A DNA stretch of 64,000 nucleotides from the NCBI RefSeq assembly GCF_002260845.1, contig NZ_BEDT01000001.1, positions 186,001-250,000 on the forward strand, given 5' to 3'. The number at the start of each line of letters is the position of its first letter. Positions within the stretch are counted from its first letter, which is position 1. Positions 1 through 64,000 of the stretch are shown here, one piece after another. The notes below the pieces were generated by a model. That model saw only the letters and a program-made list of their open reading frames with translations. It ran no database searches and had not been told where the DNA came from. Origin of the DNA: Pseudolactococcus reticulitermitis (GTDB taxonomy: Bacteria; Bacillota; Bacilli; Lactobacillales; Streptococcaceae). A program made the position numbers and the translations under genes.

Positions 1-862
1 CAAAAGGATTTCCTGTCGGGATGAAACGGCGTTTATTTTTGTGTTTTGCTGTAATCTGTAAGTTGCGTTCCAAAAGTCGAATCAAGTTTTCAAAGACAAG
101 GTTAATCGCCCAATAGACGAGCGCCACAGCGAGATAGCTTTCAAAAACGCGGAAGTTACTGCCGCCGATGATTTTAGCTTCGGCTGTCATCTCAATAACA
201 CCCGCAACAAAGGCAAGTGATGTGCCTTTGAGCAAGCCCATGAGCGCATTGCCAAGCGGTGCGACAGCAACAGTCGCTGCTTCAGGCAGGGTCACACGCT
301 TAAAGACTTGAAAATTAGTCATGCCAAGTGATTTGGCTGCCTCAATCTGCCCGACATCAACAGACTCAATCGCTGACCGAATGGTTTCAGAATTATAAGC
401 CGCTTCATTAAAAGCGAAGGTTAAAATGACAAAAAGCATCGGCGAAATATCATTGATATTATAAGCCGTGCCGTAATTGAGGTTAATCGCTTTGAGAATC
501 AAAGGAATACCAGTATAAGTCAATAAAAGTTGCACATAAATCGGCGTCCCGCGAATAAAGCTGACGACGAGCGCCCGAATTTGATCTAAAACGGGGATGC
601 GATTAAGTTTGATTAAGGCTAAGAGCAAACCTAAAACAAGACCTAGCGCCATGGCAATCAAGGTAATAATAAAGGACGTTGGCACGCGACTGATGATTGG
701 GCTAAAAGCACTAACAAAAGCGTCCCAGTTAAAAATCTTGTCAAAAAACATGCGCCAAAACTCAGCGAACGTGTACTGTCCCTTGACTGTAACACTAATC
801 ATCAAAATCGCTAAGACAAGAATTGCCAATATCCCGAGGGCTATTTTACTTGCTTTTTTCAT
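1..862 (-). CDS. Amino-acid ABC transporter permease (3' end outside window)
   Basis: This is a membrane permease of a polar amino-acid ABC importer (HisM/GlnP-like family). The frame is open from an ATG at 862 to the window edge, so at least 287 residues are present and the C-terminus is missing. An N-terminal membrane segment (about residues 6-24) is followed by several hydrophobic helices, and the conserved permease loop is visible as EAAKSLGMTNFQVFKRVTLP, the site that contacts the ATPase. It lies 65 bases downstream of the receptor gene and is probably cotranscribed with it. The ATPase gene is not in the window and may follow beyond coordinate 1. Family resemblance suggests cystine or another polar amino acid, but the substrate cannot be fixed from sequence. 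Confidence 0.85.
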   Translation of the reverse strand, partial: MKKASKIALGILAILVLAILMISVTVKGQYTFAEFWRMFFDKIFNWDAFVSAFSPIISRVPTSFIITLIAMALGLVLGLLLALIKLNRIPVLDQIRALVVSFIRGTPIYVQLLLTYTGIPLILKAINLNYGTAYNINDISPMLFVILTFAFNEAAYNSETIRSAIESVDVGQIEAAKSLGMTNFQVFKRVTLPEAATVAVAPLGNALMGLLKGTSLAFVAGVIEMTAEAKIIGGSNFRVFESYLAVALVYWAINLVFENLIRLLERNLQITAKHKNKRRFIPTGNPF

Positions 863-927
863 GGTGTATCAAAACTTTCTATCGGTTGCTCACCTGATAA
901 TGAGGCTGACTGCTGCTAAATTTCAGG

Positions 928-1788
928 TTACTTGTCAGCATCAGCTGACGGCACAAAATCTCCGCCGAAATATTTTTCTGATAACTCCTTGAGTGTACCA
1001 TTTGCCTGTAGCTTTTTCAAGACCTTGTCAACCTTCGTTTGCAGTTCCTTGCCTTGTGCATCCTTGGTAAATAAGAAATACTCCAAGCCATCGTGAGGAT
1101 CTGTCGTTTCAGAGGCGATATTGACCACTTTCAAATCGGCCAATCCCTTGTCCTTGATAATCGTTTTAAGCGAAATGGCATCATACAATAGGAAATCGAT
1201 TTTTCCTGAGTCGACATCTGCTAACCGACTAGCCGTTGGATAACTTCCATCGATATAGTTGAGTTTAACTTGTTGCTTCGGATTGGCTTCATTGTATTTT
1301 GACAAAATGTTCGTAAAATTAGCAGACGGCAGGACTTCTGTCGATTTTCCAGCCAAGTCAGCCAAGGTTTTGACTTTGACATCAGATTTCACCGCAACCG
1401 CATTATTCGATTTAGACAAAGGTGCTGAGAAGTAATATTTTTCAGCGCGCTCCTCACGCCAACCGATATCATTCGCCGCAAACTGGTAGCGACCTGAATC
1501 TACTCCTGCAATCACACTATCAAAATCTGTTATTTCTACCTTGAGTTTATATTCTGGTAATTCCTTGAAAACCGCACGCGCCACTTCAATATCATAGCCA
1601 GTCGCTTGATCATTTTCAGAGTAAGTGAAAGGTTTCGTATCTGCATCGGTCGCGACAGTTATCGTCGTGACTTTATCGTTTTTAGAGGCATCAGATGTCG
1701 CATTTGACGACGATTTCCCGCAAGCGACTAAAGCCACTGCTGCACCTAAAATTAAACCTGATAGTATCATTTTTTTATATGTTTTCAT
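928..1788 (-). CDS. Amino-acid ABC transporter substrate-binding lipoprotein
   Basis: This 286-residue extracellular receptor delivers an amino acid to the permease encoded just downstream. It has a lipoprotein signal peptide with an LVAC lipobox near residue 23, so it should be lipid-anchored outside the membrane. The rest is a type 3 periplasmic-binding fold, with TFTYSEN-like and GYDIEVARAVFKELPEYKLK segments typical of cystine and polar amino-acid receptors. The ATG at 1788 is preferred over an in-frame TTG at 1791 because a GGGGA ribosome binding site lies seven bases before the ATG. The terminator of the preceding gene is immediately upstream, so this begins a new transcription unit. 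The ligand is not certain. Confidence 0.88.
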   Translation of the reverse strand: MKTYKKMILSGLILGAAVALVACGKSSSNATSDASKNDKVTTITVATDADTKPFTYSENDQATGYDIEVARAVFKELPEYKLKVEITDFDSVIAGVDSGRYQFAANDIGWREERAEKYYFSAPLSKSNNAVAVKSDVKVKTLADLAGKSTEVLPSANFTNILSKYNEANPKQQVKLNYIDGSYPTASRLADVDSGKIDFLLYDAISLKTIIKDKGLADLKVVNIASETTDPHDGLEYFLFTKDAQGKELQTKVDKVLKKLQANGTLKELSEKYFGGDFVPSADADK

Positions 1789-1880
1789 CAAAAAATCCCC
1801 TTTTTTCTATTATCTATCTAAGATATTTTTATTTTATCATACTTCATTTGACATCATCATCATGAAAGATTATGACCGCC

Positions 1881-1913
1881 ATAAAAAAAATAAAACCCCA
1901 AGGGATTTTATTT
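1881..1913 (-). terminator. Rho-independent terminator after the ABC-2 exporter operon
   Basis: On the minus strand an ATAAAATCCC arm pairs with GGGGTTTTAT across a two-base loop, with one G-T pair, and is followed by a run of eight T residues. It lies 27 bases beyond the stop of the last exporter gene and separates that operon from the amino-acid transporter. Confidence 0.85.
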
Positions 1914-1939
1914 CAATATCAATCTAGGATGCGTTTCAA

Positions 1940-3106
1940 CTAAATCTTCTGCTCTCTCAGCTTACCGATTAGCATGCCGACGCTTAGGAGGGCGATGACA
2001 AAGAGTAGCTGAATGCCAAAGCCCTTGTAGAGTTCTAATTTTTGTGTGGCATTAAAAGTTGACTGATAGCCGATTAAGTCGTTGGTGACTTCATACCAGT
2101 AAACTGGTAAAAATTGGGTGATTTTTTTGATGGCTGGACTTAGCATAGATAGGGGGACGAAGACGCCACAGAGGAAACTCATCCCCAGTCCAAGGACATT
2201 GGTGACGCTGGAGATAATATCTCCCCTTTGAATGAATTTACTCATCAAGAAGGAAAGTGCCAGCGAAACCAAAATCATCAAGCCGACATTGAGCAAATAA
2301 TAGGGCAGATTAGGGTCTGCCAAAAATGCTTTGCCGCTCATAGTAAGTGGTAGAGCAACCCCACAAATCAACCATAGCCCACTACCGATAACCGCTGCGC
2401 CTAGCATGAGCTGTAAATTCATCGCCCGATAGGAAACTGGGGCGCAAAGCATTCTTCTTTTCTTATCTGGGTCTGCATAGATGAGTAAAATCATCCCGAG
2501 CGAGTAGCTAATCATGGAAATCAGGATATAGGGCATGTAGCGAAAGAGATAGCTATGAAAAGGCATTTCTCCACCGCTTTTATTTTGGGCAATCAGCGTG
2601 ACTTGAGACTTTTGGCTATCATAGTGCTGCACTTTTTGCACCGCTTGCGCCACGGTATCGCCACTTTCATGGAGGACTCTAACCCGTCTCAAGAATTGGT
2701 CGACTTGGTTCGTCACATAGGCACCATCAAATCCGGGTTTATTAATCAGCGTTAAAGGCGTTTGCTTGTCAAAATATTCTTTTTCAAAGCCTTTGGGGAT
2801 TTTGATAACGCTATAAACATTGTCATAATAGAGATTTTCCTGAATCTTATCAGGTGTGCTAATATCCAAATCATGTTTAACACTTTGCGTTTTGTTCAGG
2901 TAGCTTACCAGACTTTTAGAAAGCGCACTCTGGTCTTGATCTTCTATGGCAATCCGTGTGGTCGTGCTTTTAAAGACTGCTGTTGGCTGATTGTCACCCA
3001 TGGATAACTGGGTCAAAACTGCCATGGCAATAAAAATGATGAGGTAAAGGCTCACAGACTTGGCATCTCGTTTGAGTAAAAGTAGAAATCCTTTAAATAC
3101 TGTCAT
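1940..3106 (-). CDS. ABC-2 type exporter permease
   Basis: This 388-residue membrane protein belongs to the ABC-2 permease family (YhgE/YvfS-like topology). A helix near residues 18-35 is followed by a large extracytoplasmic domain to about residue 185, then five or six helices to the C-terminus. Its start overlaps the end of the upstream permease gene by 14 bases, so the two are translationally coupled and probably form a heterodimer. The ATPase is encoded further upstream in the same operon. The divergent two-component system suggests that an external compound or envelope stress induces the exporter. The cargo is unknown; peptide antibiotic or lipid export are both possible. Confidence 0.82.
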   Translation of the reverse strand: MTVFKGFLLLLKRDAKSVSLYLIIFIAMAVLTQLSMGDNQPTAVFKSTTTRIAIEDQDQSALSKSLVSYLNKTQSVKHDLDISTPDKIQENLYYDNVYSVIKIPKGFEKEYFDKQTPLTLINKPGFDGAYVTNQVDQFLRRVRVLHESGDTVAQAVQKVQHYDSQKSQVTLIAQNKSGGEMPFHSYLFRYMPYILISMISYSLGMILLIYADPDKKRRMLCAPVSYRAMNLQLMLGAAVIGSGLWLICGVALPLTMSGKAFLADPNLPYYLLNVGLMILVSLALSFLMSKFIQRGDIISSVTNVLGLGMSFLCGVFVPLSMLSPAIKKITQFLPVYWYEVTNDLIGYQSTFNATQKLELYKGFGIQLLFVIALLSVGMLIGKLREQKI

Positions 3107-4226
3107 AGCGTTCCCTCCTCAATAAACTAAAGGCGACGGCAATACAGACCACACTCATCACCGCCAAGGTCCACATGTCTCTAGCATAGCGTGCGGGATT
3201 ATCATAAACACCTAGGCAATAAAAAGCATCTGCCAGAACGGCTGCGGGATTAATCCGATTAAAAATCGGACAATATTTTTCGACAATAATGCCCATATTT
3301 TGGAACATCAGACCTGCGAAAAATGACGGCACTAGCGTCAAAGCGACGGCAAATCCCGTTTTCAGAGTCATTGAGGCATGATTAGACGCACCAAGCATGA
3401 TGCCTATGGAGACACCAATCACACAGCCCATGAACACTGTCGCAACAATTCCAACTAGATTATCGCCCAGACTCATGCCGAATCCCTTGGTGATATAAAG
3501 TGTGAGTAACAGGACACTGATAAAATCAACCATGGTGATCGTGATGAAATCAACTAAAATCAGGGCAAGTTTTGGCGTCGGTGAAATACTCCGTCTCGCA
3601 CCCAAGGCAGACAGATTAGCTTGGGTTTCAAAGCTATTATTACCCCCTAAAAAGACACCAGATAAACAAGCATAAGCAATCAGCGCAAAGAAATATTGCA
3701 GGAAACTCGAGGTTGTTTTACCATTAGGCGCCACAGCCTTGACAGCCGGTTTCAAATCGGACATGGCGGAAATGGCGGCAGGTAACTTATCAGGATGTGC
3801 TTGAGCCATATCGGAAAGCAGGGCAACATTTTTAGTGTAGCCATCCAAAACCGCCTTTAAAATACTGGTATTCAAATTAGACTTGGTCACCGTCAGACTT
3901 AAATCTTGTCCAAGATAAAATAAACCGCTGATTTTGCCATCCGCTAATTTTGCCTTGGCTATTTTTTCGGTTGGATAGACTTTAAGCCTAATCAACTTTT
4001 CCTTTTGCATCTCATTTAGGAAAGCTTTTTGCGTCTCAGTCTGAGCCGACTGATGCCGCACGACCATGGCAATCGGAATCTCAGTTGCCATTTCATCATG
4101 TTTCGCCAAATCACCAAAAGCCATGAAGAAAAATGTCCCTAAAATCATAGGAAAGGCAAGTGTCCAAAAGAGAATCGAGCGATCTCTCAGCGTCTGTTTC
4201 AAACGATAAATCAATAAATGGCGCAT
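3093..4226 (-). CDS. ABC-2 type exporter permease
   Basis: This 377-residue membrane protein has the same layout as its partner: one N-terminal helix (about residues 18-36), a long extracytoplasmic segment, and a C-terminal bundle of about five helices containing a GCVIGVSIGIMLGAS stretch. It lies between the ATPase gene (63-base gap upstream) and the second permease (14-base overlap downstream). The pair probably forms the channel of a heterodimeric exporter. The conserved domain is ABC2_membrane_3-like by appearance; no substrate-specific motif was recognised. Confidence 0.82.
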   Translation of the reverse strand: MRHLLIYRLKQTLRDRSILFWTLAFPMILGTFFFMAFGDLAKHDEMATEIPIAMVVRHQSAQTETQKAFLNEMQKEKLIRLKVYPTEKIAKAKLADGKISGLFYLGQDLSLTVTKSNLNTSILKAVLDGYTKNVALLSDMAQAHPDKLPAAISAMSDLKPAVKAVAPNGKTTSSFLQYFFALIAYACLSGVFLGGNNSFETQANLSALGARRSISPTPKLALILVDFITITMVDFISVLLLTLYITKGFGMSLGDNLVGIVATVFMGCVIGVSIGIMLGASNHASMTLKTGFAVALTLVPSFFAGLMFQNMGIIVEKYCPIFNRINPAAVLADAFYCLGVYDNPARYARDMWTLAVMSVVCIAVAFSLLRRERYDSI

Positions 4227-4289
4227 ATGTTCTCCTTTCTTTTTTGTTTAAAGAGCATTATTGTCCAATCTCACACTCTAAATCTTGTA

Positions 4290-5219
4290 TCAATCTCGAA
4301 GTTGCTTACCTGTGATTTCTAAAAAGACATCGTTCAATGTTGGCAGTTCCGACAAGACGCGACCAAATGCCAGCTCCTGTGCTTGCAAATGCGCGAGAAT
4401 TCGCACCAGATTGTGTTGAGAGCCTGTACAGCGAATCATTAAAGTCCGCCCTTGATAGGTCAACTCTAAGACATGCGGTAGGCTGTGAATCGCTGCTAAA
4501 TCTGCTTCTTCTAACACAATGTCATCAATGCGAATCGTTTCACCGACCTTGAGCAAGCCTTTCAACTCCTCGCTTGACCCTTGCGCCATTACACGACCAT
4601 GGTCAATAATGGCAATCCGCGTACAGATTTGCTCAACCTCCTCCATATAGTGAGAGGTGTAAATCACTGTTGACCCTTGACGATTCAGCTCTTGAATACC
4701 TTCTAAAATATTATTGCGGCTTTGCGGGTCGACTGCGACCGTCGGCTCATCCAAAATGATCAGTTTGGGTTTGTGGGCAATCCCACAGGCAATATTCAAA
4801 CGGCGCAAGAGACCCCCCGATAATTTTTTAGGGAAGATTTTGACATAGTCTGCCAGACCTACAAAATCAATCGCCTCTTTGACCAACTTTTGCCGTGTTG
4901 CCTTATCTTTCACGTACAGACCACAAAAATAGTCAATATTTTCATAAACGGTCATTTGCTCAAAAACAGCAACATTTTGCATGACAATCCCAATCTCTTG
5001 TTTAATATCATAGCTGTCAACCGTCATCGGCTTCCCAAAAATGGTGATGTCACCTTTATCGTATTTTAATAAGGCTAAGAGACAGTTAATGGCTGTTGTT
5101 TTGCCTGAGCCGTTGGGACCCAACAAACCAAATATCTCCCCCTCCTGAATGTCCAAATTCAGATGGTCAAGCGCTAAAACATTGCCGTATCGTTTGACTA
5201 AATTTTCAATATGAATCAT
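4290..5219 (-). CDS. ABC exporter ATP-binding protein
   Basis: This 309-residue cytoplasmic ATPase powers the exporter formed by the two downstream permeases. The Walker A motif GPNGSGKTT lies near residues 34-42, the Q-loop is in IGIVMQN, the signature is LSGGLLRR, and the Walker B is KLIILDEPT followed by a conserved switch histidine (YTSHYMEE). The C-terminal 80 residues form the extra domain common to drug-export (DrrA/CcmA-like) ATPases. The start is supported by a strong AGGAGG site, and a TATAAT promoter lies about 40 bases upstream. It is the first gene of a three-gene operon divergent from a kinase/regulator pair, an arrangement like B. subtilis yvfRS-yvfTU. Confidence 0.92.
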   Translation of the reverse strand: MIHIENLVKRYGNVLALDHLNLDIQEGEIFGLLGPNGSGKTTAINCLLALLKYDKGDITIFGKPMTVDSYDIKQEIGIVMQNVAVFEQMTVYENIDYFCGLYVKDKATRQKLVKEAIDFVGLADYVKIFPKKLSGGLLRRLNIACGIAHKPKLIILDEPTVAVDPQSRNNILEGIQELNRQGSTVIYTSHYMEEVEQICTRIAIIDHGRVMAQGSSEELKGLLKVGETIRIDDIVLEEADLAAIHSLPHVLELTYQGRTLMIRCTGSQHNLVRILAHLQAQELAFGRVLSELPTLNDVFLEITGKQLRD

Positions 5220-5257
5220 GAGCCTTACCTCCTAAAAAATCATTGGTTGATAGGTTT

Positions 5258-5286
5258 ATTATAGCTAATCTTACCACTCAAAGTAA
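5258..5286 (-). promoter_or_regulatory. Promoter of the ABC exporter operon
   Basis: A perfect TATAAT hexamer (5258-5263, minus strand) is present, while the -35 region 17 bases upstream (TTACTT) is poor. A good -10 with a weak -35 next to a repeat-rich operator is typical of a promoter that needs an activator, here probably the adjacent response regulator. Confidence 0.6.
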
Positions 5287-5293
5287 GTGTTAG

Positions 5294-5322
5294 ATGTCAG
5301 TAACTGACGTGACAAATGTCAT
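5294..5322 (-). promoter_or_regulatory. Putative response-regulator operator with TGTCA/TGACA half-sites
   Basis: Four half-sites of the type TGTCA/TGAC lie within 29 bases. They make a perfect inverted repeat (GTCAGT-A-ACTGAC) next to a second one (TGACAAATGTCA). Two ATGTCA copies are spaced 22 bases apart, about two helical turns. The block ends eight bases upstream of the -35 of the exporter operon and is in the divergent promoter region, where a NarL-type regulator would be expected to bind. Assignment to this regulator is inference. Confidence 0.5.
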
Positions 5323-5401
5323 AAACTTTGAAACAACTAGATTTTAGAGCAGATACAGTGTAAAATAGAGACACTAACAGAAATCAAATGGAGGGATAAA
5401 C

Positions 5402-6505
5402 ATGCGACGCGTTAACGACCAAGTCGTCTTGATCATTTACGGTCTGGCTTTGGCTTGCACCATCAAAATAGATGCGTCGCTTGTTATTGCGCTGCTCCTT
5501 GCCACTAGCTATTCCGCTTTCATGACCCTAACTGAATCAAATCAGCTATGGCGACTTTTGTGCTTCACTGGTCTATTCTTCGCCTTTTCCGTCTTTTATC
5601 CCCTGTGTCTGCTCTTTTCACCGCTTGTCGTTTATCATATGATCTCACGCCAAAATAAGCTGGTGCTTGGGGTCAGTTTAGTGCTAGTGCTTGCTTTAGC
5701 TTACCATAGCGAGGTCATCCCACTTTTCCCAATCGGTACTTTTCTTGTGATAGGGCTGATTTTCGCAGCCTATGCAGACAATAAAACCCAGCAAATCAAC
5801 ACGCTTGCAACCAGCCTCCAAAAAACGCGAGATGACAGCACAGAGCTGACGCTTTTATTGCAGGAGAAAAACCGCTCCTTGAGAGACAAGCAAGACTATG
5901 AGATTTATGCCGCGACGCTCAAAGAACGGAATCGTATCGCACGTGAGATTCATGATAATGTCGGTCATCTCTTATCTCGCGCCATTTTAATCACGGGTGC
6001 GATGAAGATGACAACTCAAAATAGCAGTCTCCGTGAGCCCTTTGAGAATCTGGATACTTCCCTTGGTGAGGCCATGGATAGCATTCGGAAAAGTGTCCAT
6101 GATTTGCATGATGATGCGGTCGACCTTAAAAAAGCGCTTGAAGAACTGGTTGCTGATTTTAGTTTTTGTCCCATTGATTTTTCTTATCATCTGTCGCACA
6201 CAATGCCGCGTGAGGTCAAATATAATGTCATCGCCATTGTCAAGGAGGCGCTCAATAATGTTATCAAACATAGTAATGCCACGCTTGTTCGCTTAACCAT
6301 CTCTGAGTCTCAAGCGCTTTACCAACTCATCATCGAAGATAACGGCACGACGATCACGCCAGACACACCAACTCGTTCGCTCAATATCGAAACACGTGGC
6401 ATTGGTCTGATAAACATGACGGAGCGCGTGAAAAAATTACACGGCACCATCACTTTCTACAGTCAAAATGGTTTTATCATTTATATCAAAATTCCCAAAC
6501 AGTGA
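5402..6505 (+). CDS. NarL/LiaS-type sensor histidine kinase
   Basis: This 367-residue membrane sensor kinase has about four to five N-terminal helices in the first 125 residues and almost no extracytoplasmic domain, the 'intramembrane-sensing' layout. A coiled linker is followed by the HisKA_3 motif ERNRIAREIHDNVGHLLSRA, with the phosphoacceptor histidine near residue 184, and an HATPase_c domain with DNGTTI and GIGLINM boxes. A GGAGGG site precedes the start. The response regulator follows 28 bases downstream, and the ABC exporter is divergent. It probably detects an envelope-acting compound, either directly or through the transporter, and controls the exporter. Confidence 0.88.
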   Translation: MRRVNDQVVLIIYGLALACTIKIDASLVIALLLATSYSAFMTLTESNQLWRLLCFTGLFFAFSVFYPLCLLFSPLVVYHMISRQNKLVLGVSLVLVLALAYHSEVIPLFPIGTFLVIGLIFAAYADNKTQQINTLATSLQKTRDDSTELTLLLQEKNRSLRDKQDYEIYAATLKERNRIAREIHDNVGHLLSRAILITGAMKMTTQNSSLREPFENLDTSLGEAMDSIRKSVHDLHDDAVDLKKALEELVADFSFCPIDFSYHLSHTMPREVKYNVIAIVKEALNNVIKHSNATLVRLTISESQALYQLIIEDNGTTITPDTPTRSLNIETRGIGLINMTERVKKLHGTITFYSQNGFIIYIKIPKQ

Positions 6506-6533
6506 CAAAATGAACACAAAAGGAGCCACAACT

Positions 6534-7175
6534 ATGCGTGTCTTAATCATAGACGACGATGCCCTCATTACTAGCGCTTTAAAAATGATTTTAGAGGTCG
6601 ACCAGATTGAAGTTGTCGGGATTGGCCATGATGGCAAAGAAGCCATCCAACTCTTTGAAACCCTCAAACCCGACATCCTGCTCATGGATATTCGAATGGC
6701 TGAAATGACTGGACTTGCTGCTGCTAAAGTCATTCTTGCGCAGTATCCCGATGCTAAAATTTTACTCTTAACCACTTTTTCGGATGATGACTACATCATT
6801 CAGGCGCTTAAATATGGCGTCAAAGGTTATCTCATCAAACAAGATTACAGTAGCATTGTCCCCGCGCTCAATGCTGTCAACAATGGTCAAACCGTCTTTG
6901 GAACAGAGATTATGGCTAAAATTCCGGGACTCTTACACACCGAACAGCCTGATTCCCAAGTCAAGTTTCATTATGCAGATTACGGTCTGACCGCTAAGGA
7001 ATATGACTTAATTGGTCTCGTCGCCGACGGTCTCAGTAATAAGGAAATCTCTGATCAAATCTTTCTAAGTGAAGGCACCATCCGCAATTATCTCAGTACC
7101 ATCCTTGACAAATTAAATTTGCGTGACCGCACACAATTGGCTATTTTTTATCTGAAAACGAAAAATAATGTTTAG
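6534..7175 (+). CDS. NarL-family response regulator
   Basis: This 213-residue DNA-binding regulator is the partner of the kinase just upstream. The receiver domain (residues 1-120) has the acidic pair DDD near residue 8, the phosphoacceptor aspartate in DILLMDIRM, and the conserved lysine in GVKGYLIK. A LuxR/NarL helix-turn-helix fills residues 145-210 (LTAKEYDLIGLVADGLSNKE). The ATG at 6534 is chosen because AGGAG lies about ten bases before it; a longer in-frame start would overlap the kinase gene. The inverted repeats between this unit and the exporter operon are its likely binding site. Confidence 0.9.
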   Translation: MRVLIIDDDALITSALKMILEVDQIEVVGIGHDGKEAIQLFETLKPDILLMDIRMAEMTGLAAAKVILAQYPDAKILLLTTFSDDDYIIQALKYGVKGYLIKQDYSSIVPALNAVNNGQTVFGTEIMAKIPGLLHTEQPDSQVKFHYADYGLTAKEYDLIGLVADGLSNKEISDQIFLSEGTIRNYLSTILDKLNLRDRTQLAIFYLKTKNNV

Positions 7176-7188
7176 CGTAAACAAAAAA

Positions 7189-7220
7189 ACAAACTGCAAA
7201 TAGTTTTGGAGTTTGTCTTC
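7189..7220 (+). terminator. Weak stem-loop between convergent genes
   Basis: An ACAAACT arm pairs with AGTTTGT across a 14-base loop just after the response regulator stop, with only a short T-rich tail. It could end transcription of the two-component pair, but it is weaker than the other terminators in the window. Confidence 0.35.
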
Positions 7221-7243
7221 AGACTGAAAGCAATTACACGGTT

Positions 7244-7666
7244 TTAATCTAAATATGATTTAATTATTTTTTCGTAATCTTTATTAATCACTGAATTAAA
7301 AGCAATATTTATAAATTGTTCTGAGCCGTTATTCAATAACAGAACTGCGTAATAGGATGGAATAAAGGCTCGTTTAGGTTTGAGCTTTTTATATGCTATT
7401 GATTTGATGTCATTTTTATCAATTACTTGGTTTTTTTTGCCAGAAAGAACAATTCCATTTTCATAAATAATAATGTTATCAGCTCCTTTGAAAACAAGTA
7501 AATATAAGCCGATTAACAAAACAATTGATCCCAAGATGACGACCATCATTTTTTCGTAAATAAAATTAGAACCAACAATCATAAAAAACCCAAGTAATAG
7601 AAAAACAATCCCACCTTTTAAACTATCAGTTTTTGATTTAAAGAGTACATTACCTTTATTGTCCAT
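7244..7666 (-). CDS. Small membrane protein, two helices and a PH-like tail
   Basis: This 140-residue protein of unknown function has two adjacent membrane helices (about residues 18-38 and 41-59). A soluble beta-rich C-terminal half follows (IIIYENGIVLSGKKNQVI), which resembles the small PH-like domains attached to membrane anchors in Firmicutes. The start is supported by AGGAGG about ten bases upstream. It stands alone, convergent with the two-component pair, and has lower GC than its neighbours. No function can be assigned. Confidence 0.7.
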   Translation of the reverse strand: MDNKGNVLFKSKTDSLKGGIVFLLLGFFMIVGSNFIYEKMMVVILGSIVLLIGLYLLVFKGADNIIIYENGIVLSGKKNQVIDKNDIKSIAYKKLKPKRAFIPSYYAVLLLNNGSEQFINIAFNSVINKDYEKIIKSYLD

Positions 7667-7778
7667 AAAACACCTCCTAAAAAATTATATCATATTTTTA
7701 ATTAAAAATAAATAACTTATGAATAAGACAATAGCTACATAATAATTTTATTCTAAATATTAAACACCTTTATTTTTG

Positions 7779-8015
7779 AAAAAAAAGATTGGGATAAAAG
7801 GCTTCAAAAATGGATAGACTAAAATGATGCTAACTTTCGATTTTTCACAGGTTCTTGATTTTTTCAATGATAGTAGCACTTTTCTTGCTAATTTCGTATT
7901 GTTTTGACAAAAGAATACCAATTTCACACAAAATAGGCTATGAACGTTTCCGTTTAACATCGGAAATGGTTCATAGCCTATTTTTTTAAAGGACTTTTGT
8001 CCCAACCTCTTTTTT
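7779..8015. mobile_element. MITE-like element with imperfect terminal inverted repeats
   Basis: The two ends of this 237-base non-coding block are imperfect inverted repeats. The left end contains GATTGGGATAAAAGGC and the right end, read on the other strand, contains GGTTGGGACAAAAGTCC, both preceded by A-tracts and followed by more A-rich similarity. No transposase frame is present; the only open frame inside (7760-8005) has no ribosome binding site and runs through the repeats. The right part holds a long hairpin. Non-autonomous elements with TTGGGACAAAAG-type ends are familiar in Lactobacillales genomes. A flanking target duplication was not clearly seen. Confidence 0.5.
7931..7987 (-). terminator. 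Long hairpin acting as terminator of the MupG-type gene
   Basis: A 14-base arm (AATAGGCTATGAAC) and a second six-base segment pair with their complement across a short loop, giving one of the strongest hairpins in the window. T-runs follow on both strands, so it can work in either direction. It lies about 40 bases after the stop of the minus-strand muramidase gene and is inside the MITE-like element. Confidence 0.65.
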
Positions 8016-8025
8016 CAATATTGAC

Positions 8026-9117
8026 TTACTTAACCTCTTCAAACGTAAAACCGCTCCAAGGCTTGATATAATCAAGCAAGAACAATTCATCATCAGAAAT
8101 GCGACCAACGACATTGATTTGACCTTGGTTTGGCATATCTTTAAGCGCGATTTGTGTTTCACCCTTGTATTGACCAAATGCGACATTGCCGATTAAGATG
8201 TCACCGCGTTTGATGTCTTTTGTATCATGCGCAGGAAATTCTTTATCCTTATGCCAAACACGTGTCATTGTTGAGCGCAAGATGTATTCGCTACGGTCGC
8301 CACGGTAGCTGTGTTCACTTTCAAATAAAACAATGCGTTCATTGTCTGTGATTGACGCACTTGGCACGATTTTCAAAGCAGGCTCAGCCGCAAAGAAAGC
8401 CTCACTCATGGCTTTGATTTCTGCCTCACTGGCATAGGCATTGGCAATGGTGATATCATTAATCCCGCCCAATAATTTCATATGCTTGACTTGTGTCGCA
8501 AGATCCAAATCACGGTGGTGCTCAAGGCTGACAAGACCGTCGCTGAAAGGCCATGGGCCAAATGTCGCATCGTGTGAATTGACAAATGCCATGGTATTCA
8601 AGTTATATTGGTTAAATTTCTTGGTGCAATAGATAAAATGATCCAACGCCAAACCAGAATAACGCATTGGGTAGAAGTTGTGGCTACCTAATAACAATTC
8701 AGGATTTGGCGAATAGCTCATGATGTTATCCACATAGTTTGTCCCTTGGCTCATGTTGATTTCAACCTTGATGCCGTAAGGGTTACGAGTCATTTTAGCC
8801 TCTTCAGCGCCTGTAAACCCAAGGTCAAGACGGACACCATCAGCCCCCATCTCATGGAAAAACGATAAATCATCATAAGACACGCCAAGTTGTTCAAAAA
8901 GCGCAGGGTTAATGTCGACCATGACTTCCATGCCGAGTGAATTAGCATAATCGACAGGTTTCTTGAACCCTGCCAAGACTTCATCTTTGTCACCATTGAT
9001 CTCAAGCAGACTTGTAAAGACGCGTTTGAAGCCATATTGATGTGCTAAATCAAGATAAGCCCTATCCTTTTCAAATGTGCTACGTTCAGGATAAATCGAA
9101 ATGCCAAGTTTTCCCAT
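8026..9117 (-). CDS. mupG: 6-phospho-N-acetylmuramidase-like protein (DUF871 family)
   Basis: This 363-residue cytoplasmic protein matches the MupG/DUF871 family. The N-terminal two thirds look like a TIM barrel (GISIYPERSTFEKDRAYLDL at the start, VMVDINPALF, GADGVRLDLGF, LLGSHNFYPM), followed by a cyclophilin-like C-terminal domain. The characterised S. aureus member splits MurNAc-6-phosphate-GlcNAc during cell-wall recycling. A GGAGGG site supports the start. It is a single-gene unit here, without the usual neighbouring murQ or MurNAc PTS, so its exact substrate in this organism is inferred. A good promoter and a catabolite-response site precede it, so expression should fall on preferred sugars. 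Confidence 0.82.
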   Translation of the reverse strand: MGKLGISIYPERSTFEKDRAYLDLAHQYGFKRVFTSLLEINGDKDEVLAGFKKPVDYANSLGMEVMVDINPALFEQLGVSYDDLSFFHEMGADGVRLDLGFTGAEEAKMTRNPYGIKVEINMSQGTNYVDNIMSYSPNPELLLGSHNFYPMRYSGLALDHFIYCTKKFNQYNLNTMAFVNSHDATFGPWPFSDGLVSLEHHRDLDLATQVKHMKLLGGINDITIANAYASEAEIKAMSEAFFAAEPALKIVPSASITDNERIVLFESEHSYRGDRSEYILRSTMTRVWHKDKEFPAHDTKDIKRGDILIGNVAFGQYKGETQIALKDMPNQGQINVVGRISDDELFLLDYIKPWSGFTFEEVK

Positions 9118-9192
9118 GTGTTCCCTCCATTTGGCGCCTAGCGCCTTTGTTTAATTATCTTCATCAACTATCATTTAAAACACTCCATCAAA

Positions 9193-9208
9193 ATGAAAAC
9201 GTTTTATA
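9193..9208 (-). promoter_or_regulatory. cre site (CcpA operator) before mupG
   Basis: ATGAAAACGTTTTATAC is close to the CcpA consensus TGWAANCGNTNWCA and is nearly palindromic. It begins at about the predicted transcription start, six bases after the -10, a position where CcpA represses. Confidence 0.65.
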
Positions 9209-9213
9209 CTGTC

Positions 9214-9242
9214 ATTATAACAAAAAAATTGGTCTATGCCAA
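9214..9242 (-). promoter_or_regulatory. Promoter of mupG
   Basis: On the minus strand a TTGGCA -35 (9237-9242) and a perfect TATAAT -10 (9214-9219) are separated by 17 bases. A GC-rich hairpin, GGCGC-TAG-GCGCC (9133-9145), lies in the leader just before the ribosome binding site. Confidence 0.75.
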
Positions 9243-9315
9243 TTATTTAAGGTATCAAATATTTGATTTAGCCGAATGCTAAATGGCTTGTCTTATTTTT
9301 GGGATTGACTGATTT

Positions 9316-9558
9316 TTAGCCAAAATACCTGAAAAGGAAAAAACCTGTAACGATAAAAACAAGCATCCAAAGGATTGAGATAATCGTTCCAAGTTTGGCA
9401 AATTGATGACCTTTCAAGTCATGCGCATCAATATGTTCAAAAGCAGTCAAGCTAAAAATCAGTCCTGGCAGGGCTGTGATTGGAATAATCGCCAAAATAA
9501 GACCAGCGACAGCGGCCTTACTAACGGGTTGATTTTGCGTCGATTTTGAATTTCTCAT
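9316..9558 (-). CDS. Small two-helix membrane protein (DUF4190-like)
   Basis: This 80-residue protein has a short polar N-terminus, a helix around residues 15-38 (AAVAGLILAIIPITALPGLI) and a second helix around residues 56-78. The layout is that of DUF4190-type proteins, which have no known function. There is no clear Shine-Dalgarno site. Instead a TGATAGAAT extended -10 ends nine bases before the ATG, so the mRNA leader may be only about three bases. It is divergent from yfhO. Confidence 0.6.
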   Translation of the reverse strand: MRNSKSTQNQPVSKAAVAGLILAIIPITALPGLIFSLTAFEHIDAHDLKGHQFAKLGTIISILWMLVFIVTGFFLFRYFG

Positions 9559-9649
9559 ATTAGGTTCATTCTATCAAAATTTAGAACAAATAACAAGATT
9601 GCTTGCACATTTTTTCTTACAAGCTATCGCCCTATATTTTTTTAAAAGA

Positions 9650-9658
9650 TGGTACAAT
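9650..9658 (+). promoter_or_regulatory. Extended -10 promoter of yfhO, leaderless
   Basis: TGGTACAAT is an extended -10 element whose hexamer ends six bases before the ATG at 9665. Transcription would therefore start on the A of the initiation codon. No -35 match and no ribosome binding site are visible. Confidence 0.6.
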
Positions 9659-9664
9659 AAACTT

Positions 9665-12244
9665 ATGTTCGCATTTATCAAGAAAAATAAATTAGCACTT
9701 GTCATCAGTTTTCTTATTCCCCTCCTTATCATCGCCATCAACTTTGCCCTGCTTGGAATTTATTGGGGCAGTGCTAAAACCGTATTGGCGGGCGACGCCT
9801 ACCACCAATACGTTGCCTTTCATGCGCTTTTTTCAGATATTTTACACCATGGTTCTGGCTTCTTTTATACCTTTACCAGCGGTCTAGGACTGAATTTCTT
9901 CAGTTTTTCATCCTACTATTTAGGCAGCTTGCTCATGCCACTGACTTATTTTTTTAATGCCGCAAACATGCCGGATGGTCTCTATCTCCTGACCTTGCTT
10001 AAATTTGGCTTGATCGGCTTATCGAGCTTTGTCGCCTTCAAAAATATGTACCGCTCCCTATCAAATTGGCTCATCATCAGCTTATCCAGCGCCTACGCCC
10101 TTATGAGTTTCATCGTTAATCAATCCGAAATCATCATGTGGCTCGATGTCTTCATCTGGCTCCCCCTCATCATCTGCGGTCTCCACAGTATGATGGCACA
10201 CGGCAAACGCCGACTTTACTACGTCAGCCTGACTCTCCTCTTCATCCAAAATTACTATTTTGGCTTCATGATGGCGCTCTTTCTCATCGGCTATTTCTTA
10301 GTCAGACTGACCTTTGACGGCTGGTCTTGGCGCAAAACACTAGATTTTGCTATCACATCACTTCTCGCTGCCTGCACCAGCTTGATCATGATTCTCCCCA
10401 TGTATCTCGATTTAAAGGCCAACGGCGAGAGTTTCACCAAAATCACCGAACTTTTCACAGACAAATCTTGGTACTTCGATATTTTCGCTAAAAACTTCGT
10501 TGCCAGCTATGACACGACCCAGTACGGTGCCGTACCAACCATTTATATTGGACTTCTGCCGCTCCTACTCGCCTGTCTCCTCTTTGCGACCACCTCTATC
10601 CGCCTGCGCACCAAACTTGCCTACCTCGCGCTCCTCGGCTTCATCACCGCCTCTTTCTACCTGCGCCCCCTCGACCTCTTCTGGCAGGGCATGCACACGC
10701 CCAACATGTTCCTCCACCGTTATAGTTTCGTCTTCAGCCTTTTAGTCATCCTAATGGCTGCTGAAACTTTAACACGACTATCTGAGATTAAGCTCCGTTG
10801 GCTTGGCATCACTGTCTTTGTCTTAACAGCAGGCTTTACAGCGACAGTTGTCAGTCGCCATTATCCCTATGTTAAAAGCCTTAATCTCTCCTTGACCCTA
10901 CTATTTGTCCTAGCTTACTTGATTATCCTCATCGCCAAGCGCAAGAAATGGCTACTGCCCAACACTTTCCCGATTTTCATCGCCATTTTCATGATTTTTG
11001 AATTAGGCATTAACGGCTACTATCAGCTCAACGGTGTCTCTGAAGAATGGCACTACGCAGCTCGGACTGCCTATGATGAACAGACTAAGAAAATGCTTCC
11101 CGCAGCTAAGGCTATCGCATCCGATACCAATTTTTATCGCATGGATGAGACCAAGCCAGATACAGCCAATGATGGCATGAAATACGGCTACAAATCGCTT
11201 AGTCAATTTTCCTCTGTGAGAAATCGCAAGTCCTCAGCCACCCTCAATCTCCTCGGTTTTCGCTCCACAGGCACCAATCTTAACCTCCGCTATCCACTCA
11301 ATACCCTGCTGATGGATGCTATTTTCAATATCCGCTACAACATCAATACGACCCAGCCTGATAAATATGGCTTTAATCCTGCCAATGCGACCGTTCCTAA
11401 TCTGACCCAAAATTCCTACGCCTTGCCACCCGCTATTTTTGTCGAAAAAGGTTATACCGATGTCAAATTATCAGATAAAAATATCTTGGCCAATCAAACC
11501 AAATTCGTCAATCAATTAGCAGGCACACAGGAAACCTTTTTTAAGCAATTTTATGTCGATCAAGAAACAACATCAGCGATGATTACAGGCGGTAAAGGAC
11601 GTGTCACGCTGACCCAAAAAGGCAGCGAGGATATGTCGCTTTCCTACACGGTAACAGCACCAGCAGGTGGACAAGCTTACCTTAAACTGGCCGATGTGAC
11701 TTATCAAAACACCGAGGCTGAATATGTCAAAGTCACCATCAATGGTCGCACCACCTTTATCAACACCAATGACACAGGTGCTTTTATCAACCTAGGCTAT
11801 TTCGAGCAAGCGACACAAGTTGCCATCACGCTGACTTTTCCAGAAAATCGTTATGTTAACTTTGACACGACAGAATTTTGGACCATGCCAGTTAGCACTT
11901 ATACAGAGACAATTCATAAGCTCAAGACCAATCAAGTCACAGCAAAAGCCATTAAGAATGGACTAGAAGCCACCGTCTCTGCTAACCACAACGGCGATTT
12001 ATTTCTGACACTCCCATACGACAAAGGCTGGTCTGCCAAAGTCGATGGCAAGCCAGTCAAAATCAAGCAGGCTCAGACTGGTTTCATGACCATTCCGATG
12101 ACCAAGGGCACGCATACGGTCAAACTCAAGTTTACCCCACAAGGTTTTAAACTTGGTAGTCTTTGCTTTGTCCTAGCTTTATTGACCTTTATCTGCTATA
12201 ACCGTTACATGAAAAAACACATCAGTCAAGTTGAGCCTGACTGA
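9665..12244 (+). CDS. yfhO: YfhO-family multi-pass membrane protein
   Basis: This 859-residue protein has about a dozen membrane helices in the first 480 residues, a large soluble domain (about 490-830), and a final helix before a basic tail. Early GDAYHQY and GLGLNFF motifs are typical of YfhO, a GT-C-fold family; the B. subtilis member takes part in lipoteichoic acid glycosylation. A role in decorating a cell-wall or membrane glycopolymer is likely but not shown. The ATG at 9665 is preferred to an upstream TTG (9599) because neither has a Shine-Dalgarno site and an extended -10 ends exactly six bases before it. A terminator overlaps the last codons. Confidence 0.85.
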   Translation: MFAFIKKNKLALVISFLIPLLIIAINFALLGIYWGSAKTVLAGDAYHQYVAFHALFSDILHHGSGFFYTFTSGLGLNFFSFSSYYLGSLLMPLTYFFNAANMPDGLYLLTLLKFGLIGLSSFVAFKNMYRSLSNWLIISLSSAYALMSFIVNQSEIIMWLDVFIWLPLIICGLHSMMAHGKRRLYYVSLTLLFIQNYYFGFMMALFLIGYFLVRLTFDGWSWRKTLDFAITSLLAACTSLIMILPMYLDLKANGESFTKITELFTDKSWYFDIFAKNFVASYDTTQYGAVPTIYIGLLPLLLACLLFATTSIRLRTKLAYLALLGFITASFYLRPLDLFWQGMHTPNMFLHRYSFVFSLLVILMAAETLTRLSEIKLRWLGITVFVLTAGFTATVVSRHYPYVKSLNLSLTLLFVLAYLIILIAKRKKWLLPNTFPIFIAIFMIFELGINGYYQLNGVSEEWHYAARTAYDEQTKKMLPAAKAIASDTNFYRMDETKPDTANDGMKYGYKSLSQFSSVRNRKSSATLNLLGFRSTGTNLNLRYPLNTLLMDAIFNIRYNINTTQPDKYGFNPANATVPNLTQNSYALPPAIFVEKGYTDVKLSDKNILANQTKFVNQLAGTQETFFKQFYVDQETTSAMITGGKGRVTLTQKGSEDMSLSYTVTAPAGGQAYLKLADVTYQNTEAEYVKVTINGRTTFINTNDTGAFINLGYFEQATQVAITLTFPENRYVNFDTTEFWTMPVSTYTETIHKLKTNQVTAKAIKNGLEATVSANHNGDLFLTLPYDKGWSAKVDGKPVKIKQAQTGFMTIPMTKGTHTVKLKFTPQGFKLGSLCFVLALLTFICYNRYMKKHISQVEPD

Positions 12245-12254
12245 TGTGTTTTTG
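12214..12254. terminator. Bidirectional terminator shared by yfhO and the TVP38-type gene
   Basis: An AACACATCAGTCA arm pairs perfectly with TGACTGATGTGTT across a nine-base loop and is flanked by A and T tracts on both sides. It covers the last codons of yfhO and ends two bases before the stop of the convergent gene. Confidence 0.9.
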
Positions 12255-12255
12255 T

Positions 12256-12864
12256 TTAACTAATGAGTTTGGCAAGAAAGCCTCCACCATGGACAAGGAT
12301 ATAGGAATAGAGGTATATCGGCAAGGGTTTCGCGACAAACATTGTGAATAGAAAGTATTTCCAAGTCATTTTAGTCTGACTGGAGATTAACACCAAGGCA
12401 TCGTCTGGTGCGACAGGAAAAAGAATGGCGATAAAAAACAAAATATCGTATTTCTTCTGACCTTTATCGACCCACCCCATGTATTTATTGTAGTGTTTTT
12501 CTTTGATAAAGGTTTTAGCTAGAGCAGAGCCATAGACACGCCCCATGTGAAAAAGGATAATCGAGCCGATGACAATCCCAACATAATTATAGAGAAAGCC
12601 GACATAAGGGCCAAACATCATGACGCCCGCTGCCGTTGTAATCCCACCAGGAATTATCGGAATGACAACCTGTATAATTTGCAGACCAATGAAGATAAAC
12701 GGACCAAGGATATAATGCGCCATGACCAACTGCGACAGTGCCTGAGGATCACGTAAAATATCAATACGATAAAGGTAATAACCGCCAATCAAACAACCAA
12801 TAATCCCAAGAATTGAGATGACATTAAAAATCTTCTGAACGACTTTTAAAACCTTTTCATTCAT
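12256..12864 (-). CDS. TVP38/TMEM64 (DedA-superfamily) membrane protein
   Basis: This 202-residue integral membrane protein has about five to six helices. The family core is seen in PGGITTAAGVMMFGPYVGFLYNYVGIVIG, rich in glycine, and in LFPVAPDDALVLISS, which resembles the re-entrant loops of the SNARE-associated/DedA fold. Members are proposed to be lipid scramblases or transporters, and no specific substrate is known for this one. The only ribosome binding site, AAGAAGGA, lies unusually close to the ATG. It is convergent with yfhO and probably starts its own unit before the S1-domain gene. Confidence 0.8.
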   Translation of the reverse strand: MNEKVLKVVQKIFNVISILGIIGCLIGGYYLYRIDILRDPQALSQLVMAHYILGPFIFIGLQIIQVVIPIIPGGITTAAGVMMFGPYVGFLYNYVGIVIGSIILFHMGRVYGSALAKTFIKEKHYNKYMGWVDKGQKKYDILFFIAILFPVAPDDALVLISSQTKMTWKYFLFTMFVAKPLPIYLYSYILVHGGGFLAKLIS

Positions 12865-12910
12865 ATCCTTCTTTTCCCATTCTATTTACCTTGTCAGAAA
12901 GTCCTTGATA

Positions 12911-13297
12911 CTATATCTCTTCCTTACGACCTTTTAAGTAGGTCATCTGCTCTTTTGTCCAATCGGCTAACTGCTCTTTAAAGGGCTGAAAACCGATTTT
13001 ATTGGCTGGATTATTAAAGTGAAATCTGCGTTGCACATGATGCGTTTGCGGCTGTTTTTCTAGCGTTCTCAAGCTGAGTGAAATTTTGCCGTTAAATTCA
13101 TCAACATCAATCACCTGCGCCTGACACACTTGACCGACTTCAATTACATCGTGAATGTCTGCGACATAACCTGATTTGATTTCTGAGATATGAATCAAAC
13201 CACGCTGTTTCCCAAATTTGACAAAGGCACCGTATTTTTGTAAGCCTGTGATGTCAACTTTGACAATATCCCCAATTTTAATAGATTGATTCGTCAT
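12911..13297 (-). CDS. cvfD: S1-domain RNA-binding regulator (CvfD/GSP13-like)
   Basis: This 128-residue protein is one S1 RNA-binding domain (residues 5-78; GDIVKVDITGLQKYGAFVKF and RGLIHISEI are the hallmark strands) plus a basic tail. It matches the YugI/GSP13 family, whose S. pneumoniae member CvfD is a post-transcriptional regulator associated with ribosomes. Its start is five bases after the cyclophilin stop, so the two are cotranscribed. The name follows family resemblance. Confidence 0.78.
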   Translation of the reverse strand: MTNQSIKIGDIVKVDITGLQKYGAFVKFGKQRGLIHISEIKSGYVADIHDVIEVGQVCQAQVIDVDEFNGKISLSLRTLEKQPQTHHVQRRFHFNNPANKIGFQPFKEQLADWTKEQMTYLKGRKEEI

Positions 13298-13301
13298 GTG
13301 C

Positions 13302-13898
13302 TTATTTTTTCTCTAAATCAATGCTGATGATTGCAACATCATTTTCTGGTTTGTCTTGGAAACCTGTTGGTTCTTTGGCGATGCGGTCAAGCGTTTCAAA
13401 ACTTTCAGCATTGGCTAATTGACCGAAAACAGTATGGCGACCATCCAAATGCGGTGTGCCCCCAGCTGTATAGATTTCAGCAATTTCTTCTGGCCAGCCA
13501 CCTTTGACAAGCGCTGATTTATCATAAGGCAGGTTTTCATTTTGAACGATGAAAAATTGGCTGCCATTTGTGTTAGGTCCAGCATTAGCCATTGACAAAG
13601 CGCCACGAATATTGAAAACATTTTCTGAAAATTCATCTTCAAATTTTTCGCCATAGATCGATTCGCCACCCATGCCTGTACCCGTTGGGTCGCCACCCTG
13701 AATCATGAAATCACGAATGATACGGTGGAAAATCACACCATTGTAATAACCTTTTTCAGTTAATTCAACGAAGTTTTTGACCGTTTTAGGGGCAACATCA
13801 TCAAATAATTTAACGGTTAAATCGCCAAGGTTCGTGTGAATTGTCGCAACTGTACCAGCGTAGTTTTCTAAATCTGTTTGTGGATATGTGATTGTCAT
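13302..13898 (-). CDS. ppiB: Cyclophilin-type peptidyl-prolyl cis-trans isomerase
   Basis: This 198-residue cyclophilin catalyses proline isomerisation during protein folding. The catalytic signature [19 protein letters not shown] (about residues 54-72) with its arginine and phenylalanine, and [16 protein letters not shown], are both intact. There is no signal peptide, so it acts in the cytoplasm. An AAAGGA site precedes the ATG. The leader carries a tandem array of small hairpins described separately, and the S1-domain gene follows five bases downstream. Confidence 0.92.
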
Positions 13899-13908
13899 GT
13901 TATTTTTC

Positions 13909-14062
13909 CTTTCTGCGATTTCACTTCAATATGTGAAATCTTGAAACTTGACCTGAGCATACGCTCAAGCCAAGCAGGGTCATTCGCGACCTATCGTCCG
14001 CTCAAAGTCTTTCTGCGATTTCACTTCAATATGTGAAATCTTGACCTGAGCATGCGCTCAAA
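13909..14062 (-). repeat. Tandem direct repeat of paired hairpins in the ppiB leader
   Basis: Two copies of a roughly 50-base unit begin exactly 100 bases apart (13911 and 14011). Each holds a perfect hairpin GATTTCAC-8-GTGAAATC and a second one, TGAGC-GNAT-GCTCA. Between the copies is a GGTC-6-GACC stem and a 20-base segment (13995-14014) that recurs at 28320-28339. The array lies between the HAD stop and the ppiB start and would be part of the ppiB leader. Confidence 0.75.
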
Positions 14063-14088
14063 GTCTTCTTTTTTATCTATATTTCCGT

Positions 14089-14889
14089 TTATAAGATATT
14101 CAGAGCTTTCAAAGCCTTTTCTATCCCGTCGTTTTCAACGGTGTCCGTGATGTAGTCCGCCATTTCCAAAATTTTGGGATGGGAAACTTTCATGGCTACC
14201 GAAAGCCCACCGAGGTCAAAAAGTTCGACATCGTTCAGCTCATCACCAAAGTTCATCACGTTAGCGGCACTTAAGCCTAGTTTATCTAAGACTTGGCGCA
14301 CGCCTTCTGCCTTACTGCCTGTCATCGGGACAATGTCGGATGAATGTGGATGCCAGCGAACCATTCGAACCTTGTCAGCCAGCTTTTCAGGTAAGACAAG
14401 CTGATCATCATGCTCTGATAGGGATTCCATCTGATAAATATCGTGTGTCAGATAATAATCTGGATTAACTGGTAATTGACCGTAGATTGGTGCAATCGCT
14501 GCTCGCATCGTATCAGACCATGCCGAAGCAACAACTTCATCAGCACCATAGAAGGCATATTCGGATGAAGAAGCCTCTAACCAAGCCACAAGCTCTGAAA
14601 CGACTGTTGTGGGGAGTGCATGCTGATAAATGATTTGATCCAACTTATCGACAACATAAGCGCCATTGGCTGTGACAAAGAAGTCCGGATTAAGCGCGCG
14701 AATTTCAGGGACAACACCAAACAAATTGCGACCTGTGGCAATCCCTGTCAAAATCCCTTTTTCACGGAGAGCAGCAAAGATTTGTGGCATAGATGCTGGC
14801 ATAAAACCGGTATCTTTCACACGTAGCGTATCATCAATATCAAAAAAAATAATTTGAATCTCTTTTGCTCTATTTAGTAATTTTTCCAT
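14089..14889 (-). CDS. Cof-type HAD-superfamily phosphatase
   Basis: This 266-residue cytoplasmic hydrolase carries the HAD nucleophile motif FFDIDDTL near residues 15-22, the Cof cap domain in the middle, and the C-terminal motif NFGDELNDVELF (about 216-227) that binds Mg2+. Cof-type members act on phosphosugars or nucleotides such as FMN; the substrate is open here. The gene follows liaR by 18 bases but has its own extended -10, ending six bases before the ATG, so the transcript is predicted to be leaderless. No Shine-Dalgarno site is visible. Confidence 0.85.
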   Translation of the reverse strand: MEKLLNRAKEIQIIFFDIDDTLRVKDTGFMPASMPQIFAALREKGILTGIATGRNLFGVVPEIRALNPDFFVTANGAYVVDKLDQIIYQHALPTTVVSELVAWLEASSSEYAFYGADEVVASAWSDTMRAAIAPIYGQLPVNPDYYLTHDIYQMESLSEHDDQLVLPEKLADKVRMVRWHPHSSDIVPMTGSKAEGVRQVLDKLGLSAANVMNFGDELNDVELFDLGGLSVAMKVSHPKILEMADYITDTVENDGIEKALKALNIL

Positions 14890-14895
14890 AGATCT

Positions 14896-14904
14896 ATTAT
14901 AGCA
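14896..14904 (-). promoter_or_regulatory. Extended -10 promoter of the HAD gene, leaderless
   Basis: TGCTATAAT on the minus strand ends six bases (AGATCT) before the ATG at 14889. It lies just after the liaR stop with no terminator between. Confidence 0.6.
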
Positions 14905-14907
14905 TTT

Positions 14908-15537
14908 TCAGGCAATTTTGTGCTTAATGGCGTATATGGCTGCTTGTGTGCGATCTTCTACCTGTAACTTGGACAAAATATTAGACACATGCGTTTTCAC
15001 GGTTTTTAAGGAGATATAGAGTTCATCAGCAATTTCTTGATTGGACAAACCCTTGGCGATTTCTTTTAACACTTCAGCTTCACGCGCAGTCAACTCTTCA
15101 TGTAACTCTGGCTGGGCATGTTTTTTTTCATAAATCTTAGTCCGCACGCTGTCCGAAATCACATCCTGACCTTGTGCAATCCTACGAACTGAGGCTGCAA
15201 TTTCATGGGCTTGAGATGTTTTCAGAATATAACCTTTGACACCTGCTTCCAAGGCTGGAAAAATTTTCTCATCATCCAAAAAGCTGGTTAAAATCAAAAT
15301 TTTTGCCTCTGGATTTTCAAGTAAAATGGCTTTGGAAGCTTCGATACCATCCATTTCATCCATGACCAAGTCCATCAAAATCACATCTGGGCGATGTTGC
15401 TTGGCTTTCTGAACACCATCTAAACCGTTGACTGCCTCTGCCACGACTATCAAGTCGTCCTGCATGTTGAGATAGCTTGAAAGTCCTAGACGTACCATCT
15501 GATGATCGTCTACAAGCATGACTGTTATTTTTTCCAT
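14908..15537 (-). CDS. liaR: LiaR/CesR-type response regulator
   Basis: This 209-residue NarL-family regulator responds to cell-envelope stress as the output of the LiaFSR (lactococcal CesSR) system. The receiver domain has the acidic pocket VDD, the phosphoacceptor in DVILMDLVMDEMDG and lysine in GVKGYILK. The DNA-binding domain has LTAREAEVLKEIAKGLSNQE and TVKTHVSNILSKL. The ATG at 15537 is preferred to longer starts because AGGA lies seven bases before it and 13 bases separate it from the kinase stop. Gene order is liaF-liaS-liaR. The lactococcal name cesR is equally suitable. Confidence 0.88.
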   Translation of the reverse strand: MEKITVMLVDDHQMVRLGLSSYLNMQDDLIVVAEAVNGLDGVQKAKQHRPDVILMDLVMDEMDGIEASKAILLENPEAKILILTSFLDDEKIFPALEAGVKGYILKTSQAHEIAASVRRIAQGQDVISDSVRTKIYEKKHAQPELHEELTAREAEVLKEIAKGLSNQEIADELYISLKTVKTHVSNILSKLQVEDRTQAAIYAIKHKIA

Positions 15538-15550
15538 TTTCATTCCTAAC

Positions 15551-16495
15551 TTATTTGACCTTGGGAATAACGATTTTAACAACCGTTCCAGCTCCTGGCG
15601 CAGAGTTCAACTCCACTGTACCACCCAGAGATAGCGTCCGCTCCCTGATATTTTTCAAACCTTGACTGGCGGTTTTTCCAACCGTTGGATCAAACCCAAC
15701 CCCATCATCCTTAACTACAAGCACCAAAGTTCCCGCCGTTTGACTAAAAGAAATATAGATATTTTGCGCTTTTGCATGACGGAGCGTATTGGATAACAAC
15801 TCTTGCGTCATTCGGAAAATGTTGTTCTCGATATTTTTATCGGCTTTGATTTCAGCGACGTTCGCTGAGATTTTCGCTGAAATTTTGGCTTGGAGTTCAT
15901 CTATGAGCGCATTCAGTCCCTCAGTCAAGGTCTTGTCCGCTAACTCTGATGGACGCAGATGCAACAATAAAGCCCGCATCTCATCTTGTGCCTCATGCAA
16001 AATTTTCAGCGTCAAAGTCGCTTGACTGGTAATTTGTTTCGACGTCAGGTTCGGGTTATCAACGACAGAAGATAAAATCATCGTCGCTGCAAATAATTCC
16101 TGACTGACTGAATCATGTAGTTCTCGTGAAATCCGAATCCGTTCAGCTTCAACAATCGCCGCCTGCTCAATATTTTGGGTCACAGAGAGGCTTTGCAGCT
16201 CCACAGACATCTCCTGCATCCGTTTGGAAAGCGCCTGTAGCATCTCGAGTTCTGGGGTTTCATTATTGAGGATTTTATCAATATCCTGCGTCAAACATGA
16301 CTGCTGCTCACCATGTTGCAACATAAAAAAGCTAGCATAGATAAGCGTTAAAACTGCCGATACGGTCAATGTCAGCCAAGTCGTTTTGACATCGAGCAAG
16401 TTGATATGCAGTAAGCTCAGCAAGGCGACAACAGCCCCCATAGTGATGAGAAACCAGGTGATAAAACTCGCGACAATATTGCGTTTTAAAATCAT
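15551..16495 (-). CDS. liaS: LiaS/CesS-type envelope-stress sensor kinase
   Basis: This 314-residue kinase has two N-terminal membrane helices (about residues 12-30 and 38-58) with only a very short loop outside. HisKA_3 follows with the phosphoacceptor histidine in ERIRISRELHDSVSQE (about 134-149), then an HATPase domain with DDGVGFDP and GLKNIRER. In relatives it is held inactive by LiaF and phosphorylates LiaR when lipid II-binding antibiotics or other stress disturb the envelope. It starts ten bases after liaF and is followed by liaR. Confidence 0.88.
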   Translation of the reverse strand: MILKRNIVASFITWFLITMGAVVALLSLLHINLLDVKTTWLTLTVSAVLTLIYASFFMLQHGEQQSCLTQDIDKILNNETPELEMLQALSKRMQEMSVELQSLSVTQNIEQAAIVEAERIRISRELHDSVSQELFAATMILSSVVDNPNLTSKQITSQATLTLKILHEAQDEMRALLLHLRPSELADKTLTEGLNALIDELQAKISAKISANVAEIKADKNIENNIFRMTQELLSNTLRHAKAQNIYISFSQTAGTLVLVVKDDGVGFDPTVGKTASQGLKNIRERTLSLGGTVELNSAPGAGTVVKIVIPKVK

Positions 16496-16504
16496 CCTGA
16501 CCGC

Positions 16505-17179
16505 CTAGCCCTTAACCACTTCAACGTTGCCACGACCGACATGGACGGTAATCCGAATACGCTTGTCAGACGTTCCGAACTCATCTGTCATGTATCTAAC
16601 GTGTTCTGCATTCACTTTCGTGATGTCATCGAAAATCTTGACAACGCCTGAAAGCGCCGTGACATCCAGCATGACCGCCACATCTTCAGGCACGATAATC
16701 TTCGTATTCCCTGAAGCTTTTTTAATGGTCAAGTCGTTGCCCGTCGGTTGAAAAGTCGTGCAACCTAAGTCGATAACGTCATTACCAGACAAGCGAGAAA
16801 CCGCATTTTCAGACTGGTTGTCAAAAATACCACGGCGTTCAAACCCCGCCTCTTCTGACTTGTGAAACCTTGGGTCATTCACAGACGTGTAGGTCGTGCC
16901 AGACGATTTCCAAAAAATAATCCCCGCAATCACTGGGAAAAGCAAGGCTAGCCAAGTATAGCCATCTGCCACAAACATAATCAAGGCGATAACGCCAAAG
17001 GCAATAGCAATTTGCCGCAAAACTTGCTGGGCTGTCCAAGTCGCAACCCGACTAGAGAGATAGGCAAAGAATAGCCCCAGACCGAGGACAGCCAAAAAGA
17101 AGGGGTTTCTAATCAGGGAAATACCTAACAGTACGAGCAATACAAGTTCTATGATGATGAAAAGCTTAAATTTATTCAT
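16505..17179 (-). CDS. liaF: LiaF-like membrane inhibitor of the LiaSR system
   Basis: This 224-residue protein has about four N-terminal membrane helices (residues 5-90), a linker, and a C-terminal beta-rich LiaF/DUF2154-type domain (about 130-222, IDLGCTTFQPTGNDLTIKKA). In Firmicutes it represses LiaS in unstressed cells. An extended -10 (TGGTAAAAT) ends six bases before the ATG, so a leaderless liaFSR transcript is predicted. Upstream lie a terminator and two tiny ORFs driven by a consensus promoter, so readthrough of that terminator could give a second, longer transcript. Confidence 0.85.
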   Translation of the reverse strand: MNKFKLFIIIELVLLVLLGISLIRNPFFLAVLGLGLFFAYLSSRVATWTAQQVLRQIAIAFGVIALIMFVADGYTWLALLFPVIAGIIFWKSSGTTYTSVNDPRFHKSEEAGFERRGIFDNQSENAVSRLSGNDVIDLGCTTFQPTGNDLTIKKASGNTKIIVPEDVAVMLDVTALSGVVKIFDDITKVNAEHVRYMTDEFGTSDKRIRITVHVGRGNVEVVKG

Positions 17180-17185
17180 ACTTCC

Positions 17186-17194
17186 ATTTTACCA
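17186..17194 (-). promoter_or_regulatory. Extended -10 promoter of liaFSR, leaderless
   Basis: TGGTAAAAT on the minus strand, with the hexamer ending six bases (GGAAGT) before the ATG at 17179. GGAAG might also act as a very close ribosome binding site on a longer transcript. Confidence 0.5.
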
Positions 17195-17204
17195 TTTTAA
17201 GTGC

Positions 17205-17231
17205 TAAAAAAATCAGCCATAGGACTGATTT
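17205..17231 (-). terminator. Terminator between the small ORFs and liaF
   Basis: AATCAGTC pairs with GGCTGATT across a four-base loop, one G-T pair, followed by seven T residues on the minus strand. It would limit transcription from the upstream promoter into liaFSR. Confidence 0.75.
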
Positions 17232-17246
17232 GAGAAGATTTATTTT

Positions 17247-17336
17247 TTAGAAGCCATATCTTATAAATTGACGGACAGCCAATGCAAGTATCACAATGCC
17301 AAGTACTGTATAAACCATTCTTGGATGTTTAAACAT
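17247..17336 (-). CDS. Putative 29-residue membrane peptide
   Basis: This short frame encodes a 29-residue peptide beginning MFKHPRMVYTVLG, with a single hydrophobic helix (about residues 8-21, VYTVLGIVILALAV) and a positively charged end. It ends before the terminator upstream of liaF. It has no Shine-Dalgarno site of its own and overlaps the end of another small frame, so translation may depend on coupling. The helix with flanking charges fits a small membrane peptide, but the frame is too short to be sure. It was not recognised as a known family. Confidence 0.4.
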   Translation of the reverse strand: MFKHPRMVYTVLGIVILALAVRQFIRYGF

Positions 17337-17431
17337 TTTTTATCTAGGTCAGTTGTGCGATTGCTGATACCCACATAGAAACACTTCCCAGCTAGTGCAA
17401 TTTGCAGTATCAACGAGATTTTATCTAACAT
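17291..17431 (-). CDS. Putative 46-residue small ORF, possibly frameshifted
   Basis: This frame starts with ATG 17431 after a good AAGGA site six bases upstream and a perfect promoter. The N-terminus MLDKISLILQIALAG is hydrophobic, but the C-terminal part is a shadow of the overlapping 29-residue frame. Removing one base in the G-run near 17388 would give a more coherent membrane peptide ending SMWVSAIAQLT, seven bases before the next ATG. The two frames may therefore be adjacent genes for small hydrophobic peptides, the first with a frameshift. No known family was recognised. Confidence 0.35.
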   Translation of the reverse strand: MLDKISLILQIALAGKCFYVGISNRTTDLDKKCLNIQEWFIQYLAL

Positions 17432-17485
17432 AATTAATCCTTTTTAACTGAACATCCCCTTTATTCTAAGCGTTTTATATCCTTT

Positions 17486-17514
17486 ATTATACTCTGCTAT
17501 GACACTGCTGTCAA
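17486..17514 (-). promoter_or_regulatory. Consensus sigma-A promoter of the small ORFs
   Basis: TTGACA (17509-17514) and TATAAT (17486-17491) are both perfect and separated by exactly 17 bases on the minus strand. This is the best match to consensus in the window. Confidence 0.85.
17500..17513. promoter_or_regulatory. Palindromic operator TGACA-4-TGTCA overlapping the -35
   Basis: A perfect inverted repeat of five-base arms overlaps the -35 and enters the spacer. A protein bound here would block RNA polymerase. The same half-sites are used in the 5294-5322 operator. LiaR or another regulator could bind it; this is inference. Confidence 0.45.
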
Positions 17515-17539
17515 AAATATAAAGACATATTCAGCACTC

Positions 17540-17583
17540 AAAAAAGTCCTGCTTGCATCGGCAATGATACAAACAGGACTTTT
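17540..17583 (-). terminator. Terminator after the SufT-type gene
   Basis: AAAAGTCCTG pairs with CAGGACTTTT and the stem extends imperfectly inward around a small loop, followed by six T residues on the minus strand. Confidence 0.85.
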
Positions 17584-17604
17584 CATCTGTAAAGTTAGAG
17601 ACAC

Positions 17605-17934
17605 TTAACGAATGCCCAAAGCAATTCGTGCATAGCGAGACATTTTATCAACACTCCACGCCGGATACCAAACCAGTTTCACTTCTGTTTCAGTGACTTC
17701 TGGCACTTCTTTCATGGCATCGTGAATTTGATCTGTCAATAAATCTGCCAGTGGACAACCCATTGTTGTCAGGGTCATTTGAATTTCAGTTCGACCGCTA
17801 TCTTCAAATTCGATGGCGTAAACTAGACCAAGGTTGATAATATCAACGCCTAGCTCGGGGTCAATCACGCTTTCTAGCGCTGAGAGAATTCTATCTTTAA
17901 TTTTTTCTACTTCTTCTGGGGTATAATTTGCCAT
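17605..17934 (-). CDS. MIP18/DUF59-family Fe-S assembly protein (SufT-like)
   Basis: This 109-residue cytoplasmic protein is a single MIP18 (DUF59) domain. The conserved start VIDPELGVDIINLGLVY (about residues 20-36) and MTLTTMGCPLADLL with its single conserved cysteine (about residue 60) are intact. Family members help mature Fe-S proteins. It stands alone between its own terminator and the gltD terminator. Neighbouring gltD and gltB are Fe-S enzymes, but no operon link is visible. Confidence 0.88.
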   Translation of the reverse strand: MANYTPEEVEKIKDRILSALESVIDPELGVDIINLGLVYAIEFEDSGRTEIQMTLTTMGCPLADLLTDQIHDAMKEVPEVTETEVKLVWYPAWSVDKMSRYARIALGIR

Positions 17935-18031
17935 TTTCGGTCACAAACCTTTCCTTACACTTAGTAGCTTTATTCTAACAGAATTTGTTCATTTTGACAA
18001 ACTTATTTGACTAAATGACCGAACTACTATC

Positions 18032-18064
18032 AAAAAATGGTACCAGAATTCTGATACCATTTTC
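18032..18064 (-). terminator. Terminator after gltD
   Basis: A long stem, AAAATGGTAtCAGAAT paired with ATTCTGgTACCATTTT, is followed by T residues on the minus strand, eight bases after the gltD stop. Confidence 0.85.
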
Positions 18065-18071
18065 ATTATGT

Positions 18072-19511
18072 TTATTGTGTCACCATGACACGCAGGGTTT
18101 CATCGATTTTTTCAGCTGTTTTACGGCCTTCACGAATGCCCCAAATCACGAGGGAAGGACCACGTTTGGCATCACCTGATACATAGACTTTTTCGTTATT
18201 TGTCGTATTGTCATCGAAGATTTGCGTGATGCCGAAGCCTTGAAAGATAGATTGTTCTGCACCAGTGAAGCCCATGGCAAGAAGGACTAAATCAGCTTTC
18301 AAGGTTTCTTCTGTGCCTGCAACTGGCTTGAAGTCTGGACCGACTTGGACTGTATTAATCGCAATTAATTGCCCACGTTCTGCTCCGATAAACTCCGTTG
18401 TTGACGTTGCATAGTGGGTCAAATTGAGATTACCAGCGGCAATAGCTTCTTCCTGACCATAACCTTTACGGTCAACCATGGGATATTCAGGCCATGGATT
18501 GGCGTCAGTTCGTTGACTCGGTAGCTGAGGTGTAATCTCAAGCTGGGTCACACTGGCAGCGCCGAGACGAATCGCTGTGCCGATACAGTCATTACCTGTA
18601 TCCCCACCACCGATCACGACAACATTTTGACCTTCAAGAGATTGACGCATTTTTTTGTCGCCATTGGCAAGGACGATTTTTGTAATATCTGTTAGGAAAT
18701 CAACCGCAAATTTAACGCCATTGAGTTCACGTCCTGGAACTGGTAAGTCACGTGGCACGCTGGCACCTGTCGCCAAAATCACACGATCAAAGTCTGCTTC
18801 CAAAACTTCAAATGAGATGTCACGACCAATTTCTGTATTGGCAACAAATTCAATCCCGATTTCTGCCATGATATCAATGCGACGTTGGACGATATCCTTG
18901 TCAAGTTTCATGTTCGGAATGCCATACATGAGCAAGCCACCAAAGCGGTCAGAGCGTTCGAAGACTGTCACGTTATGTCCCAGTTGGTTCAATCGCCAAG
19001 CTGCCGAAAGTCCCGCAGGGCCAGAGCCAACAACGGCAATTCTAAAGTCAGTCCGTTCTTTTGGACGACCGCTATCTGCTACCCAACCTTGTTCAAAGGC
19101 ATTATCAATGATGAAGCGCTCATTATCATGAATGGCAACACCATCGCCGTTGAGGTTTTCAGTACAGCCTTTTTCACAGGGTGCCGGGCAGACACGACCG
19201 GTCATCTCTGGCAAAGGATTAGTTCGTGACAAACGGTCAAAAGCTTTCTTGAACTCCCCACGATAGACGAGGTCATTCCATTCAGGAATTAAGTTGTCAT
19301 TCGGACAACCTGAGACAGCGCGACCGCCACCGTAAAATTCGCCAGCGTGACAGAAAGGTATCCCACATCCCATGCAGCGAGCTGCTTGTTCTTGTCGTTC
19401 ATCAACGTCAAGTGGCACTTGTAATTCTTCAAAGTCCAAGACGCGCTCAGCGACAGGACGGTAAGGGTTATCCTTACGTTTATATTTCATAAAGCCAAAT
19501 GGATCTGCCAT
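18072..19511 (-). CDS. gltD: Glutamate synthase (NADPH) small subunit
   Basis: This 479-residue flavoprotein passes electrons from NADPH to the large subunit in the GOGAT reaction. The N-terminal Fe-S region has CMGCGIPFCH and CPAPCEKGC (about residues 46-115). An FAD-binding GSGPAGLSAA follows near residue 157, then an NADPH-binding VVIGGGDTGND near residue 293. The length is normal. GGGGG before the start supports it, and gltB ends one base upstream, so the two are translated from one transcript. Confidence 0.95.
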   Translation of the reverse strand: MADPFGFMKYKRKDNPYRPVAERVLDFEELQVPLDVDERQEQAARCMGCGIPFCHAGEFYGGGRAVSGCPNDNLIPEWNDLVYRGEFKKAFDRLSRTNPLPEMTGRVCPAPCEKGCTENLNGDGVAIHDNERFIIDNAFEQGWVADSGRPKERTDFRIAVVGSGPAGLSAAWRLNQLGHNVTVFERSDRFGGLLMYGIPNMKLDKDIVQRRIDIMAEIGIEFVANTEIGRDISFEVLEADFDRVILATGASVPRDLPVPGRELNGVKFAVDFLTDITKIVLANGDKKMRQSLEGQNVVVIGGGDTGNDCIGTAIRLGAASVTQLEITPQLPSQRTDANPWPEYPMVDRKGYGQEEAIAAGNLNLTHYATSTTEFIGAERGQLIAINTVQVGPDFKPVAGTEETLKADLVLLAMGFTGAEQSIFQGFGITQIFDDNTTNNEKVYVSGDAKRGPSLVIWGIREGRKTAEKIDETLRVMVTQ

Positions 19512-19512
19512 C

Positions 19513-22500
19513 TTATTTGCCCCCTACTTTAATTAATTCAGCTTTTTCAGCTGCAGGTGTCCGCATGGCTTTCTCAAATGTTGCCATTTCAAGTTCGCTA
19601 CCAGCCAACCCTGTTCGTGATAAATGGTACTCAATTTCCTTAATTTCATGGAACTCTCTCGGATAAACTTTGACAAATTTATCAACAACATTGTCCCAAT
19701 CTGCTAGCAAGGCTTTTGCTTTTTCAGACGCCGTATAGGTCGCATGATTTTCAACCATTTCTTTCAAGACGTCGTCGCCACGTGTCTGACCAACTTTGTA
19801 TAAATCAACCATTTCCATGTTGACCTTATCTGCAAAATCGCCTTTCGCATCATAAACGTAGGCAACACCGCCACTCATACCAGCAGCGAAGTTCTGACCT
19901 GTGCTGCCAAGAATCACGGCTACCCCACCGGTCATGTATTCACAACCATGTTCGCCGACGCCTTCGACAACGACTTTCGCACCAGAATTCCGAACGCAGA
20001 AACGCTCACCTGCGCGACCACGGAAGTAGGCTTCCCCACGAACCGCACCAAACAGCGAGACATTGCCGACAATCGGTGAGGCTTCGACGTTAAAGCCTGC
20101 ATCAACTGGTGGTTTGACAATGACACGACCACCTGATAACGATTTAGCGATGTAGTCATTGGCCTCGCCAATCAGAGTAATTTCCATTCCTTGTGTGGCA
20201 AAAGAAGCGAAGGACTGACCGGCAATACCCGTGTACTCATATTTGAGCAAGCCTGGTTCAAGTTCATAATTACCATAGCGTTCAGCAATCCAACCAGCCA
20301 TACGAGCACCCGCTGTTCGTGTGACATTGTTAATCGATTCTTTAACGGTCACACCCGTGCCACTGTCAATCGCAGCTTTAGCAAAACCATCAAGTTCGCG
20401 CCACTGGCGTTCTTCGATAAAAGGATCAACGACTTTACGATCAATCGGCATGGTTGTCCCGATAATGCGACTGAAATCAAGCGACTTAGCTTTACCTTTC
20501 GCGATAAACTTAGGTTTCAAGACTTCCGCATGACCAATCATGTCATCTACTGAACGGAAACCAAGGTCTGCCATGATTTCACGGAGTTCTTGGGCAAGGA
20601 ATTTCATGCCGTTGACAACGTGTTCTGGCTTACCAGCGAAATGGGCACGAAGCTCAGGATTTTGCGTTGCCACACCGACTGGACAGGTATTCAATGAACA
20701 AACCCGCATCATGACACAGCCCACAGCTACCAAGGCAAGTGAAGCAAATGAATATTCCTCAGCGCCTAGCAGGGCAGCAACTGCAACATCACGGCCTGTC
20801 ATCAACTTCCCATCCGTTTCAAGGGTCATCCGCTGACGCAAATGATTCATCGTCAAGGTTTGATGGGCTTCAGCAAGTCCCATCTCCCACGGTAAACCAG
20901 CATCACGCGCTGAGTTCCGTGGCGAGGCACCCGTTCCGCCATCGTAACCTGAAATCACGACTTTATCTGCACCAGCCTTGACACAACCTGTCGCAATTGT
21001 TCCAACACCAGTTGATGAAACAAGTTTCACATTAATTTTCGCATATGGATTGATGGCTTTAAGGTCATAAATCAATTGTGCCAAATCTTCGATTGAGTAA
21101 ATATCATGATGTGGTGGTGGAGAAATCAAGGTCACACCTGGCGTTGAGCCACGGATTTCCGCCACCCAAGGAAAGGCTTTCCCGCCTGGTAACTGCCCAC
21201 CCTCGCCTGGTTTCGCACCCTGGGCTAATTTGATTTGTAACTCTTCAGCACTCATCAGGTATTCAGCATTGACACCAAAACGACCTGAGGCAACTTGTTT
21301 AATCTTAGAATTGAGGTTCGTGCCGTCTGCTTGTTTGTGGAACCGCGCCCGATTTTCGCCACCCTCACCAGAGTTAGATTTCGCACCAATCGAGTTCATG
21401 GCAGCAGCAATCGTTTCATGGGCTTCTTTTGAAAGTGAGCCAAAACTCATGGCACCCACTTTGAAACGCTTGACGATATTTTCAACCGGTTCAACTTCTG
21501 ACAAAGCAACGGGTGTCCGCTCGCCTTTAAATTCCCAAATATGACGGAGGTTTGACGGTGTTTCGTCAGCCTCCAAATCAAGCTCAGCTGAATACGCCTT
21601 ATACAAGTCATAATCACCTTGACGCACCGCTTTTTGGAAATTATAAATCGTCAACGGGTTGAAAATATGGTGCTCACCGTCCGCTTTAAACTGGAATGAC
21701 CCGCCTGATGGCAAAATTTCGTGACTGCGGTGACCATAAGCAAAGTCATAACGCTCTAGGTATTCTGCTTCGATTTGATTCAGTGTCAAACCACCAATCC
21801 GCGTCACTGTTCCACGGAAATATTTGTCAACAACGGCATCGGAAAGCCCGACTGCCTCAAAGAGCTGCGCGCCCTTATAGCCTGAAACAGTCGAAATTCC
21901 CATCCGGCTCATGACTTTGATAATGCCTTTTTCAGCCGCTTGACGGAATGACTCCGCCTTGTCAGACAAGTTGTAATCTTTCAGGGTTTCATAAGCACCG
22001 TAAGGATGGATGGCACTCGCGCCATAACCTACAATCGTCGCAAAATGATGGACTTCATTGACTTCTGCTGTATCGACAACGATTGAGAACTGGCTGCCTT
22101 TTCCTTTTTCGACCATGTAGTTATACAAGCCAGATGTCGCAAGTAAAATCGGCATCGGCATGAGACCTTCTTTTTGGTCACGATCACTCAGGATAATGAT
22201 GCTAGCACCCTTGTCAACTGCTGCTTCGACCACTTTAAACATGTCGACTAAGGCATGTTCCAAACGGTTTGGCGTGTCTTTGGTCACGTCATATAAGGTC
22301 GAAATTGTTTGGGCTTGGTGTTTCTTGTCTGAGAGCGCCGCTATTTTTTCAAAGTCTTCAGTCCTTAAAACTGGACTATCCAGTTTGAGCTTGACACAGT
22401 TTTCGTCGCTATCCACGCGCAAATCGCCATCACGACCCAGATAGACTTCTGTCCCAACGACAATTTTCTCCCGAATGGCATCAATCGGCGGATTGGTCAC

Positions 22501-24015
22501 TTGGGCAAACTGTTGTTTGAAATAAGTAAAAAGAGATTGATTTTTTTGTGATAAAACCGCGAGTGGGCTGTCATACCCCATGGCGATAACTGGCTCTTGA
22601 CCATTTTCTGCCATAGGCACGATGACCGTTCTGATGACTTCTTCTGTGTAGCCAAAGAGTTTGTGCATGGTTTGACGGTCGTCTTCTGAGATGTCTTCAA
22701 AGGCTGCTTGCGCTGTTAGGTCATTAATATGGAGCAAATTATGCTCTAACCATTTTTCATAAGGAAACTGGGCTGCATAATGTTTTTTGACTTCTTCATT
22801 GCGGAGAATTTTACCATTGACTGTATCAACAAGCATCATATTCCCCGGCCCAAGCACGCCTTTTTCGACAACACGACTTGGTTCAAAATCTACGACACCA
22901 GATTCTGATGAGCAGACGATGAAATTATCTTTGGTAATGCTGTAACGGCTTGGACGCAGACCATTTCGGTCAAGACGGGCACCTACGGTATCTCCATCTG
23001 TAAAGACTAAGGCCGCTGGACCGTCCCACGGTGCCATAAAGGATGAGGTGTACTCATAAAACGATGTTAATTCTGGCGACAAGCCAGCCTCTTTGCCCCA
23101 AGCCTCTGGTATCATCATCAAAAGGGCATGTGGCATATCGCGACCGTTGCGGTAGAGGTACTCCATGCAGTTTTCGAGTTTGGCCGAATCGGAGTTTTCT
23201 TCATTATAAATCTCGATTTTGTGCGAGGTCATCCAGTTTTCAGCGCCACGCAGGGTGTTGATTTCGCCGTTGTGGGCAAGGAAACGGAAAGGCTGCGCAC
23301 GATCCCATGATGGGAAGGTATTGGTCGAGAAACGAGAGTGGGTCAGGGCAATGGTCGACTTAAAGGCAGGATCTGACAGGTCAGGGTAGAATGTCCGGAC
23401 TTGAAAAGCATGGAGCATACCTTTATAAACGATGGTTTTACTTGAAAGTGAGCAGATGAACATCTCAGACGTCGCAAAGGTTTTCTCCAGTTTACGACGG
23501 AGACGATAAAGTCTGTCTTCAAAATCGCGACCGCTTTTGCTGTCGCTAGGTTTCGACACGATAAATTGGACAAAAGCTGGCATGATGGCTTGCGCACCGG
23601 GACCACAGTTGTCAAAATTAAAAGGCACGTCACGTGTCATTAAAATCTGGTAACCATCAGCTTGCATTTCGTTGCTGATGGATTGACAAAGGGCAGCTTT
23701 TTTGTCCGCTGCTTTAGGTAGAAAAAACTGACCCACGGCATAATCGCCTGAGTTTGGTAACGTGATGCTATTTTCTGTTGCAATTTTTGTAAAAAAGTCA
23801 TGTGGCATGGCAAAAAGTGCGCCCGCACCATCGCCCGTATCAGGTTCTGCTCCTGTCCCGCCACGATGATTCATGCGTTCCAAGATTGTCATCGCATAAT
23901 CCACCAGCTCATGGGTCGGCTTACCATCTATTTGGGCAATGAAGCCCATCCCGCAGGCGTCAGACTCAAAAGACTGATCCCACAGCGTTTGCTGCCTAGC
24001 TTGTAATTTATCCAT
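19513..24015 (-). CDS. gltB: Glutamate synthase large subunit
   Basis: This 1500-residue enzyme makes two glutamates from glutamine and 2-oxoglutarate. A 20-residue propeptide precedes Cys21 in ACGMGFIAQ, the N-terminal nucleophile of the glutaminase domain. The central domain and the FMN-binding synthase domain follow (GGENRARF, GDGGTGASPRNSARDAG-like core at about residues 1000-1020). The 3Fe-4S cysteines are in CVMMRVCSLNTCPVG (about 1110). The C-terminal beta-helix domain (GGVAVILG) is complete. A consensus-like promoter with a perfect CodY box precedes it, so transcription should be repressed when branched-chain amino acids and GTP are plentiful. Confidence 0.96.
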   Translation of the reverse strand: MDKLQARQQTLWDQSFESDACGMGFIAQIDGKPTHELVDYAMTILERMNHRGGTGAEPDTGDGAGALFAMPHDFFTKIATENSITLPNSGDYAVGQFFLPKAADKKAALCQSISNEMQADGYQILMTRDVPFNFDNCGPGAQAIMPAFVQFIVSKPSDSKSGRDFEDRLYRLRRKLEKTFATSEMFICSLSSKTIVYKGMLHAFQVRTFYPDLSDPAFKSTIALTHSRFSTNTFPSWDRAQPFRFLAHNGEINTLRGAENWMTSHKIEIYNEENSDSAKLENCMEYLYRNGRDMPHALLMMIPEAWGKEAGLSPELTSFYEYTSSFMAPWDGPAALVFTDGDTVGARLDRNGLRPSRYSITKDNFIVCSSESGVVDFEPSRVVEKGVLGPGNMMLVDTVNGKILRNEEVKKHYAAQFPYEKWLEHNLLHINDLTAQAAFEDISEDDRQTMHKLFGYTEEVIRTVIVPMAENGQEPVIAMGYDSPLAVLSQKNQSLFTYFKQQFAQVTNPPIDAIREKIVVGTEVYLGRDGDLRVDSDENCVKLKLDSPVLRTEDFEKIAALSDKKHQAQTISTLYDVTKDTPNRLEHALVDMFKVVEAAVDKGASIIILSDRDQKEGLMPMPILLATSGLYNYMVEKGKGSQFSIVVDTAEVNEVHHFATIVGYGASAIHPYGAYETLKDYNLSDKAESFRQAAEKGIIKVMSRMGISTVSGYKGAQLFEAVGLSDAVVDKYFRGTVTRIGGLTLNQIEAEYLERYDFAYGHRSHEILPSGGSFQFKADGEHHIFNPLTIYNFQKAVRQGDYDLYKAYSAELDLEADETPSNLRHIWEFKGERTPVALSEVEPVENIVKRFKVGAMSFGSLSKEAHETIAAAMNSIGAKSNSGEGGENRARFHKQADGTNLNSKIKQVASGRFGVNAEYLMSAEELQIKLAQGAKPGEGGQLPGGKAFPWVAEIRGSTPGVTLISPPPHHDIYSIEDLAQLIYDLKAINPYAKINVKLVSSTGVGTIATGCVKAGADKVVISGYDGGTGASPRNSARDAGLPWEMGLAEAHQTLTMNHLRQRMTLETDGKLMTGRDVAVAALLGAEEYSFASLALVAVGCVMMRVCSLNTCPVGVATQNPELRAHFAGKPEHVVNGMKFLAQELREIMADLGFRSVDDMIGHAEVLKPKFIAKGKAKSLDFSRIIGTTMPIDRKVVDPFIEERQWRELDGFAKAAIDSGTGVTVKESINNVTRTAGARMAGWIAERYGNYELEPGLLKYEYTGIAGQSFASFATQGMEITLIGEANDYIAKSLSGGRVIVKPPVDAGFNVEASPIVGNVSLFGAVRGEAYFRGRAGERFCVRNSGAKVVVEGVGEHGCEYMTGGVAVILGSTGQNFAAGMSGGVAYVYDAKGDFADKVNMEMVDLYKVGQTRGDDVLKEMVENHATYTASEKAKALLADWDNVVDKFVKVYPREFHEIKEIEYHLSRTGLAGSELEMATFEKAMRTPAAEKAELIKVGGK

Positions 24016-24089
24016 TCCTTCATCCTCTCGCAGATAATGTCAAACACTCTTTACTTTTCATGAGGTTGTCTGACAAAAGATATAGCATT

Positions 24090-24118
24090 ATTCTACCAAA
24101 AAAGATTGAAAATGACAA
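24090..24118 (-). promoter_or_regulatory. Promoter of gltBD
   Basis: TTGTCA (24113-24118) and TAGAAT (24090-24095) on the minus strand, 17 bases apart. The leader of about 70 bases contains a TTGTC-A-GACAA inverted repeat. Confidence 0.8.
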
Positions 24119-24122
24119 GTTG

Positions 24123-24137
24123 AATTTTCAGAAAATT
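24123..24137. promoter_or_regulatory. Perfect CodY box at gltBD
   Basis: AATTTTCAGAAAATT matches the CodY consensus AATTTTCWGAAAATT at every position. It lies four bases upstream of the -35. Control of glt genes by CodY is established in Lactococcus lactis. Confidence 0.85.
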
Positions 24138-24241
24138 CATTATTTTAGATAGTGCTAACAAATTGGTGAAAAACTGACCTTTTTTGTCCCTTTTGATAAA
24201 TTGCACTTTCTAAGTGTCCTAGAATCAAAATACCAGATATC

Positions 24242-24269
24242 AAAAAAACCCTTATCCAATAAGGGTTTC
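24242..24269 (-). terminator. Terminator after rplS
   Basis: AAACCCTTA pairs with TAAGGGTTT across a five-base loop, followed by seven T residues on the minus strand, 11 bases beyond the stop. Confidence 0.9.
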
Positions 24270-24280
24270 CCACCTCCATC

Positions 24281-24628
24281 TTAACGACGGATTTCTTTAA
24301 TACGAGCTGCCTTACCTTGAAGGGCGCGCAAGTAGTAAAGTTTCGCACGACGGACTTTACCGTAGCGTACGACTTCGATTTGTTCCACACGTGGTGTGTG
24401 GATTGGGAAGATACGTTCGACACCAACACCGTTTGAAATTTTACGAACTGTATAAGTTTCTGAGATGCCTTGGCCTTTACGCGCAATGACAACACCTTCA
24501 AAAAGCTGGATACGTTCACGAGTGCCTTCGACAACTTTAGCGTGAACGCGCACAGTGTCACCAGGACGGAAAGCAGGGATGTCGCTGCGAAGTTGACCTT
24601 CGTTGATAGCTTCGATTAATGGATTCAT
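24281..24628 (-). CDS. rplS: 50S ribosomal protein L19
   Basis: This 115-residue ribosomal protein sits at the 30S-50S interface. [22 protein letters not shown] and [13 protein letters not shown] are characteristic, and the length is normal. GAGGAG before the ATG supports the start. It is a single gene with its own promoter, a structured leader and a terminator. Confidence 0.97.
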
Positions 24629-24639
24629 TATTTTTCTCC

Positions 24640-24734
24640 TCTTCTACTCATCTTAAGACTTACCTCAGTATTCGTGCCCTTGGCACACGCCTCAGCGGAT
24701 AAGCGGTTTGTATGCGTCCATTACGCACCTATCT
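24640..24734 (-). ncRNA. Structured 5' leader of rplS (L19 leader-like)
   Basis: The roughly 95-base untranslated leader contains GTGCC-AAG-GGCAC and GGTGCG/CGCAT-type stems and a GC-rich core unlike the A+T-rich surroundings. L19 leaders in Bacilli are a known autoregulatory RNA family. The match to that family is by position and appearance only. Confidence 0.5.
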
Positions 24735-24762
24735 ATTATACCAGAATACCTTGATTATTCAA
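24735..24762 (-). promoter_or_regulatory. Promoter of rplS
   Basis: TTGAAT (24757-24762), a 16-base spacer and an extended -10 TGGTATAAT (24735-24743) on the minus strand. Confidence 0.75.
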
Positions 24763-24791
24763 GCTTTTTGCTAAATTATTTTATCATCCGC

Positions 24792-24857
24792 TCACAAATC
24801 AAAAATCTTCCCCAGATTTAAGAGATTATCCGGATCAAAACCCCGTTTAAAGACTTT
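24792..24857 (-). pseudogene. 3' remnant of a second glcD-type oxidase gene
   Basis: The minus strand encodes FKRGFDPDNLLNLGKIFDL followed by a stop, nearly the same as the C-terminus of the intact oxidase at 33795-35099 (LKRAFDPENILNPGKIFDL). The DNA aligns without gaps over about 65 bases at roughly three quarters identity, starting with 17 identical bases across the stop codon. Nothing upstream of the fragment matches, so only the last 20 or so codons remain. It lies after the 2-hydroxyacid dehydrogenase gene and before the rplS promoter. Confidence 0.8.
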
Positions 24858-24891
24858 TTAATTGATATCATAATTTTATGATCAATAAAAG
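24854..24891. terminator. Hairpin next to the glcD remnant
   Basis: CTTTT and ATTGA/TCATAA arms pair with their complements around 24873, with T runs on both sides. It could be the second, bidirectional terminator of the PTS-peptidase operon. Confidence 0.45.
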
Positions 24892-24927
24892 ACTCTCTTA
24901 TTTTTCGGTTTTCAAATCATGATAATT

Positions 24928-24974
24928 AAAAATCTCTATATCTTAAATTATCTTAAATTGATAACGAGATTTTT
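24928..24974 (-). terminator. Terminator after the 2-hydroxyacid dehydrogenase gene
   Basis: AAAAATCTC pairs with GAGATTTTT across a 29-base A+T-rich loop, 38 bases beyond the stop. The large loop lowers confidence. Confidence 0.45.
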
Positions 24975-25011
24975 ATTTAATGAGCAAGCTAGCATTGATA
25001 AAATTTAAAGA

Positions 25012-26007
25012 TTAGCAATCTTTTATCAATCCTTTTTCTTCCAGCTCAACAATATTGGCTTTCAAAACCTCTGCAGATTGTTGATAAGCGGCTAATTCTG
25101 CCTCTGTCAAATCAATTTCGATAATTTGATCAATGCCTTGGCGATTTAAAATGGCAGGTGCACCGATATAAACATCTTCAACGCCATACTCGCCAGTTAA
25201 ATAGGCTGAAATGGGTAAAATTCGATTATTTTCGCTTAGAATGGTTTCCGTAATCATGACCAGACATGAGGCGATACCGTATGACGTATTCCCCTTATCT
25301 GCAAAAATATCCACACCTATTTTTCTAACATAGTCTTCCAATGTTTCAAAAAATTGGTGATGACAGTCATAGGTTGTATATTTTTCGAGCCAAGTCAAAA
25401 TCGGTATGCTGCCAATCGTCAAATGAGACCAGTTTATAAATCCTGAATTGCCATGTTCTCCAAGTATAAACCCTTTAATATCGTTAGAATTGACATTTAA
25501 TTTATCTGCTATAACTGCATGTAAACGGGCTGTATCCAGTAGTGTCCCAGTGCCAATGACCTGACGCCTGGGCAAGGCAGAAACACGCTGGACGACTTGG
25601 GTCAAGGCATCTACTGGATTACTCACTACAAGTATCACACCAGCAAAACCATTCGCCATGATTTCAGTCGTAATTGAGGTCATCATTCGTACATTCTGCT
25701 GAAGAAGCCCTAACCGATCCTTATCCTCGCCAAATTTTGCTTGGGGGGCATTTGCCGTAATCACCACGAGATCAGCATCTCGCACATCGCTGTAATTGGC
25801 AATGTAAACTCGCTCACCACTGCATTTAGTAAAGGGTAGCGTATGATTTAAGTCTTCAACATCTGCCGCCACTTTCTTTTGATTGAGATCAATGATGCCA
25901 ATTGAAGCAGAAACGTTTTCACGTAATAGCGTATAAGCAAAGGTTGACCCAACAGCACCATCTCCAATGATGATGATTTTATCTGCTTTATGTTTAGTTT
26001 TTTTCAT
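25012..26007 (-). CDS. L-2-hydroxyacid (lactate/2-hydroxyisocaproate) dehydrogenase
   Basis: This 331-residue NAD-dependent enzyme is of the LDH/L-HicDH family and interconverts a 2-oxoacid and an L-2-hydroxyacid. The Rossmann motif IGDGAVGSTFAY is near the N-terminus, the substrate-binding arginine is in DKDRLGLLQQN, and the catalytic histidine is in GEHGNS (about residue 190). ATG 26007 overlaps the upstream stop by four bases (ATGA) and follows GGGAGAGG, so translation is coupled. It follows a PLP enzyme that could supply the oxoacid. It diverges from canonical housekeeping LDHs, so 2-hydroxyisocaproate-type activity is more likely, but the substrate is inferred. Confidence 0.8.
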   Translation of the reverse strand: MKKTKHKADKIIIIGDGAVGSTFAYTLLRENVSASIGIIDLNQKKVAADVEDLNHTLPFTKCSGERVYIANYSDVRDADLVVITANAPQAKFGEDKDRLGLLQQNVRMMTSITTEIMANGFAGVILVVSNPVDALTQVVQRVSALPRRQVIGTGTLLDTARLHAVIADKLNVNSNDIKGFILGEHGNSGFINWSHLTIGSIPILTWLEKYTTYDCHHQFFETLEDYVRKIGVDIFADKGNTSYGIASCLVMITETILSENNRILPISAYLTGEYGVEDVYIGAPAILNRQGIDQIIEIDLTEAELAAYQQSAEVLKANIVELEEKGLIKDC

Positions 26008-27191
26008 GACCTCTCCCATTGCTCATAACTCTCTCTCATGCGATTCAGCACTTCCTGTAACATGTTTTTGGTAATCGCAAGATTTAATCGCACAAAGCCT
26101 TCACCATCTTGCACAAAATAACTTCCGGGTACTGTGGTCAACCGTGCCTGTGTGAAAAATGCTGTCATGTCTACTTCATCGCTGAAAAGTTCAGAAATAT
26201 CTAGCCAAGCCAGAAAAGAAGAATCTGCTTCCATTACTTTTATCTTGGGCATATTTTTTTCGACAAAATCATAGAAAATTTCAAAATTACTCTGCATGTA
26301 TGCGGTCAACTCATCTAGCCATTGTTCCCCATGCTGATAGGCTGAAATCACTGCTGGCACAGCAAAAACATGAGGCGAAGTAATCGCATTTTTCGTGAGT
26401 TGCTGGTAGAGGGTTTCTCTAATCTTCTCATTTGGAATCGCAACGTAAGAAACCTTCAAACCGCCTAGATTAAAGGCTTTGTTCGGTGATAAACATAGAA
26501 TACAGTTTTGCGCAATATCAGCGTGAGCATTAAAAATGCTTGAAAAACTCTCCCGCTCAAACAAAATATCCCGATGAATTTCATCACAAACCAGCAAGAC
26601 ATCATATTTTAAGCAAAGTTCTGCTATTTTTTCTAATTCTACTTTCGACCACACGCGACCTGATGGATTTTGCGGACTGCAAAAGATGAAAACTTTGACA
26701 GATTTTGTCTGCATCTGATGCTCGATATTTTCAAAGTCTAAGTCATAGCGATTGTCTTTGCGAATCAATGGGCTACAACAGAGTTGCCGATTGTTATTTT
26801 CGATAGCTTCAGCAAATGGTGCGTAAGCTGGTGTGTTAATCAAAACACTCTCATTTTCTTTCGTAAAGGCTTGAACGATATAATGCAGCGTCGAAACCGT
26901 CCCAAAGGTCAATCGAATCCAGTCTTTTTCCAATTCAAGATTAAATCGGCGTTTATTCCAAGCAATCACTGCCTCGTAAAAATCATCGGTTACGGATGTA
27001 TAGCTATACTCGCCCATTTCTGCACGCGCAAGCATCGCTTCTTTTATTTCTGGCAGGCATTCAAAATCAATATCTGCCAAATCTAAAGGAATAGCATCTT
27101 GTCCTAGATGGAATTTTTCCTTAATCATTTTCGGACTCCATTTTCGGCAATTTGTCTGTCTCCGATCTCTTACTTTATCAAAATCATACAT
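26004..27191 (-). CDS. MalY/PatB-type PLP enzyme (C-S lyase/aminotransferase)
   Basis: This 395-residue fold-type I PLP enzyme belongs to the MalY/PatB group, which cleaves cystathionine and other S-conjugated cysteines to pyruvate, ammonia and a thiol. The opening DKVRDRRQTNCRKWSP and IPLDLADIDFECLPEIKEAM are typical, and the PLP lysine is in LSPNKAFNLGGLKVSY (about residue 237). AGAGGG precedes the start. It lies five bases from the M24 peptidase gene stop and overlaps the dehydrogenase gene. Its place in a PTS-peptidase operon suggests catabolism of an amino acid released from a transported conjugate. A plain aminotransferase role is also possible. Confidence 0.82.
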   Translation of the reverse strand: MYDFDKVRDRRQTNCRKWSPKMIKEKFHLGQDAIPLDLADIDFECLPEIKEAMLARAEMGEYSYTSVTDDFYEAVIAWNKRRFNLELEKDWIRLTFGTVSTLHYIVQAFTKENESVLINTPAYAPFAEAIENNNRQLCCSPLIRKDNRYDLDFENIEHQMQTKSVKVFIFCSPQNPSGRVWSKVELEKIAELCLKYDVLLVCDEIHRDILFERESFSSIFNAHADIAQNCILCLSPNKAFNLGGLKVSYVAIPNEKIRETLYQQLTKNAITSPHVFAVPAVISAYQHGEQWLDELTAYMQSNFEIFYDFVEKNMPKIKVMEADSSFLAWLDISELFSDEVDMTAFFTQARLTTVPGSYFVQDGEGFVRLNLAITKNMLQEVLNRMRESYEQWERS

Positions 27192-27195
27192 AGTT

Positions 27196-28266
27196 TTATC
27201 CCTCTAATACTAGCAGCTTCTTACTAGACTTGTTGAGTGGTGTTCCCACATTATCAATCAGCGCCACATCATCCTCAATCCGGACACCGCCTAAATTTGG
27301 TACATAAATCCCCGGTTCACAACTCATGACCATGTAATTTTCAAGCATCATCTTGCCTGTTGGATTCAAAATCGGCAAATCGCCACCGCGACCAATCCCA
27401 TGTCCTAAGCCATGCGAAAAATACTCCCCATACCCTGCCTGCTCAATGATACGACGAGCGGCAGCATCCACTTCTTGTCCAGTCTTACCTACCTTAACAT
27501 GTTCAATTCCTGCCAATTGCGCAGCGAGAACCGTTTCATAAATCGTTTTCATTTCAGCTGTTGCGCTACCCAGGACAATGGTTCTGGTCATATCTGATTG
27601 ATAATCGTCTAGGGTGACACCAAAATCAATCATCACAAATTCTCCCGATTGCATGGTTTTACTTGTTGGTCGACCATGTGGATAGGCTGTGCGATTACCA
27701 CTGGTAATAATGCTATCAAAAGCCATGCTACTCGCCCCTTTGTTCAAACAAAGATAGGTAATCAAAGCGGACAGTTCATATTCTTTCATTCCGACATGAA
27801 TTTTTGGCAAAATTTCAGTAAAGACCTCGTCTGTCAAAGCACAAGCTGCTTTGATTTTCTCAATTTCACAAGGCAACTTGATACTGCGAATTTCAGCAAG
27901 TTCATTTTCCCATAAATTAATGTTCAATGATTGCGTCTTCAATTCATCGTATTCACTAATGGTAAGTGCTGAGCTCTCAACAGCCAATTGTGTGATATGT
28001 TTTTCTCGCAAAATTGACACAAGACCAGCAATATAGCTGCCTTTAGGGACAACATTTATCTGGAAACCAGAAGTCGTCTCAATGGCTTCACCCTCATAAC
28101 GACCATCTAAAATCATCCATGCTGCTTCCTGTGAAATTAATAAATAGACACCGCTACCACTCAAAGCACCAAAATATTTTTTGTTGACATTTGAATGAAC
28201 TAAAACAGCTTCCAACTTTCTTTTCGCCAAAAGATGTCTAACCTTTTCAATCCCTATTTCGTTCAT
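27196..28266 (-). CDS. M24-family Xaa-Pro aminopeptidase/dipeptidase (YpdF/PepQ-like)
   Basis: This 356-residue cytoplasmic metallopeptidase has a creatinase-type N-terminal domain and the pita-bread M24 catalytic domain. Metal ligands are visible in MIDFGVTLDDYQSDMTRT, SHGLGHGIGRGGDLP, SCEPGIYVP and GVRIEDDV. ATG 28266 with GAAAGGG before it is preferred. A longer frame to 28320 runs into a repeated leader sequence and is rejected. The gene follows the PTS EIIC gene after a perfect 17-base hairpin. An M24 plus M42 peptidase pair with a PTS is also found in E. coli (fry-ypdEF). Confidence 0.88.
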   Translation of the reverse strand: MNEIGIEKVRHLLAKRKLEAVLVHSNVNKKYFGALSGSGVYLLISQEAAWMILDGRYEGEAIETTSGFQINVVPKGSYIAGLVSILREKHITQLAVESSALTISEYDELKTQSLNINLWENELAEIRSIKLPCEIEKIKAACALTDEVFTEILPKIHVGMKEYELSALITYLCLNKGASSMAFDSIITSGNRTAYPHGRPTSKTMQSGEFVMIDFGVTLDDYQSDMTRTIVLGSATAEMKTIYETVLAAQLAGIEHVKVGKTGQEVDAAARRIIEQAGYGEYFSHGLGHGIGRGGDLPILNPTGKMMLENYMVMSCEPGIYVPNLGGVRIEDDVALIDNVGTPLNKSSKKLLVLEG

Positions 28267-28319
28267 TTTCTTTCCCTTTCTGTGCTGATGTCTCACCCAA
28301 GCGGGGGCATTTGCGAACA

Positions 28320-28339
28320 CGTCCGCTCAAAGTCTTTCT
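28320..28339 (-). repeat. 20-base leader repeat shared with ppiB
   Basis: AGAAAGACTTTGAGCGGACG on the minus strand is identical to 13995-14014 in the ppiB leader. In both places a GCTTGG-containing segment follows before the ribosome binding site. Confidence 0.7.
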
Positions 28340-28343
28340 ATAA

Positions 28344-28378
28344 AGGATACCTCTAAAAATGATTTTTAGAGGTATCCT
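28344..28378. repeat. Perfect 17-base palindrome inside the PTS-peptidase operon
   Basis: AGGATACCTCTAAAAAT and its complement flank one central base, 22 bases after the EIIC stop. No T-run follows on the minus strand, so it is more likely an mRNA-processing or stability element than a full terminator. Confidence 0.7.
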
Positions 28379-28400
28379 AATGTGCTATGCTATTGACTTT

Positions 28401-29750
28401 TTAAAAATCCAGTTCTAAACCTGCTAAAATATCCAAATCTTCGTCTGCTACGATATCTTCAATCGCTTTGTTCGTTTTTTCAGATTCTTGACTTAATTCT
28501 TCACGTTCCATAATTTTGAAGAATGGCCAGTAAATCGCAACTGCTAAGACGAGTTGAAGCGCGCAAACCAAAATCGTACGCCAGTCTCCATTGGTCAAAA
28601 AGCCTTCTAAGAATACCCCAACATAAGGGGGATCAAAAACTGGTTTCTTGAGCCAGCCCCAATGCATGAAGAACATCGGGAGCGTGCCGATAATCGCACC
28701 ACCGAAAACGTGTGGAATAAACATGACTGGATTTAAAATGATGGGGGCACCAAATAAAATCGGTTCATTGATACCAAAAAGCGCTGGAAATAAAGCAACT
28801 TTCCCGATTTTTTTATAGCGAATACTTTTAGAGAGCATACAAGCAATGATACAACCAATACTGATACCACAACCTGTGAAACCAAAGAAGGCGCTACTTG
28901 TCCCAGCTGTATAAAAATGAGGTAGGGCTTTGCCCGCTTGAAGTGCTGCAATATTCTCAGCGATAAAAGCCACGCGAATTGGACCAGTAATTGGACTGAA
29001 AACAGAGGTGTGAATCCCAAAGAAGAAAATCAGACACATCATAAAGTGGAGTACCAATACTGCCCAAGGATTATCCATGCTCCCTACAAGTGGTGCTAAA
29101 ACCTTGGTTAAAATCGTTGGTGGTAACTCACCAATTGTCGCCATTAAAACAAATCGAAGCACGATGAACGTCCCACCAACTATCAAAGTAACCGGTATGA
29201 GTTCAAATGATCGAGAAACGAAATCAGGAACACCTTCTGGCATGTTGATTGTGATATTTCTTTCCTTACAAAAATGATAAAGTTCAACCGTCAATAAGGC
29301 ACAAATCATAGAAGTAAATAAGCCTTTTGCACCTAAACTGGCAAGTTGTAGATTACCATCTTCCCCAAAGGTAGCAACCATGAATAAAAAGGCAAAGGTT
29401 GAGAGTGTGATACACCCTGGAATGTAAAGTTTATAGTGATTTCCTAGATTATAGGAGATGGCCATACAGGAATATAGACCAATCATGCCGATTGATAGTG
29501 TAACAGGCAAGTTGACAATTTCATCGTTGTTCAAAATGAATTGACTAATAGGATTGTTTTCGCCTAACATATTAGGTAGGGCAGGCAAAATTGCGAAGAA
29601 ACTCCCTAAAATGGTAAAGGGTGTCATTGCAACCATACCAGCCTTAATCGCACTCAAGTGAGGCTGATTATCAACCTTATGTGCAATCGGTAGAAAGATT
29701 CGATTCATCATCGCTTCAAATCGAGAGAATAATCCAGCGTTACGAGTCAT
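28401..29750 (-). CDS. PTS EIIC, lactose/cellobiose family
   Basis: This 449-residue membrane protein is the channel and sugar-binding unit of a lactose/cellobiose-family PTS. It has about ten helices. The family features NEPILFGAPIILNPVMFIPH (substrate loop, about residues 335-354) and FFGIHTSVFSPI are present. It is encoded with separate EIIB and EIIA proteins, giving a complete permease. The C-terminal 35 residues are acidic and polar. The usual phospho-beta-glycosidase gene is absent, and peptidase genes flank it, so its sugar or sugar conjugate is unknown. Confidence 0.9.
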   Translation of the reverse strand: MTRNAGLFSRFEAMMNRIFLPIAHKVDNQPHLSAIKAGMVAMTPFTILGSFFAILPALPNMLGENNPISQFILNNDEIVNLPVTLSIGMIGLYSCMAISYNLGNHYKLYIPGCITLSTFAFLFMVATFGEDGNLQLASLGAKGLFTSMICALLTVELYHFCKERNITINMPEGVPDFVSRSFELIPVTLIVGGTFIVLRFVLMATIGELPPTILTKVLAPLVGSMDNPWAVLVLHFMMCLIFFFGIHTSVFSPITGPIRVAFIAENIAALQAGKALPHFYTAGTSSAFFGFTGCGISIGCIIACMLSKSIRYKKIGKVALFPALFGINEPILFGAPIILNPVMFIPHVFGGAIIGTLPMFFMHWGWLKKPVFDPPYVGVFLEGFLTNGDWRTILVCALQLVLAVAIYWPFFKIMEREELSQESEKTNKAIEDIVADEDLDILAGLELDF

Positions 29751-29772
29751 TTTGTTTACCTCATTTTTCTAT

Positions 29773-30111
29773 TTAAGTCCCTTGTTGCAACTGATGTTTT
29801 TTGTGTGTAATTAAAGCTAACTTCATCACGGTTGCCCCATCCATCTGACCATAAACATCTTTGTCAATAACAGCATAAGGGATATTTCGAGGTTTCAAAA
29901 TTGACGCAATAAACTCAACTTTGTGTGTAATTTGTGGTCCAACCAGCACGACATCCCAGCCATCGACTTGATCTTCTAGGGAATCTGCTGGAATCGCCGT
30001 AAAATCAAAATCTTCTATATTCATTTTGGCACTCGCCTGAATGACTTTTTTCATATTTTGCATCAACATATTGGTAGAAAAACCACCTGCACAACATAAT
30101 AAAATTTTCAT
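29773..30111 (-). CDS. PTS EIIB, lactose/cellobiose family
   Basis: This 112-residue cytoplasmic phosphocarrier passes phosphate from EIIA to the incoming sugar. The phosphorylated cysteine is in the P-loop MKILLCCAGGFSTNML, most likely Cys7, and VVLVGPQITHKVEF is the usual second region. It lies between EIIA (71-base gap) and EIIC (22-base gap). Confidence 0.9.
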   Translation of the reverse strand: MKILLCCAGGFSTNMLMQNMKKVIQASAKMNIEDFDFTAIPADSLEDQVDGWDVVLVGPQITHKVEFIASILKPRNIPYAVIDKDVYGQMDGATVMKLALITHKKHQLQQGT

Positions 30112-30182
30112 TTCTACTTCTCCTCTTTTTGAATTGCTCTATATTTTATAACCTAAATTTACATCTTAAACGACTTTTTATA

Positions 30183-30518
30183 TTAATTTTTTGCATCATT
30201 AACCTTTGAATACAGATGGTCAAAGACTTCAACCAATTCTTCAATCAAGTCTCTCGCAAGCTGACTCGTCATATAGTGATCCTGCGCATGTACCATCAGC
30301 ATCCCCACGACCGATTCACCTTCTTGACTCATCTCCTGTTGAATCCATTGTGTCTGCATATTATGCGCTTCTAAATCCAGATGCCGTGATTCTTTGATTA
30401 AGGCTCTTGCCTTATCGAATTCCTTTGTTTTCACACATTTCAAGGCTTCAAAGGCTTTGGCTTTACTTTCACCTGAGCTCGAAATAATTTTGACAATGGC
30501 TAATTCATTTTCATTCAT
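30183..30518 (-). CDS. PTS EIIA, lactose/cellobiose family
   Basis: This 111-residue helical protein takes phosphate from HPr. The conserved MLMVHAQDHYMTSQLARDL contains the active-site histidine near residue 78. It is 18 bases downstream of the M42 peptidase gene, clearly in the same operon. Confidence 0.9.
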   Translation of the reverse strand: MNENELAIVKIISSSGESKAKAFEALKCVKTKEFDKARALIKESRHLDLEAHNMQTQWIQQEMSQEGESVVGMLMVHAQDHYMTSQLARDLIEELVEVFDHLYSKVNDAKN

Positions 30519-30536
30519 TCTATTTTCCCTCTATCA

Positions 30537-31577
30537 TTAAATAAACTTTTGAACACGTTGCAAGACATCTTGATCAAAATTAATCAACATTTCTTGATAT
30601 AAGGCAACCATTTGTTCAATATCTTTGATATTCACAATCGAATAAGCACAATGACCATAACGAACAGGCACAATATTAACAACTGTTGGTTTACCTTCAT
30701 TGACCAAATGTGCTTCACCGCCATCTGTTCCCCCTGTTTTGAACATATCTAGTTGAAGCGGAATCGTAGCATTTTTAGCACTTTCTTTCACATAAAGTTG
30801 CAGATTTCTATTCGGCAGCAAGGTGCGATCATAGTGTGTTAAGATTGGTCCTTTGCCAATTTGACGCTGATTGGTATCATCACGAACAAATTCTGTGCTA
30901 AATGTTGCGACATCTACGACCAAAACAATATCTGGATTCATTTTTTGAACCGCTGTTTTAGCACCGCGAATGCCCACTTCTTCACTACTTGTACCAACCA
31001 AATGCAAGGTATAGTCTAAAGTCACACCTTCTAACTGCTTCAACAACTCGCCAATCACAAAACAGCCTAAACGATCATCGAAAGCTTTTCCTGCATAGAT
31101 ATGATCAACCGCAAATTTTTCAAACTCTGTTGCATAGGTCACCATATCGCCAACATCAATCCCTAAATCATAGACTTCCCGTGCTGTTGTCGCACCAATA
31201 TCACAATAGAGACCCTCCGTCAGACCATCTTGATAAGTCCCATTGATGACACCGCTGATTTTCTCCCCCTTCAAAGTTGTAATGCGGACCTTCTGTAAAT
31301 GCTGCGCCAAAGGTTTAACACCACCGACAACCATCAAGCGAATCAAACCAAAATCGCTGACACTGCGCACCATAAAACCGACCTCGTCCATATGGGCACA
31401 AATCATGATACTTTTATCAGATTTCCCTTTTTTCGTGAAAATAATACTTCCTAAACCATCAGTCTCAACACTTGAATACTTACCTTCAAGCTCCTGTAAC
31501 ATGACATCACGAACTTCCTGCTCGTTACTCGCAATCGCATCAGCGTTGGATAGTTTTTCTAAAAACTCAATGTTCAT
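30537..31577 (-). CDS. M42-family aminopeptidase (FrvX/YpdE/PepA-like)
   Basis: This 346-residue metallo-aminopeptidase has the M42 ligands: ICAHMDEVGFMV (His), KAFDDRLGC (bridging Asp), GTSSEEVGIRGA (catalytic Glu pair), VLVVDVATFS (Asp) and GHCAYS (His). Relatives are cytoplasmic, dodecameric and cut N-terminal residues from short peptides. It is the second gene of the operon, 18 bases from the PRD regulator. E. coli frvX and ypdE are M42 genes next to PTS genes, so the association recurs, but its purpose is not established. Confidence 0.9.
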   Translation of the reverse strand: MNIEFLEKLSNADAIASNEQEVRDVMLQELEGKYSSVETDGLGSIIFTKKGKSDKSIMICAHMDEVGFMVRSVSDFGLIRLMVVGGVKPLAQHLQKVRITTLKGEKISGVINGTYQDGLTEGLYCDIGATTAREVYDLGIDVGDMVTYATEFEKFAVDHIYAGKAFDDRLGCFVIGELLKQLEGVTLDYTLHLVGTSSEEVGIRGAKTAVQKMNPDIVLVVDVATFSTEFVRDDTNQRQIGKGPILTHYDRTLLPNRNLQLYVKESAKNATIPLQLDMFKTGGTDGGEAHLVNEGKPTVVNIVPVRYGHCAYSIVNIKDIEQMVALYQEMLINFDQDVLQRVQKFI

Positions 31578-31595
31578 TTTTAAATCTTCTTTCTA

Positions 31596-33521
31596 TTAAT
31601 TATTATTTCCAACGATACAGTTGACAAATGCGGCATGATCTTTCGCATTTAAAAGCTCACTATAGCGTTTGGGATCGTTCACAACATCATTAAACCATTC
31701 AAAGAACAGGTTCATATAGTTCCTGTCTGCCTGACTGATGGCAATTAGCAGCACCAGACGAACTTCATATTCCCCCCACATGATGGGTTGATCCAGTTGC
31801 ATCACTGATAGACAGGACTCATTTGCCATCACTTTCAAACTATGTGGCATGGCAAAACCATAGGCAAAAGAGGTGGCTGAAAAAAATTCTCTTTTAAAAA
31901 CATCTGCCTTAAAGTCTTCTGGCGTGTAACCTTTTTCATAAAGAGCATTTAGCATGAATGACAAGATATTTTCTACTGTCTCAGAACCCGTGACTTTGTT
32001 GCGATAAAAGACATCTGGTCGAATCAGCTCAACCACCTTTTGCTCAAACTTACCATGAAGTTTTTGATGATCTAATTGGGTCAGAGCATCAATTACCAGC
32101 CCTTCATCAGCGTGTGTGACAAATAGTGTCAATTGAACTGTCGTAATAGGCAAGGGATGTCTTAGTGGCAGTGAGGTCAAAATTAAATCTGGATTCAAGT
32201 CGCGAACGAGGCCTTCTTCAAAATAACTTAGATGCGCGATTATCTCGATATCGCCTTGAAATCGTGATTCAAGCTTGGACACAAATTGACTGGCAAGCCC
32301 TTTCTCATCGGGATGAATGATGACCGTTCGATATTTGTTAGCATTTCGACTTGTATCATAAGAGGCACCGAGATGAATCGCTAAGAAAGCGATTTCATTT
32401 TCAGAGATTGTAAAGTGCATCTTATCTTCAATAATTTCGCCAAGTCTAACTGCCATATCAAAAATCAAAGGATAGTGACGCTTCAATTCTTGCCGATAAG
32501 GGTTTTGCACCGTCAGTTGATTTTCTTGACGATTGATTAACCCTCGCATATGACGCTCTAAACCGCTTCTCAGATGTTCATCTTTATAAAAATTGATAAC
32601 ATATTGAGACGCCAGTACGGTCAATATTTCATTGACTAATGCCTTAATGGATTTATCATCACTCTGTTCAACCCTTAATTTCTTAAAATTAGCATTTCGA
32701 TTTCCTAGTAAGATTGCTAGCAAAACAATTTCTTCTTCTTTCAGCTCAATCGGTAAGCTCTTTGAAATTTGTTGATAAAAGTTTTCAGCAATTTGATACT
32801 CGATACTTTCTTGTAATGCACCATCATGATAAGGTAAACTCACAAAATTTCGATTTAACATACGCTCAATGCCAATCCCAATATGCAACATCATCATTGG
32901 AATATCAATTTCTCGAACCCGATATTGATAACGACTACAGATCCAATCAAATTGTGCTTTAATGGTCATCAAGTCTAGTTTTGAAAAAAGGGTTGAAATT
33001 GTCGTTAGATTCAGGAAATTTCCTTTCGTTTCCTTAGCCAAAAGCGTTTTATACAGATGGCGTTTTTCACCCTCGCTTCCTTTCAAAGAAAGAATATTTT
33101 TGGAGCGTGCCAATTTGAGCGACGGATAATCCTGTAAAATTTGACGCACCTTTTTCAAATCATTTTCAAGTGTCGACTCACTAATGAATACCTGCTGCTG
33201 AAAGCTAATCAGGTTGATTTCCTTTTTACTCACCAATAGATGTTTCAGCAAAAACAAGGCACGCTCATTAGCATTTTGTGGTAGCGCCATTGATTGTGAT
33301 GCTTCAACAACTTTTATCGTCTTCTTACGCTTAGATAGACGATAGCCCTCTCTTCGATTGGATTGAATCAAAGTGAAGCCATAAAAGTCATTAATTTTGC
33401 CTATATCTGATCGGATCGTTCTATCTGAAACAGACATCAGGTAAGCTAATGCCTTCCCTGTTAGCCAGGAACCATCCTCTCTAAGATAGGCCATTAATTT
33501 TTCCTGTCGTGTCGTCAACAT
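31596..33521 (-). CDS. PRD-containing transcriptional activator (LicR/MtlR-like)
   Basis: This 641-residue regulator has two N-terminal helix-turn-helix domains, two PRD domains (conserved histidines in MMMLHIGIGIERML and FLAIHLGASYD), a Gat-type EIIB-like segment and a C-terminal EIIA-fru-like domain with histidine in YGFAMPHSLKV. The PTS controls such proteins by phosphorylation, so it should activate the operon when the substrate is transported. The ATG at 33521 is preferred to a longer frame because GGGGTGAGG precedes it and the promoter lies within the longer frame. It is the first gene of the operon and is cotranscribed with the PTS. Confidence 0.88.
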   Translation of the reverse strand: MLTTRQEKLMAYLREDGSWLTGKALAYLMSVSDRTIRSDIGKINDFYGFTLIQSNRREGYRLSKRKKTIKVVEASQSMALPQNANERALFLLKHLLVSKKEINLISFQQQVFISESTLENDLKKVRQILQDYPSLKLARSKNILSLKGSEGEKRHLYKTLLAKETKGNFLNLTTISTLFSKLDLMTIKAQFDWICSRYQYRVREIDIPMMMLHIGIGIERMLNRNFVSLPYHDGALQESIEYQIAENFYQQISKSLPIELKEEEIVLLAILLGNRNANFKKLRVEQSDDKSIKALVNEILTVLASQYVINFYKDEHLRSGLERHMRGLINRQENQLTVQNPYRQELKRHYPLIFDMAVRLGEIIEDKMHFTISENEIAFLAIHLGASYDTSRNANKYRTVIIHPDEKGLASQFVSKLESRFQGDIEIIAHLSYFEEGLVRDLNPDLILTSLPLRHPLPITTVQLTLFVTHADEGLVIDALTQLDHQKLHGKFEQKVVELIRPDVFYRNKVTGSETVENILSFMLNALYEKGYTPEDFKADVFKREFFSATSFAYGFAMPHSLKVMANESCLSVMQLDQPIMWGEYEVRLVLLIAISQADRNYMNLFFEWFNDVVNDPKRYSELLNAKDHAAFVNCIVGNNN

Positions 33522-33548
33522 ACTTGCCTCACCCCTTCCACTACTATT

Positions 33549-33577
33549 AGTATAAACAAGTTTTTTACTCATTTAAA
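33549..33577 (-). promoter_or_regulatory. Promoter of the PTS-peptidase operon
   Basis: TTTAAA (33572-33577), a 17-base spacer and TATACT (33549-33554) on the minus strand. The weak -35 is consistent with activation by the regulator. Confidence 0.5.
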
Positions 33578-33587
33578 GCATATTTTC

Positions 33588-33604
33588 TTCCTAACTGTTA
33601 GGAA
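33588..33604. promoter_or_regulatory. Palindromic operator candidate
   Basis: TTCCTAAC-T-GTTAGGAA is a perfect eight-base inverted repeat ten bases upstream of the -35. A second stem, GAAACC-12-GGTTTC, lies near 33657-33680. Either could bind the PRD activator. Confidence 0.45.
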
Positions 33605-33753
33605 ATAATTACTTTTTATGTATAAAATATCGAACAAAAAAGTATTCAAAATGAAATGAAACCGACGTAAACTGAGGTTTCCGATATGACATTTTTAATA
33701 ATTTTAGAAATATATTTTACAATCCAAAACCCATTATATTAGAATTAGTAGAT

Positions 33754-33783
33754 AAAAAAATGCTTCTGCCACAAAACAGAAAT
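33754..33783 (-). terminator. Terminator after glcD
   Basis: TTTCTG pairs with CAGAAG-type sequence across an eight-base loop and is followed by seven T residues on the minus strand. Confidence 0.7.
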
Positions 33784-33794
33784 ATCTCTAGTGC

Positions 33795-35099
33795 TCACAA
33801 ATCAAAAATTTTTCCCGGATTCAGGATATTTTCTGGATCAAAAGCCCGTTTCAGCGCCTTCATGGCGACCAACTCGCTGGTTCCGATATATTTCTGGAAA
33901 TAAGTTTTTTTCAGCAGACCAATCCCGTGTTCCGCAGAAGGCTTGCCACCGACCTCAGCGACATAGGCATAGAGCTTATCCAGATAGCGCTCAAGTTTTT
34001 CTGCCCATGCCTCATCCGTCAAATCATTTTTGATAATGTTGGCATGGATATTGCCATCGCCTGCATGACCGAAAAAGATAGCAGATAATCCCTCATCTAT
34101 TGCCATTTGTTTCAACGCGATAATCGTCGGTGCGATTTTATTGACGGGAACGACCACGTCAAGCGGTTCTTGAATACTTTCAAGTTCAACTGAGGAGACG
34201 ATTGCCCCCCGAAGTTGCCAGACAGCATCGCGTGTCTGCGCATCCGTCAAAATCAGAGAGGCGTCACTCAGACTTGCTAAATAGGTCAGCTCGGTTTCTA
34301 GTTGTTCTACCGCATTGCCATCCAAAGTCATAAGTAGGAAAGCTTGCCCAGAAATATCAGGAAAGGCTAACTGCAAGGCACGCTCAGAATAAGCCATGCT
34401 GTCTCGCTCGAAAAATTCCAAGGCTGCAGGCACGAGACCTGATGCCAGAATTTCAAAAACTTTAGGCGATAACTGTGTCAAGCTCTCAAAGCCTAGTAAA
34501 ATATCACGACTGAATTTCGGCTTGGGCTGAATTTTTAAGTCAAGCTCAGTGATGACACCAAGTGTGCCTTCGCTCCCGATAAAAATATCTTTGAGATCAT
34601 AGCCAGAGCTATCTTTGCGGTTGATAGAGCCGACTTTGAGTTCACGACCATCCGCCAAAATCACGCGCATGGCTCGGATATTATCGCGCGTCACGCCATA
34701 TTTGACCGCCCGCATACCACCCGCATTGGTCGCAGCGTTCCCACCAATACTGGCTTCTTTGCTACCGGGGTCTGGTGCATAAAAATAGGGTGTCGCTGCT
34801 AGAAACTCTGAGATTTCAGCAATGGTCACACCTGCTTCAACGGTTAATGTCATCGTTTCAACATCTAGGTTAATAATCTGATGCATCTTTTCAAGACTCA
34901 TCAAGACTTGATTGTCATCAGGAAAGGTCGCCCCCGAAAGTCCTGTCTGCCCACCAATCGTGATTAATTTCTGCTGCTTTTTTCTAACTGCTTGTACGAT
35001 TGCGACGACGTCTGCTTGCGACCTTGGAAAATAAATCGCAGTAGCCTGACCGATTTCTCCTGTCACGCGATTGGTCAAGTAGTTTTCCGAAATCTCCAT
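33795..35099 (-). CDS. glcD: FAD-linked 2-hydroxyacid oxidase/dehydrogenase (GlcD/DLD-type)
   Basis: This 434-residue flavoprotein belongs to the VAO/PCMH-fold FAD_binding_4 family, which oxidises D-lactate, glycolate or similar acids. The FAD-binding core TIGGQTGLSGAT (about residues 46-57) and GGNAATNAGGMRAVKYGVTRDN (about 118-139, key glycines and His/Arg nearby) is complete, as is the C-terminal domain with HAGDGNIHANI and GEHGIGLLKK-like AEHGIGLLKK. The start overlaps the HAD stop by one base (TAATG). A decayed copy of its 3' end lies 9 kb downstream, beyond the PTS-peptidase operon. Confidence 0.88.
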   Translation of the reverse strand: MEISENYLTNRVTGEIGQATAIYFPRSQADVVAIVQAVRKKQQKLITIGGQTGLSGATFPDDNQVLMSLEKMHQIINLDVETMTLTVEAGVTIAEISEFLAATPYFYAPDPGSKEASIGGNAATNAGGMRAVKYGVTRDNIRAMRVILADGRELKVGSINRKDSSGYDLKDIFIGSEGTLGVITELDLKIQPKPKFSRDILLGFESLTQLSPKVFEILASGLVPAALEFFERDSMAYSERALQLAFPDISGQAFLLMTLDGNAVEQLETELTYLASLSDASLILTDAQTRDAVWQLRGAIVSSVELESIQEPLDVVVPVNKIAPTIIALKQMAIDEGLSAIFFGHAGDGNIHANIIKNDLTDEAWAEKLERYLDKLYAYVAEVGGKPSAEHGIGLLKKTYFQKYIGTSELVAMKALKRAFDPENILNPGKIFDL

Positions 35100-35908
35100 T
35101 ACATCCCCTCTACTTTATCAATTTTATCAAGCAAGGCAACAACTTCTGTCAAGCTGTTGACCGTATAATCTGGCGTTGCCAGCTCACTTTGAGCCACTCC
35201 CTTACGATTTAACCAGACAGACCGCATACCAACCGCATTCGCGCCCAATATATCAGTAAACAATTGATCACCGACCATGAGACTTGTTGCTTTATCTGCT
35301 TTTGCACGAGATAGGGCAAAGTCAAACAGTTCTGGCGATGGCTTCCCCTGACCAAAATCGCCAGAGATGATGATTTTTTTGAAGTATTTTCGTAATTCTG
35401 GTGCTTTCTCGAGTTTCAGCTGTTGCAAAGAGGGCGCACCATTGGTCAAAAGCACCAACTCATAGCGTTCATATAAGGCATTCAGCGCGGTATAGGTATC
35501 GTCATAAGGCACGGCATTTTCGGTTCTAATCACGACAAACATGAGACTGATTAACTTAGCTAATCGGTGATCCAAAATGCCAACATCTGCCAATGCCATG
35601 ATCCAGACTTGCTGCCGATAAGCCTTGGCCGACTTAGCCAACTCAGGAAATCGTAAAGTGCCATCTGAAAATTCGCCCCATAAGACTTCAAAAGGACTGA
35701 TGCCGATTTGTACTGTAAAATCATAGATGGCATAAGTATCCAAAAGCGTCACAGCGCGATTTTTAAGGGCTGTGTCAAAGTCTTCTGCCTTAACGTGTGG
35801 ATATTTACTGACCAAAAAAGCAGTCGTCCGATCAAGCGCTGATTGAACCGCCTGCTCATCTGACAACAAAGTGTCATCCAAATCTAAAAAAATTGTCTTG
35901 ACTGTCAT
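35099..35908 (-). CDS. HAD-superfamily hydrolase (YjjG/YfnB-like)
   Basis: This 269-residue cytoplasmic phosphatase has FLDLDDTLLSDEQAV at the N-terminus (nucleophile Asp near residue 9), LLTNGAP (motif II), GQGKPSPELF (motif III lysine) and MVGDQLFTDILGA (motif IV). YjjG/YfnB relatives dephosphorylate nucleotides or small phosphoesters and may clean up damaged metabolites. It is translationally coupled to glcD, so a detoxifying or 2-phosphoglycolate phosphatase role feeding glycolate to GlcD is attractive but unproven. Confidence 0.85.
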   Translation of the reverse strand: MTVKTIFLDLDDTLLSDEQAVQSALDRTTAFLVSKYPHVKAEDFDTALKNRAVTLLDTYAIYDFTVQIGISPFEVLWGEFSDGTLRFPELAKSAKAYRQQVWIMALADVGILDHRLAKLISLMFVVIRTENAVPYDDTYTALNALYERYELVLLTNGAPSLQQLKLEKAPELRKYFKKIIISGDFGQGKPSPELFDFALSRAKADKATSLMVGDQLFTDILGANAVGMRSVWLNRKGVAQSELATPDYTVNSLTEVVALLDKIDKVEGM

Positions 35909-35928
35909 CTTTCCTCCGGTAAACTGCT

Positions 35929-36462
35929 TTAAAGTTCTATCACATCACGCGCGCTACCATCTATATCGACAAAATAGCGCTTCATATTCCCCAAATCATA
36001 ATAAACATCAACCCGTTCATTTTTCAAAAATGGTAGAGGATTTAAGCCTAGGGGCTGACTTTTGAAAATGTAGTCTGTGCCATTGATTTTGGCTGTGCAC
36101 GTTAGTTTTGATAGACTACGATTATTGACATTGATCGCCGTCGCCTGAAAATCTATGATCTCAGCACTGACTTTTATGCCTTGTGCTTTCAAGTTCTGAT
36201 TTTTATTTTTTTGATATTTAGGATACGCGACAAGACACAGTCCTATCAAAAACGTCATCAAACCACTTCCACCAAAAGCAGCTAGAAAAATCAAGCGGAA
36301 GTTATGGATTGCTGATGTGCTTTCGGTATAAACACCATTAAGGTCAACACCGTCCATGGGAACAAGTTGCATCACCACCGCCACACTCATAAAAACACAG
36401 CCAACAAGTAGTGGAATCAAACCAATCCACCAAGTTTGATAAATAAAACTTTTTCTCTTCAT
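35929..36462 (-). CDS. DUF3592-like membrane protein
   Basis: This 177-residue protein has two membrane helices (about residues 12-32 and 57-80) enclosing a short extracytoplasmic segment, then a cytoplasmic beta-rich domain (IKVSAEIIDFQATAINVNN) that resembles DUF3592. The ATG at 36462 with AAAGGA is preferred; a longer frame would start inside the terminator of the pyruvate oxidase gene. A TGATATAAT element lies upstream. Function unknown. Confidence 0.65.
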   Translation of the reverse strand: MKRKSFIYQTWWIGLIPLLVGCVFMSVAVVMQLVPMDGVDLNGVYTESTSAIHNFRLIFLAAFGGSGLMTFLIGLCLVAYPKYQKNKNQNLKAQGIKVSAEIIDFQATAINVNNRSLSKLTCTAKINGTDYIFKSQPLGLNPLPFLKNERVDVYYDLGNMKRYFVDIDGSARDVIEL

Positions 36463-36482
36463 ATGTCCTTTTTTCCTCTTAA

Positions 36483-36516
36483 ACAAAAATAACCTCATTG
36501 TTACCAATGAGATTAT
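36483..36516 (-). terminator. Terminator after the pyruvate oxidase gene
   Basis: AATAATCTCATTG pairs with CAATGAGGTTATT across a four-base loop, followed by T-rich sequence on the minus strand. Confidence 0.85.
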
Positions 36517-36540
36517 TATATCATAAAACTTGTCCTTTTA

Positions 36541-38331
36541 TCAGAAGCCACCTAGGTCTACTGCCTTATATTCAGGCGCAATGCCTTCTGCTTTTAAGTA
36601 GTCAGCCAAAGGCACCAAGTCTTCAGCTTCATAACGCTCCCGATAAGCTGCAATCGCTGCTTTGTCATGGATTTTTTCGTCTAAAACGAGCGCTTCGACT
36701 GGGATTGGTCTATCGCCAGAGATTTTCGCATCTATCAAGACTGTCTCACCTTTTGCAACATCCGCTAAGGCTGCATCAAAGACAGATTTTGCGTCCGCGA
36801 TACTTGTTAATGTATAACCTTTCGCCCCCATACCTGCCGCAATTTTCGCGAAATCAACGCCCATAAACTCGACACCGATGTAGCCAGAATTGGTTTCTTC
36901 CTGCTCATCCTTGATAAAGCCGAATTGGTTGTTGCTGAAAACGACATTGATAATCGGCAGTTTGTACTGAACCTCAGTCGCCAAGTCCTGCATGACCATG
37001 TTAAAGCCACCGTCGCCCGCTAAATTCCAGACTTGACGATCTGGAAAGTCAAGTTTTGCCGTCAGCGCACCTGGAATGCCAATACCCATGGTTGCAAAAA
37101 GATTAGAGGTCCGCCACATTTGTTTAGGATTGAGGTGGAGATGGCGGACTGACGTTTGGGTCACATCGCCGACATCAATGGAGAAGATGGCATCCCCTTC
37201 GGCGTGGGTGTTGATTTGATGGTAGACTTGGTAAAGTTGCAAGTCGCCCTCTGTTTTGGTTTCAAGTTTATGAACGTAGTCATTCCAATTTTTAACATTG
37301 GCAAGATTGGCACGCCACCAACCCGTTTCTGTTTTTTCTTGGACAAGTTTGGTCAACTCACGAATGGCTTCGCCTGCATCACCTAAAATCGTCACATCAT
37401 TGTAGTTCCGTTTGCCGAGATTAGCAGGATTGATGTCAATCTGAATGAAATTTTTCACATTTTCAAAAAGATTAGTGACTTCTGCAAAAGGATAGTTATT
37501 CCCAACAAAGACGACTGTATCCGCATTTGGAAAGGCTTCATTGGCCGGTTTGTTCGCGACACGATTGGCAGAGCCGAGCAAGGCTTCGAAGTCCGCATCA
37601 AATTCGTCAAAATTGATGCCAGTCACTGCAACTGGTGCTTTGATTTTACGAGATAAGTCGACCACATCTTGGCCTGCGCCGCGTGTGCCAATCCCTGCAT
37701 AAATAATCGTTTTCTCGGACGCATCTAAAATTTTGACAGCAGCTTCGATGTCGCCATAATGGAGGGTAGGATTTGGAAACTTCCGGTGCGCATTCGCGGC
37801 AGAGTAGAAAGGTTTGGCTGGAATATCAAAGGTACCAAGATTAACGGGTAATTGCACAACAGCGACACCACTTTTTGCGTAAGCCTGCCGAATAGCTTCA
37901 TCAATGACATGCGGAATTTGTTCCGCTGTTGTAATCGTCCGATTATAAATCGCAACGTCCGCATAAATCGGATTTTCGTTCATTTCTTGGAAAGTATCCA
38001 TATTCATCCCAGTCGTCGCAAATTGTCCGACGATGGCTAGGACAGGCACATGATCTTCGCGCGCATCATATAAACCATTGAGCAAGTGCGTACCACCAGG
38101 CCCAGCTGAGCCAAAAGCGACACCGATATGACCGGTGTATTTAGCGTGCATGGCAGCTGCCAAAGCGCCCACTTCTTCATGGCGTACTTGGATATAGTCA
38201 ATCTGATCTTTTTCATGCAATAGCGCATCCATCAAAGAATTGATCGAGCCGCCAGGAATCCCGTAGATGTGTTTCACACCCCATTCTTCCAAGACTTTGA
38301 CCGCTGCAACACCTGCATTAATTTTATCCAT
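36541..38331 (-). CDS. spxB: Pyruvate oxidase (acetyl-phosphate and H2O2 forming)
   Basis: This 596-residue ThDP/FAD enzyme converts pyruvate, phosphate and oxygen to acetyl phosphate, CO2 and H2O2. The ThDP-activating glutamate is in RHEEVGALAAA (about residue 52), the central FAD domain carries GSANRVANKPANEAF, and the C-terminal ThDP motif is GDGGFNMVMQ with NNQFGF. It resembles Lactobacillus plantarum Pox and streptococcal SpxB along its whole length, more than acetolactate synthase. A TATAAT promoter with a downstream cre site suggests catabolite control. It is transcribed alone. Confidence 0.92.
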   Translation of the reverse strand: MDKINAGVAAVKVLEEWGVKHIYGIPGGSINSLMDALLHEKDQIDYIQVRHEEVGALAAAMHAKYTGHIGVAFGSAGPGGTHLLNGLYDAREDHVPVLAIVGQFATTGMNMDTFQEMNENPIYADVAIYNRTITTAEQIPHVIDEAIRQAYAKSGVAVVQLPVNLGTFDIPAKPFYSAANAHRKFPNPTLHYGDIEAAVKILDASEKTIIYAGIGTRGAGQDVVDLSRKIKAPVAVTGINFDEFDADFEALLGSANRVANKPANEAFPNADTVVFVGNNYPFAEVTNLFENVKNFIQIDINPANLGKRNYNDVTILGDAGEAIRELTKLVQEKTETGWWRANLANVKNWNDYVHKLETKTEGDLQLYQVYHQINTHAEGDAIFSIDVGDVTQTSVRHLHLNPKQMWRTSNLFATMGIGIPGALTAKLDFPDRQVWNLAGDGGFNMVMQDLATEVQYKLPIINVVFSNNQFGFIKDEQEETNSGYIGVEFMGVDFAKIAAGMGAKGYTLTSIADAKSVFDAALADVAKGETVLIDAKISGDRPIPVEALVLDEKIHDKAAIAAYRERYEAEDLVPLADYLKAEGIAPEYKAVDLGGF

Positions 38332-38410
38332 TTTTCCTGCTCCTTTATGTGGGGTAACTCATCTATGACACCAACTAACAACCACTCCTCCAAATAGGGC
38401 ATCTTACCAT

Positions 38411-38425
38411 TTGGAAGCGCTTAAC
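38411..38425. promoter_or_regulatory. cre site (CcpA operator) at spxB
   Basis: TTGGAAGCGCTTAAC matches the CcpA consensus well, centred on the GCGC core. It begins about three bases after the predicted transcription start. Confidence 0.7.
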
Positions 38426-38434
38426 TCTACTTTC

Positions 38435-38440
38435 ATTATA
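38435..38440 (-). promoter_or_regulatory. -10 box of spxB
   Basis: A perfect TATAAT (minus strand) lies 10 bases upstream of the cre site. The -35 region (TTTATC at 17 bases) is weak. Confidence 0.6.
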
Positions 38441-38464
38441 CACTTTAGTTTTTATGAGATAAAG

Positions 38465-38495
38465 AAAAAAGGTTCGAAAATCGACACCTTTTTCT
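38465..38495 (-). terminator. Terminator after mraY
   Basis: AAAAAGGTGTCGA pairs with TCGAACCTTTTTT-like sequence and is followed by T residues, starting six bases after the mraY stop. Confidence 0.75.
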
Positions 38496-38500
38496 AATCC

Positions 38501-39499
38501 TTAATTTTGAATAAAATAGATGACCAGTGCCAAGATTGACCCAAGCAAAGAAATGCTCCAGAAGAAGAAATCAACACGCCATTCTGACCAAGGTTTACCA
38601 TGTCCTGAAATCCCACCGAGTTCAAAATGGTGATGCACCGGCGTCATCCTAAAAATCCGTTTCCCATGCGTGAGTTTAAAGTAGGTCACTTGCATCATCA
38701 CACTCACCGTTTCAAAGACATAAACGATACCTATCAAAAGCAAGGTCCACTCAACATTTAAGACGATTGAGATAATCCCTAATAACCCACCAAGCGCCAA
38801 ACTCCCGACATCTCCCATGAAGATTTTAGCCGGTTTATGGTTAAAGATGAAGAAGCCAAGTAAGCTGCCAATGACAGTAACGATGATCACCAAGACATCA
38901 AAACGACTTTGGTGAACGGCAATGATGGCATAAGCCAGAAGAGAAATCACAACTGAAATTGACGCCAAGCCATCAATCCCATCGGTCAGATTAACCGCAT
39001 TTGAAAAGCCAACTAACCAAAAAACGAGGAAGATAACGAAGAAAACACCAAGATTGAGCCGAAAACCAAAGATATTTAAATAATTAGCTGCCGTTTCATG
39101 TGTGTAAACGAGGTAGGCGACAATTCCTGTCGCAATCTGTGCGACCAATTTTTGCCAGCTCGTCAAACCTTGGTTGATTTGTTTGAAAATTTTCAAGAAA
39201 TCATCCAAGAAACCAACAACGGCATAAATCGCAAAAACAAACCAAATGACGATGAAAGCTGCTGTCAGTTTGCCAAAGATAAAGGCAAACAAGAGCGAAG
39301 CAAGCAAACTCACGACGACAAAAACAAAGCCACCCATGGTCGGGGTACCCGCTTTTGCAGCGTGTTGTTTGACATCTTCATGCATTTGTTGCCCACCAAT
39401 TCTGGCTTTATGGTAAAAGCGGATAAAGGCGGGGATTGTGAGGACTGTGACGATAAAAGCCACAAGTCCAGTAATAAGAGAATTTAATATCATGTTCAT
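38501..39499 (-). CDS. mraY: Phospho-N-acetylmuramoyl-pentapeptide transferase
   Basis: This 332-residue membrane enzyme makes lipid I from UDP-MurNAc-pentapeptide and undecaprenyl phosphate. About ten helices are present. The catalytic regions [11 protein letters not shown] (aspartates), [10 protein letters not shown] and the histidine loop [12 protein letters not shown] are intact. It ends the rsmH-ftsL-pbpX-mraY block, the usual streptococcal order, 132 bases after pbpX. Confidence 0.95.
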
Positions 39500-39631
39500 T
39501 TCCGTTAATTTCTAGAGCATCAGACGCTGCTTAACATGCATACACGCTTATTCAAATTTGCACAAAACAAAAGCCTTGCGATGAAAGGAAGTCTATTCAT
39601 TTCATCTCTAGTGCAATCATTTTGTCAGTTA

Positions 39632-41944
39632 TTAATTAAGCGTCACTGTTAATTTTTGATCTTTTTTCAATTTTGCATTCATCTGGATACTTTGTTCTGT
39701 CACTTTGCCAGTTTCAGAACCTTTATAAGTGACTTGAATCCCAGTCCATTTGGCTAAGGTTTCAACATCATCTTTAGACCAATCATAGATATCTGGCATA
39801 TTAACATCACCATCTGTCAATAATAAGACACGCGCATTGGCACCAAGTTTTGTGCCAGCTTCAAGTGATTGCTTGATAACCTTTTTGCCACTACCCACAA
39901 CGACGGGGTGTAAAATCTGTTGACGTAAGTCAACTAGCACATTACCAGAAACTTTACCCTTGTAATCTTTCAAAGTGACTTCAGCTTCCTTGATATTCTC
40001 ACCGCTCGTTGCTTCTGATACCGCATCAATCGTGGGTTTAAGCTCATAGGCACGCGCCAATAATGGGTTAGCAACATCTGAGATATAGTTTAAAGTCCAA
40101 TGTTCTGGTAGCTCAACTGTCATATAAAATATATAATCTGGATTTTCTGATGGCACCATGGCAACAGCTGAATAGAGATAGGGTGTCGGTCCCTCGTCAT
40201 AATAACCACCTGTCGGTTTAGAGACTTGGGCAGTTCCTGTCTTAACTGAGACATCTTTCCCATCGACCTGGAAATATGGATGATGATTCGTCCAGTCATA
40301 GGCAGTCCCAAAATCAACATCCGTCCCGACATTCACCATATACTTGAGGACATCATCTGCGGTTGATTTCTCAATCGGTTTGCCTATCACTTCTGGTCGG
40401 CTCACGCGCTCTGTTCCCGCGTCAATATTCGCCAGTTTAGAAATAAAATGTGGTTCTAACATCTTGCCACCATTGGCAAAGGCAGTATAACCACGGAGCA
40501 TTTGCACTTCCGTCACACTAACCCCTTGACCAAATGCTGAATTGACCTGAGACACGACGTTCTTATCGGGGAGTTTACCAAAAAGTTCTCCGCCAACACC
40601 CATACGGGTTGGGACACCAATTCTAAAACGTTCTAAGTAGTCATCCCAAACTTTATCCCCCATGGCCATTTGGAGATTTGACATCCCGACATTGGAAGAA
40701 TGGGAAAAGCCTTGGGCATAGGTCATCGTTCGACCATTTGGGAAGCCATCTTCAACATCCCAGTCAGCGACAGGCGCTTCGCCAGCTATCTTAAAAGGTG
40801 TTGACGTATAAATTGCATTCGGATTAAATTTTTTAGTCTCAATCGCTGCTGCTACCGTGAAAAGTTTAAAGGTTGAGCCCGGCTCATACTGCGCTTGATA
40901 GAGTAAATTAGACTGTTCAGCTATATTTGCTTTATCTGATTTCTTATCGTCTTTTCGCCCAATAACGGTTTGCGTTGTCGGATTGAATGTCGGACGTTGG
41001 GTCGTCGCTAAAATTTCTCCTGTATCTGCTTTGACAAGCGTTGCGACGATATTTTTAGCACCGGCATCTTTCACACCGGTTGTATCCATCAGGTTTTCCA
41101 GATAGGCCTGCAATGTCGCATCAAACGTCGTATAAACATCTTCGCCATCTTTTGCTGGCGTAACAGATTTGGCAACACCTTGAAGGGCTTGTCCATTTTT
41201 GTCCTTCTCTAGGGTTTCAACACCATTTTTCCCTGATAAAATACCGTCCAATGAGGCTTCTAGCCCAAATTGACCGCCTAGACCTTTGGTATCATCATCA
41301 CCATCTATCAGACCAGCAAGTCCAATAAAGTTTGAAGCGAAATTACCATTCGGGTAAGAACGTGCCAAATGGGATGTAAAGCCAATCCCAGCAAGTCCTT
41401 TTTCTTTAGCCGCCTTTTCAATCTCTTCTTTTTTTGTAAATGAAATGTGCTTGCCCAATGTCCCAAACTCAACTTGACTAGCGCCTTTACGCTGAAGCTG
41501 TTCCATGGTATATTTGTCATCTATGTTTAATTTTTCCTTGAAAAGTTGAGCAATCGCTGGAAAATCTTTTGCTGCGGCATAAAGTTTCTTACCCTCAGCC
41601 GACACATAAGCCGTATCAAGGATGACATAAATGGCGTAATCGCTAGAATCCATGGCAATCGGTGTCCCATTTCGGTCAAAAATCGTCCCACGTTTGGCAT
41701 AAATCGTCGTCGTTTCAGAATAATTCGCTTTCGCAAGTGTCGAGAGTTTGACACCATTGCTGGAATCCGTCACGACAAGCCAAGAAAATCTAACGATAAA
41801 AACCGTAAACACAAAGATAGCGAGAATTAAGATATCCTGCGCAATCCGTTTACGGTTGGCTTGTGGGCTTAAATGCGTTTTATTGGCATTTTTCGCTACT
41901 TTTCTAAAAGGAAAGCTTACAAGTTTTTTTAAAAAATTTATCAT
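39632..41944 (-). CDS. pbpX: Penicillin-binding protein 2X (septal transpeptidase)
   Basis: This 770-residue class B PBP cross-links septal peptidoglycan. A cytoplasmic tail and one helix (about residues 36-57) are followed by the pedestal domain, then the transpeptidase domain with EPGSTFKLF (SXXK), SHSSNVGMSN (SXN region) and SVKTGTAQVS (KTG). Two PASTA domains form the C-terminus from about residue 650. It starts immediately after the ftsL stop. Confidence 0.94.
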   Translation of the reverse strand: MINFLKKLVSFPFRKVAKNANKTHLSPQANRKRIAQDILILAIFVFTVFIVRFSWLVVTDSSNGVKLSTLAKANYSETTTIYAKRGTIFDRNGTPIAMDSSDYAIYVILDTAYVSAEGKKLYAAAKDFPAIAQLFKEKLNIDDKYTMEQLQRKGASQVEFGTLGKHISFTKKEEIEKAAKEKGLAGIGFTSHLARSYPNGNFASNFIGLAGLIDGDDDTKGLGGQFGLEASLDGILSGKNGVETLEKDKNGQALQGVAKSVTPAKDGEDVYTTFDATLQAYLENLMDTTGVKDAGAKNIVATLVKADTGEILATTQRPTFNPTTQTVIGRKDDKKSDKANIAEQSNLLYQAQYEPGSTFKLFTVAAAIETKKFNPNAIYTSTPFKIAGEAPVADWDVEDGFPNGRTMTYAQGFSHSSNVGMSNLQMAMGDKVWDDYLERFRIGVPTRMGVGGELFGKLPDKNVVSQVNSAFGQGVSVTEVQMLRGYTAFANGGKMLEPHFISKLANIDAGTERVSRPEVIGKPIEKSTADDVLKYMVNVGTDVDFGTAYDWTNHHPYFQVDGKDVSVKTGTAQVSKPTGGYYDEGPTPYLYSAVAMVPSENPDYIFYMTVELPEHWTLNYISDVANPLLARAYELKPTIDAVSEATSGENIKEAEVTLKDYKGKVSGNVLVDLRQQILHPVVVGSGKKVIKQSLEAGTKLGANARVLLLTDGDVNMPDIYDWSKDDVETLAKWTGIQVTYKGSETGKVTEQSIQMNAKLKKDQKLTVTLN

Positions 41945-42325
41945 TTATTTCGTTGCCTTTATCACGTTATCATTGTTCTGTTTAAGACCATTATCTTTGG
42001 CTTGATTCGCAACACGATCATCTGTCATCAACTCATTGATTTGCTGATCATAAGCCTTAAGTTGGTCTTCTTTTGTTGCAACTTCCGCTTGAATTGTCAA
42101 CGTATTTTGCTCAACTTCAATAATTTTAGTTCGAACGAATACCATCCCAATCGCAAGGATAATGGCTGTCACAGTCACTGAAAGGTAAAAGACTTTTTCA
42201 ACGTTTGACAATTTCTTAAATTTCCGCCTCAAAAGTTCCGGCGCAATTGAATCCGCAGAAATATTATAACTACCATTTTGGTTAGCTGTTTTAATATCAA
42301 AATATTCTTTTGGTTTAGCTGCCAT
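41945..42325 (-). CDS. ftsL: Cell division protein FtsL
   Basis: This 126-residue bitopic protein has a cytoplasmic N-terminus, one helix (about residues 47-67) and an extracytoplasmic coiled coil (VEQNTLTIQAEVATKEDQLK). It bridges FtsB/DivIC to FtsW and PBP2X in the divisome. Sequence conservation is low in this family, so the call rests on layout and on its place between rsmH and pbpX. Confidence 0.9.
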   Translation of the reverse strand: MAAKPKEYFDIKTANQNGSYNISADSIAPELLRRKFKKLSNVEKVFYLSVTVTAIILAIGMVFVRTKIIEVEQNTLTIQAEVATKEDQLKAYDQQINELMTDDRVANQAKDNGLKQNNDNVIKATK

Positions 42326-42364
42326 ATTTTTACCTTTCTAATTTTACTTGTTGACTAGCTGTCA

Positions 42365-43312
42365 TTAATTTTTTTGTGCGACCCTTAATTTAGCGGAGTG
42401 CGCGCGATTATTGTAAGCTAATTCTTCTTCTGACGCCAAAATCGGCTTCCGATTGACCACCGTCAAGAGAGGTTTCATCTCCTCTGGTAGCATGGGTAAG
42501 CCACGTGGCACATCAACAGTTGCATATTCTTTGAAAAGAGACTTTGTCAGCTTATCTTCCAAAGAATGGAAGGTAATGACGGATATTCTACCGTCTTTTT
42601 TCAGCATGTGGATGGCTGCTTCGATTGATTCCGCAGCAGCACCCAGTTCATCGTTGACTTCAATGCGAATGGCTTGAAAAATCCGTTTCGCAGGATGCCC
42701 TTTTTTCTTCAATTCTTTTTGAGGTAGAGCAGACTTGATAATCTCTGCCAGCTGTAAAGTCGTATCAATCGGCGCCATTTCCCGCGCTTTTTCAATCTTA
42801 CGCGCAATCTGTTTAGAGAATTTTTCTTCACCATACCGACTGAAAATTCGCATCAAATTGTTAAAGGCATAAGTATTGACGACCTCATGCGCAGTCAATG
42901 CCTGTGATTGATCCATGCGCATGTCTAATCTAGCTTCTTTTTTATAGGAGAAACCACGCTGGCTGTCATCAAACTGAGGACTCGAGACCCCTAAATCATA
43001 GAGAATCCCGTCAAATTCTGTGATGCCATATGCTGCTAACGCTGCCTCAAGATGTCGAAAATTATTCTTGATGAGGGTTACTTTACCAGCTTCAAGTTGT
43101 GTTTTTAATTTTACTTTAGCATTTTCATGGGCTGTTTCATCCTGATCAAACGCATACAGGTGCCCAGTTGTGAGTTGGCTCAGCAAATATTCACTATGAC
43201 CAGCACCACCAAGTGTGGCGTCAATATAAATGCCATCAGGCTTGACTTCAAGCATATCAACGGTTTCATGAAGCAGAACGGTATCGTGCTTAAAAGTTGT
43301 CTGGTCTGACAT
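42365..43312 (-). CDS. rsmH: 16S rRNA m4C1402 methyltransferase
   Basis: This 315-residue SAM-dependent enzyme methylates C1402 of 16S r[17 protein letters not shown] is the SAM-binding loop, [13 protein letters not shown] and [15 protein letters not shown] are family signatures, and [13 protein letters not shown] is near the C-terminus. It opens the division block, and an extended -10 promoter fused to the proA terminator lies about 90 bases upstream. Confidence 0.95.
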
Positions 43313-43401
43313 GTGTACTCACTTTCTTAGGTTTAGGGCTGATTTCAATATTCAAGCATCAAAAATAATTGAGACAGGAACGCATCACCTAAACAAATCT
43401 T

Positions 43402-43410
43402 ATTATACCA
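43402..43410 (-). promoter_or_regulatory. Extended -10 promoter of the rsmH block
   Basis: TGGTATAAT on the minus strand directly follows the T-tract of the proA terminator. The transcript leader would be about 85 bases. Confidence 0.65.
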
Positions 43411-43438
43411 AAAAAATCTAGCAATATCTAGATTTTTA
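43411..43438 (-). terminator. Terminator after proA
   Basis: AAAAATCTAG pairs with CTAGATTTTT across a six-base loop, and seven T residues follow on the minus strand, running into the rsmH promoter. Confidence 0.85.
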
Positions 43439-43508
43439 CTGAATTGTCATCTTTTAGTCATAAAATCGTGACGATCCACGCTATCTGACAACACTGACCT
43501 CTACTCAA

Positions 43509-44750
43509 TTAACCTCTTGTTTGACCATTACCATTAATCAAATATTTGTAGGACGTGAGTGCTTCAAGCCCCATTGGACCTCTGGCGTGTAATTTTTGGG
43601 TTGAAATGCCAATTTCAGCCCCTAAGCCAAAGACAAAACCGTCTGTAAATCTCGTTGACGCATTAACATAAACCGCCGCAGAATCAATTTGTGCTTGAAA
43701 TTGCTCCGCATGTGCTAAATTATCCGTGATAATACTCTCTGAATGTTTGGTGCTGTAACGATTGATGTGTGTGATGGCTTGATCAATGCTTGAGACAACC
43801 TTGACTGACATCTCATAGTCTAAGTACTCAGCACCAAAGTCTGCCTCAGTCGCCAGTTCTCCTGTCATCAAAGCTGCTGCTAACGTATCAACCTTAAAGT
43901 CAATCTGTTGCACAGCATTAATCGCTGTTTGCAATTTTGGTAAAAATGTAGCAGCGATTTTTTCATGAACGACCAAACTTTCAGCCGCATTGCAGACACT
44001 TGGACGTTGTGTTTTAGCATTGATGACAATTTTTATCGCCATCTCCAAATCAGCAAATTCATCCACATAAATGCTGACGTTGCCCGTTCCCGTTTCGATA
44101 ATCGGCACACGCGACTGCTCTTTAACCGTCTTGATCAGCCCCGCACCACCACGTGGAATCAGCACGTCTAAGTAATCAGTCGCCTGCATCATTTTTCTGG
44201 CAACGTCATGACTGGTATCTGTCACGAGCCCTACTGCATCTTCTGTGATGCCCGCATCTCTCAACGCCCTTTTGATGACTTGAACAAGCGCTTGATTGGA
44301 ATGAATGGCGTCTTTACCACCACGTAAAATGACCGCATTATTGGTCTTGAAACACAGGGCAAAAGCATCCACCCCAACATTTGGTCGGCTCTCAAAAATC
44401 ATGCCAACCACGCCTAATGGAACACGTTTTTGAAGAATTCTCAAACCGTCAAGATTGGTATAACCACTCATGACTTGGCCTACTGGATCTGGTAGGGCTG
44501 CCACTTGTCTGACACCCTCAGCAATATCTGCTATTCGCTCTGGTGTCAAACGCAGACGATCCAGCATAATGGCGTTGATGCCATTGGCTTCGGCATGCGC
44601 TAAATCTTTGGCGTTTTCAGCGATAATGGCAGCCGTATTGTCAACAAGGGCTTGCGCCAATGTCTGCAAAAACTGATTTTTTTCAAGGGTCGCATATGTT
44701 GCTAATTCAAAGGCAGCCGTTTTAGCCTGTTTGCCAAGTGTCTCAATCAT
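43509..44750 (-). CDS. proA: Gamma-glutamyl phosphate reductase
   Basis: This 413-residue enzyme reduces glutamyl-5-phosphate to the semialdehyde in proline synthesis. The catalytic cysteine is in [15 protein letters not shown] (about residue 255), and [14 protein letters not shown] and [16 protein letters not shown] are typical. ATG 44750 is chosen because GGGAGG lies eight bases upstream; a frame starting at 44765 would begin in the murM stop. It is separated from proB by murN and murM, an unusual arrangement. Confidence 0.94.
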
Positions 44751-44764
44751 CTGGTTTCCTCCCA

Positions 44765-45934
44765 TTATTTCATTTTTTTACGGAGTTTGTAAGCAAACTC
44801 GCTCAAGTTAAATAAAAATCGGTTGACTGGCATATCAAATTCACCGACATAGACTTCAATTTTCGGATTAAAATGTTTTTTAAATTTCAACAGGCCGTCT
44901 GTTTCAGACAAGGAGTTTTCCAGACCACCCATATTGAGTGTTTCCGCACCCTTTTCAAAAGCATGTTGGATGGCTTCATACCAAGCCAAATAAGAGGGAT
45001 AATATTTTTGAAAAGCCGTATCCGTGCCTGCGTATAGCGTTTCCGCAGCCCCACCAAAATTTAAGGTCAAGGTTCCCGCAACAGGGATGACAGCACCATG
45101 CGTTGCGACTGTTTTCGTTAAAGCAGCAATATTTTTATCAACAATTTCCAGTTCACTTGTCAAAGCTTTGACACGCTTGTCATTTTTAGCTTTCGTCAGA
45201 TTATCCGTCAATTTTTCCCGATTTTCTTTGGCTTCCGATAATAATTTACCAAAGTCCATTTTAACGAGGTTGATAAAGGCATCGTCGCCATAGGTTTCAA
45301 GCAATTTCGTGTAATACTCAGCGTTTCTCAGACTCACATTTTTGCGTGATTCTGTTTTTTTCATCAGTTCAGAAAACTCAGCGACAAGCTCAGTCCCCCC
45401 AATTTCAAAAATAGGCTGTGACTTGCGAGCTTTGCGCAAGAATTGCCGCGTTTTTTTGCTCAATGTTTCCTCAGAAAAATCATCCCGATGAATGACGGCA
45501 TTATAGCGTGGTTGAATGGTATCTGCCATATCAGTTGTCAAGCCTGACCATTTAACGCCTAAATTTTGCAAGTTTTTTGTCAGCGTTTCTGACTGGTCAG
45601 CCAAAATCGCTGGATCAAATTTGATAAATAAGGCGTGTTGTGACTTGCCATATTTTTTCAGCTCTGCCAAAACAAATGCCAATAACTCCGTATCCGAATA
45701 ATCAAGGACGATTCCTCGCGGTATATAGAGCATTGTCACCCCTAATGGTAACGGCTTAATCAAGACACTCACACTTGATTTGAGTGCCTCATCTTTGTAA
45801 AATCCGATGCGTTCATGTCGCCAATTATCTTTAATGTTTGCCCAATTTGACGATTGTAATAAATGCGTCAAATTTGATGCCTTGATAAAGGCATCGTGTT
45901 CAGCTGCTGATAGACCTATTTTTACTGTGTACAT
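44765..45934 (-). CDS. murM: FemAB-family peptidoglycan bridge aminoacyltransferase (MurM-like)
   Basis: This 389-residue cytoplasmic enzyme transfers an amino acid from aminoacyl-tRNA to the lysine of lipid II, building the interpeptide bridge. Two GNAT-like halves are visible, with an inserted coiled coil (about residues 220-275, [20 protein letters not shown]) that is typical of the Fem family. NMGGLENSL and [16 protein letters not shown] end the second half. Its extended -10 ends six bases before the ATG, so the mRNA is predicted to be leaderless. Which of the two Fem genes adds the first residue cannot be told from sequence. Confidence 0.85.
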
Positions 45935-45940
45935 GTTTCC

Positions 45941-45949
45941 ATTATATCA
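45941..45949 (-). promoter_or_regulatory. Extended -10 promoter of murM, leaderless
   Basis: TGATATAAT on the minus strand, whose hexamer ends six bases (GGAAAC) before ATG 45934. It directly follows the T-tract of the murN terminator. Confidence 0.65.
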
Positions 45950-45976
45950 AAAAAAAGAGCAGTCAGCTTGCTCTTT
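45949..45976 (-). terminator. Terminator after murN
   Basis: AAAGAGCA pairs with TGCTCTTT across a seven-base loop and continues in a T-tract on the minus strand. Confidence 0.85.
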
Positions 45977-46008
45977 GGACAATTTCTATCTCTGATTTTA
46001 TCAAAACC

Positions 46009-47226
46009 TTATCGCCCCATTATTTTTTTCAAGACAGCTGTCAGCTTGGTCAAGACAGGTTTGAGGGTCATCTCATAATTCCCAGATGATTGCCAAATGT
46101 AGCCCTTAAAGTTTTGCTTGAATTTCAAAACACCTTGATCTGGATTGTCAGGCGCATTGACCCCCATGAAATTATAATGCTCAATCTGATGCGAAAAAGC
46201 AAATTGCAACATGTCATCTTGAATCAAGAAAGGGGCGGAAAACTCTCTGAACGCATCATACATGCCGCTAAACATATAGAGAATCTCATTGGGCATGATG
46301 AAAAATTGTGCTGCTGCCAAGATAACATCTTCGTCACCATAAGTTTCTGCCAATGTTTGAAGTTCTGCTTGGAATTTTTCAAGTCGCGACACCCGTTGAT
46401 TGAGCGTATCGAGACTTTTTTTCTTATTTTGCGCCTGAGCCTGCTCGATTTCCTGGTAAACACCAGCCAATTCTGACTGGTTAGCTGCTAACTCTGTTTG
46501 GAAATTAAGTTTCGCCAACACAAACTTAACACGGTCGCCAAAGGCTTGATAAACCGCCTGATAATAAGACAAGTCTCGCGTTGAAAAATTTCTGCGCTCG
46601 CCTGCCTCATCAACCACTTTCTTAAAATCAGCCAATTCATCATAGCTCGCTTCATAGACCTGAATGCCTAATTTTCGGGCTTTTTTAATGGTCTGGAGAC
46701 CATTTTTCTTATAAGATTTTTCAAGTTGGGCAAGCGTTTCAAACCCCGTCAACTCTTTACTATAATTATAGTTAAAACTTTTCTCAAAATCGCTCAACCG
46801 TGCTTCCGAAAAGCCTAAAGTCTCATAAAAACCAGTCAGCTCTTGGTTAAAAGTACCTACTTTTTCCCAGTTATCATCATACTTTTCAATCATTTGATTA
46901 GAATGGATGATGAACTTCAAGCCACCGTGTTTTTTGAGTAGAGCTTTGGCACCTGAAATCAGCACTTGATTATCGCTTGCTATGGCAGAAAAGTAAGGAT
47001 TCCCATGCGCTTCTGCCAGATAGCCAAACCGAACTTTAGCCAGTGTCACCAGCATAGCAGCCACGATTGCGTTATCTGTCTTCACTGCAAAATAAAATGG
47101 CTGGTGGCCTAAACTAGCTTGTAAGTCACCAAATGCTTGAGTTTGTTGGAAATGAACATCATCACGTGTCGCCACAAATTCTGCAAATTCAGCTGCTGTG
47201 ATGACTGCAAATTGACTACTGTCCAA
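46009..47226 (-). CDS. murN: FemAB-family peptidoglycan bridge aminoacyltransferase (MurN-like)
   Basis: This 405-residue Fem-family enzyme is a paralogue of the next gene. It has the two-half GNAT layout and a coiled-coil insertion (about residues 235-290, [20 protein letters not shown] region). The end has [20 protein letters not shown]. The only start with a ribosome binding site is TTG 47226 (AAAGGA seven bases upstream), overlapping the proB stop by 11 bases; the ATG at 47286 lies well inside proB and is rejected. Together the pair should make a two-residue bridge such as Ser/Thr-Ala. Confidence 0.83.
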
Positions 47227-48016
47227 AATAAGTTCCTTTCTTCTTGCCGTTAATGATATCACGAATCTCACGAATTCTAGCACCATTGGTCAGCACCATT
47301 TGTTTATCCGTATCAAAAATCAGCTTGGCTGCTTCTAATTTGCTAGTCATGCCACCTGTCCCAAAGCGACTGCCTGCACCACCTGCCGCCTTCATTAATG
47401 TCTCTGTAATTTCAGAGACATTGTCAATGAGCTTGGCATCATCGAAAATATTAGGATTTTTGTCATAAAGTCCATCAATATCGGACAGCATAATCAGCAA
47501 ATCAGCATCTGCCAAGTTCGTTACAATGGCGCCTAATCGGTCATTATCGCCAAACTTGGTCTTATGATCCATTTCATCGACACTGACCGCATCATTTTCA
47601 TTGATGATGGGAATGATCCCCATGCTCAAAATCGCTTGGAGGGACATGGACGCATTTTGACGGCTTTCAGGATATTCAATCACATCATTGGTCAATAAAA
47701 GCTGGGACACTTTTTGCTGATAGCGGGCAAACATATGATTGTACAGACTCATTAATTCCACCTGACCAATCGACGCTAGCGCTTGCTGTTGTGCGATTTC
47801 TGACGGTCGTTTGTCCAAACCTAAAACATTAAGCCCAACACCAATCGCGCCTGATGTGACCAAAATAATGTCATAGCCTTCGTTCCTTAGACTCGACAAG
47901 GTAAAAGCCAAGTCGTCCATATTTTTCAGATTGATTTGACCATTCGCCAAAATCAGACTTGAGGTGCCAATTTTAACCACGATTCTTTTGACCGTTTTTA
48001 GTTTTTCTCGATTCAT
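47216..48016 (-). CDS. proB: Glutamate 5-kinase (without PUA domain)
   Basis: This 266-residue enzyme phosphorylates glutamate as the first step of proline synthesis. [10 protein letters not shown] and the amino-acid kinase motifs [25 protein letters not shown] and [14 protein letters not shown] are present. The C-terminal PUA domain of the E. coli enzyme is absent, as in streptococci. It starts four bases after recN and overlaps murN; proA is 2.5 kb further on. Confidence 0.94.
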
Positions 48017-48020
48017 CTTC

Positions 48021-49691
48021 TTATTTTTCCAGTAATTTCTTAGCTTGTGCCAGCGCCTCAGGCGTTAAATCATCGCCTGCCAGCATCTTAGCAATTTCGA
48101 TTTCCCGTTCTGCAAACGTTAATTTTCTGACCGTTGAAGTGGTGCTATCGTCCAGCTGAATTTTCTCGATATGATATTGGGTATCCGCAATCGCCACAAC
48201 TTGCGGTAAATGCGAGATACACAAGACCTGCCCACTTTGAGAAATCTTGTAGATTTTATTGGCAATCGCTTGGGCAACGCGTCCTGAAACGCCTGTATCG
48301 ACTTCATCAAAAACAATGGCTGTTTTATTTTCACGTCTGGCAAAGCTTGACTTAATCGCCAGCATAATCCGGCTCATTTCCCCACCCGATGCGGTCTTAG
48401 CCAGAGGTTTGAAGCCCTCTCCCGGATTGGTTTGAATGAAAAACTCGACGTGCTGATTTCCATTGACCGAGAACTTGGCGGGTTCAAACTGCACCTTGAA
48501 ATCGGCTTTCGCCATGTAGAGATCCGCCAACTCGCCCTTGACATCTTTGGCGAGCCTGTCGGCAATGGTTGCTCTAGCCTCAGACAGCGCCTGCGCACTG
48601 ATCAAGAGTGCCTTTTCAGCCGATTTAAATGCTGCTTCCAGATTTTCTGAGGAGTTCTCGTCACCTGTCAGTGCCTCTAATTCTTTTTGGCAATTTGCCA
48701 AATAAGCCAGCACATCTGCCAACTCAGGACCGTATTTTTTCTTGAGGGTCGTCAAAACCGAGATCCGGTCTTCAATCATCGCCAACTCTGACGGATTGAA
48801 TTCCAAATCATCAATCCGTTTCTCCAAATCTGCCGCAGCATCTTCTAATAAATAGTAGGCATCTGCGATTTTTTCAGACAATTTGGCATAGCTGGCCGCA
48901 TCAAACTGGCTAGCTGATTCCAACTCATTCATGGCATTTCTGACCATAGACAGACTTGAATAATCAGATGCATCATCATCTAATGAATAATAGGCAGCAT
49001 TCAAATGCTCCGCGATATGATTAGCATGGGTTAATAATTCGCGTCTGTGATAAATGTCTTCATCTGTCTTGAGGTCAATCTCAGCTGAGGTGATTTCATC
49101 AATTTGAAATTTTAAAATATCAATCCGTTGGGCAAATTCTGCTTGATTTTTTTTGAGCGTGACTAATTTTTGGCGTAGCGTTTTATAATCAGAAAATTTC
49201 TGGGCGTAGTCTTGCTTGATTTTTAGAAATTTTTTGTCGCCAAACTCATCCAGCATAGCCAAGTGATGGGCTGGGCTCATCAGTTCCTGATGATCATGCT
49301 GCCCATGAATATCGACCAAAAAGCTACTGATAGCTTGAAGATTTGACAAGGGTGTCAAGACACCATTAATGCGACAAGATGAACGACCATTAGCAAAAAT
49401 TTCCCGTCGCAAAATCAGCTCGCCCGTGTTCTCAAAGCCAAGCGCTTCAAGTTGCTGGGCGATTTCAGGGCTATCTTGTTGATAGAAAAACAGGCCTTCT
49501 ATTTCCGCCTTATCAGCACCATGGCGGACAAATGACGTCTGTGCCCGCGAGCCTAAAAGCAGATTCATGGCATCAATAATAATTGATTTTCCCGCACCTG
49601 TTTCACCCGTCAAAATCGACATACCTTGATCAAACTGCATGGCAATCGTGTCGATAATGGCAAAATTTTTGATCGATATTTCCTGTAACAT
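48021..49691 (-). CDS. recN: DNA repair protein RecN
   Basis: This 556-residue SMC-like protein acts early at DNA double-strand breaks. The Walker A motif [15 protein letters not shown] is near residue 30, a long coiled coil occupies the middle, and the signature [16 protein letters not shown] and Walker [18 protein letters not shown] are in the C-terminal part. ATG 49691 is preferred because GGAGGG precedes it. It follows argR closely, and proB starts four bases after its stop. Confidence 0.94.
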
Positions 49692-49739
49692 CAATTTCCC
49701 TCCATTAAGCTGCCGAGGCTTTCCTGTGCCACCCGTCAA

Positions 49740-50174
49740 TTAATTTGATAACTCTGACGCAATTTTTTCAGCATTGTCATCTGATGTGGCGATTAATAAA
49801 ATCGTATCATCATCTGATAGGACTGTAAAAACAAGTGGTTCAAAGCGCGTCAACAGGCGATTTTTAAGGAGCATGGCTGAACCCGGACTCGTTCTAATCG
49901 CGAGTTGATTGCCCTGTCTTTTTACCGTTTCAACGGCAGATTTAAATAAATCTGTCTCTGTATTGGCACGCTGACTTTCAGGCAGGGCATAGCGATAACC
50001 ACCTGTTTTAGCAGGTACTTTAACCAAGCGCAATTCCCGCATATCACGTGAAACAGTCGCTTGTGTGACTTCAATGTCTAAAGCCAAAAGGGCAGACACT
50101 AAATCGTCCTGCGTCATAATGTCTTGCTCAACCAATAGTTTTTTGATTAACTCAATCCGTTCACTTTTTTTCAT
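49740..50174 (-). CDS. argR: ArgR/AhrC-family arginine repressor
   Basis: This 144-residue regulator has an N-terminal winged helix (MTQDDLVSALLALDIEVTQATVSRDMREL) and a C-terminal hexamerisation and arginine-binding domain (TSPGSAMLLKNRL, SDDDTILLIAT). It overlaps tlyA and precedes recN, a conserved order in Bacilli. Lactococci have two paralogues (ArgR and AhrC) that act together, and which one this is cannot be decided here; the tlyA-recN context is where ahrC usually lies. Confidence 0.9.
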   Translation of the reverse strand: MKKSERIELIKKLLVEQDIMTQDDLVSALLALDIEVTQATVSRDMRELRLVKVPAKTGGYRYALPESQRANTETDLFKSAVETVKRQGNQLAIRTSPGSAMLLKNRLLTRFEPLVFTVLSDDDTILLIATSDDNAEKIASELSN

Positions 50175-50982
50175 CTAATTCTCCATGCGCCTCTGAGACG
50201 ACTGTCTGAATCTGTGGCGTCACTTGGTCAATCAGGTCTGTTGTTTTAGACAAATGCAATAAAAATTCAATATTCCCATGACCACCTTTAATAGGCGAGC
50301 TGGTCAAACCAAGCGTTGAAAAGCCGAGACCATTTGCCATAGTCACAACGGATTCAATCACGATTTCATGAATTTTAGCCTCTTTAATGATACCATTCTT
50401 ACCGATTTGTTCACGACCTGCCTCAAATTGTGGCTTAATCAGCGCCACAACCTGACCACCCTCAAGTAAAATATCATACAAGGCGGGTAAAATCAAGGCA
50501 AGGCTGATAAATGAGACATCAATTGAGGCAAAAGTCGGCAAATCATGACTGAAATCTTCAGGCTTAGCATAGCGAAAATTAAACTGCTCCATGACAATAA
50601 CACGATTGTCTTGACGAATTTTCCAAGCCAATTGATTGGTGCCAACATCAACAGCATAGACCAATTTAGCCCCGTTTTGGAGCATGACATCGGTAAAGCC
50701 ACCTGTTGAGGAACCAATATCAATGGCGGTTTGATCTGAAACTGACATCTCAAACGTTTCCAGCGCTCTCGCCAATTTCAGACCACCACGACTAACATAA
50801 GGGAGTTTTTCCCCCTTAATCATCAGCTCCAAATCGTCCGACACTTTTTCGCCAGGCTTGTCAAAGCGTTCGCCATTAAGGGCATTGATGACAATACCTG
50901 CCATCACACCGCGTTTCGCCTGCTCGCGTGTGTCAAATAGTCCTTGATTGTAGGCTAGGACATCTACTCGTTCTTTAGTCAA
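50161..50982 (-). CDS. tlyA: TlyA-family rRNA methyltransferase (S4 + FtsJ)
   Basis: This 273-residue protein has an N-terminal S4 RNA-binding domain (residues 1-60) and an FtsJ-type methyltransferase domain with the SAM loop AIDIGSSTGGFTDVML (about residue 85) and FASIDVSFISL. Mycobacterial TlyA makes 2'-O-methyl marks on 16S and 23S rRNA; the target in Bacilli is less sure. It overlaps ispA and argR. Confidence 0.9.
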   Translation of the reverse strand: MTKERVDVLAYNQGLFDTREQAKRGVMAGIVINALNGERFDKPGEKVSDDLELMIKGEKLPYVSRGGLKLARALETFEMSVSDQTAIDIGSSTGGFTDVMLQNGAKLVYAVDVGTNQLAWKIRQDNRVIVMEQFNFRYAKPEDFSHDLPTFASIDVSFISLALILPALYDILLEGGQVVALIKPQFEAGREQIGKNGIIKEAKIHEIVIESVVTMANGLGFSTLGLTSSPIKGGHGNIEFLLHLSKTTDLIDQVTPQIQTVVSEAHGELDEKK

Positions 50983-51847
50983 TTTTTAATCTTTCAATTT
51001 GTTTCAAAATACTGTCAGGTCGTAGCTGGCTTGTGCGCGAAAGTTCAGCTAAAATCCCTTCAGCTGCGGCTAGATTAGCGTTTAATTCTGCCTTTGCGCC
51101 TGCCAGACCTAATAACTTCACATAGGTTGATTTATCCGCAACTTCATCTTTACCGGGCGTTTTCCCGATTTGGTCAAATGTTGCGGTCACATCTAAAATG
51201 TCATCTCTGATTTGAAAGGCTTGACCGACTTTTTCTCCCAGATGGCGGAGTGATGAGATGACCTCATCTGACTGTTGCGCGATAAGGCCTGCGGCAACGA
51301 AAGGAAACATCAACATTTTGCCTGTTTTGAGGGCGTGAATTTGTTGCAGCTGCTCAAAAGTCAGGGCTTGCGTCTCTCCATCCATATCGAGAACTTGACC
51401 AGCCACCATCCCACGACTACCAGAGGCTAGCGCCAACTCACGCACCAAAGCCACAACGACGCTTGATGGTAAGTCAGCATTTGCCAATAAGAGATAGGGA
51501 TCTAGCAAGAGGGCATCGCCTGCCAAAATCGCCTGTGCCTCGCCGAAAACCTTGTGGTTAGTCGGTTTGCCACGGCGAAAATCGTCATTATCCATGGCTG
51601 GCAAATCGTCGTGAATCAGCGAACTGGTGTGAATTAGCTCGACCGCACCCGCTACCTTGACATGTTCTGCTGTGATAGCCACACCAAAAGCCTGCAAGGT
51701 TTCTAACAAAAACAGCGGTCTAATTCGCTTGCCACCCGCCTGAATTGAGTACTGAATACTCTCCGTCAAATGGTCGATGAGATTTTCTGAGCTATAAAAA
51801 TCGTCAAAAATGCTCGTCAATGCTGTCAATAAAGCTTTATTGTCCAT
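50975..51847 (-). CDS. ispA: Geranyl/farnesyl diphosphate synthase
   Basis: This 290-residue polyprenyl synthase makes farnesyl diphosphate for undecaprenyl phosphate synthesis. The first aspartate-rich motif is in [21 protein letters not shown] and the second is in [21 protein letters not shown] 51847 with AGAAG before it is preferred over 51868; either start overlaps or abuts xseB, so translation is coupled. Confidence 0.93.
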
Positions 51848-52055
51848 CAAATACTTCTTCTGTGCCATCGTCTGCCATGACTTTTACCAAGGTTGCCTCG
51901 GCATTTTTCAAAGTTTTTTGAAGCGTTTTAGACAACTTCATCCCTTTTTGAAATTCTGCGATGGCCTCTTCCAAGGGGACATCACCATTTTCTAAACGCT
52001 TGACGATGTCTTCTAATGCTGCTAAATTTTCTTCAAAAGTTACTGCTTTAACCAT
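51837..52055 (-). CDS. xseB: Exodeoxyribonuclease VII small subunit
   Basis: This 72-residue helical protein has the family pattern [20 protein letters not shown] and [16 protein letters not shown]. Several copies coat one large subunit. It overlaps xseA by eight bases and ispA at the other end. Confidence 0.95.
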
Positions 52056-53376
52056 TTTTCACCTCTACATTGATTTGACCGTCTGAGACTTCTAGACTCA
52101 GATAATCACCTGTTTTAACATCTTGGATAGACTTAACGACTTTTTGTTCTGCTGTTCGAGCAATCGCGAAACCACGCTTGATAATTTTTTCTGGATCAAT
52201 CAAGCTCAAACTATCATAAGCTTTTTCAGCTCGTGTTTTTTGATAGGTCAATAAATTAGTCATATTCATTTTTAAACTTGCCGTTTCACGTGCCAGTTGC
52301 CGATTGGCTTCTGCGACTTTTTGGTCAAGTCGTAAACTCGTCAGGCGACTGGTTAACAAGGCTTGGGCTTGCTGATTTTTCTGGTAATGCTGCTGTAAGC
52401 GTTGGTTTAACATGCCTGTTAATTGATCCAATTTTTGAAGATAACTATCATATAATCGCTCAGGTTGTCTGAATATCACAGAATTTTCTAGTCTGGTCAG
52501 TCTTTCTTGTTGCTGATTTAAACCGCGTTGCACACTCGTACTCAATCGCGTTTCGCTGTTTGTCAAGTACTGTAAAATATCAAGTTTTGTATTGGGTGTC
52601 GCGAGTTCTGCTGCAGCTGTCGGTGTCGCGGCACGTCTGTCCGCCACAAAGTCAGCCAAGGTCGTATCCGTTTCATGCCCGACTGAAGAAATCACTGGCA
52701 TTCTTGATTCAAAAATCGCGCGGACGACGATTTCCTCGTTAAATGCCCAGAGGTCTTCGATAGAGCCACCCCCTCGACCAATAATCAGGACGTCTAAGTC
52801 TGCACGTTCGTTGGCTTCGCGAATGCGACGCGCTACTTCCTCTGCTGCACCATTGCCCTGAACCTTGGCAGGAAATAACAAGATTTCTGTCATCGGAAAA
52901 CGGCGGTTGACGGTGGTGATGATGTCGCGAATGACGGCACCGCTGGGACTTGTGACCACACCGATTTTTCGTGAAAAGGCTGGAATGGCTTGCTTGAAGT
53001 CGGGGTTGAAGAGCCCCTCGGCTGTTAATTTTTTCTTGAGTTGCTCGAGCTGAACAGCTAGGGCGCCAATGCCGTCTGGCATCATCTTTTCGATGATAAT
53101 CGAGTAAGAACCACCCGGTTCATAGAGCTGGACGCGCCCGACGAGATTAACTTTCATGCCTTCTTCCAGCTCGAAGTTGAGTTTAGCAAAAGCGCCTGCC
53201 CACATGGTCGCTTGGATTACAGATTTTTCATCTTTGATGGCGAAATACTGGTGCTTAGGACGGCGTCTGAAATTAGAAATTTCGCCTGTCAGAAAAACCC
53301 GCTCCAAATAGGGATCACGGTCAAATTTGGCCTTTAAATATTTCGTTAATGTTGACACACTCAAATATTCTGTCAT
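52048..53376 (-). CDS. xseA: Exodeoxyribonuclease VII large subunit
   Basis: This 442-residue nuclease subunit has an N-terminal OB fold ([20 protein letters not shown]), the catalytic domain ([59 protein letters not shown]-type motifs at about residues 135-270) and a long C-terminal coiled coil. An extended -10 ends six bases before the ATG, so a leaderless transcript is predicted for xseA-xseB-ispA-tlyA-argR-recN. Confidence 0.95.
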
Positions 53377-53382
53377 GTTACC

Positions 53383-53391
53383 ATTGTACCA
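53383..53391 (-). promoter_or_regulatory. Extended -10 promoter of xseA, leaderless
   Basis: TGGTACAAT on the minus strand with the hexamer ending six bases (GGTAAC) before ATG 53376. It directly follows the T-tract of the folD terminator. Confidence 0.65.
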
Positions 53392-53416
53392 AAAAAACGG
53401 GAAATTTTCCCCGTCT
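53391..53416 (-). terminator. Terminator after folD
   Basis: ACGGGGAAAA pairs with TTTCCCGT and runs into seven T residues on the minus strand, about a dozen bases after the folD stop. Confidence 0.8.
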
Positions 53417-53427
53417 GAATTTAGTGC

Positions 53428-54276
53428 CTATTTGTCTAAAGTCCGTTTCGCTGCTTCATAGGTCTGTTCCATGAGCATGGTAATCGTCATGGGACCAACA
53501 CCACCTGGGACTGGTGTAATGAGACTGGCAATCGGTGCAACTTCATCAAATTTGACATCGCCAATCAGCTTGCCATTTGCATCACGATTCATACCAACGT
53601 CAACGACAACAGCGCCCGATTTGACAAAGTCTGCGCTCACAAAGTTCCCACGACCAATGGCAACGACTAAAATATCCGCTTGTTTGGCTATTGTTGGTAG
53701 ATTTTTTGTTCTCGAGTGGGCGATGGTTACCGTCGCGTGTTGGTCTAACAACATCTGCGCCATAGGCTTGCCTACAATATTAGAGCGGCCAATCACTAGC
53801 GCGTTCTTGCCTGCCACCTCAACGCCGTAAGTCTCCAGCATGACCATGATGCCCGCAGGTGTCGAAGGAATCATAACAGGGTTACCCGACCAGAGGCGCC
53901 CCATGTTGGTAGGATGAAAGCCGTCGACGTCCTTATCTGGGTCAATGGCAAGCAGAATTTTTTCTTCTGAAATATGTGCCGGCAAGGGAAGTTGCACCAA
54001 AATACCATGCCATTTGGCATCTTGATTGAATTGGGCAATCAGCTCTAAGAGTGCTGCTTCCGTCGTATCCTCTGGCAGGCGAATCACTTCTGAGTTGAAG
54101 CCAGCTGCAGTCGCACGACGTTCTTTATTTTTGACATAGACTTGACTGGCTGGGTTTTTGCCCACTAAAATCACGACTAGCCCCGGTGTGACACCGGCAG
54201 ATTTTAAGTCATCCACTTTTATTTTCAGTTCAATCGCCATTTTATCGGCCAAGGCTTTACCATCGATTAAGGTCAT
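53428..54276 (-). CDS. folD: Methylenetetrahydrofolate dehydrogenase/cyclohydrolase
   Basis: This 282-residue bifunctional folate enzyme interconverts methylene-, methenyl- and formyl-THF. [14 protein letters not shown] carries the catalytic lysine, [12 protein letters not shown] and [13 protein letters not shown] follow, and the NADP-binding region is [33 protein letters not shown] ends the family pattern. GGAGA precedes the start; the promoter is fused to the upstream Spx-gene terminator. Confidence 0.96.
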
Positions 54277-54318
54277 GCTCGTCTCCGTTTTCTTTTTTCA
54301 TGTCACAGTATAACCTTT

Positions 54319-54327
54319 ATTTTAACA
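54319..54327 (-). promoter_or_regulatory. Extended -10 promoter of folD
   Basis: TGTTAAAAT on the minus strand directly after the T-tract of the preceding terminator. The leader would be about 35 bases and contains a normal ribosome binding site. Confidence 0.5.
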
Positions 54328-54354
54328 AAAAAACAGCGAAATTGCCGCTGTTTT
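54327..54354 (-). terminator. Terminator after the Spx paralogue
   Basis: AAAACAGCG pairs with CGCTGTTTT across a short loop, followed by seven T residues on the minus strand. Confidence 0.85.
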
Positions 54355-54406
54355 CCTCTTTTTTAACGCTGGATATGTAAAATGTTCGATATTACTATGT
54401 ACGCTA

Positions 54407-54829
54407 TTAAATGCTACCTTGCAAGTATAACTCACTTTTTATTCTATCTTCTGCTGTTTGAAAGGCAATTTTTCGAACAGAACGTGGTAAAAATTTTCTG
54501 ATATCGTCTTCATTATAGCCAACTTGAAGCCTTTTCTCATCGACAATCAAAGGACGTCTCAGCAAACTTGTATTTTTTTCAATCACTTCAACCAAACAAC
54601 TCATAGACAAGTCATCCAAATCGACATTTAATTTTTTGTATGCCTTGCCCCGTTTAGAAATAATCTCCTCAGTCCCATTCTCTGTTAATGATAGAAGATG
54701 CAAAATTTCGCTATCCGTTAACTGGGCTTTTGTTAAATTAATTTCTTCAAATTCTAAATTGTGTTCTTGCAACCACTTCTTAGCCTTATCACAAGACGAA
54801 CTGTAGGCAACTGTGTATATCTTAATCAT
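54407..54829 (-). CDS. Spx/ArsC-family regulator with a single active-site cysteine
   Basis: This 140-residue protein has the thioredoxin-like Spx/ArsC fold. The redox switch CxxC of Spx reads SSSCDKA here, with only Cys13 retained and Ser at position 10. RRPLIVDEKRLQVGYNEDDIRKFLPRSVR is the usual Spx C-terminal pattern, including the RPL/I and the region that contacts RNA polymerase. Lactococci carry several Spx paralogues, some with one cysteine. It is transcribed alone with AGAGGA before the start. It is likely an RNA-polymerase-binding regulator insensitive to disulfide control. Confidence 0.8.
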   Translation of the reverse strand: MIKIYTVAYSSSCDKAKKWLQEHNLEFEEINLTKAQLTDSEILHLLSLTENGTEEIISKRGKAYKKLNVDLDDLSMSCLVEVIEKNTSLLRRPLIVDEKRLQVGYNEDDIRKFLPRSVRKIAFQTAEDRIKSELYLQGSI

Positions 54830-54981
54830 AATCCTCTTATCTTTAAATAATATTAAAAATCCTCTACAACTTAAACTAATTTGTTATTTAATTCGTTTAT
54901 AAAATTATTATATCTTAAATAATCGTCATTGTAAATACCTATTAATCTATTTTAATGTTATTTTTTGTTACAATTATATAA

Positions 54982-55017
54982 CAAAAAAAGCCTATCTTCA
55001 ACAAGATAAACTTTTTT
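54982..55017 (-). terminator. Terminator overlapping the mazF end
   Basis: TTATCTT pairs with AAGATAG-type sequence across a short loop inside an A-tract and a T-tract. It overlaps the last codons and stop of the MazF-like gene. Confidence 0.8.
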
Positions 55018-55345
55018 TGATGGCGATATCGACTTCCGACATCACCTTATCATTGAGATGTCCCGTTTTTTCCCGTAAACGACACTTGTCAATCGTCCTG
55101 ACCTGTTCACACAGAATAACTGAATCTGAACCAACACCTGCGACTTCTTTACAAATCGAAACGTGTGTTGGTAATGCCTTCTTCGTCTTCTTTGCCGTAA
55201 TTGCCGCAACAATTGTTGTGGGCGAGAAGGTATTGCCTGCATCGTTTTGAATCACTAATACAGGTCTAACCCCCCCTTGTTCGCTCCCTGTTACAGGCGA
55301 CAAATCAGCAAAGAAGATATCTCCTCTTAAAATTTCTCTAACCAT
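54998..55345 (-). CDS. mazF: MazF/PemK-type endoribonuclease toxin without a linked antitoxin
   Basis: This 115-residue protein closely follows the MazF/NdoA fold: [28 protein letters not shown] with the catalytic arginine, [12 protein letters not shown] with the catalytic threonine, LPTHVSI, and [17 protein letters not shown]. It should cut mRNA at short motifs. Usually a mazE antitoxin gene lies between alr and mazF, but here the frame overlaps the alr stop by eight bases and no small antitoxin frame precedes it. A chromosomal alr-linked solo mazF may be typical of lactococci. The C-terminus is a few residues shorter than B. subtilis NdoA. Confidence 0.88.
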
Positions 55346-56453
55346 TTTGATATATCCGTTTTATCCGATCACTTAATAAACAAACTACTTCATAATTAAT
55401 CGTACCACGATGTGCTGCCACATCATCTACTGTTATTTTTTCATCACCATCTTGGCCAATCAAAGTCACTTTTGTCCCGATGGGCAAGATTTCAGGTAAG
55501 GCAATGGTCATTTGATCCATCGAAATCCGACCAATAATCGGGCATCTTTGACCATTCACCAAGACATAGAAGCCAGTCATATCACGTGTCCAACCATCTG
55601 CATAGCCGATTGGCACAGTGCCAACGATGGTAGACTGATCTGCGACAAATGCTCCCCCATAACCAACCGTTGCCCCTTTTTCAATGGTCTTGATATGTGT
55701 CAATTCTGATTTTAACTCAAGCGCTGGTGTTATTTGATAGGTCATATCAAGCGTGCGACCACTTGGATTTAAGCCATACATGGCGTCTCCTAAGCGTTCA
55801 ATATCTTGAATCGTATCCTTGTGCCAAATACCTGCGGCAGAATTACTAGAATGGACATATTTTGGACGACGGCTTAGAGCTGAAACAATTGCATTAAACT
55901 GCGACCATTGTGCCTCAAATTTTTCTTGTGCTGCTTCATCAGCTGTCGCAAAATGGGTAAAGACGCCATCAAAGACCATGTCATAATTATCCGCAAGTGC
56001 GATGATGTCATTAGCCTCTTGCGCCGTTGTCACCCCAATCCGTCCCATACCAGAATCGACCTTGATATGGTATTTCAAGTGTTCAGTCTCCACATCTTCC
56101 AGATGCTCGATGACAAGTTTCAGCCAATCCAGAGACGGCACAGTCACCGTCACGCGCAAATTAACCGCGATATGAATATCAGCTGGGACAATCCCACTCA
56201 AAACTAAAATCGGTTTAACAATCCCATGACTTCTCAGTTCAATCGCCTCATCAAGGTTAGAGACACAAAAGCCTGACACTAAGTCATTGGCGCTTAGCGC
56301 CACATCATTTGCCCCGTGACCATAGCCATTAGCTTTCACAACCGCCCAAATCTCGGTGCTGTTATTGATATATGTTTTGAAATTTTTGATATTCGCCTGC
56401 ATCGCTGCGAGATTAATAATCGCTTGCGTCGGGCGATGTGTACTTGGTTTCAT
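55338..56453 (-). CDS. alr: Alanine racemase
   Basis: This 371-residue PLP enzyme makes D-alanine for peptidoglycan and teichoic acids. The PLP lysine is in [12 protein letters not shown] (about residue 39) and the catalytic tyrosine is in [11 protein letters not shown] (about 265). It is three bases after acpS and overlaps mazF, forming an acpS-alr-mazF unit. Confidence 0.95.
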
Positions 56454-56456
56454 GTC

Positions 56457-56822
56457 TTAATCACGACTTTCTAAAATAACGAAAGCAATAGCTTCCAAAT
56501 GACTATGACTGATGGATAAATGCGCCACGCCTTTATCAGAAAAAGGATGTTGGATGAACTTGGGCGCGCCTAAATCGTCGGGTAAAATGGTCATATCTTG
56601 AAAAGAGACATGACCACCGATGCCGGTGCCGTAGGCTTTTGAATAGGCCTCTTTAGCTGCCCAGCGCCCCCCTAAAAATTCGATTTGGCGCTGTCCCGAT
56701 AAGGTCATAAATGTCGCCAATTCGCTTGCCGTGAGGACACGGTTCGCAAATTTCGGATTTCGATTTAAAGCCTTCTCAATCCGTGAAAGTTCAATATTAT
56801 CAACACCATTACCATAGATCAT
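56457..56822 (-). CDS. acpS: Holo-acyl-carrier-protein synthase
   Basis: This 121-residue enzyme transfers phosphopantetheine from CoA to ACP. GNGVDNIELSRIEKAL (Mg-binding Asp) and FLGGRWAAKEAYSKAYGTGI are both intact. It has no Shine-Dalgarno site; the extended -10 ends six bases before the ATG, so acpS-alr-mazF is predicted to be leaderless. Confidence 0.94.
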   Translation of the reverse strand: MIYGNGVDNIELSRIEKALNRNPKFANRVLTASELATFMTLSGQRQIEFLGGRWAAKEAYSKAYGTGIGGHVSFQDMTILPDDLGAPKFIQHPFSDKGVAHLSISHSHLEAIAFVILESRD

Positions 56823-56828
56823 AATTTC

Positions 56829-56837
56829 ATTATATCA
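56829..56837 (-). promoter_or_regulatory. Extended -10 promoter of acpS, leaderless
   Basis: TGATATAAT on the minus strand with the hexamer ending six bases (GAAATT) before ATG 56822. It directly follows the T-tract of the pepV terminator. Confidence 0.65.
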
Positions 56838-56863
56838 AAAAAATCCCGTGCTTTGGGATTTAT
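56837..56863 (-). terminator. Terminator after pepV
   Basis: AATCCC pairs with GGGATT across a seven-base loop and continues with seven T residues on the minus strand. Confidence 0.8.
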
Positions 56864-56882
56864 TTGTTTGGCTTCATTTGGT

Positions 56883-58301
56883 TTATTTCGCTAATTCGTA
56901 AATCGCTTCCGCATAGATGGCTGCTGCGCGCAACAAAACATCAACTGGGATAAATTCATTGGCTTGGTGCATGGTGTCAATGTCACCAGGGAACATGGCA
57001 CCGAAGGCGACGCCGCGTTTAAGCAAACGACCAAAAGTTCCCCCACCGATGATTTGTTCGTGACCTTTAAGCCCTGTTTGTTTTTCATAAACGTCAAGCA
57101 AGGTGCTGACCAATTCATCTGCCATTGGCACATAGTGCGGTGTGTGCTCATGGGTAGATTTGCTTACAGTGTCAACACCCTCAAGCGCCACTAAGACTTT
57201 AGAAATCGCTTCAGAATCTGTCCCTTGTGGGTAACGGAAATTCAGGGCAATGGTATTGTCTGATGAGGCGTCATCAAAGTTAAAGACACCAGCGTTCATT
57301 GACAAAGCACCCATTTTAGGGTCTTCGAAAGCAACGCCTGTTTTATCACCCGCATGGTCTTCAATTAAAATCGTCCCAGCGATTTGAGTGAATGGTGAGA
57401 CAACGCCGATTTCATTTAAGAACTTGGCAAGGTAAGTGGCACCATTGACCCCTTTTTCTGGCATGGCACCGTGAGCTGAACGACCGTGAAGCACAACCGT
57501 TACTTGACCATTTGCTGCTGTTTCCGTTTCAAATCTAAGATTTTTATCTGCATGTGCACTGACAAATGCTTCAAGTTTGGTGTTAAGGTCTGCTAGGTCG
57601 CCTGAAATCACCGCTGTTGCTGATTCTGGTACCATGTTTTCACGCAAACCACCTGTAAAACTATGCAGATGAACAGCGCCTGAGTTATCGCCTGTAATAT
57701 GGAGATATTCTGTGATATTGCCTTTTTCACCATTGATAATCGGGAATTCCGCATCTGGTGAAAAACCGAAATCAGGCTCAGGCAAGCCGACATGCGCAAA
57801 GTAGTAGTCCATGTCGCCCCAGCCTGATTCTTCGTCAGTTCCTGCGATAAAGCGGATTTTTTTAGTCAGTGGCACATTTAGCTCTTTTAGTATTTTCAAA
57901 CCATAATAACACGCCATAGTCGGGCCTTTATCATCTGATGCGCCACGGGCATAAATCTTACCGTCGCGAATTTCAGGCTCATAAGGGTTGCTAGCCCAAC
58001 CAGTGCCAGCAGGTACAACGTCCATGTGGGCGAAAATGCCAAGCACTTCTGCATCCTCTGGCAAGTCGTCGCCATATGTAAAGTGACCGGCATAGTTGTC
58101 CACGTTTTTTGTCGCATAACCGTCACGCTCAGCCAAACTCAAAAATTGTTGAAGTGCTGCAACTGGACCAGGGCCGAACGGCGTTTCTGGTGTGACTTGG
58201 CTATCGTCACGTTCAGAATTAATTTTCAAAAGTGAAAATAAATCTGCTAATAAGTCGTCTTTGCGGGCTGCAACCTCTGCTTTAAAATCAATTTGTGTCA
58301 T
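56883..58301 (-). CDS. pepV: Dipeptidase PepV (M20 family)
   Basis: This 472-residue zinc dipeptidase cleaves many dipeptides in the cytoplasm. Metal ligands and catalytic residues are in FAHMDVVPAG, ARGASDDKGPTMACYYG, GTDEESGWGDMDYY and the C-terminal GGGTFGRLL/FPGDIDTMHQANEF region. The length matches lactobacillar and lactococcal PepV. The start overlaps the upstream PH/SHOCT gene stop by four bases, so they are coupled. Confidence 0.94.
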   Translation of the reverse strand: MTQIDFKAEVAARKDDLLADLFSLLKINSERDDSQVTPETPFGPGPVAALQQFLSLAERDGYATKNVDNYAGHFTYGDDLPEDAEVLGIFAHMDVVPAGTGWASNPYEPEIRDGKIYARGASDDKGPTMACYYGLKILKELNVPLTKKIRFIAGTDEESGWGDMDYYFAHVGLPEPDFGFSPDAEFPIINGEKGNITEYLHITGDNSGAVHLHSFTGGLRENMVPESATAVISGDLADLNTKLEAFVSAHADKNLRFETETAANGQVTVVLHGRSAHGAMPEKGVNGATYLAKFLNEIGVVSPFTQIAGTILIEDHAGDKTGVAFEDPKMGALSMNAGVFNFDDASSDNTIALNFRYPQGTDSEAISKVLVALEGVDTVSKSTHEHTPHYVPMADELVSTLLDVYEKQTGLKGHEQIIGGGTFGRLLKRGVAFGAMFPGDIDTMHQANEFIPVDVLLRAAAIYAEAIYELAK

Positions 58302-58993
58302 TTTCTTCCTAATAACCTTTCTTTATACTCGTCATATTCTTCTGGTGTAATCAAACCTTCCTCCATGGAAAGTTTAGCAGATGACAATTTTTCATACATG
58401 GTAGATGTGTCATAGACAACTTTTGGCTCTGCCGTTTTTTCAGGCATGGGCTGTTGCTGCTGGGGTGACATCGGGGCGCTTGTCTGATAGCCCCCATACA
58501 TCTGATTATTTTTGATGTCACTCACGCCCTCTTGGATGCGCTTGGCAATTCTTCTGACGACACTTTTCGTCCAAAAGACTGAAAAATTATCGCCTAAAGA
58601 TTCCACGCGGACATGCCCCCAAATGATATGGGTAATCGGCTCGATATTTTTAATATCATTGAGCGGAATCGAAGAGACCTTGTGAAAAAACGGTCGCCAA
58701 CGGGCATAAACTAAGCGATTTTCATTGGTGATGATATAGGCATAGTAGCCTTGGGTATTGAAAAATTTCGGTTCGGCTTGCGCATGTTCATTTTCCTCGC
58801 CCTCATCATCATCGTAATCTGTATGTCGACCGATAAAACTGGAAACAGCGTACTCGTCATCTAACAAACTCTCAGCAACCACCTTAAAATGCAATTTCTG
58901 CAACCATGCGCCCCAAAGGTTAAAGCCAAGTTTATTGTCTCGCGCAAAGCGATACATCTCATCTGCCGTCCATAGTTGGGCTTTTTCTGTCAT
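58298..58993 (-). CDS. PH-domain and SHOCT-domain protein
   Basis: This 231-residue protein has no signal peptide or membrane segment. Residues 75-165 look like a bacterial PH (YokE-like) domain (RLVYARWRPFFHKVSSIPLNDIK), preceded by an acidic loop and followed by a Pro/Gln-rich linker. The last 30 residues (KLSSAKLSMEEGLITPEEYD) are a SHOCT domain, a short oligomerisation motif often found at the C-terminus. GAGGTG precedes the start. It is coupled to pepV. The function is unknown. Confidence 0.75.
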   Translation of the reverse strand: MTEKAQLWTADEMYRFARDNKLGFNLWGAWLQKLHFKVVAESLLDDEYAVSSFIGRHTDYDDDEGEENEHAQAEPKFFNTQGYYAYIITNENRLVYARWRPFFHKVSSIPLNDIKNIEPITHIIWGHVRVESLGDNFSVFWTKSVVRRIAKRIQEGVSDIKNNQMYGGYQTSAPMSPQQQQPMPEKTAEPKVVYDTSTMYEKLSSAKLSMEEGLITPEEYDEYKERLLGRK

Positions 58994-59031
58994 CTGTCAC
59001 CTCTTTTCATTTTGCTTTACCGTCCTGTCCT

Positions 59032-59040
59032 ATTTTATCA
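59032..59040 (-). promoter_or_regulatory. Extended -10 promoter of the PH/SHOCT-pepV unit
   Basis: TGATAAAAT on the minus strand preceded by six T residues. The leader is about 35 bases with a ribosome binding site. Confidence 0.5.
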
Positions 59041-59063
59041 AAAAAGCAAGAGAAAAGACATTT

Positions 59064-60854
59064 TTACTCGATTTTTTCTTGATTAGGTTTAGCCAAGGTT
59101 TCCTTAATTCGCTCAGCGACATCATAGGGAATGCCCGCCTCATGAATTTCTGAAGGCGTTGCCGCCTGAATGTTGGTTAAGGACTTAAACGTGCGCATTA
59201 ATTTCTGTTTGCGCTTAGGTCCTAGCCCGTCAATGCCGTCCAATTTGCTAGAAAATGAATTTTTCGAGCGAACTTGTCGATGAAAGGTGATGGCAAATCT
59301 GTGAACTTCATCTTGAATCCGCTGTAATAAGAAAAATTCCTGACTTTGACGACTCAGTGGCACGACTTCTAACGGTTCGCCAAATAGCAACTCCTGCGTT
59401 TGGTGCTTATCATTTTTCGCCAAACCGGCTATTGGAATATCGAGTCCCAGATTATCTAGAATTTCCTTGGCTGCATTAATCTGACCAACACCACCGTCCA
59501 TGATAATCAAGTCGGGCAAGATACCGTCTTCTTTGATGGCACGACTGTAACGCCGTAAAATAACCTCGCGCATGCTGGCATAATCATCTGGCCCGACAAC
59601 GGTTTTAATCTTAAACTTGCGATAATCTTTCTTAGAGGGCTTACCGTCCACAAAGACAACCATAGCGCTGACAGGACTTGTTCCCATGATATTGGAGTTA
59701 TCAAAACTCTCAATCCGACGCGGTGTCGGAATATTCATGAGCGTGCCTAGATTTTCAATCGCACCGTGGGTTTTCTCAATGTTTTTTTCAGCCAGTTCAA
59801 ATTTCTGCTGAAGACTGACGCGAGCATTCTTCGTCGCCAGATTGACTAATTGTTTCTTCTCACCTCGAGACGGCTGAATGACTTTCGTCTGCGTCAAAGC
59901 TTGAACGGATGCCAAATCAATATCCGACGGAATAAAAATCTCCTTGGGAATAAAGTGATCCGTTCCCTTGTAAAATTGACCCACATAGGTCAAAAAATCT
60001 TCATCCGCATCGTTATAGTAGGGAAAAAGATTGACATCCCGCTGAATGAGTTTGCCCTGTCGGACAAAGAAAACCTGCACACACATCCAGCCTTTATCTA
60101 CGGCATAACCAAATACATCTCGGTCTTGCAAATCCTGATTCATGACCCGTTGCTTGGTGCGCAAAGTGCCAATTGCCTTGACCAAATCACGATACTCTGC
60201 CGCTTTTTCAAACTCAAACCTCTCTGCTGCCCCATGCATTTTAGCATCCAGTGCCTTGACGATTTTATCCTCGCCACCATTGAGAAATTTAGTAATTTCC
60301 TCTAGCATACTGGTGTATTCTGACGGTTTAATATCAAAAACACAGGGTGCCAAACACTGGTGCATATGATAATAAAGACAGACTTGATTGGGCAAAATAT
60401 GACATTTTCTTAAGGGAAAAATACGATCAAGCAAATGTTTAATTTCATTTGCTGCCCCAACATCTGGATAGGGACCAAAATATTGGGAACCGTCTTTTTT
60501 GACCTGCCGCGTGATTAGCAAGCGTGGGTATTTCTCACGGGTAATTTTGATAAATGGGTAAGATTTATCATCCTTGAGCATGATATTATACTTGGGCATA
60601 TTCTCTTGAATGAGATTAATTTCCAAGAGTAAAGCCTCGATATTAGACTCCGTGACAATAAATTCAAAATCAACGATTTCTGACACCAAAAGTTCTGTCT
60701 TGGTATCATGAGACCCACGAAAATAAGACCGCACGCGATTTTTCAGATTCTTCGCCTTGCCGACATAGATAATCGTCCCATTTTTATCTTTATGCAAATA
60801 ACAGCCAGGATTATCTGGCAGTATCGCTAATTTTGCCTTGATTGTCTCATTCAT
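59064..60854 (-). CDS. uvrC: Excinuclease ABC subunit C
   Basis: This 596-residue nuclease makes both cuts in nucleotide excision repair. The GIY-YIG domain ([26 protein letters not shown] at the start, residues 15-90) makes the 3' cut, a UVR motif lies near residue 205, the RNase H-like domain ([25 protein letters not shown]) makes the 5' cut, and helix-hairpin-helix motifs end the protein. The extended -10 ends nine bases before the ATG, leaving a leader of about three bases and no ribosome binding site. Confidence 0.95.
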
Positions 60855-60863
60855 AGTATCTCT

Positions 60864-60872
60864 ATTATATCA
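60864..60872 (-). promoter_or_regulatory. Extended -10 promoter of uvrC, near-leaderless
   Basis: TGATATAAT on the minus strand, directly after the rpsA terminator T-tract and nine bases before ATG 60854. Confidence 0.6.
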
Positions 60873-60897
60873 AAAAAACGCCCTTTCGGACGTTTTC
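60873..60897 (-). terminator. Terminator after rpsA
   Basis: AACGTCC pairs with GGGCGTT (one mismatch-type pair) across a GAAA tetraloop and runs into seven T residues on the minus strand. Confidence 0.85.
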
Positions 60898-60907
60898 GTG
60901 AACTTTC

Positions 60908-62149
60908 TTAAAAGTTGTTGATATCGAAATCATCACCTAAGAAGTCAGCAAGTGAGAAGCCTTCTTGTGTTTCTGGTAATGTGTATTCTGGTTTCGTATT
61001 GCGACGTGGTGCACGTGGTTTAGCATCACGACGTTGTCCACCTTGTGCAGCGTTACCTGAATCGTTTGAACGTTCTTTACGTGCAGGCGCTTCAGTCAAT
61101 GCTTTGATCGACAATGAGATACGTTCTTCAGCTGGTTTCACGTCAAGTACTTTAACTTGAACGGCTTGACCTACTGACAAGACATCTTTCGCGTTTTCAA
61201 CACGTTCCCAAGAGATTTGAGAAATGTGAACCAAACCTTCAACACCTGGGAAGATTTCAACGAAAGCACCGAAGTCAGTGATACGTTTAACCGTACCATC
61301 GAGAACAGAACCAACTGGTGCTTTTTCATCGATGTCATCCCATGGTCCAGGCTGTGTTGCTTTAAGAGAAAGTGAGACACGACCAGCTTCTTCATCAACT
61401 TTCAAGACTTTAACTTGAACAGTTTCGCCAACTTTAACTACATCGCTAGGTTTTTTAACGCGTCCATGAGCCAATTCAGTCACGTGAACAAGTCCGTCAA
61501 CACCACCAAGATTGATGAAAGCACCAAAGTCAGTTGTCCGTGCAACAGTACCTTCAACGATATCCCCTTCGTGCAAGTTAGCAAAGGCTTCAGCACGTTG
61601 TGATTTAGATTCTTCTTCAATAACCGCACGACGGCTCAAGATGAAACGTTTTTCAGCAGCGTTGACTTCGATAATTTTAGCGTCGAATTCTTCACCGACA
61701 AATTTCTTAGTATCGCGTACAAAGTAAGTGTCAATCATAGATGCTGGGATGAAACCACGAACACCGTTGAAGTCTACGGACAAGCCACCTTTGACGTCTT
61801 TTACAACTTTAACAGTGACAACTTCGCCTTCTTTGCCTTCAAGGTCAGCAAAAGCTTTACGTGCAGCAAGACGTTTTTCAGAAAGCAAGTAAACGTTAGC
61901 GCCTTCTGATTCTTTACCAACGATTTGCTTGACAACCAAAAGTTCCTTAACTTCACCAGCTTTGACGAAGTCATTTATATCAGCGTCACGTTCGTTAGTG
62001 AGTTCACGAAGCGTCAAAACACCTTCAACACCTGTACCAACGATCGCTACTGTAGCTTGATCGCCTTCGACAGTGAGGATTTCACCGCTTACGACGTCAC
62101 CGACTTTAACGTCACCGACGCTGTTCAATAATTCTTCAAATTCGTTCAT
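60908..62149 (-). CDS. rpsA: 30S ribosomal protein S1 (four S1 domains)
   Basis: This 413-residue protein has four S1 RNA-binding domains at about residues 15-85, 105-175, 192-262 and 277-347 (VEGTVARTTDFGAFINLGGV and LDGTVKRITDFGAFVEIFPG are the third and fourth), and a basic low-complexity tail. It aids mRNA binding by the 30S subunit; the four-domain form is usual in streptococci and lactococci. GGAGG precedes the start, after a leader of about 70 bases. Confidence 0.95.
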   Translation of the reverse strand: MNEFEELLNSVGDVKVGDVVSGEILTVEGDQATVAIVGTGVEGVLTLRELTNERDADINDFVKAGEVKELLVVKQIVGKESEGANVYLLSEKRLAARKAFADLEGKEGEVVTVKVVKDVKGGLSVDFNGVRGFIPASMIDTYFVRDTKKFVGEEFDAKIIEVNAAEKRFILSRRAVIEEESKSQRAEAFANLHEGDIVEGTVARTTDFGAFINLGGVDGLVHVTELAHGRVKKPSDVVKVGETVQVKVLKVDEEAGRVSLSLKATQPGPWDDIDEKAPVGSVLDGTVKRITDFGAFVEIFPGVEGLVHISQISWERVENAKDVLSVGQAVQVKVLDVKPAEERISLSIKALTEAPARKERSNDSGNAAQGGQRRDAKPRAPRRNTKPEYTLPETQEGFSLADFLGDDFDINNF

Positions 62150-62240
62150 TTTTTAAAAAGTTTCCTCCAACAATTTGACTAGTACACATCTTTTACGACA
62201 GATACAGTCCTAATATTTATCTTACCATAATTTTTCCTAA

Positions 62241-62276
62241 AAAGAAAGCGATTTTTGACGAGAAATCGCTTTTTAT
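62241..62276 (-). terminator. Terminator after trpA
   Basis: AAAGCGATTT pairs perfectly with AAATCGCTTT across a loop of about seven bases and is followed by T-rich sequence on the minus strand. Confidence 0.85.
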
Positions 62277-62277
62277 T

Positions 62278-63051
62278 TTAGATTTGACTCGCTTTTTGTA
62301 AAAATTCAGCCATTTCAGCTGTTTTGCCTTCGTGTAATCCCTTAACAATGTAGGAGCCGACGATGACACCGTCAACCGCTTGGCGGAAATTTTCAACGTG
62401 AGCGATGGATGACACGCCAAAGCCAGCTAGGACAGGCGCATCAGAAAGCTCAGCCAATTTCGCCAAGTGTTGATTTAAATCCGCTCGGTAATCGTGGCCT
62501 GCTCCTGTCACACCATTGACCGTTACGGCATAGATGAAGCCTTGGGCATCTTTGACTAATTCAGCTTGGCGTTCTGGAGTACTGGTCAGCGTCACAAGTG
62601 GTACCAAAGCAATATCAGTATCTACCAAAAACGGCGCAATCATATTTTCATGTTCGCGTGGGACATCTGGCAAAATCAAGCCTTTGACCGGTGTGTTTTT
62701 GAGGTCGTTGACAAATTTTTCAATGCCGTATTTATAGATGGGATTAAAATAGGACATGATGACCAAAGGCACATTTGTCTTGATCGTTTTCAAGGTTTCG
62801 ATGACCTTTGTCAAAGTCGTCCCGTTTTTCAAAGCGCGAATCCCCGCTAATTCAATCACAGGACCGTCAGCCACTGGATCTGAAAAGGGAAGCCCGATTT
62901 CAATAGCGCTGGCACCATTTGTCACCAAAAAGTCAAGGGTTTCGGGTAAGCCCGCGATGCCATTTGCGTGGTCGCCTGCCATGATGTAAGGTACGACGAG
63001 GGTTTTGTTGGCTGCTTTAAGCATTTCCAAGTGTTGTCGTAAGGTTTTCAT
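62278..63051 (-). CDS. trpA: Tryptophan synthase alpha chain
   Basis: This 257-residue TIM-barrel enzyme cleaves indole-3-glycerol phosphate. The catalytic glutamate and aspartate are in [20 protein letters not shown] (about residues 44-63), and GFGVSSIAH and [10 protein letters not shown] bind phosphate. ATG 63051 with GGAGA is preferred; it lies one base after the trpB stop. It is the last gene of the trp operon, followed by a terminator. Confidence 0.95.
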
Positions 63052-63052
63052 C

Positions 63053-64000
63053 TTAAAATTCTCCTTTTTCAGCACGCGCTTTAATTTGCGCCACATCCTT
63101 GTCGCCGCGACCGCTGAGGCAAACGATGATGCTCTCGTCTTTGCCGTAGCGTTTTGCTAATGTCGGCAGTTTGGAAATGGCGTGTGAGCTTTCTAGTGCG
63201 GGGATGATGCCTTCCGTGACGCATAGCATTTTGAACCCTGCTAAGGCCTCATCGTCAGTGGCTGAGATGTACTCTGCTCGACCCGTTTCATTCCAGTGGC
63301 AGTGCTCAGGACCGAGACCCGGATAGTCCAATCCAGCTGAAATGCTGTAAGCCTCTTGGACTTGACCATTTTCATCTTGGAGCAGACGCATGATATTACC
63401 ATGAAGAACGCCGTCCGTACCACGATTGATAGAGGCAGCTGTTTTACCGCTATCAAGACCGCGACCCGCAGCCTCAACGCCAATCATGGCAACCGTTTCA
63501 TCGTTGACAAAGGGATAGAAAAGTCCCGCAGCGTTTGAACCACCACCGACACAGGCGACAACAGCGGCGGGGAGTTTGCCTTCTTTTTCGAGAATTTGCG
63601 CCCGCGCTTCTCGTCCAATGATAGCTTGAAAATCTCGCACCATTTCTGGGAATGGAGCAGGGCCGGCAGCTGTACCTAGGATGTAGTGGGTGTCTTCAAC
63701 ACTTTCAACCCAAGCACGGAGGGCAGCATTGACCGCATCTTTGAGGACACTTGAACCATCTGTGACCGACACAACTTCTGCACCTAAAAGCTGCATACGG
63801 AAAACGTTTAATTCTTGGCGTTGCACGTCGATAGCGCCCATGTAGATTTTACAGTCCATACCAAAAAGCGCGGCAGCGGTTGCCGTTGCGACACCATGTT
63901 GACCGGCACCTGTTTCAGCGATGATTTTATTCTTACCCATTTTTTTGGCAAGCATGACTTGGGCTAGGGCGTTATTAATTTTGTGAGCGCCGGTGTGATT
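63053..64000 (-). CDS. trpB: Tryptophan synthase beta chain (5' end outside window)
   Basis: This PLP enzyme joins indole and serine to tryptophan. The C-terminal 315 residues are present, and the frame is open to the window edge. The PLP lysine is in [16 protein letters not shown] close to the edge, [10 protein letters not shown] and [15 protein letters not shown] are intact, and CLSGRGDKD ends the family pattern. About 90 N-terminal residues lie outside. It overlaps no gene but is one base from trpA. Confidence 0.95.

Follow-up and report, generated by a model that had tools for sequence, protein, structure and literature searches.

A conserved, mobile operon that joins a Lac/Cel-family PTS to two metallopeptidases and a predicted C–S lyase

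PTS operons are usually taken to be sugar pathways. What, then, is imported by a PTS whose post-import enzymes are peptidases and a predicted C–S lyase? Such an operon lies in the 64,000-nucleotide stretch of DNA analysed here (the window), which belongs to a 2.17-Mb Lactococcus genome. Eight open reading frames, all on the minus strand, run from 33572 to 25012 in the order PRD regulator, M42 peptidase, EIIA, EIIB, EIIC, M24 peptidase, PatB, dehydrogenase, with intergenic gaps of 4 to 80 bases, a 16-base overlap between the PatB and dehydrogenase genes, and no glycosidase gene within the operon. The open reading frames and HMM families confirm the gene order, the tight spacing and the lack of a glycosidase that the initial annotation had described, and the profile matches uphold its assignment of the PTS to the Lac/Cel family. 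For three genes, likelier starts with ribosome-binding sites are given in brackets:

31596–33572 (likely start 33521), minus strand: PRD/EIIA-2 transcriptional regulator (Pfam HTH_11, Mga, PRD twice, PTS_EIIA_2)
30537–31577, minus strand: M42 metallo-aminopeptidase, YpdE type (NCBIfam PRK09961, 460.7 bits against a cut-off of 412)
30183–30518, minus strand: PTS EIIA, Lac/Cel family (PF02255)
29773–30111, minus strand: PTS EIIB, Lac/Cel family (PF02302)
28401–29750, minus strand: PTS EIIC permease, Lac/Cel family (TIGR00410, 259.7 bits against a cut-off of 236)
27196–28320 (likely start 28266), minus strand: M24 metallopeptidase with a creatinase N-terminal domain (PF00557)
26004–27191, minus strand: predicted PatB-family cysteine-S-conjugate β-lyase, PLP enzyme (TIGR04350, 371.4 bits against a cut-off of 340)
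25012–26019 (likely start 26007), minus strand: L-2-hydroxyacid (lactate-family) dehydrogenase, accessory (TIGR01771, 329 bits against a cut-off of 303.6)

The catalytic residues of M42, M24, PatB, EIIA, EIIB and EIIC are intact and are kept in nearly all relatives. The metal ligands and the catalytic glutamate of M42 are present in 49 of 49 aligned sequences, His77 of EIIA in 44 of 44, Cys7 of EIIB in 45 of 45 and the PLP lysine of PatB, Lys238, in 45 of 45. All five metal ligands of M24 are conserved, and the second histidine of the usual HE.P motif is absent from the subgroup to which the window's enzyme belongs. Alignment of EIIC to the solved structure of ChbC (3qnq) matches His247 and Glu329 with His250 and Glu334 of ChbC, the pair that binds the sugar's C6 hydroxyl in that structure. 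The phospho-His, the phospho-Cys and the His/Glu sugar-site pair of a Lac/Cel PTS are all in place, and the EIIC proteins of these operons form a distinct single clade on the tree. The score above the TIGR04350 cut-off and the PLP lysine predict that the window's PatB is a C–S lyase; its closest solved structures are C–S lyases, with aminotransferases as distant kin. The dehydrogenase carries a three-residue insertion in its substrate loop relative to L. casei LDH. Scans for promoters and terminators gave signal near the shuffled background, and catabolite-repression (cre-like) sites in the window were no more numerous than expected by chance.

The operon has been inserted between glcD and rplS, which flank it in the window and follow each other directly, with nothing between them, in eight other Lactococcus genomes; the G+C content of the operon is 39%, compared with about 47% for glcD and gltB; and part of the glcD 3′ end is repeated on the far side of the operon:

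24790–24848, minus strand: partial copy of the glcD 3′ end, 59 bases, downstream of the operon (insertion scar; 85% identical to 33793–33851)
33793–33851, minus strand: glcD 3′ end that matches the scar copy, upstream of the operon (85% identity to 24790–24848)

The proteins of the operon share roughly 83–98% identity with their counterparts in L. raffinolactis NBRC 100932, a species to which the window's genome is close. The operon of this type strain (L023:5540-11937) has broken PRD, EIIC and M24 frames, which reflect either decay or sequencing errors, and an additional radical SAM activating-enzyme gene sits between its glcD and PRD genes.

We scanned 84,980 species genomes with the EIIC alignment as the sole query, a search blind to the neighbouring genes. 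It returned 80 loci, 45 of which carry an orthologous EIIC (at least 44% identity over most of the protein), while the EIICs of the remaining 35 are 27–37% identical. Within 7 kb of the orthologous EIICs lie M42 at 45 of 45 loci, PatB/MalY at 44 and M24 at 42; the sole locus without PatB stops at a contig end and is also one of those missing M24. Near the 35 distant EIICs there was neither an M42 nor an M24 gene (0/35), and just two weak aminotransferase-like matches. The association of M42 with EIIC (45/45 versus 0/35) is far beyond chance. Orthologous EIICs accompanied by phospho-β-glycosidases and lacking peptidases, the arrangement named beforehand as speaking against the proposal, is not the pattern at the 45 loci. 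An LDH-family gene is near just three of them (L. raffinolactis, C. nantensis and Floccifex), each time at a different place, and the dehydrogenase is therefore accessory and outside the core. The set of conserved partners proposed in the initial annotation accordingly keeps the PTS, the two peptidases and the PLP enzyme and loses the dehydrogenase as a core member; the pathway proposed there is supported in part. These genomic comparisons support the view that the PTS, M42, M24 and PatB/MalY constitute one functional set.

The hosts of the set span the Bacillota and the Actinomycetota and number at least 14 genera, including Lactococcus, Lacticaseibacillus, Latilactobacillus, Lactobacillus, Companilactobacillus, Enterococcus, Bavariicoccus, Listeria (L. 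grayi), Bacillus (B. renqingensis), Clostridium, Peptacetobacter, Faecalibacillus, Floccifex and Collinsella. The PRD gene stands first at most conserved loci, and the commonest orders are PRD-A-B-C-M24-M42-PatB (20 loci) and PRD-M42-A-B-C-M24-PatB (13 loci). An RDD-family membrane protein recurs as an additional member at 9 of the 45 loci.

The set is conserved even as its parts are exchanged. On the tree, the PLP enzymes of the operons split into two well-supported groups, one containing E. coli MalY and the other the window's PatB, and TIGR04350 is the top model for all ten operon PLP enzymes tested. Many operon relatives of the window's lyase are of the MalY type, although the window's enzyme belongs to the PatB-type clade. 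Mapped on the EIIC tree, PatB-type and MalY-type enzymes have replaced each other at least three times with the slot always filled; since the set stayed whole through these swaps, it is the function of the slot that is selected. The M24 enzymes likewise form two groups. One Peptacetobacter MAG holds two copies of the operon (L031 and L040), one with a PatB-type and one with a MalY-type enzyme, which suggests that the two types of operon handle different substrates.

Although the initial annotation offered the system as undescribed, its gene cluster had been drawn in 2018: Kato and Oikawa depicted nine genes in L. sakei LT-13 that are absent from strain LK-145, a strain-specific insertion like that of the window (PMC5845896). 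This 8-kb insertion carries the same set (PRD genes, an aminopeptidase, Lac/Cel IIA, IIB and IIC, a further aminopeptidase and a PLP enzyme) and differs from the window's operon in its MalY-subfamily PLP enzyme, an extra RDD protein and the lack of a dehydrogenase. The purified MalY of LT-13 is a β-lyase on L-Cys (kcat/Km 80.9), cystine and cystathionine; it also racemises 13 amino acids (for L-Ala, kcat/Km 13.7 and Km 169 mM) and has no activity on L-Ser (PMC5845896). That study made no wide genome comparison and proposed no pathway for the cluster (PMC5845896), and the conserved system went unrecognised there.

Three E. coli systems share some of these parts. The first, fryABC-ypdEF, likewise combines a PTS with one M42 (YpdE) and one M24 (YpdF) peptidase; it differs in having annotated FryB (EIIB) and FryC (EIIC), presumably of the fructose family, a multiphosphoryl FryA, and no PatB/MalY gene. 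The window's EIIC, as a Lac/Cel protein, is not of the FryABC type. Its M42 is 43% identical to YpdE and scores above the cut-off of the YpdE model, and YpdE nests inside the M42 clade of the operons (support 99). The M24 scores 237 bits with the YpdF model PRK09795 against a cut-off of 393, and the M24 tree, with its long branches, that of YpdF among them, gives YpdF no firm placement. The second system, frvABXR, together with its Listeria relatives (L181–L183), shares a PTS, an M42 and a PRD-type regulator, and in the Listeria forms a MalY-type enzyme is present as well; it differs in its fructose-type EIIA and EIIBC, its separate M42 lineage and its lack of M24. FrvX groups with the M42 enzymes of Listeria Fru-PTS operons, apart from the operon clade (support 99), and the window's M42 reaches 213 bits with PRK09864 against a cut-off of 569. 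The suggestion that PTS and peptidases came together more than once therefore stands for frv and is doubtful for fry, where the position of YpdE inside the operon clade implies that the link probably shares one ancestry and that the PTS part was exchanged. In the third system, malXY, and in Firmicute malXY-like pairs, a PTS permease adjoins a PatB/MalY β-lyase; there the permease is a glucose-family EIIBC and peptidases are absent, whereas the window combines a Lac/Cel EIIC with a PatB-type rather than a MalY-subfamily lyase. Open-licence papers on fry, frv and PTS–peptidase links yielded no substrate link for these peptidases, and a paper on L. paracasei malY no PTS link (PMC6004538).

The company of MalY and a PTS extends well beyond these examples. 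A MalY-type enzyme is present in 65 of 395 Lactobacillales genomes, and we read 60 of the loci with flanks of about 7 kb, or as far as the contig reached. A PTS permease lies within 6 kb of the MalY-type gene at all 60, and three PTS families are represented: by our reading of the gene listing, 34 loci have a Glc-family MalX-like permease, 15 the present Lac/Cel EIIC with M42, and 11 a Fru-family permease, with M42 at 7 of these 11. Pfam confirms the PTS families at example loci, and the MalX homologue that adjoins MalY at one locus (L141) had been guessed from the tree before the neighbourhood was read. A permease lies within 1.5 kb of 46 of the 60 MalY-type genes and of 1 of 26 ordinary PatB genes (after two MalY-type entries and two from the operon-related PatB clade had been set aside), a difference whose Fisher p of about 1e-10 overstates independence because the MalY loci are related. 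Some ordinary PatB genes have a transporter-like gene close by, together with either RidA or an M20-type peptidase (L235:8763-11643; L234:8304-11964); these clusters may be non-PTS forms of conjugate breakdown.

We propose that the operon is a single, horizontally moving catabolic pathway for an aminoacyl or cysteinyl-peptide conjugate bearing a sugar or polyol, a reading that we favour tentatively and would put a little short of probable. EIIC would import and phosphorylate a small conjugate that combines an aminoacyl part with a hydroxyl like that of a hexose; a short peptide whose cysteine bears a sugar or polyol is the likeliest candidate. M42 and M24 would trim the flanking residues of the phosphorylated conjugate, and PatB/MalY would split the Cβ–S bond to give a phosphorylated thiol, ammonia and, by way of 2-aminoacrylate, pyruvate. 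Where present, RidA would clear the aminoacrylate and the dehydrogenase would reduce the 2-oxoacid. The PRD regulator would turn the operon on while the operon's PTS carries phosphate away.

Several observations argue for this pathway. 2-Aminoacrylate, the product of β-elimination, is removed by RidA, and in Companilactobacillus (C. nantensis) the PatB gene overlaps at its end with a RidA gene; two other genomes have RidA close to MalY, at distances of 94 and 25 bases. These neighbours and the lyase activity of the L. sakei MalY are indirect signs that the PLP enzyme of the operon probably works by β-elimination. The match of EIIC to the ChbC sugar site, the constant partners of the orthologous EIIC, the refilled PLP slot and the PTS permease at every MalY locus read are consistent with the same pathway. 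The order peptidase then PatB is proven for Cys-Gly conjugates in the body-odour pathway of Staphylococcus hominis (DtpT, PepV, ShPatB), which also ends in a PatB lyase acting on a Cys-Gly S-conjugate, and which differs in using a peptide transporter instead of a PTS and in having no dedicated transporter or peptidase (PMC11742315). Against the pathway stand (i) the lack in the operon of an enzyme that consumes the expected phospho-thiol, (ii) the fact that sugar–cysteine conjugates are known mostly from cooking (PMC11203769), (iii) the racemase activity of the L. sakei MalY on many amino acids, and (iv) the neighbour genes, which single out no one sugar.

The PTS might instead import an ordinary sugar or glucoside while the peptidases and the lyase do a separate, co-controlled job, either in peptide or sulfur nutrition or in a regulation like that of MalY on MalT. 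E. coli MalY represses MalT independently of its own enzyme activity (PMC11203769), and MalX reportedly recognises glucose and maltose (PMC5845896, citing Reidl and Boos 1991). We nevertheless consider this rather unlikely: the operon has neither a MalT-type activator nor a glycosidase, the PLP lysine is invariant, and a slot filled from two subfamilies fits a shared chemistry better than it fits one protein contact.

That the PLP enzyme is a racemase or an aminotransferase, acting on amino acids from glycated or D-amino-acid-containing peptides imported by the PTS, would agree with the racemisation of 13 amino acids by a MalY of the same cluster type and with the distant kinship of aminotransferases. 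We find it improbable, as the L. sakei enzyme has a Km for Ala of 150–169 mM and a kcat/Km about six times higher for L-Cys (PMC5845896), ten of ten operon enzymes match a C–S lyase model best, and RidA next to the lyase suggests that an enamine is formed.

In Peptacetobacter, at the locus whose EIIC is nearest to that of the window, a GalNAc-type catabolic cluster that has NagA-, AgaS-, PfkB- and aldolase-like genes but no PTS itself is found immediately upstream of the operon; in Companilactobacillus there is an AgaS gene on the downstream side. Both would suit an O-glycosylated Ser/Thr peptide (for example GalNAc-Ser/Thr) from which the PLP enzyme would split off the phosphorylated sugar directly by elimination; this is very unlikely, given that such neighbours occur at just 2 of 45 loci, that AgaS, as a marker of a GalNAc-type substrate, shows no enrichment (25 of 40 operon genomes versus 48 of 98 controls, p 0.19), that the L. 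sakei MalY is inactive on L-Ser (PMC5845896) and that an alkoxide is a poor leaving group. AgaS as such a marker was rejected on the lack of enrichment and because an aga-type operon with a PTS of its own lies elsewhere in the genome of the window.

That operon (G000:C1, about 334800–342600; L210:5791-13550) is complete, with GntR, AgaS, NagA, a PfkB kinase, an aldolase and a mannose-family PTS. The same genome also has a second Lac/Cel PTS operon with a PRD regulator and no glycosidase (G000:C1, about 716700–724300; L029:5727-13324), which includes glucosamine-isomerase-like, aldo/keto reductase, xylose-isomerase-like and Gfo/Idh oxidoreductase genes and has look-alikes at L026 and L027.

The system described here is a real, conserved and mobile PTS–peptidase–lyase system, encountered once before, in L. 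sakei, without interpretation. As its PTS, peptidases and lyase are kept despite replacement by distant relatives, what is kept is therefore function. If the conjugate pathway is correct, its substrates would be a candidate nutrient class, one with no PTS assignment in the literature searched and possibly one that gives rise to volatile thiols in the gut and in fermented food. It is conceivable, if doubtful, that Lac/Cel, Glc (MalX) and Fru (Frv) PTSs that occur with PatB/MalY, often with M42 and M24, make up one unrecognised class that imports and phosphorylates sugar–amino-acid (cysteinyl) conjugates, with PLP-dependent β-elimination in the place of the glycosidase and E. coli malXY as a reduced member. 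The most useful by-product is the rule that MalY accompanies a PTS, because it turns the questions posed by malXY, fry and frv into one test; it gives these E. coli puzzles a shared, testable frame and hints at the reason why malX and malY form a pair.
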